Made by a program: the position numbers and the translations under genes | Shown here: positions 1 through 53,721 of the stretch, one piece after another | Numbering within the stretch: the stretch's first letter is position 1 | How the letters are laid out: each line of letters begins with the position of its first letter | The notes under the pieces: generated by a model | Databases searched by the model: none | What the model saw: only the letters and a program-made list of their open reading frames with translations | Told to the model about the DNA's origin: nothing | Origin: Rickettsia typhi | Lineage (GTDB): Bacteria; Pseudomonadota; Alphaproteobacteria; Rickettsiales; Deianiraeaceae | Reading direction: 5' to 3' | NCBI GenBank assembly: GCA_945889175.1 | Contig: CAMDBF010000004.1 | Location: 1 to 53,721 of the forward strand | DNA length: 53,721 nucleotides

Positions 1-53
1 GGTTTTTAAGATTAATAGAATAAAAGAGGTTTAATAGATATTACCCCACCCAA

Positions 54-72
54 CCTCCCCTAAGAGGGGAGG
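54..72. repeat. GC-rich hairpin
   Basis: CCTCCCCT (54-61) and AGGGGAGG (65-72) form an 8-bp perfect stem with a 3-base loop. Further C and G runs flank it (45-49 and 86-90). There is no following T run, so it does not look like a standard intrinsic terminator. It resembles small palindromic or MITE-like repeats, but only one clear copy is in this window. Confidence 0.6.
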
Positions 73-94
73 GGTTTAAGATGGTAGGGGTTAA

Positions 95-562
95 GGAAGA
101 GGTCTAATAGAAGAAATTTCTAGACCAAACAGTAAGCAAGCCCCTAAACGAGAGAGTGCGTCAATCAACGCCCAAACACAAAAGACGACACCGACACAAC
201 AGCAAGCTTTACTAAGACAAACACAAAATAATTTTATAGTAACTCAGGCTCAATTTAATCCGAATAAGCAAGCAGTTCTTAATAAAGCGAATCAGGCAAA
301 ACAAAGTTTAAATCTAAATCCTCTTGGTTCGCAAAATGTAAGCCCGCCCAAACTAGTTTCTCAAGTTGTTCACAGTAAATTAAATTATTCTGAATTTTCT
401 TGTGCTAGCAATACTCAACAATCTAAGCTAGTACAAGTTAAAAAACAACATCTAAGCAAAGCTTCAAATATTAATACAGCAGAACGGATAGCTACTAACA
501 AATATTCCGCTGTAAGACAAAAAAGGGGGGGGAATAAAAGTCGAATGATGCTAAGTGTGTAA
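95..562 (+). pseudogene. Start-less open frame encoding a Gln/Asn/Lys-rich C-terminal fragment
   Basis: The frame is open from just after an in-frame TAA at 92-94 to the TAA at 560-562, 155 sense codons. It has no ATG, GTG or TTG before two Met codons close to its end. The encoded chain is rich in Gln, Asn, Lys, Ser and Ala, with no membrane segment or domain I recognise, and ends in a short basic tail. Its 5' boundary lies at the copy of the AAGAGGTCTAATAG-like motif and just downstream of a GC-rich hairpin (54-72). A likely reading is the 3' part of a gene whose start was removed or displaced by the repeat. Other possibilities are a frameshifted continuation of the short frame beginning at ATG 81, or a non-coding frame kept open by chance. 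Confidence 0.4.
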
Positions 563-793
563 AGCTCAATCATATTGCATTATTATACCATTTCCAATTT
601 AAAATTGTACTTATATCAAAACATTGATTCCTTCTTCCTCCCCTTCTCCATTTAGGGGGGGGGGTAGTGACTGGGGGAATACAACAGACCTCTTCCGCAG
701 AACCCATAGTATAATAAATAAACCATATCTTAGTAATTAAATATTAATTTACTTAAAACAATCAAGTAAATTATCCACTACCAATTCCACCTT

Positions 794-844
794 AGGCTCG
801 GCCACCCCCCCATGCTTGCCAAAGGCAAGCTGGCGTGTGAGCCT
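794..844. repeat. GC-rich interrupted inverted repeat
   Basis: GCTTGCC (814-820) and GGCAAGC (824-830) form a perfect 7-bp stem with an AAA loop. The outer arms AGGCTC (794-799) and GAGCCT (839-844) pair again, enclosing a C-rich internal loop. The structure lies between the 3' end of the CorC-type gene and the start-less frame and is far richer in G+C than its surroundings. It could be a palindromic repeat or an RNA structure; the missing T run argues against a simple terminator. Confidence 0.55.
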
Positions 845-982
845 TGTTTTGCAGAGAGATGTATTTTTAAAAGAAATTGGTTTGAAAAAATATTCTATAT
901 AGATGAGGCTGTGAAAGAGGTCTAGTCTACTAGGACAATAGTTTGTAAATTGATTATTATTTTTTAGTCGTGCTAGGGATAT

Positions 983-2257
983 CTAAGAAGGCAACTTTGG
1001 ATGGAATTTAACAAGGGTAATTTTTACACCGTTTTTTTGAATAATTTCAAAACTATGATCCTCAATAATAAAAACCTCACCCTCGTTTGGAATCTTTTGG
1101 CAATGCTCGATGATCATTCCAGCAAGGCTTGAATAATCATCACTTGGAAAGCGCAGAGAGAACTGTTTGTTAAAATCTCTTATTTGATAATCGCCCTTTA
1201 CAATAAAGCTACCATCCTCTAGGGTTGTAAACTCCTCGCCTTTGTATGAATCATATTCGTCTTCTATGTTTCCTACTATTTCCTCTATTATATCTTCGAG
1301 GGTTAATATGCCTATCATTTCACCATATTCGTTGACAACAATTGCCATGTGGGTGCGGGTTTTTTTAAATTCAAACAATTGCTGCTTTAAATTTGTGTTG
1401 TGAGAAATAAACATTGGTTTAAAAAGCATAGCCTCTATGTCGGCCTGAGTAATGTCTTTACTTTGACGAACAAGTGATATAAGTGTTTTTACATGCAAAA
1501 TGCCAATCACCTCATCTTGATTTGTTTTATAAACTGGTATCCTGCTATGTTTGCAGCTTAATATAAAATCTAAAATAGAATCGATTTCGTCCTCTATGTT
1601 AAACATGTTAACATTTTTTTTTGGCGTCATTATACTTTCCACCTCTGTTTTACTCAAATCTAAAACGCCATCCAGCATATCTCTATCGTTTTTAACAACA
1701 GAACCATTATCGTGCAAAAAACTAATCTCGCTTTTTAAAATGTCGTAGACAGATATCACAGGTTTTTTGTCTAAGGGAAAAACTTTGAAAATGATTTTAT
1801 TAAAACTCTTTATTAAAAAGAGAATGGGATAAAATAATCTTTGAATTACAACAAAATAAGGTGCCAAAAACATGGCAAGACCATCAGCATAACTTATGGC
1901 AAAAGTTTTTGGAAGAATTTCACAAAATAATATTACAACACATATTGTTATTGCAGTTACTATTTCTATAGCATAAGGTAAGTCAGGATAGTAAGTAATT
2001 GCAAAGTATGTTGCAAGCGAAGATATTATTATATTAACTATGTTGTTAGCTATTAAGGTTGTTGATACAACATCTTCCTTTTTATTTAGTAAAGATACAA
2101 GACTTTGATAGCGTTTCTTTTTTTTACCATCATGTCTAGATTTATATATTTTTGCTATCGATGTAGCAGTGAAGGCAGTCTCCGATAGAGAAAAAACTAT
2201 CGAGAGAAAAATTAGTACTGCAAAAATTAGTATGCAGCTTACTAAACTGGGGCCCAT
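983..2257 (-). CDS. CorC/HlyC-type membrane protein (CNNM domain plus CBS pair)
   Basis: Inner-membrane protein of the hemolysin C/CorC family, linked in other bacteria to divalent-cation (Mg/Co) homeostasis. The 424-residue chain has the usual order: hydrophobic segments in an N-terminal DUF21/CNNM domain (about 1-150) with the family pattern LSxxETAF near residues 24-30 and EILPKTFA near 112-119; two CBS motifs (about 205-330) including MTPKKNV and the VVNEYGEMIGILTLEDIIEEIVG stretch; and a C-terminal CorC_HlyC domain ending in VKITLVKF. Length is typical. It is the last gene before the gene-poor first kilobase and lies about 36 bp downstream of rpsP on the same strand, so the two may be co-transcribed. 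Ion specificity cannot be read from the sequence. Confidence 0.9.
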   Translation of the reverse strand: MGPSLVSCILIFAVLIFLSIVFSLSETAFTATSIAKIYKSRHDGKKKKRYQSLVSLLNKKEDVVSTTLIANNIVNIIISSLATYFAITYYPDLPYAIEIVTAITICVVILFCEILPKTFAISYADGLAMFLAPYFVVIQRLFYPILFLIKSFNKIIFKVFPLDKKPVISVYDILKSEISFLHDNGSVVKNDRDMLDGVLDLSKTEVESIMTPKKNVNMFNIEDEIDSILDFILSCKHSRIPVYKTNQDEVIGILHVKTLISLVRQSKDITQADIEAMLFKPMFISHNTNLKQQLFEFKKTRTHMAIVVNEYGEMIGILTLEDIIEEIVGNIEDEYDSYKGEEFTTLEDGSFIVKGDYQIRDFNKQFSLRFPSDDYSSLAGMIIEHCQKIPNEGEVFIIEDHSFEIIQKNGVKITLVKFHPKLPS

Positions 2258-2293
2258 GTATTAATGGTTATTAATAAACAGAAAAACTTTTGA

Positions 2294-2755
2294 CTAAGCT
2301 TTTGCTGCAGCGACGGCAGCAGCCTTAAGAGCTGCCTCTTTTTCTTTTTTTGCCTTTTCAATAGCTGCATCTTTTTCTTTTTTTATCTTGTCAATAGCAG
2401 CTTTTCTTTCGCCTAAAGTTTTCTTTTTGTCTTTTTTTGAAATACCGTAAAATTCACCTTTTTCTGGAATAGGATCTTTGAATTTTTCAAGACCTTGAAT
2501 ACCGTTTTTGATACAGTAAAGAACAAGTGACTGAGTTGGTATAGCACCTACTGATAGCCAGTATTTTAAACGGTCTTCATTGATACTTAAAGGAGCTTGA
2601 GCCTCCTTGTGGGTACCGTCTTTTTTAGCAAGGGGATTTCTAAATCCAATTTTTTCAATAAATCCTGCATCTCTTTTAGATCTAGCATTAGCTACTACAA
2701 TTGAAAAGAAAGCTTGGTGAGTTCTACCGCCTCTGGCAAATCTGATTTTAAGCAT
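2294..2755 (-). CDS. rpsP: 30S ribosomal protein bS16 with basic Ala/Lys tail
   Basis: Small-subunit protein bS16. I start it at the ATG at 2755 because the product then begins MLKIRFARGG, the canonical bS16 N-terminus; an upstream in-frame ATG at 2782 would add nine residues unlike the family. The core (about 1-90) carries SIVVANARSKRDAGFIEKIGFRNPL and the conserved LSVGAIPT region. After it follows an extension of about 60 residues rich in Lys, Ala and Glu, probably a helical basic tail, making 153 residues against roughly 80-90 for the core alone. Such tails are known in alphaproteobacterial bS16. The usual neighbours rimM, trmD and rplS are absent. A good promoter lies just upstream. Confidence 0.96.
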   Translation of the reverse strand: MLKIRFARGGRTHQAFFSIVVANARSKRDAGFIEKIGFRNPLAKKDGTHKEAQAPLSINEDRLKYWLSVGAIPTQSLVLYCIKNGIQGLEKFKDPIPEKGEFYGISKKDKKKTLGERKAAIDKIKKEKDAAIEKAKKEKEAALKAAAVAAAKA

Positions 2756-2803
2756 AAAAACTACTAAGTTTTTAAATAACAATAATAAAATTAAGGAATA
2801 TGT

Positions 2804-2831
2804 ATTTTAAAAATAACACATCATAAGTCAA
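2804..2831 (-). promoter_or_regulatory. Sigma-70-type promoter for rpsP
   Basis: Read on the minus strand, TTGACT (2831-2826) is followed after 16 bases by TAAAAT (2809-2804), placing a start about 45 bases before the rpsP ATG. Five of six bases match consensus in each box. It is back to back with the promoter proposed for the TonB-dependent receptor gene. Confidence 0.6.
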
Positions 2832-2856
2832 GTTTATATTTTAAAAATTTTATTCT

Positions 2857-2865
2857 TGCTATAAT
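2857..2865 (+). promoter_or_regulatory. Extended -10 promoter upstream of the receptor gene
   Basis: TGCTATAAT is a perfect extended -10 element (TG, one base, TATAAT) about 60 bases before the receptor ATG at 2927. No good -35 box is seen at normal spacing, which is typical of extended -10 promoters. I see no clear Fur-box palindrome around it, so iron control is not shown by the sequence. Confidence 0.5.
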
Positions 2866-2926
2866 AATAAAAATTTTTTAGCATAAAGTCCAAGAATGAA
2901 AATTCATATATTTTTTAATAAAAATT

Positions 2927-5098
2927 ATGCAAGATACTAAAATTTTACTGATTTCTACGACTCTTGCATCCCTACTTTGCTTAAGCAACCATTCTTTTGC
3001 TAAAGAAAACGATCAATATCAAACAATTACAGTTGTTGCAACCAAAACTGCAAGGGATAACTTTGCCCCACCATCAATGTCGCTTGTTGAAAGTAAGAAT
3101 TCGTCACAAAATTTTAACGCCCAAACATTACCAGAAATGCTGAAGAATGTTAATGGAGTTGATTTTACTGGTGGCCCTTTGAGAAACGGAAACGAAGCTC
3201 GCATGCGTGGGTATTCAAGTAACGGTATAATAATACTTCTTGATGGAACAAGGCAAAACTTTAACTCTGGTCACTCTGGTAGATTGTTTTTAGAGCCAGA
3301 GCTTTTAAAGCAAGTTGACATTGTAAAAGGATCGCAGTCATCAACATATGGAAGTGGAGGACTAGGTGGCGTGATGTCATTTACCACAAAAGACGCATCG
3401 GACATGCTTGAAGATGGCAAAAAACATGGCTACAATCTTAAATCTACATATTCAAGCGTAAGTAACGAAACTTCGGTTTCAGCATCTTCTTTTGCGGTCA
3501 ATGACAAAATTGATGTTGTGTCAAATGTTGTCTACAGGGACTCTGGTGATATAAAACTTGGTAACGGACAGACTTTAACAAATACCAGCGATAAAATTTG
3601 GAGTGGTTTAACAAAATTAACTTATAAAATTGATGACAAGCAAAGCGTTAAACTTAACTTACAAGGCAGTGATATTAAATCAAAAGAATTTGCAAATCCT
3701 CAGCAATCAAGCGGTGGAGATAGCGCTTTTTTAACAGACAAAACAACTAAAGTCTATACCGCTGCACTAGGTTACAAATATAATGCTAAAAACGACAAGT
3801 TAAATCTTGAAACCAATTTATACAATACAAAAACTTCTATTGATTATATAAGAACAGGTGCTTCAACTGGACAGTCAACAACATCTGTAAGAACTTTGCC
3901 CATAGGCTCTGGCAGAGATAGAAGCTACAACACTATTGGTTTTGACATTCAAAATACATCAAAAATTAATATAAAAGATAGATACAAAAATACTCTTGTT
4001 TACGGCTTAAATTATTTTAGAGATTCTCAAAATTCAAGTTCAAATGGTGGCAAGTGGAGCTTGGTACCTAATGGTGTAAATACAGTCTACGGCCTATTCG
4101 CTCAAAACGAAATAGATATAAAAACAAACATAGGTAGCTTTATTTTACTACCAGCATTAAGATACGATAGATACATAAGCACATCATCAGATGTTTTAAA
4201 TAGTAAGGATACAAATAGTGCATTTTCACCAAAGTTTGGCTTAACATATAAACCAAAGGATTGGGTAATGACTTTTGTTAATTACTCTTATGGATTTAGA
4301 GCACCAAATATTACCGAAAAATATGCTAATGGTCAACATTATAATGCAGGATTTTATGTCAATAATTTTGTTGCAAACTCACACCTAAAGGCCGAAACAA
4401 ATAGAACTCTAGAAGGCGGTTTTGGCTTTGATTTTAAAGATAAAATTCAAAAAAGTGACAGACTAACATTTAAAACATCTGCTTATTACACACAAAGTTA
4501 TAATTTTATAAATCAAGTTATAGATGATACCTCTGTTGCCCCAAAAATGGGAAACAGAGGTCCAGTGTGCAACCTGAGCTTATCATCTTCCCGACTCAAT
4601 CCGTCCTGCTGGACTGGTAGTGGAATTACTCAGTATTTAAATGTTGACAGAGCCATCATTAAAGGTTTTGATATCGATTTAAAATACCAAAGTTCTAATT
4701 TTAATGCAGACATAGGTTATGCTGAAGTTAATGCTTACGAAAAAGCTAGCGGCAAGCAACTTTTTTCAAGTTCTCCAAAAACCCTAAAGGCAGGAATTCA
4801 TTATAATATAAATAACTTTACAATTGGATGGAGGGGTGCATTTGTTAAATCATTTGACTACACAGCTACAAACAGTGCCTACGAAGTTAATCCAGATCTT
4901 GCATCCCGTGGTCAATACTTTAGCCCTACAAGAGCTGGTTACAGCTTACACGATGTTTATGCTCAGTACTTCTTTAAAAAACACGCAAGCATCAACTTAG
5001 GTGTTGATAATGTATTTAACAAGGCTTATAGAGTAGTCAATACGGCAAACTATCAACCGGGTCGTAACTACAAAGCTGGTTTTTCATTAAATTTTTAA
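2927..5098 (+). CDS. TonB-dependent outer-membrane receptor, haem/haemoprotein type
   Basis: A 723-residue outer-membrane gated channel that would import haem or a haem-protein ligand using TonB-ExbB-ExbD energy. Visible parts are: a signal peptide (about 1-25, cleavage after SFA); a TonB box near residues 32-39 (QTITVVAT); a plug domain with LPEMLKNVNGVDF, RMRGY and the LLDGTR and VDIVKGSQSSTYGSGGLGG patterns; then a beta-barrel ending in an aromatic C-terminus (SLNF). The haem-receptor signature is present: FRAP at 457-460, a His at 471 and NSHL at 484-487 in place of the usual NPNL. Two Cys near residues 549 and 561 could bridge an extracellular loop. rpiB follows after 18 bases. No tonB, exbB or haem-uptake permease is in the window. 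Haem specificity rests on the FRAP/His/NPNL-like boxes and is a family inference. Confidence 0.88.
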   Translation: MQDTKILLISTTLASLLCLSNHSFAKENDQYQTITVVATKTARDNFAPPSMSLVESKNSSQNFNAQTLPEMLKNVNGVDFTGGPLRNGNEARMRGYSSNGIIILLDGTRQNFNSGHSGRLFLEPELLKQVDIVKGSQSSTYGSGGLGGVMSFTTKDASDMLEDGKKHGYNLKSTYSSVSNETSVSASSFAVNDKIDVVSNVVYRDSGDIKLGNGQTLTNTSDKIWSGLTKLTYKIDDKQSVKLNLQGSDIKSKEFANPQQSSGGDSAFLTDKTTKVYTAALGYKYNAKNDKLNLETNLYNTKTSIDYIRTGASTGQSTTSVRTLPIGSGRDRSYNTIGFDIQNTSKINIKDRYKNTLVYGLNYFRDSQNSSSNGGKWSLVPNGVNTVYGLFAQNEIDIKTNIGSFILLPALRYDRYISTSSDVLNSKDTNSAFSPKFGLTYKPKDWVMTFVNYSYGFRAPNITEKYANGQHYNAGFYVNNFVANSHLKAETNRTLEGGFGFDFKDKIQKSDRLTFKTSAYYTQSYNFINQVIDDTSVAPKMGNRGPVCNLSLSSSRLNPSCWTGSGITQYLNVDRAIIKGFDIDLKYQSSNFNADIGYAEVNAYEKASGKQLFSSSPKTLKAGIHYNINNFTIGWRGAFVKSFDYTATNSAYEVNPDLASRGQYFSPTRAGYSLHDVYAQYFFKKHASINLGVDNVFNKAYRVVNTANYQPGRNYKAGFSLNF

Positions 5099-5116
5099 TC
5101 CCGTAGGTATTGAAAA

Positions 5117-5584
5117 ATGAAGACTTTAATTATTGCAAGTGATCACGCTGGGTTTGAACTTAAAACATCAATTCTTAAGGATTCATTTGCAAATCAATTA
5201 AAGATTAATTTTATTAATTGCGGCACCGATAACAATCAATCTTGTGACTACCCAGACTACGCAAATAAAGCAATTAACCTATATCAAGATTTGATGAAAA
5301 CTGAATCTGAAAAGGATATTTTTATTTTATTAATTTGCGGTAGTGGCATAGGAGTCAGCATCATAGCAAATCGCTACACATTTATTAGGGCTGCATTGTG
5401 CTACGATACAGAGCTTTCGGCTTTAGCCCGTGAGCATAACAATGCAAACTGCCTTTGTCTTGGTTCAAGATTTACCGATGTAACGAAGGCAAAAAACATC
5501 ATAACATCTTTTGTTACCACGGAATTTGACATTAAAAACGACAGACATGTAAAAAGAGTTGACAAATTATCCAAACCAATTTAA
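5117..5584 (+). CDS. rpiB: Ribose-5-phosphate isomerase B
   Basis: Interconverts ribose 5-phosphate and ribulose 5-phosphate in the non-oxidative pentose phosphate pathway. The 155-residue chain has the RpiB/LacAB fold signatures: ASDHAGFELK at 8-17, the catalytic Cys in CGSGIG (Cys74), and AREHNNAN with the catalytic-site His107, then the C-terminal KRVDKL pattern. Length matches the family. It sits 18 bases after the receptor gene and 37 bases before rpmJ on the same strand, so receptor, rpiB, rpmJ and ispD may share a transcript, though their functions are unrelated. Confidence 0.95.
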   Translation: MKTLIIASDHAGFELKTSILKDSFANQLKINFINCGTDNNQSCDYPDYANKAINLYQDLMKTESEKDIFILLICGSGIGVSIIANRYTFIRAALCYDTELSALAREHNNANCLCLGSRFTDVTKAKNIITSFVTTEFDIKNDRHVKRVDKLSKPI

Positions 5585-5621
5585 GATATAAGACTGTTAT
5601 TTGTATATTAATTTAAGTTTT

Positions 5622-5744
5622 ATGAAGTGCGTTTCCTCAATCAAAAGTGCTAGAAAGCGTGATAAAAACTGCCAAGTTGTAAAAAGAGGCAAAAGACTTA
5701 TCGTTATTAACAAAAAAAATCCAAGATTTAAAGCAAAACAATAA
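5622..5744 (+). CDS. rpmJ: 50S ribosomal protein bL36
   Basis: A 40-residue basic protein reading [20 protein letters not shown] then [20 protein letters not shown], an end-to-end match to bacterial bL36 of the longer alphaproteobacterial type, with VKRxxRxxVINKKNxRFKAxQ at the C-terminus. It has Cys at 3 and 17 but not the full zinc-binding set of the C+ form. It lies between rpiB and ispD and ends seven bases before the ispD ATG. It is easily missed because it is so short. Confidence 0.95.
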
Positions 5745-5751
5745 GTTACTG

Positions 5752-6456
5752 ATGCAAAACATTGCAATTGTTTTAGCTGGCGGTAACTCTACTAGATTTA
5801 ACTCTAAATGCAAACTTACACACAGGCTTAACAACAATCTAAGTGTGATACAAAATACTGTATCAACTTTTCTATACTCCAATACTATTGACATCATCAT
5901 TATTGTATCTTCTAGTAAAGATATAAGGCAAGATATTTCGATATTACAGCAAACTAAACCATTGTTCTTCACTGAAGGAGGTCAAACAAGATTTGCTAGC
6001 CTACTAAATGCGATATCTTGCATTAAAAAAGACCTTAAAATAGACGAAAGTTTGATAAATTTATTTATTCACGATGGTGCCAGACCTCTTTTGACAGATG
6101 CCCTTGTACAAAAATTAAATCAATCTCTATCAATTCACAATGCAGTTATCCCAGTTACCGCCATTAGCGAAACCGTAAAAAGTGTTAATGCTAACAATAT
6201 ATCAATAGTCGCAAGCGTAAATAGAGAGAGTTTAAAACTCGCCCAAACTCCACAATGTTTTTACATGCCGTTTTTTGAAGAATGCCTCAATTTAGCTAAT
6301 GTTGAAAAAGAGAGCCATAAAATAACAGATGATGCATCAGTTGTAGAGCTCGCAGGCAAGGCAGTGAGCTACATAGAAGGCGAAAAAACTAACATAAAAA
6401 TTACAATCAAAGATGATATTTTATTTGCCAACTTTTATCTTAGTCTACTTACATAA
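5752..6456 (+). CDS. ispD: 2-C-methyl-D-erythritol 4-phosphate cytidylyltransferase
   Basis: Third step of the MEP isoprenoid pathway: joins CTP and MEP to give CDP-methylerythritol. The 234-residue chain has the nucleotidyltransferase fold, with a glycine-rich start LAGGNSTRF (8-16, retaining Arg15), HDGARPLL near residues 105-112, VTAISETVK, LAQTPQCFYM, ITDDASVVE and the closing GEKTNIKIT motif. The first glycine loop reads GGNSTRF rather than the common AAGxGxRM. It is a single-domain enzyme, not the IspDF fusion found in some alphaproteobacteria. It converges with rsmI, leaving 15 bases between the two stops. Confidence 0.92.
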   Translation: MQNIAIVLAGGNSTRFNSKCKLTHRLNNNLSVIQNTVSTFLYSNTIDIIIIVSSSKDIRQDISILQQTKPLFFTEGGQTRFASLLNAISCIKKDLKIDESLINLFIHDGARPLLTDALVQKLNQSLSIHNAVIPVTAISETVKSVNANNISIVASVNRESLKLAQTPQCFYMPFFEECLNLANVEKESHKITDDASVVELAGKAVSYIEGEKTNIKITIKDDILFANFYLSLLT

Positions 6457-6471
6457 AATCTATATTGGGCA

Positions 6472-7413
6472 TTATTTTTTGTAATTAAGTATCTCCGCAT
6501 AAAGGATTTTTTTGTTAATCTCTGCATTGGGATAAATTTGGCTTATTAATTGTATGCAATCCTGCGTTTTTATTTGCTTTGCAAAATGATTGTCGGCAAA
6601 AAACTTAGCACATAGCTCTGCCTCGCTTATCACCTGACTCTTAGTTTGAGTAAGATTGTCACAATATAGCAATAAAACAATCTCGCCTTTGATGTTGTTA
6701 ATTTTATCACTCAATTTTTTGTCTGCTTTTAAATCCTTGATATTAAAGGTAAAAAACTCTTCATGAATTTTACTAATCTCTCTTGCTATGCCAACCTTAA
6801 TATCATCTTGCAACTCAACCCCTATGGAGCTAAGAGTTTTAGGTAATGATTTTGGATTTTCAAAAAAAATGATATTAAATGCCCTGTGTAAATCTTTAGA
6901 TTTAATTTTTTTTATCTTATCCTCATCGAAAAACCCCATAAAACAAAACTCATTTTGCATAAAGCCAGCAAGGCTAATAGCCGAACTTAAAGCACAAGCA
7001 CCTGGTATGGTAAAAACCTCAATGCCGTTATCCTTAGATGCCTGAACGATTAGATGCCCCGGATCTGATACCAATGGTGTTCCAGCATCGCTTATAATAC
7101 TAATTATATCGCCCTGCTTTAGGTGTTCAATTATTTTATCAAGCCCTTGTTTTAAAATAAAATCATTGTAATGAAGTAAAACTTTCTCCTTAATACCAAG
7201 TCTTGAAAGCATTTTAAAGCTAAGTCTTGTATCCTCGCAAAGTATTATATTGCTGCGATTTAAAATATTAACAGCTCTAAGTCCAACATCACCAATATTA
7301 CCTATTGGGGTTGAAACTATGTAAAGCCCAGATTTAATTTGTTGTTCATTAACTGATTTAATGATTTGTTCACTAGCGTATTGCATTTGATTTTTTATAT
7401 AATTTTTTCCCAA
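6472..7413 (-). CDS. rsmI: 16S rRNA (cytidine-1402-2'-O)-methyltransferase
   Basis: Methylates the 2'-OH of C1402 in the ribosomal decoding centre. The 313-residue chain has the tetrapyrrole-methylase fold with the RsmI patterns GLYIVSTPIGNIGD (about 28-41), ILCEDTR, HYNDF, IISDAGTPLVSDPG (about 107-120) and the IPGACALSSAISLAG stretch. The start at 7413 overlaps the end of holC by 19 bases; an ATG at 7386 nine codons on would remove the overlap and keep the whole domain, so the true start is uncertain. It is the last gene of the ybaB-holC-rsmI set. Confidence 0.94.
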   Translation of the reverse strand: MGKNYIKNQMQYASEQIIKSVNEQQIKSGLYIVSTPIGNIGDVGLRAVNILNRSNIILCEDTRLSFKMLSRLGIKEKVLLHYNDFILKQGLDKIIEHLKQGDIISIISDAGTPLVSDPGHLIVQASKDNGIEVFTIPGACALSSAISLAGFMQNEFCFMGFFDEDKIKKIKSKDLHRAFNIIFFENPKSLPKTLSSIGVELQDDIKVGIAREISKIHEEFFTFNIKDLKADKKLSDKINNIKGEIVLLLYCDNLTQTKSQVISEAELCAKFFADNHFAKQIKTQDCIQLISQIYPNAEINKKILYAEILNYKK

Positions 7414-7958
7414 GTTTTTAAAGCATTTGTATTATCCCACAAGTTATATTTAATGCAGGATGTTTTTAAAAATTCTATAAATTTTGCAAAAATGTTAAAT
7501 CTATCTAAAACTTTATCATCATCACAAAAAATTACACATATGGAGTGCAAAGTTTTTAAATCATTACCTTTCAAATAAATACTATCAATGAAATTTTGCA
7601 AGTTTAAAATACTTAAAGCAAGCTCTTCCAGTGAATATTTTAAAGGAACCGGCATTATGACACTTGATGCCTTTAGTGACAATTCCAAACTTGCACCTAT
7701 ATGATTTATTTTTGCCAAATCATAGCCAGAATAAATCAATGCCTCGTTTGATTCTGATTGGAAATGTGGTATAAATTTAGCTGAAGAATATGTCCACATG
7801 AGCCTGTCAAACTCGTTAGCATAATCCTTAGACTGGATAAAGACAAAAAAATTATCACCAGAGGTATAAATTTTGTCGCAAATTGCAATACTTGTTGACT
7901 CAATAGAATCGGAGCTTGTTTTGTAGAGTTTTATCTGCAAACTTAGCTCCGGATTCAT
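7395..7958 (-). CDS. holC: DNA polymerase III chi subunit-like protein
   Basis: Probable clamp-loader accessory subunit chi, which links the replicase to single-strand-binding protein. The 187-residue chain carries the family pattern of an N-terminal LSLQIKLYKTSS strand, an acidic FVFIQSKDYANEFDRLMWTYS stretch and SAKFIPHFQSESNEAL (about 60-75), comparable to the DExLWxxxxxSFVPH region of HolC. The C-terminal helix FNIFAKFIEFLK also fits. It is longer and more divergent than gammaproteobacterial chi (about 150 residues), so the call rests on the short motifs. It lies 24 bases after ybaB and overlaps rsmI. Confidence 0.75.
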   Translation of the reverse strand: MNPELSLQIKLYKTSSDSIESTSIAICDKIYTSGDNFFVFIQSKDYANEFDRLMWTYSSAKFIPHFQSESNEALIYSGYDLAKINHIGASLELSLKASSVIMPVPLKYSLEELALSILNLQNFIDSIYLKGNDLKTLHSICVIFCDDDKVLDRFNIFAKFIEFLKTSCIKYNLWDNTNALKTWEKII

Positions 7959-7982
7959 TTGGATTGTAAATTATTTATTATA

Positions 7983-8354
7983 TTATTCAGGTTTATCTTC
8001 TTTTTCAGCAGAACTAAGGCCCTCTCCAGCAAGTTTTAACATTTTTTGAAGTTCGGCCGGATCCTGTTGTTGAAAAATATCAGACATATTTTCAACAATT
8101 GACATAGCAGCTGCATCTTGAGCTTTTTTTATTGCAGCAATAATTAAGTCGCTAAGAGTTTTAATGTCGTCTTTTGCATTAAGTTCTTCTGGTTCAATGT
8201 TTATATCAAGTGATATAATATCACCTTTACCATTAACGCTTGCCTTAACAACTCCGCCACCAGATGTAGCAGTGTGAACTTTTTCGTTAATCTTGTCCTG
8301 AACAGCCTTCATGTTACTTTCAAAACCTTTTAGAAGCTCGTTAAAATTGTCCAT
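7983..8354 (-). CDS. YbaB/EbfC-type nucleoid-associated protein
   Basis: Small DNA-binding protein of the YbaB/EbfC family, 123 residues, which usually dimerises into a tweezer shape and coats DNA. The family pattern is clear: a helical N-terminus (FNELLKGFESNMKAVQDKI), a beta centre with GGGVVKASVNGKGDIISLDI and IEPEEL, then a long helix with DLIIAAIKKAQDAAA. It usually sits beside dnaX and recR; here it heads a minus-strand unit with holC, another clamp-loader-linked gene. A near-consensus promoter lies just upstream. Confidence 0.93.
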   Translation of the reverse strand: MDNFNELLKGFESNMKAVQDKINEKVHTATSGGGVVKASVNGKGDIISLDINIEPEELNAKDDIKTLSDLIIAAIKKAQDAAAMSIVENMSDIFQQQDPAELQKMLKLAGEGLSSAEKEDKPE

Positions 8355-8436
8355 ACCTTAAAATCTATAAAAACTGATAATAAAAATCTACCCTCAAATG
8401 ATAAGCATATAGCCTATCGTAAAAGCATTAGTAAGA

Positions 8437-8465
8437 ATTCTACACTTTTTTACAATTCTTGTCAA
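8437..8465 (-). promoter_or_regulatory. Near-consensus promoter for ybaB-holC-rsmI
   Basis: On the minus strand, TTGACA (8465-8460) is followed after exactly 17 bases by TAGAAT (8442-8437). The -35 is perfect and the -10 matches five of six bases. The start would fall about 75-80 bases before the ybaB ATG. It diverges from the tRNA promoter about 50 bases away. Confidence 0.75.
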
Positions 8466-8512
8466 GTATCAATGCAAAAAAAAATTAAAATTAAATAAAT
8501 TTTATAAATCAC

Positions 8513-8540
8513 TTGACTGTTTAAGTAATAAAGATAGAAT
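8513..8540 (+). promoter_or_regulatory. Promoter of the initiator tRNA gene
   Basis: TTGACT (8513-8518), a 16-base spacer and TAGAAT (8535-8540) lie 22 bases before the mature tRNA 5' end. Each box matches five of six consensus bases. The short leader is typical for a tRNA gene. Confidence 0.7.
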
Positions 8541-8561
8541 ACTTAAGTGCTTTTACTTTGT

Positions 8562-8638
8562 CGCGGGGTGGAGCAGCCTGGTAGCTCGCAAGGCTCATAA
8601 TCTTGAGGTCGTAGGTTCAAATCCTGCCCCCGCAACCA
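8562..8638 (+). tRNA. Initiator tRNA-fMet (anticodon CAT) with encoded CCA
   Basis: A 77-base cloverleaf with anticodon CAT at 8596-8598. Initiator marks are present: the C1xA72 mismatch at the acceptor end (C8562, A8634), which fmt recognises, and A11:T24 in the D stem. The CCA end is encoded (8636-8638). Most of the body is very close to the Escherichia coli initiator. The anticodon stem is unusual: the three consecutive G:C pairs at 29-31/39-41 read A29:U41, G30:C40 and G31.U39. An acceptor stem of six G:C pairs and a complete T arm argue for a functional gene. fmt is in this same window. Confidence 0.97.
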
Positions 8639-8649
8639 ATTCTTAATTT

Positions 8650-9918
8650 ATGCTTAAATCTTCATTTAGTAATTCACTAAATTCAAATCAATCTCTATTT
8701 ATAGGGCTAAGATACATCTTTCCTTTTAAAAAATCTAAAAAACCATCTGTAGCCTCCTTTATAGCTTTTTTAGGATTATTTTTAAGTGTTTCAGTTTTAA
8801 TTATCGTTGTTTCTGTTTTTAACGGATTTAAAATTGAATTCATCAAAACTATCATAGGTGTCAATTCTCACATAACAATCAACCCCGGCTACAACAAAAC
8901 TCTTTTCAACGAAGAAGATACTATAAATCAAATAAAACAAGGCAATACTATTGTTTCGGTGTTGCCTATTATTAATGGTCAGGCCATGTTAAGCTTTGGC
9001 GATTATTCGCAGGGTATTTTAATTAAAGGATTTACTCAGGATGCCTTTGTACAAAAACCAGTATTGCAAAAATCAATTATTGAAGGTAATTTTAAAGATC
9101 TTGAAAGCGAGATATGGTATATATTTTTAGGCAACGAACTTGCAAATTCAATGGGTGTAAAAAAAGGCGACACAGTAAAGCTTATAGCACCAAGATTAAG
9201 CCATACTCTTTTTGGTTTAATTCCTATACATAAAGATTTTATTGTTGGCGGTATTTTTAGCCTTAAAATGTCGCAGTACGATGCCAATATGGCTATAATT
9301 TCTTTAAAAAAAGCAGAATTATTTTTAGATAAACAAATAAACGAGATATCAGCTCTTGAGGTTGACATTAAAGACTTAAATGAAGCTAACTCAATTTCTA
9401 ATAAGCTAAGAGAAACTTTTAGTTTAAATGCCGTTTCTTTTGAAGATGATAACGCTGGGTACATATCGGCAATTAAAATACAGGCAACTGTTATGAATTT
9501 TATCCTATCTTTGTTCGTAATTGTTTCAATATTTATTATCTTTGGCATTTTAAGAATGCTTATAAATGAAAAGTCAAAAGACATAGCAATACTTAAAACC
9601 ATGGGCTTTAGCGATAAATTTATTAGGAATATTTTTTTATCTTCAGGTTTGGTAATATCTGGATGTGGTATTGTAGTCGGCAATATATTTGGTATTTTAT
9701 TTGCTTTAAACATCGACAAAATTAAAAACTTTCTTGAATCACTTTTTGGCGTAAAAATCTTTGATGGAGCATTTTATTTTTTATCCTACTTGCCATCTAA
9801 AATATACCTTCAAAACATTGTAGTTATTAATATTTTTTGCTTTGGACTTAGCTTAATTGCTATTTTTCAATCAGTAAAAAAAACTAAGTCTATAAAGCCA
9901 AACCTTTTAATTAAATAA
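8650..9918 (+). CDS. Lipoprotein-releasing ABC transporter permease (LolC/LolE family)
   Basis: Inner-membrane permease that extracts mature lipoproteins for transfer to the outer membrane, working with the ATPase LolD. The 422-residue chain has the expected layout: FIGLRYIFP leader, first membrane helix at about 37-60 (SFIAFLGLFLSVSVLIIVVSVFNGF), a large periplasmic domain, and three helices in the C-terminal FtsX domain (about 277-300, 330-350 and 380-405), with the ILRMLINEKSKDIAILKTMGFSD coupling-helix region. lolD is not adjacent. Alphaproteobacteria often have one hybrid LolC/E (LolF) type protein, so I do not choose between C and E. It starts 11 bases after the initiator tRNA and 19 bases separate it from argS. 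Confidence 0.92.
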   Translation: MLKSSFSNSLNSNQSLFIGLRYIFPFKKSKKPSVASFIAFLGLFLSVSVLIIVVSVFNGFKIEFIKTIIGVNSHITINPGYNKTLFNEEDTINQIKQGNTIVSVLPIINGQAMLSFGDYSQGILIKGFTQDAFVQKPVLQKSIIEGNFKDLESEIWYIFLGNELANSMGVKKGDTVKLIAPRLSHTLFGLIPIHKDFIVGGIFSLKMSQYDANMAIISLKKAELFLDKQINEISALEVDIKDLNEANSISNKLRETFSLNAVSFEDDNAGYISAIKIQATVMNFILSLFVIVSIFIIFGILRMLINEKSKDIAILKTMGFSDKFIRNIFLSSGLVISGCGIVVGNIFGILFALNIDKIKNFLESLFGVKIFDGAFYFLSYLPSKIYLQNIVVINIFCFGLSLIAIFQSVKKTKSIKPNLLIK

Positions 9919-9937
9919 AGATTTTTCAACATTAATC

Positions 9938-11650
9938 ATGCAACCACTTCAAAACATAAAAGATGATATTAAACGAATTTTTTACAGATTGTTTAATGTA
10001 AAAAAAGAAGAGGTAATGTTTGATTTTACCCTTGACTACCCAAAGAATAATGAATTTGGGGATATGTACACTAATATTGCCATGGTGGGTGCAAAATTTG
10101 CAAAACAAAAACCATTAGAGATTGCTTCCGCAATAAAGCAAGAGCTTGAAATGCTTGATTACATTAGCTCTGTCAATATTGCTGGGGCTGGATTTATAAA
10201 TATTAAAATTAATAAAAGTTTTTGGCAAAATGCAATAAAAGAAGTCATTAACTATATAGCTTTACCATCAAACACTTTTGGATTTAATAAAAAAGGTAAC
10301 AATGAAATTATTAATCTTGAGTATGTTTCGGCAAATCCAACTGGACCCATTCACCTTGGGCATACAAGAGGCTCTGTCTACGGCGATGTAATTTATAGAT
10401 TATTAACAAAAAATGGCTATAAAGTTACCAAAGAATACTACATTAACGATGCTGGTGTGCAAGTGGGTAAACTTACTAAATCAGTATTTATTAGATACCT
10501 TCAGGCACAGGGTAAAAATATGGAGCTTGAGGAAGGTTGTTATCCGGGTGAATACTTAATCGATGTTGCAAAAGACTTGCTACAAAATCATGGCACGGAC
10601 TTAGACATTGATGAAGATTTTGAAATTATAAGATCTTTTTCAATAAATTATTTAATGAATAATATCAAAAAAAGTCTCTTAAAACTTGGCATAGATCACG
10701 ATGTCTACACATCGGAGTTTGAGGTTATAAAGCAAGGCTATGTCGATAAAGTAATGCAAAAATTAGAATCCCAAGATTTAATATATAAAGGTTTTACCGA
10801 AAAGCCCAAAGGTCAGGCATCTAAGGACTGGAAAGAGGAGGAGCAAGTATTATTTAAATCCAAACAATTTGGTGATGATGAAGACAGGGTAATGATAAGT
10901 GCAAGTGGAGCAAAAACATACTTTGTATCCGATGTAGCATATCAACTACATAAAATTGAAAGGGGCTTTAAAAATTTAATACTTGTTATAGGTGCCGATC
11001 ACCTTGGTTATGTAAAAAGAATCAAATCAGCAACTAAGGCACTTAATAATTCTGTAGACTTAAAGGTTCAGCTTTGTCAGTTAGTGAAATTTTTAAAAAA
11101 TGGCGAGCCTGTAAAAATGAGTAAAAGAAAGGGCACCTTTGAAACCTTAGATGATGTACTTGATGAAGTTCCAGCTGATATAATAAGATTTATAATGATA
11201 AGTCGTAAAAACGATGTGTCAATGGATTTTGACCTAGAAAAAGTCAAGGAGCAATCTAAAGATAATGAAATATTTTATATTCAATATGCCTATTCTAGAG
11301 CTTCATCGGTGCTTAATTTAGTAAAAGATTTTGATAACACAAAAATTGATTCAAGTTTATTTAATAGCCTTTTAGACTTAGACTACATCAAAAAAGTTCT
11401 TGAGTTTCCTAAAGTTATTAGTATAGCATTAAACAATCTTGAACCCCATCACATTGTATTTTATCTATACGAACTTGCAGGATGCTTTCATAAACTATGG
11501 CACAGTGGTAACGAAGATAAAAGCTTGCGTTTTGTAATAGAAAATGATATAATAAAAACCAATACCAGACTATGTCTTGCTTTTTTATATCGATACATTG
11601 TTGATGCAAGTTTTAACATCTTTGGTATAAAGCCAATTGAATCAATGTAG
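9938..11650 (+). CDS. argS: Arginyl-tRNA synthetase
   Basis: Class I synthetase charging tRNA-Arg, 570 residues. The chain opens with an Add-1-type N-terminal domain (about 1-100), then the Rossmann catalytic domain with HIGH as HLGH at 139-142 within SANPTGPIHLGHTRG, a full KMSKR at 393-397 and a C-terminal DALR anticodon-binding domain (about 450-570) with the YIQYAYSRASSV start. Many ArgRS lack a clean KMSKR, but here it is intact. Length is usual. It lies between lolC/E and an unknown Gly-rich protein gene. Confidence 0.97.
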   Translation: MQPLQNIKDDIKRIFYRLFNVKKEEVMFDFTLDYPKNNEFGDMYTNIAMVGAKFAKQKPLEIASAIKQELEMLDYISSVNIAGAGFINIKINKSFWQNAIKEVINYIALPSNTFGFNKKGNNEIINLEYVSANPTGPIHLGHTRGSVYGDVIYRLLTKNGYKVTKEYYINDAGVQVGKLTKSVFIRYLQAQGKNMELEEGCYPGEYLIDVAKDLLQNHGTDLDIDEDFEIIRSFSINYLMNNIKKSLLKLGIDHDVYTSEFEVIKQGYVDKVMQKLESQDLIYKGFTEKPKGQASKDWKEEEQVLFKSKQFGDDEDRVMISASGAKTYFVSDVAYQLHKIERGFKNLILVIGADHLGYVKRIKSATKALNNSVDLKVQLCQLVKFLKNGEPVKMSKRKGTFETLDDVLDEVPADIIRFIMISRKNDVSMDFDLEKVKEQSKDNEIFYIQYAYSRASSVLNLVKDFDNTKIDSSLFNSLLDLDYIKKVLEFPKVISIALNNLEPHHIVFYLYELAGCFHKLWHSGNEDKSLRFVIENDIIKTNTRLCLAFLYRYIVDASFNIFGIKPIESM

Positions 11651-11702
11651 GTCTATTTAAAACTATAAAAATTATAAAATATACATTTTTATTAATCTTG
11701 TA

Positions 11703-12821
11703 ATGCTTAAGTTTTTTGGTAAATGTAATAAAATTATCGTTTTTCTAGTTTCTTTGTATTTAGGAATTGCAATGATGAGCTTTAGTCAAAAAGCATTATC
11801 GGATTTAATTGACGGCCTTATAGCCGAGCCCTACGAAGAGGAAATAAAAGAGTTAAATTTAAACAACATATACTACAAAACTGCTCAGTATTACATTATT
11901 ATGCCAAATCCCAGGATGTACATAAAAACAGCTCTAAAACAAGGGGCAAAAATAGAAATAAATGATAACAATAACTTTAACAGTCAGGCGGATCAACAAG
12001 ATGAAAAACAAGATAATACAAATAGTCCAAACTTGACGAATAAACAAGGAGATGCTGTTCAAAAACAAGAGCAAAAGCAAGCTGGAAATGCAGCAAAAAC
12101 AAACAACAAATCCCCAACTCAAGGCATATCTGTTGGAGATAAAGAGTCCAGCATATCAAATCAATCTGGAATTGGTGGCGGTGGATTTAGTGGGAGTGGG
12201 GGTATTCCTTTTATAAAGCAGAGCAATAAAGGTGATGATAATAATGGGGGCGGAGGCGGAGGCGGGGGCGGGGGTAAAACTCCGGAGGAAATATGCAGAA
12301 ATCTGACCATGACTCAAGTTGCAAAAAATCTTACAACATTAACGAATCAAATTGCTTCCGATGTATCTAATATAAATTTAATTTACGAGAAAGGTATGAT
12401 GTTATTTTGCTTAGGTGAATACAAAAAATCAGGTCTTGAGCTTGCAAAAATTTACGCAATCAATCCCAATTCGGCCCTTTTAAATAAAACTGATAATGAC
12501 CTAGTGAGTAATCAATTTATAAAAAGCCTTGAATTGTATAAAAAAAATCCACAATCTGTTGATATTGGTTCTCAGGGTCAAAAACTTATTGATGCACTGG
12601 AACTTAAAAATAAAAATATTGAAAACTATGTTGGAGATTTAAACCTTGACTACCAATATGATGGAAGCAGTACTCTTGATACTGAGGCCGAAATAAATAA
12701 AATGTACGGCCCTTACAAGGGTAGCGAAGATAAATTAAAAAAAGATCTTACCGAAATATACGGCAATGATACAGCAAACGATATATTAAAATCAAGAACC
12801 GATATCGTTAAATATAATTGA
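11703..12821 (+). CDS. Unknown exported or membrane-anchored protein with poly-Gly linker
   Basis: I do not recognise this 372-residue protein. It starts with a short basic stretch and a hydrophobic segment (about 11-29) that could be a signal peptide or membrane anchor. Next comes an acidic region (about 35-80) with two Tyr-rich patches, then a low-complexity linker (about 85-195) rich in Asn, Gln, Lys, Ser and Gly with a run of ten Gly residues. After TPEEICRN follows a folded-looking helical C-terminal domain (about 200-372) containing YEKGMMLFCLGEYKKSGLELAK, faintly tetratricopeptide-like. It follows argS by 52 bases, the place where many alphaproteobacteria have an envelope SPOR-domain gene, but I see no SPOR motif. 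A periplasmic or surface role is inferred from the leader only. Confidence 0.7.
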   Translation: MLKFFGKCNKIIVFLVSLYLGIAMMSFSQKALSDLIDGLIAEPYEEEIKELNLNNIYYKTAQYYIIMPNPRMYIKTALKQGAKIEINDNNNFNSQADQQDEKQDNTNSPNLTNKQGDAVQKQEQKQAGNAAKTNNKSPTQGISVGDKESSISNQSGIGGGGFSGSGGIPFIKQSNKGDDNNGGGGGGGGGGKTPEEICRNLTMTQVAKNLTTLTNQIASDVSNINLIYEKGMMLFCLGEYKKSGLELAKIYAINPNSALLNKTDNDLVSNQFIKSLELYKKNPQSVDIGSQGQKLIDALELKNKNIENYVGDLNLDYQYDGSSTLDTEAEINKMYGPYKGSEDKLKKDLTEIYGNDTANDILKSRTDIVKYN

Positions 12822-12970
12822 AAACATGAATCTATATAATTAATAGTAGCACCAACTTCATCAAAACTTTTAAGTTTATACTTATATTTTTTATTGCACT
12901 TGATATTTAATTTAAAAGTTTATAAACTAAATTATTAAATAAATATTTTGTTTTTAAGATTCAATAAACT

Positions 12971-14080
12971 ATGAGTAAGGATTATTATGCAGTACTTGGA
13001 GTTGCAAAGAGTGCGAGTGCTGAAGATGTTAAAAAGGCCTACCGTAAGCTTGCAATGCAATACCATCCAGACCGTAATGCCGGTAATATAGAGGCTGAAA
13101 AAAAGTTTAAAGAAATTAACGATGCCTATCAGATACTTGGGGATGATGAAAAAAGAAAGAAATACGATACCTACGGAGATTCCGACTTTAATGGAGGTGG
13201 CGGCAGTAACGCTGGTGGATTTGATTTTAGCGATATTTTTGATAGTTTCTTTGGCGGTTCAGGACAGGGGCAAAAAAGAGGAAGAAATCCTTTTGAAACA
13301 CAGTCAGAACAAACTCATGAAGGTAGTGATCTTAGATATAATCTAGAGATAACCCTTGAAGAGGCTTACACCGGAATTAAAAAAACCATATCATTCGAAA
13401 CAATGGTAAAATGTATCGACTGCTCAGGGCAGGGTGGCAAAGATGTTTCAACATGCAATCAATGCGGTGGCAGGGGTACAACTAGAGTGCAAAGAGGAAT
13501 GTTTATTATGGAGCAGGCATGTTCTGGCTGTTCAGGACTTGGCAGAAAGGCAAAAAACCCTTGTAAAACATGTAATTCTCGTGGTTGTAAAAAAGAGAAG
13601 AAGAATCTTGAAATTGAGGTTCCTAAAGGCATTGAAAGCGAATCACAAATTAGATACCAAGGTCACGGCGAACATCCTGGGCTTGGTGGTAGAGCAGGTG
13701 ATTTATATATATTTGTTAAAATAAAGCTCCATGACTTTTTTGTAAGAAAAGAACGAGATCTTTATTGTAAAATACCAATTAAATTTACCACTGCAATACT
13801 TGGGGGTGAATTTGTTGTTCCAACTATAGCTGGGCAATCGATTGCAATTAAAGTACCAGAAGGCAGCCAAAATCAAACAAAGTTAAGAGTTTCATCCAAA
13901 GGAATGCCTGGTAAAAATGGACTTTACGGAGATATGTATGTTGAGCTTGGTGTCGAAATTCCTGTCAATCTTTCAAAAAAACACAAGGACATGATAGAAG
14001 AGATGGATAAAGACATAGAATTAACATCAAACCCTAAAACACAAAGCTTTATGGATAAAATTAAAAATATGTTTAATTGA
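12971..14080 (+). CDS. dnaJ: Chaperone DnaJ
   Basis: Hsp40 co-chaperone that delivers clients to DnaK and stimulates its ATPase. The 369-residue chain has the full type I layout: J domain with HPD at 32-34, a Gly/Phe-rich linker (about 75-115), a zinc-finger region with four Cys repeats (about 143-205: [24 protein letters not shown] and CKTCNSRG) and C-terminal substrate-binding domains. dnaK is not adjacent, although the pair is often together. The 148 bases before the gene hold no clear terminator or heat-shock promoter that I can defend. A ThiE/TenI-like gene starts 14 bases after its stop. Confidence 0.97.
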
Positions 14081-14093
14081 TTGTTGATAATCT

Positions 14094-14720
14094 TTGTTAC
14101 AAAATACGAATAAAGAGCATCATTATTTAATATTAAATTGTTTAAATGATGTTAATTTAGACATACTCAAAACAAGATGCAAATTAATCAAAAACAAAAC
14201 AACAATCCTTTTAATAAGAGACTACAAGGCAATCAATAGAATTGGTATTTTAAAACAAGTTTCAACTTTGTGTACTTGCATTTTTGCCGTAGATAGTTTG
14301 CTTGACCTCGATGGCTTCTTAAAATATAATTCGATCGATTTCAAATTTCACAAAATAAATTTACATATTAAGCAGTCTTTTTTACAAGAGTTTTATACCC
14401 TGCCATTTAGATATAAACTTGCTATTTTAAAATTTGCAAAAACAACATCAATTCACAACTCACATGAGCTTGCAATTGCTAAAAGATACAATATTAAACA
14501 AGCATTCGTTTCCCCCATTTTTACAACCATTAGCGATGGCAGAATAAAATCTGGCATTGGATATTTACATTTTTATAAAATAGCAAAATTAAATGCACAA
14601 TTTAATATTGATAGCTTTGCCCTTGGAGGTCTAAATCAAGAAAGATTCAATAAAATGAAAAAATTTAATACAAATTTTCCCATTACTTCCTATGGACTTT
14701 CGTATCGTCCAGATAGCTAA
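14094..14720 (+). CDS. ThiE/TenI-like (thiamine-phosphate-synthase family) protein
   Basis: The C-terminal half of this 208-residue protein has the family pattern: TTSIHNSHELAIAKRY (about 116-131), FVSPIFTTISDGR and GIGYLHF, then FALGGLNQE, which align with GxSxHxxxEA, GPxFxTxSK and AxGGI of thiamine phosphate synthase and TenI. The N-terminal half keeps only a weak version of the QxRxK region (LLIRDYKAINR) and lacks a clear diphosphate-binding set, so enzymatic thiamine synthesis is doubtful. The start must be TTG at 14094, because an in-frame TAA lies at 14088-14090 and no ATG occurs until near the end. It follows dnaJ by 14 bases. Other thi genes are absent here. Confidence 0.7.
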   Translation: MLQNTNKEHHYLILNCLNDVNLDILKTRCKLIKNKTTILLIRDYKAINRIGILKQVSTLCTCIFAVDSLLDLDGFLKYNSIDFKFHKINLHIKQSFLQEFYTLPFRYKLAILKFAKTTSIHNSHELAIAKRYNIKQAFVSPIFTTISDGRIKSGIGYLHFYKIAKLNAQFNIDSFALGGLNQERFNKMKKFNTNFPITSYGLSYRPDS

Positions 14721-14912
14721 AAACATAGGAATTAATATTTATAAAAAATAATACCTTTGTTGCCTATTTATTTAAAAGCAATGTTTAATGTTATTTGATC
14801 GCAGAATGATTATTAACAAAAAAAAGATTTACAAAAAATAAAATGTCTTATAAATTGTTTATGCTTCTTGTGTTCAAAGATATTAGTTTCATTAAATTTA
14901 ATTGATATAGCA

Positions 14913-16835
14913 ATGATTAATATATTGCCATTTTTAATAATACTGCCTTGTATTTGTGCAAGTTTTTTTGTGTGGCTTTTTCTCAACAATCTAAACGGAA
15001 AGCTAGCCTCCATTATTACAACAGTTGCCGTTACAATAACATTTATTGCATCTTGTTGCAATTTTTACCAAACAACAATAATGGGTCAAATTTTTGATTA
15101 TAAATTTTTTGATTGGATTCACCTAGGTTCATTTCAATCTTCTTGGTCTTTTTATTCTGACGGACTGACTTCTGTAATGCTTGTTGTTGTAACATTAGTT
15201 TCAACCTTGGTTCATGTTTATTCAATCGGGTACATGGCACATGACAATCATAGACAAAGATTTATGGCTTACTTATGCCTCTTTACGTTTTTCATGATAA
15301 TTCTCGTCTCTTCCGCAGATTTTTTACAATTATTTGTAGGATGGGAAGGGGTTGGTTTGAGTTCTTATTTACTTATAGGTTTCTGGTTCAAAAAGGATAG
15401 TGCAAATTCGGCAGCAATTAAAGCTTTTATAACAAACAGGGTCGGCGATTTTGCTTTAATAATAGGAATTGCAGCAATATATTGTATATTTGGTACTTTA
15501 AATTTTAGAGAGATTTTTGACTCTTTGCACATTTTTGTTCACAAAGAAATTGTTTTATTTGGACTCCATTTTCACTACTTATCCTTTGTAGCCTTAATGT
15601 TGTTTATTGGCTGCATGGGCAAGTCGGCACAATTGGGTTTGCATATTTGGCTACCAGACGCAATGGAAGGCCCAACTCCAGTGTCTGCCCTTATTCATGC
15701 CGCAACAATGGTTACGGCAGGTGTTTTTTTAATAGTTAGATGCTCAGCGCTATTTGATTGCGCACCTTTGGTAAAAGATTTAATTGTTTTAGTTGGAGCA
15801 TTGACGGCAATTTTTGCTGCAACCATAGCTTTAACACAAAACGATATAAAAAAAATTATTGCATACTCCACCTGCAGTCAGCTTGGGTACATGTTTTTTG
15901 CTTGCGGGGTTGGAGCTTACACATCGGCAATGTTTCACTTGGTTACACATGCATTTTTTAAAGCATTGCTATTTTTATCAGCAGGCTCAGTAATACATGC
16001 AGTTAACAACCAACAAGATATAACAAAAATGGGAGGATTGTGTAAAAAAATCCCTTTTACATTTTCTTGCTTCATGATTGGATCGATTGCAATAGCCGGA
16101 ATTTTTCCCCTAGCTGGCTTCTTTTCAAAAGATGCAATTTTAGAAGCAGCTTACACATCGAACTCTCAATTTGCCAGCCTTGCTTTTATACTTGGGGTTA
16201 TAGCCGCATGTTGTACTACAATTTATTCTTGGAGGTTAATTACCCTAACATTTCATGGGGCATTTAAAGGATCAAAAGACGACGAATCTCACATTCATGA
16301 ATCCCCGCTATCCATGACGATTCCACTGGGTATTCTGTGTTTGTTCTCAGTAATATCTGGTTATATTCTTGAGTACTTCTTTTTAATAAATCATAAAACT
16401 TCTTTATTTTGGATAGGCTTATTTAACGATGCAACTCATGGAGAAGAAGTTAATCACCATATATCTCAAGTGATAAAATATATGCCAATGGCTCTTTCTT
16501 TGTTAATCATTATTATAAGCTATTTTGTATTTCTCAAAACAAAAATACCATCTTTAATTGCTAGAATGTTTTATCCATTTTACAAAATTTTTGCCTGCAA
16601 ATATTTCATTGATGAGCTTTACAAAGCCAGCTTTGTAAAGCTATCATTTTATCTAGCAACTTTATCATCTATAGCTGACAAAAAAATTGTAGACACATGC
16701 CTTGTAAGTACTTGGCTTATTGCATCTTCTGGCTTTGCAAAGATAGCAAAAACTATTCAAGACGGCAAGATTAATCATTACATATTATCTTCTTTTGTCT
16801 TTATTGGAATAGTATTTTTTACTTGCTTTGCCTAA
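14913..16835 (+). CDS. nuoL: NADH-quinone oxidoreductase subunit L
   Basis: Proton-pumping membrane subunit of respiratory complex I. I start at ATG 14913; the frame extends 15 codons upstream to a TTG, but the ATG gives the usual short lead into the first helix. The 640-residue chain has the NuoL/antiporter pattern: YSIGYMAHD, DFLQLFVGWEGVGLSSYLLIGFW with the conserved Glu, GCMGKSAQLGLHIWLPDAMEGPTPVSALIHAATMVTAGVFL (about 230-270), the HAFFKALLFLSAGSVIHA region and a long C-terminal tail with the lateral helix expected of NuoL. nuoK, nuoM and nuoN are absent, so the gene is detached from the complex I operon; such splitting is known in Rickettsiales. Confidence 0.94.
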   Translation: MINILPFLIILPCICASFFVWLFLNNLNGKLASIITTVAVTITFIASCCNFYQTTIMGQIFDYKFFDWIHLGSFQSSWSFYSDGLTSVMLVVVTLVSTLVHVYSIGYMAHDNHRQRFMAYLCLFTFFMIILVSSADFLQLFVGWEGVGLSSYLLIGFWFKKDSANSAAIKAFITNRVGDFALIIGIAAIYCIFGTLNFREIFDSLHIFVHKEIVLFGLHFHYLSFVALMLFIGCMGKSAQLGLHIWLPDAMEGPTPVSALIHAATMVTAGVFLIVRCSALFDCAPLVKDLIVLVGALTAIFAATIALTQNDIKKIIAYSTCSQLGYMFFACGVGAYTSAMFHLVTHAFFKALLFLSAGSVIHAVNNQQDITKMGGLCKKIPFTFSCFMIGSIAIAGIFPLAGFFSKDAILEAAYTSNSQFASLAFILGVIAACCTTIYSWRLITLTFHGAFKGSKDDESHIHESPLSMTIPLGILCLFSVISGYILEYFFLINHKTSLFWIGLFNDATHGEEVNHHISQVIKYMPMALSLLIIIISYFVFLKTKIPSLIARMFYPFYKIFACKYFIDELYKASFVKLSFYLATLSSIADKKIVDTCLVSTWLIASSGFAKIAKTIQDGKINHYILSSFVFIGIVFFTCFA

Positions 16836-16870
16836 ACTTTACTTACTTTAATGTGTTATTATAAAAAACC

Positions 16871-18472
16871 ATGTCAAGCAAAATAAAAGATATACAAATT
16901 AAAACTGCATTAATTTCTGTTTCCAACAAAGAAGGCATTGTGGAACTCTGTAAAATTCTTACCAATCTATATAATATAAAAATCATATCCACAGGAGGAA
17001 CCTATGCCCTACTAAAACAAAATGGTATAGAGGCAATTGAGATTTCGGAATACACAAACAGTCCAGAAATGATGGACGGAAGAGTCAAAACCCTTCATCC
17101 TAAAATTCATGCTGGATTGTTGTGTGACGTTAGCAACGAAGAACATACTTCTCAGCTTATAAATCAAAATTTTAGCAAGATTGATTTAGTTGTAGTTAAT
17201 CTCTATCCATTTTACCAAACAGTGTTAAAAACAAACAATGAAGCAGAAATTATTGAAAATATCGATATTGGTGGTCCTTCAATGGTTAGATCTGCGGCAA
17301 AAAACTTTGCAGCAACAACAGTAATTACCGATCCTAGTGATTATACATTATTTGCCGCCGAACTTGAGCAAAATAAAGGTTCAACTAGTTATGAATTTAG
17401 AAAATTATGTGCAAAAAAGGCTTTTTTACAAACTGCCCATTACGATGCGGTAATATCGTCATACTTAATTAAAGATGATATCCTATTTAACTACAAGCAA
17501 ATTGCGATACCAATTGAATTAAAGCAATCACTGAGATACGGCGAAAACCCGCAACAAGAAGCTGCCTTTTATCAAATTCCCCTAATAGATTCTCTTAATA
17601 ACTTTAAACAAATACAGGGCAAGGAATTAAGCTATAACAATATCAATGATGCAGTAGCAGCATGCGAAGCTATTAGTCATTTTAGAGAAAATGCAATTTG
17701 TATCGTTAAACATACAAATCCTTGTTGCTTTGCAAGTGGCAATTTAAGCGGTATTAATCTTTATTTAAAAGCATTAAAAAATGGTGATTCTATAAGTGCA
17801 TTTGGCGGAATAGTTGCCATTAATAGCCTAATAGATTCTGAGCTTGCTAACGAACTGTCAAAAGTATTTTTTGAAATTATTATTTGCCAAAATATTACAG
17901 ACGATGCCATTAGTATTTTAAGTAAAAAGAAAAACTTAAGAATATTAATTAATAAATCATTTAATCAAAATGACTCTAATATTAAAAGCATATTTAATTC
18001 AAAAACAATCAAAATTGATGCCGGAATCGCCCTAGTGCAAACAAATGACAATTACGAGGTTGACTTAAATAATTTACATGTTGTTTCGGGAAGTTTTAAT
18101 GATAAACAAAAAAACGATATTTTATTTTCCATTAAATTAGTAAAATTCTTTAAATCCAATGCAGTTTGCATAACCAATGACTCAAGTTTTATAGCTGGTG
18201 GATTTGGTCAAACATCTCGTATAGACAGTGTTAATATTGCATGTAAAAAGGCACTTGAAAAAATAGCTTCGTTAAACATCTTGGCAAAAGATTTAATTTT
18301 GGCAAGCGATGCTTTTTTTCCTTTTGTTGACAATATTGAAGTCATTACATCCTACGGAATCAAAAACATAGTAGCACCAATGGGTTCGGTAAGAGATAGC
18401 GAGATTATTGAAAAGGCAAAAGAATGTAATCTAAATTTAGCCTTTGTACCAAATAGGTTTTTTAGACACTAA
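16871..18472 (+). CDS. purH: Bifunctional AICAR formyltransferase / IMP cyclohydrolase
   Basis: Catalyses the last two steps of de novo purine synthesis, formylating AICAR and closing the ring to IMP. The 533-residue chain has the N-terminal MGS-like cyclohydrolase domain (about 10-150: STGGTYALLKQNGI, MMDGRVKTLHPKIHAGLL, DIGGPSMVRSAAKN) and the C-terminal formyltransferase domain (about 195-533: LRYGENPQQEAAFY, IVKHTNPCCFA, SAFGGIVAIN, QTSRIDSV, ASDAFFPF). The catalytic KHxNPC is kept, with Cys-Phe-Ala after it where Gly is common. No other pur gene is in the window. It starts 35 bases after nuoL and converges with uvrB. Confidence 0.97.
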   Translation: MSSKIKDIQIKTALISVSNKEGIVELCKILTNLYNIKIISTGGTYALLKQNGIEAIEISEYTNSPEMMDGRVKTLHPKIHAGLLCDVSNEEHTSQLINQNFSKIDLVVVNLYPFYQTVLKTNNEAEIIENIDIGGPSMVRSAAKNFAATTVITDPSDYTLFAAELEQNKGSTSYEFRKLCAKKAFLQTAHYDAVISSYLIKDDILFNYKQIAIPIELKQSLRYGENPQQEAAFYQIPLIDSLNNFKQIQGKELSYNNINDAVAACEAISHFRENAICIVKHTNPCCFASGNLSGINLYLKALKNGDSISAFGGIVAINSLIDSELANELSKVFFEIIICQNITDDAISILSKKKNLRILINKSFNQNDSNIKSIFNSKTIKIDAGIALVQTNDNYEVDLNNLHVVSGSFNDKQKNDILFSIKLVKFFKSNAVCITNDSSFIAGGFGQTSRIDSVNIACKKALEKIASLNILAKDLILASDAFFPFVDNIEVITSYGIKNIVAPMGSVRDSEIIEKAKECNLNLAFVPNRFFRH

Positions 18473-18501
18473 AATCAAATTACACCATGTAAAACAATCT
18501 T

Positions 18502-20478
18502 TTAAATCATAACTTTTTCAATAGCCTTAATCTCATTTCTGCAAGTCATAGCTTCTTCAAATTCTAAGTTTGCAGCATGTTCTTTCATTTTCTTCTTTAA
18601 TACCTTTAGCCTTATTGCAAGCTGCCTATCATCCATGTCGTGAATGCTTGTAATTATTTTATCAGCCTCCTTTTGTTTATCGCCGAATGCAACATCAAAT
18701 ATTGTTCTAATTTTTTTAATAATAGTTGTCGGTATAACCCCATGTTCAACATTATAATCTTCTTGAATCTTACGTCTACGATTAGTTTCCTCAATTGCAT
18801 AACTAATTGACTTAGTAACCTTATCAGCATACAATATAACTCTGCCATTTGAGTTTCGCGCAGCTCTACCTATCATTTGTATAAGTGATGAATTGTTGCG
18901 TAGAAAACCTTCTTTGTCGGCATCTAAAATGGCAACAAGACCACACTCTGGTATATCTATACCCTCTCTTAAAAGATTAATTCCTACAATAACATCAATT
19001 TCGCCACTCCTAAGTTTATTAATGACTTCAATCCTCTCTATCGTGTCTATGTCGGAGTGGAGATAACATGATTTTACACCTATGTCGTTTAAGTAGGTAT
19101 TAAGCTGTTCTGCCATTTTTTTTGTTAAAGTTAAGGCTAAAACTCTTAAGTTTTGTTCCTTTAGCTTCCTACACTCATTAACCAAATCATCAACCTGAAA
19201 TTCAGCTGACCTTATTTCGCAAATAGGATCAAGTAAGCCTGTTGGTCTTATTATCTGTTCAACGATTTCACCTTGCGTTTTATTTAATTCAAACTCAGCA
19301 GGAGTTGCAGAAACATAAACAGTTTGGTTACGCCTCCTATCCCACTCTTCAAACTTTAAAGGTCTATTATCCAAGGCAGATGTCAACCTAAAGCCATAAT
19401 TTACAAGACTTGATTTGCGGCTTTTATCACCCTCATACATAGCACCTATCTGAGGAACGGATATATGACTTTCGTCTACAAATATAATTGCATCTTTCGG
19501 CAGATAATCAAAAAGAGTATAAGGTGGCTCCCCTGGAGATCTTCCGTCAAGATATCTTGAGTAATTTTCAATACCTTTACACATTCCAGTACTAAGCATT
19601 AGTTCTATATCGTATTTTGTTCTTTGCTCTAGCCTTTGAGCCTCAACAAGCATTCCTTTTTGCTCAAAATCATTTACCTGTAATTCTAGATCTATTTTAA
19701 TTTGCTCAATGGCTTTAACCAATATATTCTCAGGAGTTACAAAGTGCTTAGCTGGATAGACAACGACATAATCATGTTCGATAATTTTTCTTCCGGTTAG
19801 AGGGTCAAATTCAATAATTCTTTCAATCTCATCTCCAAAAAATTCAAATCTCCAAGCTTTATCTTCAAGGTGAGATGGAAATATATCAACAATATCTCCT
19901 CTTACTCTAAAGCTAGTTCTTGTAAAATTAACATCGTTCCTTTCATATTGCATCGCTATAAACTCCGTTAGCAACTTGTCCATGTTTATAACTTGTTTTT
20001 TTTTAATTATACTCTTCATATGACTATAGTTACCAACATCGCCAAGACCATATATAGCTGATACTGAAGAAATAATTATTGTATCACTTCTCTCTAGTAC
20101 GCTTCTTGTGGCAGAGTGTCTCATTAAATCAATTTGTTCGTTGATAGCGGAGTCTTTTTCAATATAAGTATCAGTTTTAGCAATGTATGCCTCTGGCTGA
20201 TAGTAATCGTAATAGGAGACAAAATATTCTACTGCATTTTCGGGGAAAAATTCTTTAAACTCTCCATAAAGCTGAGCAGCAAGAGTTTTGTTGTGAGCCA
20301 TAATAAGAGCTGGTCTATTAAGGTTTTGGATTACATTTGCCATTGTAAAAGTTTTACCAGTGCCAGTTGCACCAAGTAAAACCTGATCTCTTTGACCTTC
20401 TAAAATGCCTTTACATAGCTTTTTTATAGCTTCGGGCTGGTCGCCAGCAGGCTTATATTTTAGATTTAACTTAAACAT
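18502..20478 (-). CDS. uvrB: Excinuclease ABC subunit B
   Basis: Damage-verifying helicase-like subunit of nucleotide excision repair. The 658-residue chain has Walker A GATGTGKT at 36-43, the beta-hairpin YYDYYQPEAY (about 89-98), a DExx-type box in FVDESH, the REGIDIPE motif V region, QMIGRAARN motif VI and a C-terminal UVR domain (about 620-655) that pairs with UvrC. Length is typical. uvrC is also in this window at 39.7 kb, but uvrA is not. A HAD phosphatase gene lies 18 bases upstream on the same strand, with pheS beyond it, and the three appear to be one unit. Confidence 0.98.
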   Translation of the reverse strand: MFKLNLKYKPAGDQPEAIKKLCKGILEGQRDQVLLGATGTGKTFTMANVIQNLNRPALIMAHNKTLAAQLYGEFKEFFPENAVEYFVSYYDYYQPEAYIAKTDTYIEKDSAINEQIDLMRHSATRSVLERSDTIIISSVSAIYGLGDVGNYSHMKSIIKKKQVINMDKLLTEFIAMQYERNDVNFTRTSFRVRGDIVDIFPSHLEDKAWRFEFFGDEIERIIEFDPLTGRKIIEHDYVVVYPAKHFVTPENILVKAIEQIKIDLELQVNDFEQKGMLVEAQRLEQRTKYDIELMLSTGMCKGIENYSRYLDGRSPGEPPYTLFDYLPKDAIIFVDESHISVPQIGAMYEGDKSRKSSLVNYGFRLTSALDNRPLKFEEWDRRRNQTVYVSATPAEFELNKTQGEIVEQIIRPTGLLDPICEIRSAEFQVDDLVNECRKLKEQNLRVLALTLTKKMAEQLNTYLNDIGVKSCYLHSDIDTIERIEVINKLRSGEIDVIVGINLLREGIDIPECGLVAILDADKEGFLRNNSSLIQMIGRAARNSNGRVILYADKVTKSISYAIEETNRRRKIQEDYNVEHGVIPTTIIKKIRTIFDVAFGDKQKEADKIITSIHDMDDRQLAIRLKVLKKKMKEHAANLEFEEAMTCRNEIKAIEKVMI

Positions 20479-20496
20479 TATTTTGTTAACTTTGTA

Positions 20497-21360
20497 TTAT
20501 ATATTTAAGTTGCTAAAGCTATCAATGCAAAATGTTGGTCTAGAAAGTTGACTGTCTAAAAATAACTCCAACCCCATCGATTCTGCTTGATTTTTATGTA
20601 TACCAGAAAGACAAAAGCAAGAGTCAATACCAAAATTATTAGCACCCTGTATATCTGTTAATATCGAGTCCCCTATAGCTAAAATATTTGCTTTATCACT
20701 AATCGAAAGACCTAATCTTTCCATCGCAAAGTGATAAATATCTAAATAAGGCTTACCAAAATATCTAAGATTACCACCTAAATTTACATATTCGGCTCCA
20801 ATAGCACCAGCGCACGGTTCGATTGTTCCATCTTTTTTTACAACAATAAGATCTGGATTTAAACAAAATATATCAAGATTATTCTTTACACAAAGAGTCA
20901 AAACATCTGTCATTTTACTTTCTTCGTAATCCTCTGGATGTCCTGTAATAATACCAAAGCTGGCATCTTTAGGATTAGTTGTAAATGAATAATCAAGACC
21001 AACTAAAACATCTAAGTCTTTTTTGGGTCCTATGTAAAAGATTTTATTACCTTTTTGAGTAATTAAATCTTTAGAAAAATAATAAAAACACTCACCCGAT
21101 GTAACAACATCCTTAAATAAAGAGCTATCAATTCCAAGAGAGTTAAGAACCGATATAGCTTTTGCAGATCTTCTTGGTGCATTTGACAAAAAGCATACTT
21201 CAATATTTTTGTATTTTAAATCTATTAATCTCTCCTTAACCCCTTCATATAAAAATGTTCCATCGTGCACAACTCCCCAAAGGTCAACTAATAAAGTTTT
21301 ATATTTTGTCATATTTGTATTAAATTCCGTAATGATATGTCCACCAAGCTTTATTTTCAA
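20497..21360 (-). CDS. HAD-superfamily (subclass IIA) phosphatase
   Basis: A 287-residue HAD hydrolase of the class IIA (NagD-like) group common in alphaproteobacteria, with unknown substrate. Motif I is DLWGVVHDG (about 27-35) with the nucleophile Asp, motif II is FLSNAPR, the Lys of motif III lies in FGKPYLDIY (about 220-228) and motif IV is IGDSILTDIQGANNFGID. The start at ATG 21360 overlaps the end of pheS by 41 bases; ATG 21312 would avoid the overlap and still leave motif I intact. I prefer the longer form because the extra residues resemble the lead-in usual for this family, but only moderately. Confidence 0.88.
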   Translation of the reverse strand: MKIKLGGHIITEFNTNMTKYKTLLVDLWGVVHDGTFLYEGVKERLIDLKYKNIEVCFLSNAPRRSAKAISVLNSLGIDSSLFKDVVTSGECFYYFSKDLITQKGNKIFYIGPKKDLDVLVGLDYSFTTNPKDASFGIITGHPEDYEESKMTDVLTLCVKNNLDIFCLNPDLIVVKKDGTIEPCAGAIGAEYVNLGGNLRYFGKPYLDIYHFAMERLGLSISDKANILAIGDSILTDIQGANNFGIDSCFCLSGIHKNQAESMGLELFLDSQLSRPTFCIDSFSNLNI

Positions 21361-22378
21361 AAAAATCTCTCAGATCGTTTATTTGGTACTTAAGCATAGC
21401 AAATCTTTCAACACCAAGTCCAAATGCAAGTCCAGAGTATACTTCGCTATCTACACTACATGACTGCAAAACATTTTTATGAATAAGTCCACAGCCAAGA
21501 ACCTCAAGATATTTAATTGAACCATCTTTTTGTCTAACCCCTATATCAACCTCAGCTGACGGCTCGGTAAAAGGGAAAAAACTTGGTCTAAATCTTACAT
21601 CAAAACCAAGACCACCCAATGCCGATTCTTGGAAAAATTGTTTTAAAAAACTTTCCACTACCCATTTAAGATTTGCAAAAGAAATATTTTTATCAACCAA
21701 AACTCCCTCAACTTGAGTGAACATTGGGGTGTGGGTTCTATCAAAATCACATCTATAGGTTCTGCCTGGCGATAAAAAACAAAAAGGCGGCTTTTTATTT
21801 AACATAGCTCTAATTTGCACACTTGAAGTGTGGGTTCTTAACATACAAAATTCATTTACTAAAGGGCTTTTTAAATCTGTAAAAAAGCTATCATGCATGC
21901 TTCTTGCTGGGTGCATTTTACCAAAATTTAAAGCATCAAAATTGTAAAAGCTTGTTTCTATTTCCCTGTCAAATCTTAGATCAAAACCTAAATTTTTAAA
22001 AATATCATATATATCGTCAATAGTTTTACTTACTGGGTGAATCTTTCCAAGATGAAAGCCATAAACTGGAATTGAAATGTCACAAGACGTTATTTTTAAA
22101 TATTCATTAATTTCTTCAATTTCTAAACATTTAAATTTGTTAGCGATTGCTTTTTCTAATTTTTGCTTCAATTGGTTAATTTCCACTCCGATAATTTTTT
22201 TTTCTTCAATATCAAGCTTTGCAATATCTTTAAAAATACTTGTAACTAAACCACTCTTACCAAGATACTTTGCTTTAAAATCAGGTAATTGATTTAAGTG
22301 TAAAATGTTAATAATTTCCTCGGTAAACAAAATATCAATACTTTTTAAATTGACATTTATCTCTTTGACTCTATTCAT
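21320..22378 (-). CDS. pheS: Phenylalanyl-tRNA synthetase alpha subunit
   Basis: Catalytic alpha subunit of the alpha2-beta2 PheRS. The 352-residue chain has an N-terminal coiled-coil arm (about 1-95) and the class II core: HPxSKTIDDIYDIF, MHPARSMHDSFF, LLRTHTSSVQIR-type motif 2 entry (here MLRTHTSSVQIRAM), GRTYRCDFDRTHTPMFTQVEG and the motif 3 region AFGLGVERFAMLKYQINDLRDFF near the end. The beta-subunit gene pheT, normally next to it, is absent. The gene end overlaps the HAD gene. A good promoter lies about 35 bases before the ATG. Confidence 0.96.
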   Translation of the reverse strand: MNRVKEINVNLKSIDILFTEEIINILHLNQLPDFKAKYLGKSGLVTSIFKDIAKLDIEEKKIIGVEINQLKQKLEKAIANKFKCLEIEEINEYLKITSCDISIPVYGFHLGKIHPVSKTIDDIYDIFKNLGFDLRFDREIETSFYNFDALNFGKMHPARSMHDSFFTDLKSPLVNEFCMLRTHTSSVQIRAMLNKKPPFCFLSPGRTYRCDFDRTHTPMFTQVEGVLVDKNISFANLKWVVESFLKQFFQESALGGLGFDVRFRPSFFPFTEPSAEVDIGVRQKDGSIKYLEVLGCGLIHKNVLQSCSVDSEVYSGLAFGLGVERFAMLKYQINDLRDFFENKAWWTYHYGI

Positions 22379-22410
22379 TTTTGTTAAAGCTTAAATTAAT
22401 TTGTTAATCT

Positions 22411-22438
22411 ATTTTAAGACAAAATAAATATTTGTCAA
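22411..22438 (-). promoter_or_regulatory. Promoter for pheS
   Basis: On the minus strand, TTGACA (22438-22433) is followed after 16 bases by TAAAAT (22416-22411). The -35 is perfect and the -10 matches five of six bases. It would drive pheS, the HAD gene and uvrB. No attenuator-like leader peptide with Phe codons is apparent in the short leader. Confidence 0.65.
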
Positions 22439-22561
22439 GCTAGAACAAAGTGTTGCAAAATAAAAAAAATTTTACAAGATTAATTAAAATATTTTATTAA
22501 CTAATTCGTTTTAACTTTTAGTATAAAATAGGCTTTAACTTGATAGTAAAAAAATAATAAT

Positions 22562-23683
22562 ATGAGTAAAAAAATCGTCTACCTAGATAACAATTCAACG
22601 GTGCCACTTAATCCTATTATTTTTGAAAAACTCATAGAGCTAAATGTCTTTAAATTACCACTTAACCCTTCCTCTATTCATTTCTACGGCAAAACAGCAA
22701 AAGATATACTTGAAGAATCGAGATTTAAAATTAAAAATTCAATCAAAGCAATGTGTCATGAGATTATTTTTTGTTCCAGTGCAACTGAATCTGTCAATAT
22801 TTGCTTCAATTCATTTGATTTTAACAGAATCTTTGCAATATCAACCGACCATGAATGTGCCATATCTCATCCTAAGACTGAATTAATATCGGTCGATAAA
22901 GATGGTATGTTGGATTTGAACTTAGCGGAGGAAAAATTTAAGAACGCAAACAATACAACAAAACCAAATCTAATGTCTTTTTGTATTGCAAACAATCAAA
23001 GTGGCGTACTGCAAAATAGTAAAGATATAGTTTTTCTTTGTAAGAAATACAACATACTAACTCATTGCGATGCTTCGCAGTTTGTTGGCAAGGAAATGCT
23101 TAACATTGGAATGAATGATTACGATTTTGATTTTGTAACTATTTCGGGTCATAAAATTGGTGCAATGCAAGGATCGGCATGCTTAATCTATAGGAGCGGA
23201 CTTGACATTAGACCTTTAATGTTTGGCGGAGGTCAAGAAAAATTCAAAAGACCATCAACTCAAAATATTCCTGCAGCAGTATCTCTTGGCATGGCATGTG
23301 AAATTGTTAATAATAGTAATTATATCAAAAGCTTTCAAAATCATACAGAAGAATTAAAAAAAAATTTAGAAACATTTCTTATTTCTAAAAATTGTGTAAT
23401 TTTTGGAATAAATACTAACAGGGTGAGTAATACAACTTTTTTTGCAATGCCATCTATTACGAGCGACATACAGTTTGTTGAATACGACATGAACAACATA
23501 CTTGTTTCAAACGGATCGGCATGCTCGTCGTCAAAAATCAATATATCGCATGTATTAATTGCAATGAATGTCAATAAAGATTTTATCAAAAATGCAATAA
23601 GAATATCAACTTCAATGCTTAACGAAATAGATGACATTGAAATATTCAAGAATTGTTTTTTATCTTTACAAAACAGAATTTAA
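22562..23683 (+). CDS. Cysteine desulfurase (NifS/IscS family)
   Basis: PLP enzyme that takes sulfur from cysteine for Fe-S clusters or tRNA thiolation. The 373-residue chain shows YLDNNSTVPL at the start, the CSSATESVN cofactor loop (about 71-79), THCDASQ with the PLP-ring Asp170, the Schiff-base Lys198 in SGHKIGA and the persulfide Cys321 in NGSACSS. It is somewhat shorter than housekeeping IscS (about 400 residues) and more diverged, with no iscR, iscU or iscA beside it, so it may be the second NifS-like paralogue seen in some Rickettsiales. mnmA, a sulfur acceptor pathway gene, is in the window but distant. Confidence 0.93.
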   Translation: MSKKIVYLDNNSTVPLNPIIFEKLIELNVFKLPLNPSSIHFYGKTAKDILEESRFKIKNSIKAMCHEIIFCSSATESVNICFNSFDFNRIFAISTDHECAISHPKTELISVDKDGMLDLNLAEEKFKNANNTTKPNLMSFCIANNQSGVLQNSKDIVFLCKKYNILTHCDASQFVGKEMLNIGMNDYDFDFVTISGHKIGAMQGSACLIYRSGLDIRPLMFGGGQEKFKRPSTQNIPAAVSLGMACEIVNNSNYIKSFQNHTEELKKNLETFLISKNCVIFGINTNRVSNTTFFAMPSITSDIQFVEYDMNNILVSNGSACSSSKINISHVLIAMNVNKDFIKNAIRISTSMLNEIDDIEIFKNCFLSLQNRI

Positions 23684-23799
23684 TACTTTTTATAAAAATA
23701 TTTTTTTATTGAATATTTGCTTTATTTATTACATAATTTATTTTAAATTTCATAATGAATTCTTTTATAAATTGCATTCTATCTTTTAATTAATAAAAA

Positions 23800-24459
23800 A
23801 TGTCTAACAAAAATCTTGATACACCTCAGGAAGTAAAATCAATTGTAAAGTTCGTAGTAACATTTGGCTACTCTGGTCTAATTAAGCCAGCAAACGGAAC
23901 CTTTGGAACAATTTTTGCCATACTATTCTATTACATCTGTGGAATAAACACTTTACCATTCTTTTTTCAATTTATTATTGAATCTTTTTTGTTTTCGATA
24001 GGTTATTTTGCAATAAATATTTACATCAAAGATAACGAAGATAAAGATCCTAGCGAAATAGTGATAGACGAAGCTGTTGCAATCATGTTTGCTCTAACGA
24101 TTGCATCAACTTTTATACCATGCCTGAATATAACTGACTTTTCTAGTGTAACTTACTTTACAAACGACTATACAAAAGTAAGATCAATTTTTTACGATTA
24201 CATGTTTGGGCTTTTTACAAAAAATAGACTTTGGTATTCTGATAGCTTGATTATAGCTACATTGTTTGAAGTCTTTTTAGTATTTGTATTTTTTAGAGTA
24301 TTTGATATTTTTAAAATTACTCCAGCTAGCTACTTTGATAAAAAAGTTAAAGGTGCAACGGGAGTTATGATGGACGATATTGTTGCGGCATTTTATTCTA
24401 TTATGGTTGTTTTAAGTATCGTTTACTTTGCTACAAAATTTTATAAATTCGTTCCTTAG
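23800..24459 (+). CDS. pgpA: Phosphatidylglycerophosphatase A-like protein
   Basis: Membrane phosphatase that makes phosphatidylglycerol from its phosphate. The family motifs are in order: FGYSGLIKPANGTFGT (about 22-37), IDEAVA with Asp90-Glu91, FRVFDIFKITPA (about 165-176) and GATGVMMDDIVAA with Asp192-Asp193. Hydrophobic helices lie around 38-75, 90-107, 150-168 and 200-215. At 219 residues it is about 50 longer than usual, mostly because of an insertion between the second and third motifs (about 108-150) rich in Tyr, Phe and Asn. dapA starts nine bases after its stop. Confidence 0.85.
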   Translation: MSNKNLDTPQEVKSIVKFVVTFGYSGLIKPANGTFGTIFAILFYYICGINTLPFFFQFIIESFLFSIGYFAINIYIKDNEDKDPSEIVIDEAVAIMFALTIASTFIPCLNITDFSSVTYFTNDYTKVRSIFYDYMFGLFTKNRLWYSDSLIIATLFEVFLVFVFFRVFDIFKITPASYFDKKVKGATGVMMDDIVAAFYSIMVVLSIVYFATKFYKFVP

Positions 24460-24468
24460 TTACATTAT

Positions 24469-25362
24469 ATGAACAATAAGTTACCTTTTACAGGGCTACA
24501 CACAGCTCTCATTACCCCATTTAAAAATGACAGCATTGACTGGACATCTTTCGAAAAAATAATAGAATATCAAATTGAAAATGGAGTTGATGGTCTTGTT
24601 TTTTGTGGAACAACTGGAGAATCATCAACCCTATCTCATGAAGAACATAATTTAATTATAGAAAGGGGAGTAAGAATTGTTAACTCAAGAGTTAAGGTAA
24701 TTGCTGGCACTGGATCAAACTCCACAAATGAAAGTATTAAACTAACCAGACATGCTCAGAAAAGTGGTGTAGATGCAGCCTTAATTATCACTCCATATTA
24801 CAACAAACCAACTCAAAACGGAATGTACAACCACTTTAAAGCAATTCACGATTCATGCAGTTTGCCAATAATACTTTACAATGTTCCCGGTAGAACCTGT
24901 GTCAATTTAAGCGATGAAACAATAATAAAGCTATCAGAACTAAAGAATGTCATTGGGCTAAAAGATGCAACTGGTGACTTAGCAAGAGTCTACACATTAA
25001 AAGCAACATTACAACAGCCTTTTACATTGCTATCAGGCGAAGATATGACAGCTGTATCTTTTAATGCTTCAGGTGGAAACGGCATTATATCAGTTACAAG
25101 TAATCTGTTGCCAAAAATTTGCTCAAATATTCAAAAGCTATCTTTACAAGGTAATATTTATGAAGCAAATATATTTCAACAAACACTGACAAACATAAAC
25201 TCTATTCTATTCAAAGAAACAAATCCAATACCAATCAAGTACATAATGCATCTTGCTAAATTTTGTGAAAATGAAATAAGAATGCCGCTATGCCAGCCAT
25301 CAGAGGAGCTAAAGATAGAACTTACTAGAGAATTAAAAAAATGGCTAAATCAAATTCAATAA
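24469..25362 (+). CDS. dapA: 4-hydroxy-tetrahydrodipicolinate synthase
   Basis: First committed enzyme of lysine and diaminopimelate synthesis, condensing pyruvate with aspartate semialdehyde. The 297-residue TIM barrel has GLHTALITPF at the start, the pyruvate-binding GTTGESSTL (about 43-51), the catalytic Tyr in YNVPGRT (about 136-142) and the Schiff-base Lys in GLKDATGD (about 161-168). Length is standard. It is sandwiched between pgpA and a methyltransferase gene with gaps of 9 and 12 bases. It could supply peptidoglycan diaminopimelate, so its presence alone does not prove lysine synthesis. Confidence 0.97.
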   Translation: MNNKLPFTGLHTALITPFKNDSIDWTSFEKIIEYQIENGVDGLVFCGTTGESSTLSHEEHNLIIERGVRIVNSRVKVIAGTGSNSTNESIKLTRHAQKSGVDAALIITPYYNKPTQNGMYNHFKAIHDSCSLPIILYNVPGRTCVNLSDETIIKLSELKNVIGLKDATGDLARVYTLKATLQQPFTLLSGEDMTAVSFNASGGNGIISVTSNLLPKICSNIQKLSLQGNIYEANIFQQTLTNINSILFKETNPIPIKYIMHLAKFCENEIRMPLCQPSEELKIELTRELKKWLNQIQ

Positions 25363-25374
25363 AAAATAATAAAT

Positions 25375-26085
25375 ATGAGTTTTGATACAAAAGCTTTTGT
25401 TTACGATAAAAACTCAGATATTCAACAAGCAATTGCAAAACACTTATTAAAGTTAATACGCTTTAAAAATGAATCAATTACTCTTCTTGATATAGGATGT
25501 GGAACTGGGTATATTGCAAAGGAAATTAAAAAAATTGATAATAAAATTGCAATTTACCAAATAGATAAATCTCAAAACATGTGTAAAATTGCAACGAAAC
25601 ATGCAAAAATTAATTGTTGCTCAATTGAAGATTTTGATAATTCTACGTTTAAAATAGATAAGTTTGATATAATAATTTCATCAATGACCATTCAGTGGTG
25701 CGATGATATTACATTTGTTTTTAAAAAAGTTAAAGACTTACTAAGTACCAATGGTAGAGTTGCTATAGCTATACCATTGGATACAAGTTTTCAAAGTATA
25801 AAAGATGAAATGCACAATATCAATTTAGATCCAGAAATGTTTTTTAAAAAAATGCCAAATGCTAAAGATGTAAAAAATTTAGCAATCAGTTTAAATTGGG
25901 AAGTTAGTTTTGTAAATTTTACAAAAAAATATAAAAATTTACTACATTTTTTTAAAATTATTAACAAAAGTGGTGCAAAAGACTATTCACTAAAAACAAA
26001 ACAATCTAGTATATTTAAAATTACAAAATTAATAGACAAAGAAATATCAACCGAATGGTCAATTGCTTTTATCACATCAATGTAA
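25375..26085 (+). CDS. SAM-dependent methyltransferase, BioC-like
   Basis: A 236-residue class I methyltransferase. The SAM-binding motif I is LLDIGCGTGYIAKEI (about 38-52), followed by an acidic strand end YQIDKS, and the post-motif SSMTIQWCDD (about 102-111), which is the SxxxQW signature of BioC. The N-terminal FDTKAFVYDKNSDIQQAIAKHLL also fits BioC (FxxxAxxYD). BioC methylates malonyl-ACP to start biotin synthesis, but no bio genes are nearby and other small-molecule methyltransferases share these motifs. The C-terminal region is very Lys/Asn-rich. Its end overlaps that of the converging ATPase gene by nine bases. Confidence 0.75.
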   Translation: MSFDTKAFVYDKNSDIQQAIAKHLLKLIRFKNESITLLDIGCGTGYIAKEIKKIDNKIAIYQIDKSQNMCKIATKHAKINCCSIEDFDNSTFKIDKFDIIISSMTIQWCDDITFVFKKVKDLLSTNGRVAIAIPLDTSFQSIKDEMHNINLDPEMFFKKMPNAKDVKNLAISLNWEVSFVNFTKKYKNLLHFFKIINKSGAKDYSLKTKQSSIFKITKLIDKEISTEWSIAFITSM

Positions 26086-27969
26086 CTTAATAGCTTTAGA
26101 AACTTCATTTATATCAGTTATTCCGTTAAGAATTTTCTGTTTTGCATCATCAAACATTGAAACAAAATCGGTTTCCATCAAGTAAGTCTTCAGTTGGCTT
26201 CTGGTAGCCCTATGATAAACTAAGTCGTCGACTTCATCGTTAAATTCCAAAACCTCAGCTATAACAGATCTTCCCTTGTAACCAACACCACCACATTCGT
26301 TACAACCTTTTGGTACGCAAATATTTGAATTTAAAACATCGTCTTTTGTAAGCTGCAAAGATTTAGCCATTGACTTAGTTGGTCTTACTTTAACTTTGCA
26401 ATTAGAGCATAAATTTTTAACAAGTCTCTGTGAAGATATAGCCACAATGTTACCAACTAACGAACTAACGTCAGCACCTATGTCAACAAGTCTTTGTATT
26501 GCACTTATTGAGTCTATAGCATGTAAAGTAGTAAAAACCTTATGACCAGTCATAGACATTCTTATTGCCGCCCTAAGAGTCTCTGCGTCCCTTATTTCAC
26601 CTATAAGTATAATGTCAGGATCTTGCCTTACAAGAGCCCTCATTCCAGCTTCAAAAGTCAATCCAACTGATTCATTAATATTTGTTTGTCTTATGGTTGG
26701 TATATTATACTCAACTGGATCCTCAAGTGTCATTATATTAACATCTGGCTTATTAAGTATACTTAAAATCGAATAAAGAGTTGTTGTTTTTCCACTTCCA
26801 GTAGGACCAACAACAACCATAACACCCTCTGGCTTTATAACTGATTTTGAAATTTGCTTCAAATGTATTTTTGAAAACCCAAGCTGTTCCAAAGTTAAAA
26901 GACCTGCTTTTTTATCAAGCAATCTTATAACTATATTTTCACCATGAATCGTTGGGTGATTTGAAACACGACAATCTATATTCCTTTCAAAAACTTTAAT
27001 TGTAATTTTTCCATCTTGAGGCCTTCTTGTTTCAGCTATATTCATACCAGCAAGCACTTTCATTCTTATTAAAATATTGTTCCAATATTTTTTATGTAAA
27101 TTTTTTGTAATTTTTAAGTCCCCATTAACCCTATATCTAAGTCTAACAAAAGACTCCTCTGGCTCCATGTGTATATCGGAGGCATCCTTCTTTACTGCAT
27201 CAACAAATATTGCATCTATCAACTCTATTATCAATTCGGTTGGTATATTGGAATTTACTTGTTTAGAATTTTTCTTTAAATCATCTTCGTAATTTGATAT
27301 ACTTATTCTTGTAATTTTTTCAATAATTGAATCAAGTTCATCTTTATCGTTAAATATTAAATCTATTCTTTCTATCAAAGATGAATGATCACTTTTTACA
27401 AAAATGATTTTACTGCAATCTGTGTAAAATAAATTTAAAATACTTAAAACCTCGGATTCATCAATAAAATCACAAGCAACATAAAGTGTTTCGTTATTTA
27501 TTTTAAAAGGCAGTATTGATTTGTCTCTAATTATTTCATATGGCATTCTTTTTGCAACATCGTTATCAACATTCTCTCTCAAGATATCAACACTACCTGA
27601 TTTTGCAAAAATTGAAGAATTAGGATTTATATTTAAACCTACTTCTTCAATTTCAATCGTTGATAAAAATCCCATCTCAATAACAATATCTTTTACAGAA
27701 TTGTTTTTATCATTATTAGCAATTAATTCCTCAAAAATTATTTCAATCTGATCGTGATTTAATTTTTTTGTTTCAATTGCTGATATAATAAAAGATTTAT
27801 CAAATGAACTCAATTCTATTGAATCTTGACTTACTATATCATCCATCATTTGCAGTATCTTTTGCTTACTTGCCATTTCTTTTAGGTGTTGATGAGTTAT
27901 TTGGGTGTTTAAATTTAAATTAACCTCTTTATGTTCATTTTCTTTTTTCAAACTCAAACTATTATTCAT
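26077..27969 (-). CDS. GspE/PilB-type secretion or pilus assembly ATPase
   Basis: Hexameric ATPase powering type II secretion or type IV pilus extension. The 630-residue chain has an N-terminal interaction domain (about 90-200), then the ATPase core with SDIHMEP (about 264-270), Walker A GPTGSGKT at 388-395, an Asp box region, LVRQDPDIILIGEIRDAET (Walker B area), the His box TGHKVFTTLHAID and the tetracysteine zinc site CSNC...CNECGG (about 515-550). The zinc site separates it from retraction ATPases such as PilT. No pilin, GspF or secretin gene is in the window. The only neighbour on the same strand is an actin-fold FtsA/PilM-like gene 13 bases upstream. Confidence 0.93.
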   Translation of the reverse strand: MNNSLSLKKENEHKEVNLNLNTQITHQHLKEMASKQKILQMMDDIVSQDSIELSSFDKSFIISAIETKKLNHDQIEIIFEELIANNDKNNSVKDIVIEMGFLSTIEIEEVGLNINPNSSIFAKSGSVDILRENVDNDVAKRMPYEIIRDKSILPFKINNETLYVACDFIDESEVLSILNLFYTDCSKIIFVKSDHSSLIERIDLIFNDKDELDSIIEKITRISISNYEDDLKKNSKQVNSNIPTELIIELIDAIFVDAVKKDASDIHMEPEESFVRLRYRVNGDLKITKNLHKKYWNNILIRMKVLAGMNIAETRRPQDGKITIKVFERNIDCRVSNHPTIHGENIVIRLLDKKAGLLTLEQLGFSKIHLKQISKSVIKPEGVMVVVGPTGSGKTTTLYSILSILNKPDVNIMTLEDPVEYNIPTIRQTNINESVGLTFEAGMRALVRQDPDIILIGEIRDAETLRAAIRMSMTGHKVFTTLHAIDSISAIQRLVDIGADVSSLVGNIVAISSQRLVKNLCSNCKVKVRPTKSMAKSLQLTKDDVLNSNICVPKGCNECGGVGYKGRSVIAEVLEFNDEVDDLVYHRATRSQLKTYLMETDFVSMFDDAKQKILNGITDINEVSKAIKLH

Positions 27970-27982
27970 TGTAAGATATAAA

Positions 27983-29215
27983 CTAACTAGCTAATTTTTG
28001 TATAACATTTTTAAATTTGAATGTCATTTTTTTTAATTGATTTTGATTTAGAGAATTTAAAAATGAGTTTTGACACATCATTTTCAAATCATTTTTTTTA
28101 TACAACTTACAATAAGGTTCGTTGATAATTTCATTAAAGAAAAAAGGATAATTAAAACATTTCAAAGTAACTGTAACATTATCAAGTTTAATAAGCTCAA
28201 CTGGAGTCAATACCAAAGAAGATTCGGAGCATAGTATTACATCAAATAATGTTTTTTTTAAAACATTATTATTAGCAATATTAATATTAGCTACACAAGA
28301 ATTAATAATTGATAAAATATTTGATTGAATAATTACATACACATCGTATAGTGTCTTGTTGTCAAAATTACTTTCCAATTGCTTATCTATATCATTATAA
28401 AATAAATTTTCGCTATGCATTCTTTGATTAAAACTTACAGCTACATTAAAAACATCCTGCGCGTCACCGTACTGTATGTCAAGATATTGAGATATTTGTT
28501 CTAAAACATTACTAAAACCAACATCTATAGTTTCAACGAAACAAAAACAATCACCTCTAAAAACCAAAATATTTGAAAAATTATCACCAACATATAAAAC
28601 GGACTTCCAAGAATTTAAATCAATATCCTCAGTGTAATTTAAAATACTTAAAGCTGTAAGTGTTAAAGAGTTTAATACTTTAGTGATATTTATATTACAT
28701 TCGTTTAAAATATATTTAATATTATTAAATATTACATTATCAAAACCTATCATCATCATTCCAATTGAAAAAGATTTACATGAATTTTCATAAGGAATGT
28801 AAAAATGTAAAGAATTTTCATTCAAAGAAACATAAGATGGTTTAACAATAAATATTTCAAAATCTTCGGTTTTTGAAATATCTTTAACTTTTTGCTCTAT
28901 TTTAGATATGTCAAATTTATTAATTTTTCTTTCAGATTGAAATTGTTTTTCAACTTCAATAATTTTAAATTCAGACCTACAATCATCTAAAACTAATATA
29001 AAATCAGACAATATAGTTTGGGTATACAATTCAGCATCCTGAACTAAATTATGAATTGTATACTTAAAATCCTTAACATTAAGTATTGACATGTTATTTG
29101 TAAAGCAGTTTAAAGAAACCTGTTTTGAATAAATACAAAATCCATCAAAATTAATTAAAATTAATGTCGCTATCTTTCTATTTAAAAAAATATAACTACT
29201 AAATACAGCTTTCAT
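27983..29215 (-). CDS. Degenerate FtsA/PilM-like actin-fold protein
   Basis: I start at ATG 29215; an in-frame ATG at 29254 adds 13 residues with no family likeness. The 410-residue chain is very divergent but follows the FtsA order: a first strand pair (about 14-29), MSILNVKDFKYTIHNLVQDAELYTQ like the GxIxNIxxxxxAIxxAxxxAE lead to the SHS2 domain, then FDISKIEQ. The SHS2-type segment (about 112-192) keeps NIKYILNECNINITKVLNSLTLTALSIL, and SVLYVGDNFSNILVFRGDCFCFVETIDVGF (about 195-224) lines up with the phosphate-2 loop. The DIGxxT/GGGT nucleotide-binding residues are missing. It may be a cell-division FtsA relative or a PilM-type pilus component; the adjacent GspE/PilB gene favours a link to the latter. 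The family call is moderate. Confidence 0.55.
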   Translation of the reverse strand: MKAVFSSYIFLNRKIATLILINFDGFCIYSKQVSLNCFTNNMSILNVKDFKYTIHNLVQDAELYTQTILSDFILVLDDCRSEFKIIEVEKQFQSERKINKFDISKIEQKVKDISKTEDFEIFIVKPSYVSLNENSLHFYIPYENSCKSFSIGMMMIGFDNVIFNNIKYILNECNINITKVLNSLTLTALSILNYTEDIDLNSWKSVLYVGDNFSNILVFRGDCFCFVETIDVGFSNVLEQISQYLDIQYGDAQDVFNVAVSFNQRMHSENLFYNDIDKQLESNFDNKTLYDVYVIIQSNILSIINSCVANINIANNNVLKKTLFDVILCSESSLVLTPVELIKLDNVTVTLKCFNYPFFFNEIINEPYCKLYKKNDLKMMCQNSFLNSLNQNQLKKMTFKFKNVIQKLAS

Positions 29216-29303
29216 TTTAAAAATACAATACCACCTAAAATAACAAAGATACAAATCTTAATGAACAAAAATATTTACATATTTAAAAAGAGATGCAAGT
29301 TTT

Positions 29304-30239
29304 TTACATTGTTCCACGTGGAACAATTTGTTTTCTTAGTCCGTTAAAAAAATCTTTAACATTCATTTGTCTTTTGTTAGCTGGCTGTATTACAATTGGA
29401 ACCACAAATCCATCACAAGATATTAAATCAATATCTGTTTCTTGTGATTTTGAAACTTTAGCATCTATAACCTTTATTATAATATCATTAAATCTAATTT
29501 TTACATAACCATGATTTGCAAAAGCTCTAATTTTACACATAATTTGAATTGATGTTAAACTTAGAGCTATTTCTTTACTTATAAATAATTCTTTTTTTGT
29601 AACTTTTTTAGCATATGACATTTTAATACTTTGATTTTGCGGTGTAAATGTAAAATCTTTATTATCTATAATTAACTTAATACATTCAACTATAGATAAT
29701 GCTCCTATATCAGAAAGTTTTTCCATAGCTTCAATCGAGTTTTTAAAATCACTAATTAATATATCACTTACCTTAAAAGCTAAATCACCAGAATCAAGTT
29801 CATTATTCATCTTTATTACACAAACAGATGTATCTATCTCGTTGTTTTCAATACTTCTTTCTATAGGTGCAGCTCCCCTGTATCTCGGTAGACTAGATGG
29901 ATGAATATTTAAAGAGTGGTAATTTGGAACCTTAAGTATAAATTCAGGCAAAATTAAACCATAGGAAACAACGACTATAAAATCTATTTTTAAAGATTTT
30001 AAAAAATATTCATCATCATTTGTTAATTGACTCGGTGTTTTAATAATATCTTTCAATCCAATATCTATAGCTTCTTGATAAACATCGGTAGATTTAAAAG
30101 CCATTCCTCTACCAGATTGTTTAGATTCTTGAGTATAAATAGAAGAAATTGTAAAATTTTCATTAATCGACCTCAGTGACTTTGTAGCAAATTTATCAGT
30201 TCCAAAAAATGCAATTTTTATATTTTTATAATCAAACAT
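29304..30239 (-). CDS. fmt: Methionyl-tRNA formyltransferase
   Basis: Formylates Met-tRNA-fMet for initiation. The 311-residue chain has IKIAFFGTDKFA at the start, a 10-formyl-THF site with IDFIVVVSYGLILPEFIL, the catalytic SLNIHPSSLPRYRGAAPI (about 113-130, with Asn and His of the active site), and ELDSGD with the catalytic Asp (about 148-153). The C-terminal OB-like domain is present. def is not adjacent. The start overlaps the hisF stop by one base. Its last codons, encoding IVPRGTM, contain a perfect parS-like palindrome, so this coding end is under double constraint. Confidence 0.95.
   Translation of the reverse strand: MFDYKNIKIAFFGTDKFATKSLRSINENFTISSIYTQESKQSGRGMAFKSTDVYQEAIDIGLKDIIKTPSQLTNDDEYFLKSLKIDFIVVVSYGLILPEFILKVPNYHSLNIHPSSLPRYRGAAPIERSIENNEIDTSVCVIKMNNELDSGDLAFKVSDILISDFKNSIEAMEKLSDIGALSIVECIKLIIDNKDFTFTPQNQSIKMSYAKKVTKKELFISKEIALSLTSIQIMCKIRAFANHGYVKIRFNDIIIKVIDAKVSKSQETDIDLISCDGFVVPIVIQPANKRQMNVKDFFNGLRKQIVPRGTM
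29310..29325. other. parS-like ParB-binding site 1
   Basis: TGTTCCACGTGGAACA is a perfect 16-base palindrome, and symmetry extends to 20 bases (29308-29327). It matches the bacterial chromosomal parS pattern TGTTnCACGTGnAACA, including the central CACGTG. It overlaps the last codons of fmt. An identical core occurs at 31704-31719. ParB-family proteins nucleate here to load partition complexes; parA and parB are not in the window. Confidence 0.88.
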
Positions 30240-30997
30240 TAAATTCTTACATTAATTTTATTAATTAACATATCATTTTTTAAATGATTTATATTTACAA
30301 TGTTAAAATGAAATACACTTGCAGCCAAAAAAGCGCTAACATTAGTTTCTTTAGCCAAAATAATGAAATCTTTAACATCACCAGCACCACCAGATGCTAT
30401 AACTGGAATATTCAACTTAGATGATATCATTTTATTTAAAACTATATCAAAGCCAGATTTATTTCCGTCACTATCTATAGAGTTTAACAAAACCTCACCA
30501 GCACCAAGACTTTGACATTCAAGTGCGAAATCAAGAGCTTTTTTATCAGTTCTTTCTCTACCACCTTTTATATAAACATAATAAGAACCATCTTTATCTG
30601 TTTTTACATCAATAGAAACAACGACACACTGAGATCCGAACTTGTTAGCAATATCATTGATTATTTTAGGATTCAGTACTGCAGCAGAACCTATTGAAAC
30701 TTTATCAGCACCATTTATGATAATCTTAGAGGCATCGTTAATGTCTTTTATACCGCCACCGACACAAAAAGGTATTGAACATTCAGCTGAAACATCATGT
30801 ATTATTTTATAAATAGCATCCCTACTATCAATCGTTGCTGTAATATCGAGTAGACAAAGTTCGTCGGCACCGTTTCCACTGTAAAACTTAGCAAGATCAA
30901 CGGGGTTTCCAATGTTTTTAGTGTTTTTAAAAAAAACTCCTTTAACAACATTACCATTGTCAATGTCTAAACAAGGTATAATTCTTTTTTTTAACAT
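30239..30997 (-). CDS. hisF: Imidazole glycerol phosphate synthase, cyclase subunit
   Basis: Forms imidazole glycerol phosphate and AICAR in histidine synthesis, using ammonia from HisH. The 252-residue TIM barrel has RIIPCLDID with catalytic Asp11, GVFFKNTKNIG, DELCLLDITAT, the phosphate-binding VGGGIK, SIGSAAV, catalytic Asp130 in VSIDVK, and IASGGAGD. All key residues are intact. hisH, hisA and the rest of the his operon are absent here; hisC is in the window nearly 20 kb away. The one-base overlap with fmt (TAATG) indicates translational coupling. The AICAR by-product is a substrate of PurH, which is encoded upstream. Confidence 0.96.
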   Translation of the reverse strand: MLKKRIIPCLDIDNGNVVKGVFFKNTKNIGNPVDLAKFYSGNGADELCLLDITATIDSRDAIYKIIHDVSAECSIPFCVGGGIKDINDASKIIINGADKVSIGSAAVLNPKIINDIANKFGSQCVVVSIDVKTDKDGSYYVYIKGGRERTDKKALDFALECQSLGAGEVLLNSIDSDGNKSGFDIVLNKMISSKLNIPVIASGGAGDVKDFIILAKETNVSAFLAASVFHFNIVNINHLKNDMLINKINVRI

Positions 30998-31185
30998 AGG
31001 GTATTACATGAAATAATTAAATATAGTATTCTAATATATTTTTGTTTTTCAAGAAAAGTTTGTCTTTTTAAACTTTTATTATTTGAAATTTTGTTTTTAC
31101 GATAATACAGTTTATTCTAAATAGATTACTATTTTTATATATATTGAATTTGATTTTTATAAATTTAATTTTTTTAATCCGGATT

Positions 31186-31695
31186 ATGAGTATTGAGTTA
31201 CATAGGTTGCATTTTGAAAAAGTTATTTCTTTTTTAACAAGAGGAAATTTTAATATAGATAAAAACCTAGACAGACTTATAAATACCTATTACAACCTCT
31301 TTAATGGATACGATAAAGATGAATCTTCGTTAACTGAATATTTGATAAAATTTCAAACGATCGAAAAATATTCAAATACTATAAATATAAATAATATACC
31401 TTTTAGTTCTTTTTGTGAACATCATTTTTTAAAGTTTGAAGGATTTATTGACATATCCTACATTCCAAAAGATTACATCTTAGGATTTGATAGATTTCTT
31501 GATTTAATTAATATCAATTCAAGAAAGTTGCAGTTACAAGAAAAATTAGGAAACGATATCCTTAATTCGATAGTGAAAGTTTTGCAGCCATTAAAGTGCA
31601 TCGTTAAAATAAAGGCAAAACATGATTGTATTTGCATTAGAGGTTTTGAGGCAAGGGAAGTATTTATTGAGACTGTATCAAGTTTTAACTTTTAA
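31186..31695 (+). CDS. folE: GTP cyclohydrolase I, short divergent form
   Basis: First enzyme of tetrahydrofolate synthesis. I start at ATG 31186; the frame could begin at TTG 31144 but that adds a hydrophobic stretch unlike the family. The 169-residue chain keeps the active-site zinc ligands Cys77 and His80 in FCEHHF and Cys148 in KHDCICIRG, with catalytic His79 and His146, and the KLQLQEKLGNDI pattern (RLQxQErLT). It is about 50 residues shorter than Escherichia coli FolE at the N-terminus. The usual GLSK(L/F)AR region has become GFDRFLDL, so activity or allostery may be altered. A parS palindrome overlaps its stop codon. Confidence 0.85.
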   Translation: MSIELHRLHFEKVISFLTRGNFNIDKNLDRLINTYYNLFNGYDKDESSLTEYLIKFQTIEKYSNTININNIPFSSFCEHHFLKFEGFIDISYIPKDYILGFDRFLDLININSRKLQLQEKLGNDILNSIVKVLQPLKCIVKIKAKHDCICIRGFEAREVFIETVSSFNF

Positions 31696-31733
31696 ATTGG
31701 AATTGTTCCACGTGGAACAATTCCAATTTAAAA
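31690..31733. repeat. 44-bp perfect palindrome carrying parS-like site 2
   Basis: Every base from 31690 to 31711 pairs with 31733 to 31712, giving two 22-base arms with no interruption. The centre (31704-31719) is TGTTCCACGTGGAACA, the same core as site 1. The flanks are A/T-rich with GG/CC steps. The palindrome overlaps the folE stop (31693-31695). It is probably a parS centromere site; in RNA it would form a long hairpin and so may also act as a terminator or transcript 3' end. It is much longer than a simple parS. Confidence 0.9.
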
Positions 31734-31866
31734 TAATATATTGAAATATTTTTTTTATATTATATCCTTTTTTTAATGGTTTGTATTTTACATAATTTAA
31801 GAAGTTAAGTATGAAAATTATGTAAAACTAACTTTATTCCTATCTGTATATAGTAAAATTGTAAAA

Positions 31867-34455
31867 ATGAGTACTGACAACAAGGCTAGTGGTAGTATTT
31901 TCGATAAAATCAAATCTACAAGCTTAGATATAAAATCAAGTGGAAATATATTTGGTTCAAAGTCGAATAAAGCAACAATATCAATAAATAGCAATTTAAT
32001 TGATGAAAAAAAGGATGTAAAGCAAAACAATAAATTATTTCAAAAATTTTTATCCAATTCTTCTGATTCTAAATCTTTAGAGTTACCTTTAAATTTACTA
32101 AAGAATAACAATAAAGATTCTGAATCTAGTCATGTTAGTTCAAGAGGTTTTGCAATGACTAAGGCAGATTTTGACAATATAAAAAAAACTATAAATAATC
32201 AAAATTTAAAACAAAACGAATATTTTCATAGAAAAGAAATCATTAATGTAGGTCTATCAATAGATAGTAATAATATTAAGCAATCAAGTTCGTTAGTGAA
32301 AAAAAATAAACCTCTTGTTCTCGACTTAACTGGCGATGGTTGTAGCTTTGAAAATGTAAAGTCAATTGATACATCAGTTTATGATTTGGACCAAAATGAA
32401 AGTTTTTTAAAAATAGAAATAAATTTAAATGAAGAATTAAATATTCAATCTTTATCTAATCAAACATCAAGAGATAACAGGCTTATCAATAAAATGCTTA
32501 ATGATTTTGAGTTTGAAGAGTTTGATGGCGATGTAAATGATTTACAGGATGGTAAAATTTTAAGAGCTCAAATTGAAAAGATGCGTGACGATTCTGTTAC
32601 ATTTGATGATTTTAACGATGTAGCTGATTCTTTTTTATCCGACGATGTCAAAAAAAAGAAAACTGTTTTTAGAAAATCTAGGCAATCTTCTTTTAAAAAA
32701 ACAAGGGGAATAAATGGCGATGTTTTTCAACAGTCTTTTATTAAGAAAACTGCATTTGTTTATGATTCTATAAGTGTAAATTCACTCGCTAAGCAAATAT
32801 CAGTTAAGTCAAAGGAGATTAAAAAAACTCTTCATTCCTTGGGTATAAATTCTGATGACGATTATATTATGGATTTCGATACAGCCGAGGTTGTTACTCA
32901 TGAGTTAGGGCATGATATAGTAAAATCCAAGACCATAAATGAAGCTCTTGAACATGGATCGGATGGAAAAGAATTTTTAATTGACTGCTGTCCTGTTGTT
33001 ACAATAATGGGTCATGTTGATCATGGAAAAACTACTCTTCTTGATGTTATTAGAAGAGCTGATGTTGCTTTAAATGAATCGGGAGGTATTACTCAGCACA
33101 TTGGTGCTTATAAGGTAAGGTTAGATAACGGAAAGGAGATAACTTTTATTGACACCCCTGGTCATGCAGCTTTTACTGCAATGAGATCCAGAGGTGCTAG
33201 TTCAACAAATATTGTTGTTATAGTTGTTGCTGCTGATGACGGAATTATGCAGCAAACAATAGAGGCTATTAGTCATGCCAAAGCTGCTGAAGTTCCAATA
33301 ATAGTTGCTATAAATAAAATTGATTCTCAGGGATCTGATATTACTAGGGTGAAAAATGAATTACTTCAGTACGACATAGTTCCTGAAGAACTTGGAGGGG
33401 ATGTTATGGTTATTCCTGTTTCAGCTAAATTAAATAAAAATATAGATGCTTTACTTGATGCAATCTTATTGCAATCTGAAGTTTTGGAGTTAAAAGCAGA
33501 TTTAAATTCTAAACCTTCAGGTGTAGTTCTGGAAGCTAATATTGACACTAAGGTTGGCATAGTTGCTACCGTTTTACTTCAAAATGGAACCCTTAGAAAG
33601 GGTGATATAATTTTAGCTGGCGAATCTTTCGGTAAAGTTAGGTTGATGATTGACGATACAGGTGTTTCTTACGATGAAATTATTCCTCAGACACCAATTC
33701 AAATATTTGGCTTAAACTCAATACCTAAAGCTGGGGATAAGTTTTTTTATGCTCAAAATGAAAAAATTGCAAAACAGGTTACTGACTACAAGAAAAATGT
33801 TAATTTAAAATCCAAACAAGTTTTTAGACCTAATATTTTTGACAAACAGATTAAAAATATAATAAACATTATTATAAAATCCGATTCTCAAGGAACTAAT
33901 GAGGCTATAATCTATTCCGTATCTCAAATGAAACTACATGAGGATGTTTCTTTGAAGGTTATACATAGTGGCACAGGTAATATAAATGAATCGGATGCTT
34001 TGTTGTCAAAAGCTAATGATGCTAAAATATTTGCTTTTAGGGTTGTTTCCGATTCTAAAAGTGATGCAATAATAAAAAGAGAGAAATTAGATGTTAAAAC
34101 TTATTCTGTAATTTACGAATTACTTAATGAAATTGAAAAAATAGCTAGTGATTCAATTGAAAAAGTTGTTGACTATGATTTAATAGGTTCTGCTGAGGTC
34201 AGGGAGGTTTTTAATGTTTCAAAGCAAGGAAAAATTGCTGGATGTTACGTTACTAAAGGTATTGTTAAACAAAAAGCCAAAGTTAAGGTCATTAGAAGTG
34301 GCATTGTTGTATTTGAAAGCTTGATTGTTAACCTTAAAAGATTTAAAGAAAATGCTAAAGAGGTTAATACTGGATTTGAATGTGGAGTTCAGGTGGAAAA
34401 TTATGAAGATCTTTTAAAGGGTGATATTTTAGAAATCTATGAAGAAAAAAAATAA
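31867..34455 (+). CDS. infB: Translation initiation factor IF-2
   Basis: GTPase that places fMet-tRNA on the 30S subunit. The 862-residue chain begins with about 290 poorly conserved residues rich in Ser, Asp, Lys and Asn, then an IF2_N domain (about 298-330), the G domain with G1 GHVDHGKT at 382-389, DTPGHAAFTAMRSRG (G3) and NKID at 483-486 (G4), then domains II, III and the C-terminal fMet-binding domain IV (KVKVIRSG, FKENAKEVNTGFECGV). The N-terminus lacks the Lys/Glu/Ala-rich repeats often seen. nusA, rbfA and truB are absent. The 3' end overlaps ubiB by 17 bases. Confidence 0.97.
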   Translation: MSTDNKASGSIFDKIKSTSLDIKSSGNIFGSKSNKATISINSNLIDEKKDVKQNNKLFQKFLSNSSDSKSLELPLNLLKNNNKDSESSHVSSRGFAMTKADFDNIKKTINNQNLKQNEYFHRKEIINVGLSIDSNNIKQSSSLVKKNKPLVLDLTGDGCSFENVKSIDTSVYDLDQNESFLKIEINLNEELNIQSLSNQTSRDNRLINKMLNDFEFEEFDGDVNDLQDGKILRAQIEKMRDDSVTFDDFNDVADSFLSDDVKKKKTVFRKSRQSSFKKTRGINGDVFQQSFIKKTAFVYDSISVNSLAKQISVKSKEIKKTLHSLGINSDDDYIMDFDTAEVVTHELGHDIVKSKTINEALEHGSDGKEFLIDCCPVVTIMGHVDHGKTTLLDVIRRADVALNESGGITQHIGAYKVRLDNGKEITFIDTPGHAAFTAMRSRGASSTNIVVIVVAADDGIMQQTIEAISHAKAAEVPIIVAINKIDSQGSDITRVKNELLQYDIVPEELGGDVMVIPVSAKLNKNIDALLDAILLQSEVLELKADLNSKPSGVVLEANIDTKVGIVATVLLQNGTLRKGDIILAGESFGKVRLMIDDTGVSYDEIIPQTPIQIFGLNSIPKAGDKFFYAQNEKIAKQVTDYKKNVNLKSKQVFRPNIFDKQIKNIINIIIKSDSQGTNEAIIYSVSQMKLHEDVSLKVIHSGTGNINESDALLSKANDAKIFAFRVVSDSKSDAIIKREKLDVKTYSVIYELLNEIEKIASDSIEKVVDYDLIGSAEVREVFNVSKQGKIAGCYVTKGIVKQKAKVKVIRSGIVVFESLIVNLKRFKENAKEVNTGFECGVQVENYEDLLKGDILEIYEEKK

Positions 34456-35786
34456 CATTTCTTTTGTAATTTTTTTATCTGTCTTTAAAAGGATATTGAA
34501 TATTTTGTTTACTATTTTACTAACAAGATTAATATCTAAAAATCGTAACGAATGGATATTTAACTTTTTATCCAGAAACGGAACTTTGTTTATAAAATTA
34601 GGTCAGTCTCTTTCTTTAAAGCATTATATTGTTGGCGATGATTTAGCAAAGAAATTAATGATTTTACAAGAAGATGTAATTTTTAAATCAAAGAAAGATG
34701 TAAAAAACACATTAGAAAATTATTTTAAGAGTTTGTCTTTAGATAATGTTTTTGAAGTTATTCACCCTTATTCTGTAGCCTCAGCATCGATTGCTTTAAT
34801 TTATCGGGCTAAATTAAGTGAATCATATATTAATATTTCCAAATTAAAGTTTAAAGAAGTTGCGATAAAAGTTGTCAATAAATCTTTTTATGAAGACCTA
34901 AAAATAGACATTTTGATTATAACAATTATTGCAAAAATATTAAATAATTTTAAATTTTTTAATAACATTGATGTAATTGAAATTTGCGAAAGTGTTACTA
35001 AATCTATTTTAAATGAATTTAATTTAAATGAAGAAATTAAGAATTATAAAAAACTAAAACACAATTTATGTTTTGATTCAAAGTTTGACCTACCTAATGT
35101 AATTGAAGAGTTGTCGTCAAATGAAATAGTTGTAATGGAGTGGATCGATGGCTTTACTCTGTCAAAGATTCATTTATTAGAAAATAATCATATTAATAAA
35201 TCTTTCGTAGCAAATCAAGTTATAAATCTTTATTGTTTACAGGTCTATAGAGATGGTTTTTTTCACGCCGACATGCACCCAGGTAATTTAATTTACAATC
35301 AATCTAATGATAAGATTTATTTAATTGATTGTGGAAATGTATCTTATTTGTCAAAAAAAGATAGAATTTCCGTCGCTAAAATTTTATATTTTTTTTTACA
35401 TAAACAATATAAAAAGGTTGTTAATGAATATATGAAAGCTGGATATGTATCTAGGGATGTCAATCAGAAAGATTTTACTGACTTTATAGAAAATATAGGG
35501 CAAGCTATATTACTAGATTCTAGTGGTCAAAAGGGAGATATGTCAAAAATTTTAGGACTCATTATTCAGGCTTCTGATAGGTTTGGAATGAAAACTCAAA
35601 CACAACTTTTAATGTTACAAAAAGCAATACTTTATCTTGAGGCATGTGTTGACTTTGTAGATCCATCTGTCGATATTTGGCTAGAAATGAAGCCATGGAT
35701 AAATAACTGGTTTGAAAAAGAAGTGGATCCTTTGATGTTATTAAAAGATAAAGTCTTTACTTTTCTGAAAAATTTTACCCAAAAGA

Positions 35787-35806
<20 letters not shown>
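34439..35806 (+). CDS. ubiB: UbiB/ABC1-family atypical kinase
   Basis: Protein-kinase-like family member needed for ubiquinone synthesis or lipid-quinone handling in other bacteria. The 455-residue chain has the family KxGQ motif as KLGQ at 53-56, the Ala-rich nucleotide loop (SVASASIAL, about 113-121), EEIKNYKKL, the ExD-type MEWIDGFTL, FHADMHPGNL (about 275-284) as the catalytic loop and LIDCGNVSYL with the metal-binding Asp. The usual C-terminal pair of membrane helices is not obvious; the end has one weakly hydrophobic stretch. The start ATG lies inside the infB frame. Other ubi genes are absent here. Confidence 0.88.
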
Positions 35807-39522
<3,716 letters not shown>

Positions 39523-39668
39523 TTAAGATTATTGTTTTTTTGATAAATATAGTCTTACATAAATATTAGATTTTACAAGATTTAATTTTTTCTATCTAAT
39601 AATATATATATATTGTAAAGTACATTATGCTTATTTAATATTTTTAAATCTATTAATTTTTTGTTTAT

Positions 39669-41465
39669 ATGGCTTGCGAGCATGTTGTTCAGGCTAAACT
39701 TTTAAAAGGGATTATACCAAAGTCTAGCGGAATTTATAAAATGCTAGGAGATGAAGGAAGAATACTTTATATAGGTAAGGCAAAAAATCTTTTTAACAGG
39801 CTAAAGAGTTACATGCAGTTTTCCAATCTTGATACAAAAACATCAAGAATGATATCTTTGGTTGTTGATGTGGAAATAATTACAACTCAAACTGAGGCTG
39901 AAGCTTTGATACTTGAGGCATCTTTAATTAAAGCATTTTTTCCACCCTATAATATTTTATTAAAAGACGACAGAAGTCTTCCATTTATCGCTCTTGACTT
40001 GGCACATGAGTTTCCAAGTATTTTTAAATACAGGGGAAAAAAGCAATCTAAAATAATGTATTTTGGACCCTTTGGAAGTAGTGATGTTGTTTTTGAAATT
40101 ATCGATTTAGTACAAAAAATATTTAAATTAAGAACATGCTCAGATTCCGAATTTAAATCTCGCAAAAGAGCCTGTATTAAACATCAAATTAAACTATGTT
40201 CGGCACCATGCGTTAATAAGGTTGGCAAGGAGGATTATGCAAGTAAAGTTACAAAATGTATTAATTTTTTTAATGCAAAGGACGATTCTTTTAAAAAAGA
40301 CATTGTTCAGCAAATGAATATACATGCTGAAAAAATGGAATTTGAAGAAGCAATTTTATTGCGTAACACTCTTGAAATGGTTGCAAAAATTCAACAAAAA
40401 GGCGATATTAATTTTGCAAACTTTGAGGATACTGATGTAGTCTGTGTAATGTTAAAAAACAATGTTTGTGCTGTGCAGATATTTTTTGTGAGAAATTCCA
40501 TGAGCTTTGGTTCTAAAGTTTTTTTTCCTCAGGTTCAAGAAAACTCCACTACAAATCAAATTATGGAAGCTTTTTTAATGCAGTTTTACGAAAGCAACCA
40601 AATACCTAAGGAAATACTAATTAATATTGCAATTGAAAATGAAAAAGCGATTCAAGAAGCACTTGGGGTAAGGATTCATAATCCAAAATTAGGTAAAAAA
40701 TACGATCTCTTAAAATTTACGATTTCAAATCTTGAAAGTGAACTCGAAAAACAAATTAACTCTAAGAGTAAAATTATGCAAAATTTAACTGAACTCAAAG
40801 AATTTTTAAATTTAAACTCTTTACCCAAAAGAATAGATGTTTTTGATAATAGCCATAATGCCGGTACTGACTTTATAGGGGCAATGATTGTTTGTGGTCA
40901 GGATGGTTTTTTAAAAAAAGAGTATCGAAAGTATAATGTTAAATATAACGAAACAAAGGCTGGCGACGATTATGCCATGATGAGAGAGGTAATGAGAAGA
41001 AGATATTCTAAAATTGAACCAGAGTCAAAACCTGATCTTATTGTTATAGATGGCGGTAAGGGGCAGCTTAGTGCTGTTGCTGGTGTCTTTGAGGAAATTG
41101 GATGCAATATTCCTTTTATCTGTATATCAAAGGGTTTAGATCGAAACGCTGGTAAGGAAAAGTTTCACACCCTTTCGTTTACTGACTTAGAGTTGAAGTA
41201 TAATTCCTCTCTTCTATTTTATTTTCAAAATATTAGAGATGAGGCTCATAGGTTTGCAATTTCAACTCATAGATTAAAAAGATCAAAGAGTTTTATTAAA
41301 AGTCAAATTGATGAAATTGATGGAGTGGGACTTAGGCGTAAAAAACTTTTATTAGAACATTTTGGATCGGTTGCAAATATTAAGTCTGCAAAGATAGAAG
41401 ATTTGAGTAAGGTAAATGGAATTTCGAAATCTTTAGCTCAGCAAATTTACGATAGCCTTCATTAA
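39669..41465 (+). CDS. uvrC: Excinuclease ABC subunit C
   Basis: Dual-incision nuclease of nucleotide excision repair. The 598-residue chain has the GIY-YIG domain (SSGIYKMLGDEGRILYIGKAKNLFNRLKSY, about 18-48) for the 3' cut, a Cys-rich region (KRACIKHQIKLCSAPC), the UVR domain contacting UvrB (about 205-240), the RNase H-like endonuclease domain with FDNSHNAGTDFIGAM and VIDGGKGQLSA for the 5' cut, and C-terminal helix-hairpin-helix motifs (IDGVGLRRKKLLLEHFGS, VNGISKSLAQQI). All parts are intact. Confidence 0.97.
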   Translation: MACEHVVQAKLLKGIIPKSSGIYKMLGDEGRILYIGKAKNLFNRLKSYMQFSNLDTKTSRMISLVVDVEIITTQTEAEALILEASLIKAFFPPYNILLKDDRSLPFIALDLAHEFPSIFKYRGKKQSKIMYFGPFGSSDVVFEIIDLVQKIFKLRTCSDSEFKSRKRACIKHQIKLCSAPCVNKVGKEDYASKVTKCINFFNAKDDSFKKDIVQQMNIHAEKMEFEEAILLRNTLEMVAKIQQKGDINFANFEDTDVVCVMLKNNVCAVQIFFVRNSMSFGSKVFFPQVQENSTTNQIMEAFLMQFYESNQIPKEILINIAIENEKAIQEALGVRIHNPKLGKKYDLLKFTISNLESELEKQINSKSKIMQNLTELKEFLNLNSLPKRIDVFDNSHNAGTDFIGAMIVCGQDGFLKKEYRKYNVKYNETKAGDDYAMMREVMRRRYSKIEPESKPDLIVIDGGKGQLSAVAGVFEEIGCNIPFICISKGLDRNAGKEKFHTLSFTDLELKYNSSLLFYFQNIRDEAHRFAISTHRLKRSKSFIKSQIDEIDGVGLRRKKLLLEHFGSVANIKSAKIEDLSKVNGISKSLAQQIYDSLH

Positions 41466-41482
41466 AGATAATTTATCCACTT

Positions 41483-41504
41483 CTCTTAAAAAGAGTTTAT
41501 TTTT
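41483..41504 (+). terminator. Weak intrinsic terminator after uvrC
   Basis: CTCTT (41483-41487) and AAGAG (41491-41495) form a 5-bp stem with an AAA loop, followed by TTTATTTTT. The stem is short and A/T-rich, but the T tract and the position 17 bases after the uvrC stop support a terminator. Confidence 0.35.
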
Positions 41505-41594
41505 GTAAATAATTGACTTTTATATCAAATCTTATAAAAGTTAAAAATCTTTGTTTGGGCGGTTCCTTTGTTAGTATAAAATTTTGTTTTTTTT

Positions 41595-42902
41595 ATGAAG
41601 CTTAAAAAGCAAATGCCTCAGTCTTTTGGGCAAAATCCATTGTTTAAAAAAATCTTAATTACAATCATTCTTCTGGCTGTTTATAGGCTTGGCTCTTACA
41701 TTCCGCTTCCTTTTGTTGATGTGCCTAAGCTTTCAAGTATTACAAAATATACCGAAAATGGAATTCTGGGAATGCTTAACATGTTGTCTGGTGGATCTTT
41801 GTCAAGAATGTCTGTTTTTACTCTTACTATAGTACCTTATATAAGTGCCTCAATAATTATACAGCTTTCAAGTGCTAGCTTTGCATCTTTAAAAGCATTA
41901 AAGTCTGAGGGATCAACGGGTCAGGCGGTTATTCACCAATACACTAAATATTTAACATGTTTTATTGCTTTTTTTCAAGGTTTTGCAGTTGCAAAAAGTT
42001 TGGTTAGTAGTGGGGTTTTGGTTAGCTTTGCTGAGCCTACTTTTTTTACCCTTTCAACAATTGCTTTAACTTTGTCGATTGGGACTTTGACATTAATGTG
42101 GATAGGAGAGAGGATCACTGCAAACGGAATAGGAAACGGTATATCTTTAATTATCTTTGTTGGAATAGTTATTGAGCTTCCTAAAACAATTATAGCAGGC
42201 TTTGGAATGATTAAAACTGGAGTTTTGTCGCCAGCTATGCTTTTTGTTATTTTGGGAGTATTTATTTTTCTTTTATCAATTGTTATATTTGTTGAAAGTT
42301 CCTTTAGAATAATTAATATCAATCAGCCTAATTTTAGGCAGGCTCAACTACAGGGGGTTGCGAGTAAAAATAATTTCTTGCCATTAAAAATTAATCCATC
42401 TGGCGTTATACCACCAATTTTTGCATCTTCTATTTTGCTTCTTCCTTCTACGGTTGCAAGTTTTGCTGGCTCAAGTCAAAATCCTATAATCATGTGGATA
42501 CTTGCAAACTTTACTCACGGCACTTTTGCTTTTATGTTTGCTTTTGGTGCCTGTATTGTATTTTTTACTTATTTTTATACATCTATCGTTTTTGATTCTA
42601 AAGAAACTGCCGATCAGCTTAAAAAATCAAATGCTCTAATTCAAGGTATAAGACCCGGTCAGGCAACGGCATCTTACATATCCTCCGTTATTAAAAGACT
42701 TAATCTAATAGGTTCTATCTATTTAATCGTTGTATGTTTAATGCCGGAGATTTTATTTTCAATGGGTTTTCAAAGTTTTGTCTTTGGTGGAACAAGTTTG
42801 CTTATTATTGTTAGCGTTTCGGTTGATACAATAACCCAGTTTCAAATGCAAATGATGTCCAAAAAGTATCAGAAAAAATTCAATTCTTCTATAAGAATAT
42901 AA
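41595..42902 (+). CDS. secY: Protein translocase subunit SecY
   Basis: Central channel of the Sec translocon. The 435-residue chain has ten hydrophobic segments in the SecY pattern, with YRLGSYIPLPFVD at the start, MLSGGSLSRMSVFTLTIVPYISASIIIQL (plug and TM2 region), GNGISLIIFVGI, LPLKINPSGVIPPIFASSILLLPSTV and the IQGIRPGQATASYI loop. secY normally sits in the spc ribosomal-protein operon between rplO and adk or rpsM; here neither is present and it heads a run of envelope genes. A TTGACT box at 41513 with TATAAA 14 bases on is a possible but tight promoter. Confidence 0.97.
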   Translation: MKLKKQMPQSFGQNPLFKKILITIILLAVYRLGSYIPLPFVDVPKLSSITKYTENGILGMLNMLSGGSLSRMSVFTLTIVPYISASIIIQLSSASFASLKALKSEGSTGQAVIHQYTKYLTCFIAFFQGFAVAKSLVSSGVLVSFAEPTFFTLSTIALTLSIGTLTLMWIGERITANGIGNGISLIIFVGIVIELPKTIIAGFGMIKTGVLSPAMLFVILGVFIFLLSIVIFVESSFRIININQPNFRQAQLQGVASKNNFLPLKINPSGVIPPIFASSILLLPSTVASFAGSSQNPIIMWILANFTHGTFAFMFAFGACIVFFTYFYTSIVFDSKETADQLKKSNALIQGIRPGQATASYISSVIKRLNLIGSIYLIVVCLMPEILFSMGFQSFVFGGTSLLIIVSVSVDTITQFQMQMMSKKYQKKFNSSIRI

Positions 42903-42911
42903 TTTTTCAAT

Positions 42912-44306
42912 ATGAACATTTTTCTTATCTACGGTCTTGGAGTTAGCGGTCTTGGAGCTTTAAACTTTTTGCTAAAAAATACAAAAACAGTTTATATATA
43001 CGACGATAACAAAAATAAATTGGAAGATGTATATAATTTATATCTAAACAAATATCCTAATAACATTCATAAGATTGATCTTAAGGATTTTAATATAAAA
43101 GCTGATTATTTAGTTTGCTCGCCTAGTGTTGTTTTTTCTAAAAATGATTTTATACAAGCTCAAATTAAAAAACAAACAAAACTCATAAGTGATATAGATC
43201 TAGTGTATAACTATGATAAAGAAAAATTATTTTTTGGCATAACCGGCACAAATGGCAAGTCAACGTCAGCATCTCTACTTTCGCATGTATTAAATAATAT
43301 TGGATGCAAAAATTCATTAGGTGGAAATATAGGTAAAAATTTATTAGATGATGATGTTTTTGGCCTTAAGGATACTAATTATGTTATTGAGGTTTCTTCC
43401 TATCAGGCGGAATTGTTAAATTTTAATTTTGATATTGCGGCCTTAACAAACATCACTCCAGATCATATAGATCATCACGGAAGTTTTGAAAATTACGCAA
43501 ATACAAAAATTAATTTTGTAAAATCTGCGAAATATAAAATTGTAAATAGAGATGATTATTTAATAGATAAATCTTTTGATATTAACGATAAATCGGTATT
43601 TGGTTTTTCAGTTAGTAAAATAATACCAAATGGTATAAGTTTAATAAAAGAATCTAATGGTTTAAATCTTTATATTAATAAAGTACAGATAACAAATCGC
43701 AGCTTGTTTGAAAACTTAATAGGTGAGCATAATTTGCAAAATATTGCCTGTGTGTTATCTTTTATTTACTGTATTTATGACAAGTATAATTTAGGTAACT
43801 TTATTGCAAATATTGATAAAATTTTTTTATCAATTGATTGCTTTAATGGCTTAAGCCACAGAATTGAAAAAGTTGCTTCTATTGGTAAAATAACTTTTGT
43901 TAACGATAGTAAGGCTACAAATGTTCAGTCCTGCGAAGTTGCTCTTAAATGTTTCGATAATATCATTTTACTTGCTGGCGGGGTAAAAAAAGAAGAAGGG
44001 TTAGAATATTTTTTTGATAAAGAGTGCTTTAAAAAAGTTTTACACATTGTTTGTTACGGTCAGTGTGGATCTGAGTTTTACGACACTTTGGTAAAAAATA
44101 ATTATAGCGGCATTGCAAGTCTTTGTCTTAGCCTTAAAGATGCAACTTTGAAAGCTTATTCTCTTGCTGAAAACTTTGTTTTAAAAGAAAATAAGGTAAA
44201 CATAAACATTCTTCTTTCACCCTGTACTGCATCGTTTGATGAGTTTAAAAATTTTGAACAAAGGGGTGATGTGTTTAAGGAAATTGTAAATTCTATTAAA
44301 AAATAA
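42912..44306 (+). CDS. murD: UDP-N-acetylmuramoyl-L-alanine:D-glutamate ligase
   Basis: Adds D-glutamate to the peptidoglycan precursor in the cytoplasm. The 464-residue chain has the N-terminal Rossmann-like domain (FLIYGLGVSGLGAL), the ATP-binding FGITGTNGKSTSASLL (about 112-127), GGNIGKNLLDD, EVSSYQAELL with the metal-binding Glu, TNITPDHIDHHGSF, GEHNLQNIACV and the C-terminal domain starting at LSHRIEKVA with VNDSKATN. All catalytic signatures are kept. Other dcw-cluster genes are missing. It starts nine bases after secY and 15 bases separate its stop from the upstream-most start of argB. Confidence 0.95.
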   Translation: MNIFLIYGLGVSGLGALNFLLKNTKTVYIYDDNKNKLEDVYNLYLNKYPNNIHKIDLKDFNIKADYLVCSPSVVFSKNDFIQAQIKKQTKLISDIDLVYNYDKEKLFFGITGTNGKSTSASLLSHVLNNIGCKNSLGGNIGKNLLDDDVFGLKDTNYVIEVSSYQAELLNFNFDIAALTNITPDHIDHHGSFENYANTKINFVKSAKYKIVNRDDYLIDKSFDINDKSVFGFSVSKIIPNGISLIKESNGLNLYINKVQITNRSLFENLIGEHNLQNIACVLSFIYCIYDKYNLGNFIANIDKIFLSIDCFNGLSHRIEKVASIGKITFVNDSKATNVQSCEVALKCFDNIILLAGGVKKEEGLEYFFDKECFKKVLHIVCYGQCGSEFYDTLVKNNYSGIASLCLSLKDATLKAYSLAENFVLKENKVNINILLSPCTASFDEFKNFEQRGDVFKEIVNSIKK

Positions 44307-44327
44307 TCTTTTTTATTTTATTTGTTT

Positions 44328-45299
44328 ATGAGTGATAAAAAAAAACCTACAAAACCTTCTGCTAAAAAAGGATTGTTAAATAAGACAATTGAAGGTGTTG
44401 ACTACGAAGCTTTACAAGATATAGTTAGAGCTGAAATATTAAGCGAAGCCCTTCCTTTTATTAAAGATTTTGCTGGAGAAACATTTGTAATTAAATACGG
44501 AGGAAGTGCTATAGGTCAAAATGCTGGATTTGAAACCTTTATAAAAAATGTTTGCCTTCTTAAAAGTGTTGGAATTAACATAGTTATTGTTCATGGTGGT
44601 GGGCCTCAAATTAGCAGAATGCTTGAAAAGCTAAACATTACAACTGAGTTTGTTGATGGACTTAGAGTTACAAATGCACAAACAATTGAAATTGTTGAAG
44701 CTGTTCTTTGTGGTCAGATTAATAAATTTATTGTTGAAAAAATATCAAAACATGGCTGCAGAGCGGTCGGTGTTTGTGGTAAAGATTACGACTTAATGAA
44801 GGCCGAAAGACTTTCTGCAACTTATAAAAAAAATAACAACCCAAATTCAAAAGTTGAAGAACTTGTTAATCTAGGTTTTGTTGGTAAGCCATCCTTTGTA
44901 AATCCTGAATTTTTTAGCATGGTAGACGAGCTCGATTTTATACCGGTGATAGCACCTATTGCAAGTGGGGAAGATGGTTATACATACAACATGAATGCTG
45001 ATACTGTTGCTGGGGCTGTTGCGGTTGCAATTTCTGCAAAAAAGTTAATACTTCTGAGTGATACAAACGGCATTTTAGACGATACCGGTAAAACAATATC
45101 GTCTATCAAGTATTCCGAAGCTATGTCTTTAGTGACAAAAGGAATAGTTATTGGAGGAATGATTCCAAAGCTTGAAACGGCAGTTGCTGCTGTTGAAAAT
45201 GGAGTTGGCTCGGCTCACATCATTAATGGATTAAGTCCCCATGCTCTACTAATCGAGGTCTTAACTAAGAGCGGGGGTGGAACTATGATAGTTGAGTAA
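44328..45299 (+). CDS. argB: Acetylglutamate kinase
   Basis: Second step of arginine synthesis, phosphorylating N-acetylglutamate. I start at ATG 44328; a TTG two codons upstream is possible but less likely. The 323-residue chain has a Lys-rich leader, an N-terminal helix (about 26-45) typical of arginine-regulated hexameric kinases, then KYGGSAI, IVIVHGGGPQISRML, RVTNAQTIEIVEAVLCGQINK, VGVCGKDYDLMKAE, NMNADTVAGAVA, LLSDTNGILDD and the closing ALLIEVLTKSGGGTMI. No other arg gene is in the window. It lies in the secY-mnmA run between murD and lepB. Confidence 0.95.
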   Translation: MSDKKKPTKPSAKKGLLNKTIEGVDYEALQDIVRAEILSEALPFIKDFAGETFVIKYGGSAIGQNAGFETFIKNVCLLKSVGINIVIVHGGGPQISRMLEKLNITTEFVDGLRVTNAQTIEIVEAVLCGQINKFIVEKISKHGCRAVGVCGKDYDLMKAERLSATYKKNNNPNSKVEELVNLGFVGKPSFVNPEFFSMVDELDFIPVIAPIASGEDGYTYNMNADTVAGAVAVAISAKKLILLSDTNGILDDTGKTISSIKYSEAMSLVTKGIVIGGMIPKLETAVAAVENGVGSAHIINGLSPHALLIEVLTKSGGGTMIVE

Positions 45300-45323
45300 T
45301 TATTTTATTTATCACTTAATGTA

Positions 45324-46169
45324 ATGTCGAAATTTTTTAAGATTTTTCAAAAAAATAGCAAGTTAGGTGGATTAGGGGGTGGTATTACATACGGCACAAA
45401 AACTCATGTTGCAAAAAATCATGGTGAAGCTTGGGTTAATATAAAAATTGTTATCGAGGCTCTTCTTATAGCCTTGATATTTAGAAGTTTTGTTTTTGAC
45501 AACTTTCATGTTCCCTCTGGTTCAATGAAGCCTACTTTATTGATTGGTGATAAAATTATTGTTTCAAAATATTCATACGGATATAGTAGATATTCTTTTC
45601 CATTCGGCATCGTGCCCTTTAAGGGTAGAATTTTTAGCTCTTCCCCTCAAAGAGGCGATATAGTTGTGTTTAAGCTACCTTCAAACAAAAGAATCAATTA
45701 TGTTAAGAGGCTGATAGGTCTACCTGGGGATATTATACAAATGAAAGATGGTCTTTTGTATATAAATAATATTGCCGTTCACTTGAATAAGGTAAAAGAT
45801 TTTACCGATGTTGTATCTAAGGAAAACTTTTCTGTTGAGCAATATATTGAGACCTTGCCAAATGGTGTCGAGCATCTTATTTTAGACAGTTACAAAGGTT
45901 TTTTTGCTGATGATACAGAAAAATTTACAGTACCTCAAGAACATTACTTTTTTATGGGCGACAATAGAGATAACTCTCAAGATAGTAGATTTGAAGAGGT
46001 TGGTTTTGTACATAAAGATCTTTTACTTGGTAAGGTTAAAAAGATTTTTATATCTTCTGAAAATTCACTTCTCAATCCTTTTAAATATCATAAAATTAGA
46101 TTTTCAAGAATCTTTTCAAATCCCTATGATATTAAAAAAGAAAATATAGAATTAAAAAGTGTTAATTAG
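45324..46169 (+). CDS. lepB: Signal peptidase I
   Basis: Membrane peptidase that removes signal peptides from exported proteins. The 281-residue chain has one N-terminal membrane segment (about 40-58), the catalytic Ser67 in FHVPSGSMKPTLLIGD, the general-base Lys128 in YVKRLIGLPGD, and the FMGDNRDNSQDSRFEEVGFV box. It has a long C-terminal tail (about 240-281). A glycine-rich patch (14-24) precedes the membrane segment. Location beside secD and secY ties three Sec-pathway genes together; rnc and era, common partners, are missing. Confidence 0.96.
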   Translation: MSKFFKIFQKNSKLGGLGGGITYGTKTHVAKNHGEAWVNIKIVIEALLIALIFRSFVFDNFHVPSGSMKPTLLIGDKIIVSKYSYGYSRYSFPFGIVPFKGRIFSSSPQRGDIVVFKLPSNKRINYVKRLIGLPGDIIQMKDGLLYINNIAVHLNKVKDFTDVVSKENFSVEQYIETLPNGVEHLILDSYKGFFADDTEKFTVPQEHYFFMGDNRDNSQDSRFEEVGFVHKDLLLGKVKKIFISSENSLLNPFKYHKIRFSRIFSNPYDIKKENIELKSVN

Positions 46170-46182
46170 TTTGTAATATTGT

Positions 46183-47733
46183 ATGTTAAAGGCTTCAAAA
46201 TTCTCTATACTTGGCATTATATTCCTTTTTGCTTTCTGCCTTTATCTTGCCTTGGGTAATTTTATAAATTATTCAAACAAAATGCCATTTAGTAATTCAA
46301 AGGTAAATCTTGGTCTTGATATAAGCGGCGGTACCCACTTGTTGTTGCGGGTTAATACCGAGGATTATTTGAATGAAAAATTTCAAAGATTTACAAAAGA
46401 TATTATAAAACAAATAAGAACTGATAATGTCAACTATCTTGGTTTTTCTATAAAAAATGGAATGCTCTATATTAGAGTAGCCGATGAGGAGGTTGAGAAT
46501 TTAACAAGATCTATTAATCAGATATACCCTGATCTTGTTGTGTCAAAAGATGGCGAAATGTCGGTAAGTGTTGGCTATGGCGAGAATCAAATTGAAGCAT
46601 TAAAAAAAGACTTAATTGAAAGATCTATTGAAATAATACGCAAAAGAGTTGATGCCGTTGGCACTAAGGATATTAATCTTTACAGGCAGGGGACTGAGAG
46701 TTTGGTTCTTGAGGTGCCCGGTATTAAAAATCCTGAAGCAATTAAAAATTTATTAAACACTAAGGCGAAGCTTTCGTTTCATTTTTTAAGTGATACATCT
46801 CCAATATTAACCAATCCAGATGATTTGGTAAAAGTTGACCAAAATCAATACGAGGTTATGAAAGCTTATAATGCTAGCGATCAAAACATTTATATTGTAA
46901 AGCATGAAAGTGAAATTGAGGGCTCTAGTCTACTTGATGCAAGTGCAAACATTACCGATGAAGGCTCTGTGATATCGTTTAGATTTGATACTGTTGCTGC
47001 ACAGAAATTTTCCTCCATTACAGCAGCAAATATAGGAAAGCCATTTGCTATAGTAATTGACAACAAGGTTATTTCTACGCCCGTTATTAAAACTCAAATA
47101 AATGGTGGTAGCGGAGTTATATCTGGTGCTTTTAGCCTTGAGGAGGCAAAAAATATTGCATTATTGTTACGAAGCGGAGCTTTGCCAACAACAATAGATA
47201 TTGTTGAAGAGGGGGTTGTTGGTCCAACTTTTGGTCAAAAATTTCTTAAGGCTGGCATGATTTCGTTTTTAGCATCCATTATTTTTGTTTCAATCTTTAT
47301 GACTTTAAGATATGGAGCTCTTGGGGTTGCCTCAATTGTATCTATTCTTTATAATTCAGTTTTAGTTGTTGGTTTATTTTCGCTGTTTGGACTTACCCTT
47401 ACAATTGCTGGCATAGCTGGAGTTACTCTAACTGTTGGAATGGCAGTTGATGCTAATGTTTTAATATTTGAAAGAATTAAAGAGGAAATGTCTCTGTCAA
47501 AATCTAGTATTTTTAAAACATTAAACGATTCTTTTAAACTTGCTTTTGCCGCAATTGTTGACTCTAATATTACAACAATTATTGCGGGCGTTGTAATATT
47601 TACTTTAGCTTTTGGATCTATTAAGGGTTTTGCAATTGCTTTAATTGTTGGCGTTTTGGCTTCAATGATATCCTGTGTTTTTGTAACTCGTATAATCTGT
47701 TACTACTTTGCAACAAAGGCTTGGATAAAATAA
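46183..47733 (+). CDS. secD: Protein translocase subunit SecD
   Basis: Proton-driven helper of Sec translocation. The 516-residue chain has an N-terminal membrane helix (about 9-27), the LGLDISGGTHLLLRV motif, a large periplasmic domain with RSIEIIRKRVDAVGTKDINLYRQG and LVLEVPGIKNPE, GKPFAIVIDNKVISTPVI, then five membrane helices in the RND-type domain (about 363-510) with IAGIAGVTLTVGMAVDANVLIFERIKEE. secF, usually next, is not here: a glycosyltransferase gene follows after 12 bases. yajC is also missing. Confidence 0.97.
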   Translation: MLKASKFSILGIIFLFAFCLYLALGNFINYSNKMPFSNSKVNLGLDISGGTHLLLRVNTEDYLNEKFQRFTKDIIKQIRTDNVNYLGFSIKNGMLYIRVADEEVENLTRSINQIYPDLVVSKDGEMSVSVGYGENQIEALKKDLIERSIEIIRKRVDAVGTKDINLYRQGTESLVLEVPGIKNPEAIKNLLNTKAKLSFHFLSDTSPILTNPDDLVKVDQNQYEVMKAYNASDQNIYIVKHESEIEGSSLLDASANITDEGSVISFRFDTVAAQKFSSITAANIGKPFAIVIDNKVISTPVIKTQINGGSGVISGAFSLEEAKNIALLLRSGALPTTIDIVEEGVVGPTFGQKFLKAGMISFLASIIFVSIFMTLRYGALGVASIVSILYNSVLVVGLFSLFGLTLTIAGIAGVTLTVGMAVDANVLIFERIKEEMSLSKSSIFKTLNDSFKLAFAAIVDSNITTIIAGVVIFTLAFGSIKGFAIALIVGVLASMISCVFVTRIICYYFATKAWIK

Positions 47734-47745
47734 TATTATACAAGT

Positions 47746-48732
47746 ATGAAAATTGCCATAGTAAAACTCACATCAATGGGTGATGTTGCAATGGCAAGTT
47801 TTGTCCCTCAGTTATTAAGGAGCATTGATGATAATGTAACTAGTGTTGATTGGATTTGTGATAGCGATTTTAAAGATGTTATAGATTATAATCCCTTTAT
47901 AAATAATATTTTTGAGATTCCTATAAGAAGATTAAAAAAAACCAAAAAAGGCTTACTTCAAGCAATTGCAACTTTAAGACAAATTAAGTCTAATAAATAT
48001 GATATCATTATTGATTTACAAGGTACAATAAAATCTGCAATAGTTGCAAGAATGATTAAGTCTAAAAATACTAAGATATACGGTTTTAGTTTTACATCTG
48101 CAAAAGAGAGTTTAGCATCTTTATTTTACAATAAACATCTGCAGATAGATTATAATGCAAACATAATCAAGCGTAATCTCATGCTGACTTACTTTGCCGT
48201 TGGTAAGACTTTTAGTCAAGATGTTATTACAAGACTATTGCCTTCTTTGTATTTTAACGATAGCAAGACAGATATTAGTATCCAGATTACAAATAAAATT
48301 GTAACATACAAGCCGGAAAAAATAATTTTTGTTAATTTTTTCTCAAGTAAAAAAACAAAACATATTCCCATTAATGTCATGATGAATATTATAAAAAATT
48401 ACCCTCAGTATTTGTTTGTAAGCCATTATTACAATCAAGATGAAAAGATTGAATTAACTAATTTGATACATTTATCAAATTTTATATTAATTGATTATAG
48501 GCTTGATATAAATGAACTTAAATATTTGATTGCAACAAAGGTTGACTTGCTAATTGGCTCCGATAGTGGAATTAGTCATTTCGCATCGCTTTTAAAAAAG
48601 CCAAGCATTATAGCTTTTACAAACGATTGCGGAATTAGAAATACGCTAATCACACAACAAAACTCTTATTGCAAAATTAGCGATTTAAAACAATCCTTTA
48701 GCAATCTTGTCCAAAATATCTTTAGTATTTAA
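47746..48732 (+). CDS. waaC: GT9-family heptosyltransferase, WaaC-like
   Basis: Likely adds the first heptose to the lipopolysaccharide inner core. The 328-residue chain shows the heptosyltransferase I pattern: KIAIVKLTSMGDVAMASFVPQLL (2-24), SVDWICDSDF, FEIPIRRLKK, DIIIDLQGTIKSAIVARM (about 85-102) and, in the C-terminal nucleotide-sugar domain, LLIGSDSGISHFASLLKKPSIIAF (about 267-290) with the conserved Asp-Ser/Thr-Gly-x-x-H. Assignment to heptosyltransferase I rather than II rests on the N-terminal half. No kdo or lipid A genes are nearby. If correct, the cell makes a heptose-containing LPS. Confidence 0.8.
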   Translation: MKIAIVKLTSMGDVAMASFVPQLLRSIDDNVTSVDWICDSDFKDVIDYNPFINNIFEIPIRRLKKTKKGLLQAIATLRQIKSNKYDIIIDLQGTIKSAIVARMIKSKNTKIYGFSFTSAKESLASLFYNKHLQIDYNANIIKRNLMLTYFAVGKTFSQDVITRLLPSLYFNDSKTDISIQITNKIVTYKPEKIIFVNFFSSKKTKHIPINVMMNIIKNYPQYLFVSHYYNQDEKIELTNLIHLSNFILIDYRLDINELKYLIATKVDLLIGSDSGISHFASLLKKPSIIAFTNDCGIRNTLITQQNSYCKISDLKQSFSNLVQNIFSI

Positions 48733-48737
48733 TTTTT

Positions 48738-49826
48738 ATGAAAGAAAGAGTTATAGTTGCAATGTCTGGTGGGGTTGATAGTTCGGTTGTTGCCGCAATG
48801 CTTCATAACCAAGGTTACGAAGTTGTTGGGGTGACTATGCAACTTTACGACTACGGACAAGCTATGAATCTTAAGCAAAAAACATGCTGTGCAAGTAGAG
48901 ACATAGATGATGCTGCAAGCGTGGCAAAAAAAATAGGTTTTAGACATTATGTTTTAAACTACGAAAGCATTTTTAAAGAGCAGGTTATTGATAAGTTTGT
49001 TGAAAGTTATCTTAATGGATACACGCCTATTCCATGTGTGTCTTGTAATCAAAGCGTTAAATTTAAAGATCTATATACTTTTGCAAAAAAACTTGGTGCA
49101 AAATTTTTAGCTACAGGTCACTATGTTAGTAAAAAGTATGTTAATAACAAGGCTGAGCTTCACAAGGGTTTTGATGAAAAAAAAGATCAAAGTTATTTTC
49201 TATATTCCATTACGCAAGAGCAGCTTGATTACTGCGAGTTTCCTCTGGGCGAAATGACTAAGGAGCAGACCAGAGAGCTTGCTTTTTTCTATGGCCTTGG
49301 GGTATCGACAAAGCCTGATAGTCAAGACATATGCTTTGTTCCAAATGGAGACTATGTTAGTGTTATTAATAAATACACATCCGAAGGTTTAAAAAATGGC
49401 AATATTGTTGATATTGAAACCGGAAATATTATTGGCTCCCACGATGGAATTATAAATTATACTGTTGGTCAAAGAAGGGGAATTGGATTGTCTACCCCAG
49501 AGCCACTTTTTGTTGTAAAGATAGATAAGGAGAGTAATACTGTCATTGTTGGCACCGTAAAGCATTTGTTTGAAAATCATTTTAAGATTAGAGATGTCAG
49601 TTTGCTTGCTAATTATCAAGACGAGCTTTTAAATAAAGAGCTTGATATAAAGCTGAGATCTGGTTCTTTAAGTATTGCAAAAGGTTTTTTAATGTATAAT
49701 GAAAAAGATGGTTGCTATAATGTTACTTTAACCAATCCAGCAAGGGCAATATCCCCAGGGCAAGCTTGTGTGTTTTACATTAGCACAAAGCTTTGTGGTG
49801 GAGGGGTTATTGAAAAATCATTATAA
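48738..49826 (+). CDS. mnmA: tRNA-specific 2-thiouridylase
   Basis: Thiolates U34 of tRNAs for Lys, Glu and Gln. The 362-residue chain has the PP-loop AMSGGVDSSVVAAML (9-23), the Cys pair used in catalysis (CVSCNQSVKF at about 98-107, and the Cys of SQDICFVPNGDY at about 200-206), ATGHYV and the C-terminal GQRRGIGL plus the PGQACVFY closing barrel. Its sulfur donor would be a cysteine desulfurase such as the one at 22.6 kb. It ends the secY run and overlaps the converging hisC by six bases. Confidence 0.97.
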   Translation: MKERVIVAMSGGVDSSVVAAMLHNQGYEVVGVTMQLYDYGQAMNLKQKTCCASRDIDDAASVAKKIGFRHYVLNYESIFKEQVIDKFVESYLNGYTPIPCVSCNQSVKFKDLYTFAKKLGAKFLATGHYVSKKYVNNKAELHKGFDEKKDQSYFLYSITQEQLDYCEFPLGEMTKEQTRELAFFYGLGVSTKPDSQDICFVPNGDYVSVINKYTSEGLKNGNIVDIETGNIIGSHDGIINYTVGQRRGIGLSTPEPLFVVKIDKESNTVIVGTVKHLFENHFKIRDVSLLANYQDELLNKELDIKLRSGSLSIAKGFLMYNEKDGCYNVTLTNPARAISPGQACVFYISTKLCGGGVIEKSL

Positions 49827-50903
49827 TTCTTTGTTATAAAATTCTGTAATAGCTGACAAAAATGCATCGTTTTCCTCCATTGTTCCTATTGTTACTCTGA
49901 GATATTGGTTTAGATTGTAGGAGTCGAGTCTGCGAATTATTACTTTGTTATTTAAAAGAAATTCATCTAATGTTTTAGCATCATCGCCAGCCTTAAACAT
50001 AACAAAATTGCCTTGGCTTTTAATGTAATCTATGCCAATTTTACTTAAACAAGAGCATACACGGCTAAGCTCTGTTATATTGTGATTTTTTGACATTACA
50101 ACAAATTCATCGTCCATTAAAGCAGCTATTCCAGCTATTTGTGCTGGCATAGATGTATTAAAAGGCCCTCTAATTTTATTTAGTATTTCAATTGTATTTT
50201 GATGACCAATGCCATAGCCAAGCCTTAGAGAGGCAAGTCCATGCATCTTGGAAAAGGTTTTTGTAATGATTACATTTTCTCTTTCAAGGCACATCTTGTA
50301 TAGCGGCAAGTAAGATTCTTCGTCTATATATTCTTCGTAAGCTGAGTCAATAACGATAAGAATGTTTGATGGCGTTTGATTGATTAACTTTAATATTTTA
50401 TCATTGTCAACAAATGTGCCAGTTGGATTGTTTGGGTTTGCAATGTAGATAATTTTTGTTTGAGAGTTAATTAAGCTAAGCATTGCATCAACATCAGCAG
50501 TGAAGTTAATGTCTTTTGACATCAAAACCTCAGCACCGTGGGCGTAGGCGTATATTGCATACATTAAAAAACCGTATTCCGATTGTATAATATTATCGCC
50601 CTTGTTTAAAAAAGCAGTTGAAATAATTGAAAATACCTCATCGGAGCCCGCCCCTACAATTATGTTTTTGCAATCTAATCCGTAGCCTAGCTTTGTTGCT
50701 ATTGTTTTTTTCAGCTCACTTGCGGAGCCATCTGGGTATCTAAAAAGTGTATCGGCAGATTCTTTAAATGCTTTAGTAGCTTTGGGGCTTGCACCAAGTG
50801 CATTTTCGTTTGAAGATAACTTTATTGCATCCTTAATTGACTTACCAGGTACATATGTGTTTATTTTTAACAAAGATTCTTTTGTCTGTAGTTTTAATGA
50901 CAT
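49821..50903 (-). CDS. hisC: Histidinol-phosphate aminotransferase
   Basis: PLP aminotransferase of histidine synthesis, able in some bacteria to serve aromatic amino acids as well. The 360-residue chain has the HisC pattern: KLSSNENALGASPKA (about 28-42), FRYPDGSASELKKTIA, IIVGAGSDEVFSII, the ANPNNPTGTF loop (about 155-164), the PLP-binding Asp and Tyr in DSAYEEYI, and the Schiff-base Lys in TKTFSKMHGLASLRLGYG. The family trait RxTxG appears near the end as LRVTIGTMEEN. hisF is the only other his gene here. trpS lies 11 bases upstream, same strand. Confidence 0.94.
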   Translation of the reverse strand: MSLKLQTKESLLKINTYVPGKSIKDAIKLSSNENALGASPKATKAFKESADTLFRYPDGSASELKKTIATKLGYGLDCKNIIVGAGSDEVFSIISTAFLNKGDNIIQSEYGFLMYAIYAYAHGAEVLMSKDINFTADVDAMLSLINSQTKIIYIANPNNPTGTFVDNDKILKLINQTPSNILIVIDSAYEEYIDEESYLPLYKMCLERENVIITKTFSKMHGLASLRLGYGIGHQNTIEILNKIRGPFNTSMPAQIAGIAALMDDEFVVMSKNHNITELSRVCSCLSKIGIDYIKSQGNFVMFKAGDDAKTLDEFLLNNKVIIRRLDSYNLNQYLRVTIGTMEENDAFLSAITEFYNKEL

Positions 50904-50914
50904 ACTTTTTTACA

Positions 50915-51919
50915 TTAATAAAGTCCAATAATTTGTTTTACTCTTTTTATGTTTTTACAGGCAATTTCAGTCGCCTTTTCGCCACCGTTTTTAATGATTG
51001 TGTCAAGAAAGTCCCTGTCTCTTTCAAGCTCTTTTATTTTTGACGAAATTGGTGCAATATGCGATGTTAATATATCTATTAAGTCAGCTTTAAAAGCCGA
51101 TGTTTGAGTGTTTTTATATCTATCACTCACCTCCTCTTTTGTTAAACCGCTAAAGCCAGCAAAGATTGCAATTAAGTTATTTACGCAGTCCCTGCCTTTG
51201 GCTTCGTAGATTCCTGTGATGCTATCCGTTGCGGATTTTTTAATTTTTTTTGCAATCTCGTCTGGGCTATCGTCAAGATTAATTCTTGATGCTTCATCCT
51301 CAGAGCTTTTACTCATTTTACTTAAACCATCCTTAAGCGACATTATTCTTTTTGTATCCTTTGTAAGCAAATACTTTGGTAGCTGAAAAACCTCTTGCTT
51401 GTAGAGTGAATTTATTTTTTCAGCAATGTCTCTTGTTAGTTCAATGTGTTGCACTTGATCTTCTCCGACTGGAACGATATCAGTATTATATAGCAAGATA
51501 TCAGCTGCCATTAATACTGGGTAAGCATAAAGACCAAGACATTCCCGCTCCTTGTTATCTTGAGTTTTGCTTTTGTATTGAGTCATTCTATTTAAAAACC
51601 CAGTTGGAGCATTGCAGGCAAGTAACCAAGCAAGTTCTGAGTGTTCTTTAACGCTTGATTGTACAAATAAAGTTAGGTTATCCTTTGTATAATCAAGTCC
51701 GCAGGCTATATATGTTGCTATAGTCTTGTATATACTTTTTTTTAGTTCTTCTGGATTTTGATATACCGTGATTGCGTGAAGATCGACTACTGAAAAAATA
51801 AAATTATTTTTGCAATCTTTTACATTAAACATTTCAACCCAGTTTTTTATTGCCCCAAGGTAGTTGCCTATATGCAGTACCCCGCTTGGCTGAATGCCTG
51901 AGAAAATAGTTGAACTCAT
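50915..51919 (-). CDS. trpS: Tryptophanyl-tRNA synthetase
   Basis: Class I synthetase charging tRNA-Trp. The 334-residue chain has SGIQPSGVLHIGNYLGAIKNW near the N-terminus with the HIGN signature (about 17-20), VDLHAITV, YPVLMAADILLYNTDIVPVGEDQVQHIELTRDIA and the KMSKS loop in GLSKMSKSSEDEASRINL (about 198-204), followed by the C-terminal helical domain. Length is standard. It sits between aspS and hisC with short gaps (15 and 11 bases), suggesting one minus-strand transcript aspS-trpS-hisC. Confidence 0.97.
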   Translation of the reverse strand: MSSTIFSGIQPSGVLHIGNYLGAIKNWVEMFNVKDCKNNFIFSVVDLHAITVYQNPEELKKSIYKTIATYIACGLDYTKDNLTLFVQSSVKEHSELAWLLACNAPTGFLNRMTQYKSKTQDNKERECLGLYAYPVLMAADILLYNTDIVPVGEDQVQHIELTRDIAEKINSLYKQEVFQLPKYLLTKDTKRIMSLKDGLSKMSKSSEDEASRINLDDSPDEIAKKIKKSATDSITGIYEAKGRDCVNNLIAIFAGFSGLTKEEVSDRYKNTQTSAFKADLIDILTSHIAPISSKIKELERDRDFLDTIIKNGGEKATEIACKNIKRVKQIIGLY

Positions 51920-51934
51920 ACCTTTGAAATAATA

Positions 51935-53721
51935 TTAAGCTAAATTTGGTGTAAGTCTTATGCCAAGATCTCTTAATTGTTTTTCATCAACGCTTGAGGG
52001 GGCACCAAGCAAAGGATCCTGCCCTTTGCCGTTAAGGGGAAACGCTATTATGTTTCTTATCCCATCCTCTCCAGCTAGCAGCATTACCATTCTGTCTATG
52101 CCGGGGGCTATTCCGCCATGAGGGGGTACGCCGTAGGACAGAGCCTTTACCATGCCTGTAAATCTTTCTTTAACTATTTCCTTGCTGTATCCTGCAATTT
52201 CAAAGGCTTTAAAAAAGCATTCAAGATTATGGTTTCTTATGGCTCCACTTGAAAGCTCAATACCGTTGCAAACAATATCATATTGATAGGCATTAATGCT
52301 AAGAGGGTCTTTTGTATTTAAGGCGTCAAGACCACCCTGCGGCATTGAAAATGGATTGTGACAAAAGTTAATCTGCCCAGTTTCTTCGTCTTTTTCATAA
52401 AACGGAAAGTCATATATCCAGCAAAACTCAAAATGATTTTCGTCTATAAGTTCAAGTTTTTTGCCAAGATTGGTTCTTATTAATCCTGCCAGCTTTGTTG
52501 CAAAACTCTCATCGCCACAAACAAAAAATACTGCATCCTTGGTAGTTAAATTAGATGTTGTAATTGCTCCATCTATATTTGACTCTCTACATGGAATAGA
52601 TAATAACGACTGGGTTTTTTTTGCATCAAAGAACTTTGCAATTGGCCCCGTGGCTAACCCTTGCTCATCAAAACGGATATAAGCAAGTCCTCCTGCACCT
52701 TGTGATGTTGCAAAGCTTGCCATATCGTCAAAGAATTTTCTTGCTTGAGTAGACCCTTTTGGAGCTGGTATGGCAATAACTTTAGATCCTTTTTCTATCT
52801 GTTTTTCAAATATACTAAAGCCGCTACCAACAAATAAATCTGTTACATCACTATTGACTAAGCCGCTACGCAAGTCAGGTTTGTCATTACCGTATTTTAG
52901 CATTGAATCTTTGTATGTGATCCTTCTAAATGGATAGCTTGATAGAGTTTTTTTGCTAAATGCTTTAAATATATTATGTATAATTGGCTCCATTGTGTTA
53001 AACACATCTTCTTGCTCTACAAAGCTCATTTCTATATCAAGTTGGTAAAAATCACCAGGGCTTCTGTCCGCTCTTGCATCCTCATCCCTAAAACATGGTG
53101 CAATTTGAAAGTATTTGTCAAAACCCGAGATCATTAATATTTGCTTAAATTGCTGCGGCGCTTGAGGTAGTGCGTAAAACTTACCTGGATTTAGTCTTGA
53201 TGGCACCAAAAAATCTCTTGCACCCTCTGGCGATGATGCTGTGAGTATTGGGGTTTGAAATTCGTGAAAGCCAGATGCCCACATTTCCTCTCTAACTTTT
53301 TTAATTACATTGTTTCTTAATAGAATATTGTTTTTCATCTTTTCTCTTCTGAGGTCTAAAAATCTGTAAGTCAGCCTTAAATCCTCACTTACATCATCCT
53401 CGGAGTTGACTTGAAACGGAATCTGTTCAGCTAAACTTTGAATACTAAAACTCAAAACCTCAACCTCAATACCACCCGTAGGTAAGTTGCTGTTGATTGA
53501 TTCTGTTGGTCTTTTTGTAACTAAACCTTTAATTGTAATAACACTTTCAAGTTTAATTTTACTAAGCTCTTCAATGATTTTGACATCTCTTGCAACAACT
53601 TGAGTTAGTCCGTAAAAGTCTCTTAAATCAATAAATAAAACACCCCCATGATCTCTCTTTGTGTGAATAAAACCGCTTAGAGTAACATTTTGCCCTGAGT
53701 GTTCGGTTCTTAGTTCGCTAA
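51935..53721 (-). CDS. aspS: Aspartyl-tRNA synthetase, 5' end beyond the window
   Basis: Class II synthetase charging tRNA-Asp. A TTG at 53455 is only an internal Leu codon: the reading continues in frame to the window edge (88 more codons) as SELRTEHSGQNVTLSG, then FIHTKRDHGGVLFIDLRD, the N-terminal anticodon-binding OB domain, so about ten residues are missing. Visible core marks are YRFLDLRR, FHEFQTPILTASSPEGARDFLVPSR, FYALPQAPQQFKQ, CFRDEDARADRSPGDFYQLD and GIAPGIDRMVMLL. The bacterial-type GAD insertion is present. The His in RDHGG is the one tied to relaxed tRNA-Asn charging in some species, though a second such site is not matched. Confidence 0.96.
   Translation of the reverse strand, partial: SELRTEHSGQNVTLSGFIHTKRDHGGVLFIDLRDFYGLTQVVARDVKIIEELSKIKLESVITIKGLVTKRPTESINSNLPTGGIEVEVLSFSIQSLAEQIPFQVNSEDDVSEDLRLTYRFLDLRREKMKNNILLRNNVIKKVREEMWASGFHEFQTPILTASSPEGARDFLVPSRLNPGKFYALPQAPQQFKQILMISGFDKYFQIAPCFRDEDARADRSPGDFYQLDIEMSFVEQEDVFNTMEPIIHNIFKAFSKKTLSSYPFRRITYKDSMLKYGNDKPDLRSGLVNSDVTDLFVGSGFSIFEKQIEKGSKVIAIPAPKGSTQARKFFDDMASFATSQGAGGLAYIRFDEQGLATGPIAKFFDAKKTQSLLSIPCRESNIDGAITTSNLTTKDAVFFVCGDESFATKLAGLIRTNLGKKLELIDENHFEFCWIYDFPFYEKDEETGQINFCHNPFSMPQGGLDALNTKDPLSINAYQYDIVCNGIELSSGAIRNHNLECFFKAFEIAGYSKEIVKERFTGMVKALSYGVPPHGGIAPGIDRMVMLLAGEDGIRNIIAFPLNGKGQDPLLGAPSSVDEKQLRDLGIRLTPNLA

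Follow-up and report, generated by a model that had tools for sequence, protein, structure and literature searches.

Genomic context of the palindrome

The window, that is, the whole stretch of 53,721 nucleotides that was analyzed, carries the gene folE, the 3' end of which runs into a 44-bp perfect palindrome with a parS core at its centre; infB follows on the far side, and a second parS core is located in the 3' end of fmt (Table 1). The cumulative GC skew reaches its minimum at the start of the divergent hisF–folE spacer, 0.74 kb from the palindrome centre. Because of the position of this minimum, both parS sites probably lie at the replication origin. No exact DnaA box (TTATNCACA) was found near the skew minimum, either in the genome of the window (G000) or in G001, the sole genome of the same genus that was compared.

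Table 1. Coordinates of the features at the folE locus, in positions of the window.
Feature	Position	Strand	Evidence and remarks
Second parS core, in fmt 3' end (fmt on the minus strand)	29310–29325		Motif match; palindrome arm 10
hisF–folE divergent spacer, 85% AT	30998–31185		Skew minimum 30972, probable origin side; G001 minimum in the same spacer
folE, GTP cyclohydrolase I	31186–31695	+	PF01227, E=1e-34; 8 bases between its end and the parS core
44-bp perfect palindrome	31690–31733		Sequence, inverted-repeat and simulation evidence
Left palindrome extension, with folE stop TAA (31693–31695)	31690–31703		Not conserved
parS core TGTTCCACGTGGAACA (putative ParB loading site)	31704–31719		Motif match; genome rarity; place 3' of folE common to G001
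Right palindrome extension	31720–31733		Not conserved
Palindrome–infB spacer, 85% AT	31734–31866		13-bp inverted repeat 31786–31798/31815–31827

G001 is a divergent relative (FolE 44%, InfB about 67–69% identical), in which pilB, the ORF at 27983, fmt, hisF and folE follow each other in the identical order. Its hisF–folE spacer contains, in addition to the skew minimum, two one-mismatch copies of parS (TGTTCTACGTGGAACA). An exact parS is found 19 bp after the folE stop codon in G001 and 8 bp after it in the window genome. The gene to the right of parS is infB in the window genome; in G001 its place is taken by an ORF judged by eye to be aspartokinase-like.

Two ORFs of the minus strand were noted in the surroundings. 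The one at 27983–29254, beside pilB and syntenic in G001, has a faint FtsA-like similarity (E=3e-11, below the cut-off) and possibly encodes a PilM/FtsA-type protein. The other, at 35787–37028, is weakly similar to NAD(P)-dependent glycerol-1-phosphate dehydrogenase/Fe-ADH_2, which is unexpected in an alphaproteobacterium.

The parS core and its putative cognate ParB

The 16-bp core fits the parS criterion TGTTYCACGTGRAACA, and the identical variant occurs across the family. Even with two mismatches allowed, the genome contains only two such cores, starting at 29310 and 31704 and 2.4 kb apart, in a 1.16 Mb assembly of 54 contigs that is 86% complete and from which further copies could be missing. 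The fmt copy encodes part of the Fmt C-terminus (...IVPRGTM); the copy in the palindrome is the sole non-coding one of the two and the nearest to the skew minimum.

The parA and parB genes were both identified. The product of parB, on contig C18 (L093:6593–8515 of G000), contains the domains PF02195 (ParB_N) and PF17762 (HTH_ParB), scores above the cut-off for TIGR00180, and carries a GERRYRAA motif; it is a CTPase-type ParB. R173 and G201 are absolutely conserved in ParB proteins, and Noc has Q and R in their place (PMC7383237); alignment with Caulobacter ParB reveals that the C18 protein keeps R and G at the equivalent positions. The parA gene, on contig C7 (L111:1492–2271 of G000), is of the usual type (PF13614, 207 bits). 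The genome thus encodes ParA and a putative cognate ParB with both residues of parS-type specificity.

This ParB has 640 amino acids, the first 330–370 or so of which form an N-terminal extension, low in complexity and very acidic, ahead of the normal ParB domains. The parA and parB genes are unlinked, being found on separate contigs with differing neighbours, and the usual parAB operon is absent.

After nucleation on parS, ParB slides onto the flanking DNA (PMC7053999). As far as sequence allows, the core is confirmed as a chromosomal parS, and, because this is established ParABS biology, ParB is predicted to bind and load there. Together with the fmt copy, the site is best read as a putative origin-side partition locus.

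Rarity of the extended arms

The two 22-nt arms of the palindrome (TTTTAAATTGGAATTGTTCCAC / GTGGAACAATTCCAATTTAAAA) are 100% complementary and meet with a loop of 0 nt. The sequence-only reading had described a perfect 44-bp palindrome that is centred on the parS core and overlaps the folE stop, and it is exact in both respects, with the TAA falling inside the left arm. Rarity was judged against a background of the window itself and simulated sequences. No other zero-loop palindrome in the whole window has an arm longer than 10, and the runner-up, with an arm of 10, is the other parS. Sixty sequences simulated to the length of the window with a first-order Markov model gave arms of up to 12, and the chance of 14 extra symmetric positions beyond the 8-base half-core amounts to about 7e-8 at the local composition. 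The simulation and this estimate rule out a chance origin of the palindrome. When three mismatches were allowed, the arm pattern matched this single site in the genome, on which ground a reading as a dispersed repeat was rejected. No known RNA family was found at the palindrome.

Arm lengths were compared in two sets of genomes, which are samples and not a census: A or T was demanded at the outermost positions, and the sites are those among the matches listed. The order sample comprises 175 genomes with 73 distinct parS sites listed, each with seven flanking bases (a 30-nt view), and 63 of these have perfect cores. Arms of 8–14 were found in 60 of the 63 listed perfect cores; the three that reach at least 15 are the palindrome of the window, a site in G053 (arm 16) and one in G019 (15). 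The class sample covers 115 genomes and 37 listed perfect-core sites with 14 flanking bases each, 36 of which have arms of 8–13, against 22 for the palindrome. Arms of this extent had been called unusual for a chromosomal parS, and they are indeed rare, nearly all listed sites of order and class falling at 8–16. The parS flanks in the order are A/T-rich, with A-rich positions 9–12. Their symmetry is somewhat over expectation near the core (52 of 73 versus 40 expected at position 9, among listed sites) and goes down to expectation by positions 13–15.

A separate observation concerns a contig of G019 (C175; L105, 1–5656) with 21 exact parS cores, nearly all of them within two coding ORFs, one ComEC-like (PF03772) and one UvrD/AddA-like (PF00580). 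In translation the cores give NVPRGTF, MFHVEHF, CSTWNNL and similar peptides. They sit in repeats of 55–82 nt; pairs are spaced by 46 nt, and a copy of 249 nt is present at 87%. This looks like a parS-bearing palindromic repeat that multiplies in frame inside genes.

Conservation of the site and of its arms

The window genome and G001 share a parS 3' of folE at the probable origin, but not the extended arms. The folE-linked parS of G001 has an arm of 10, as does the fmt copy, and the genome holds no near copy of the arms, which argues against the shared, functional extended arm that had been proposed. The sequence-only reading had itself named a lack of arm conservation in close relatives as the finding that would overturn it, and the arms are indeed unshared, as judged from one divergent same-genus genome; arms kept in closer strains would escape this comparison. 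A FolE scan across genome contigs gave only distant relatives (mainly Clostridia, and one Rickettsiaceae MAG), and hence no closer relative for judging arm conservation. The site does not belong to an extended (44-bp) parS class, as its arms are shared neither by the other copy nor by the sampled relatives. No paper on a parS that is embedded in a longer palindrome or that overlaps with a terminator came up in a literature search, which is weak evidence given the library searched. The extended arms most likely have no partition function and do not appear to form part of a conserved extended centromere.

Alternative readings of the arms

Since chance is excluded, the arms may be under selection. 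Their predicted transcript forms a 19-bp stem that includes the folE stop codon (−31.1 kcal/mol for a 121-nt stretch, z = −5.65). The palindrome could thus be in dual use, as parS in the DNA and, in the RNA, as a stem-loop under selection at the 3' end of folE, where it would protect the mRNA end or take part in termination. In G001, the parS hairpin is shortly followed by a T8 run (TGGTTTTTTTT), three bases past the symmetric part, so that in both genomes the parS downstream of folE may also serve as a hairpin at the 3' end. However, folding of the folE end of G001 is no better than that of shuffles (z = −0.79), and no other strong hairpin class was found at gene ends in the window. A T-tract directly after the stem is missing on both strands of the window genome; TAATATATTG is found there, and the nearest T-run lies about 17 nt downstream. 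The terminator scan does not call the palindrome, and terminator-like sites in the region show no excess (5 versus 6.3 in shuffles). We consider such a dual use unlikely, and the sequence lends no support to the bidirectional transcription end that had been suggested, a T-tract missing on either strand.

A second possibility is that the arms offer ParB or a partner additional contacts, or form an extruded cruciform, so that a master parS would nucleate spreading or give it direction. The position of the palindrome as the only non-coding copy, nearest the skew minimum, is in line with this, as are the A/T-rich flanks in the order and their slight excess of symmetry at the first flanking positions. 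This excess fades within a few bases in other genomes, however, and arms longer than 10 are missing from the fmt copy and from G001, which makes such an extended centromere distinctly improbable. The least credible reading is that the palindrome is an artefact of assembly or marks contigs joined at a short palindrome: the assembly is fragmented and the right-hand gene differs between the two genomes exactly past parS, but a false join at parS would leave the outer 12 bases non-complementary, the flanks beyond the 44 bp are unrelated and thus indicate no fold-back chimera, and G000 and G001 both show the reversal of GC skew here.

Proposed origin of the arms

Because the arms are neither due to chance nor shared, a cause within a single lineage is needed. 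Template switching at inverted repeats can generate a perfect inverted repeat in a single step (PMC8794818), and quasipalindrome mutations occur in E. coli (PMC7202029). The reading that we prefer, with a probability of roughly 0.7, is that of an ordinary oriC-proximal parS with arms that are a recent, local template-switch product. ParB-CTP clamps would load at the 16-bp core beside the replication origin. The parS, already palindromic, would have seeded a template switch (quasipalindrome correction) during replication, in which one flank was copied as the reverse complement of the other to give the 14-base extension on each side. The extensions would probably be neutral for ParB loading and play no part in partition, and the strong stem-loop that they place at the extreme end of the folE mRNA would be a side effect.

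FolE of the window genome ends four residues before the end of G001 FolE, and the core lies 11 bp nearer the stop codon. The stretch thus looks rewritten, which would fit a template switch without proving it; the ancestral flank is not recoverable from G001. Both the template-switch origin and the neutrality of the arms are what we infer from these comparisons.

The two parS sites beside the skew minimum mark where, in an uncultured lineage of Alphaproteobacteria, the origin and the partition locus probably lie. Long symmetric flanks of parS can be lineage-specific and need not signal a new class of centromere. If the arms were functional, with one element serving segregation as DNA and folE transcript-end formation as an RNA 3' hairpin, which we regard as unlikely, this would be a segregation site that doubles as an RNA 3'-end element.

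Comparison with known systems

The palindrome shares with intrinsic (rho-independent) terminators a strong stem-loop at a gene end; by contrast, it has no T-tract, its core is conserved as parS, and such elements are not enriched in the region. With the T-tract missing on both strands, a classical intrinsic terminator was rejected. The RPE-like dispersed palindromic repeats of Rickettsiales, which we take to be a similar case of palindromes in a compact, AT-rich alphaproteobacterial genome, differ in that here two copies only are found, clustered at the skew minimum, with flanks that are not repeated elsewhere. The Noc binding site (NBS) is likewise a 16-bp palindrome, recognised by a ParB paralogue, but the core is of the parS type and the ParB of this genome has the R173/G201 equivalents instead of the Q/R pair of Noc; an NBS identity was rejected on both grounds.

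The closest match is the chromosomal parS of ParABS systems (consensus TGTTNCACGTGAAACA), with which the site has in common the 16-bp core, the oriC-proximal position, and a genome that encodes both ParA and a ParB of the CTPase type. It differs in that the core sits within a 44-bp perfect palindrome, whereas nearly all sampled relatives have 16–32 bp of symmetry. The site is most likely a largely ordinary parS with a lineage-specific embellishment, and not a new kind of centromere.
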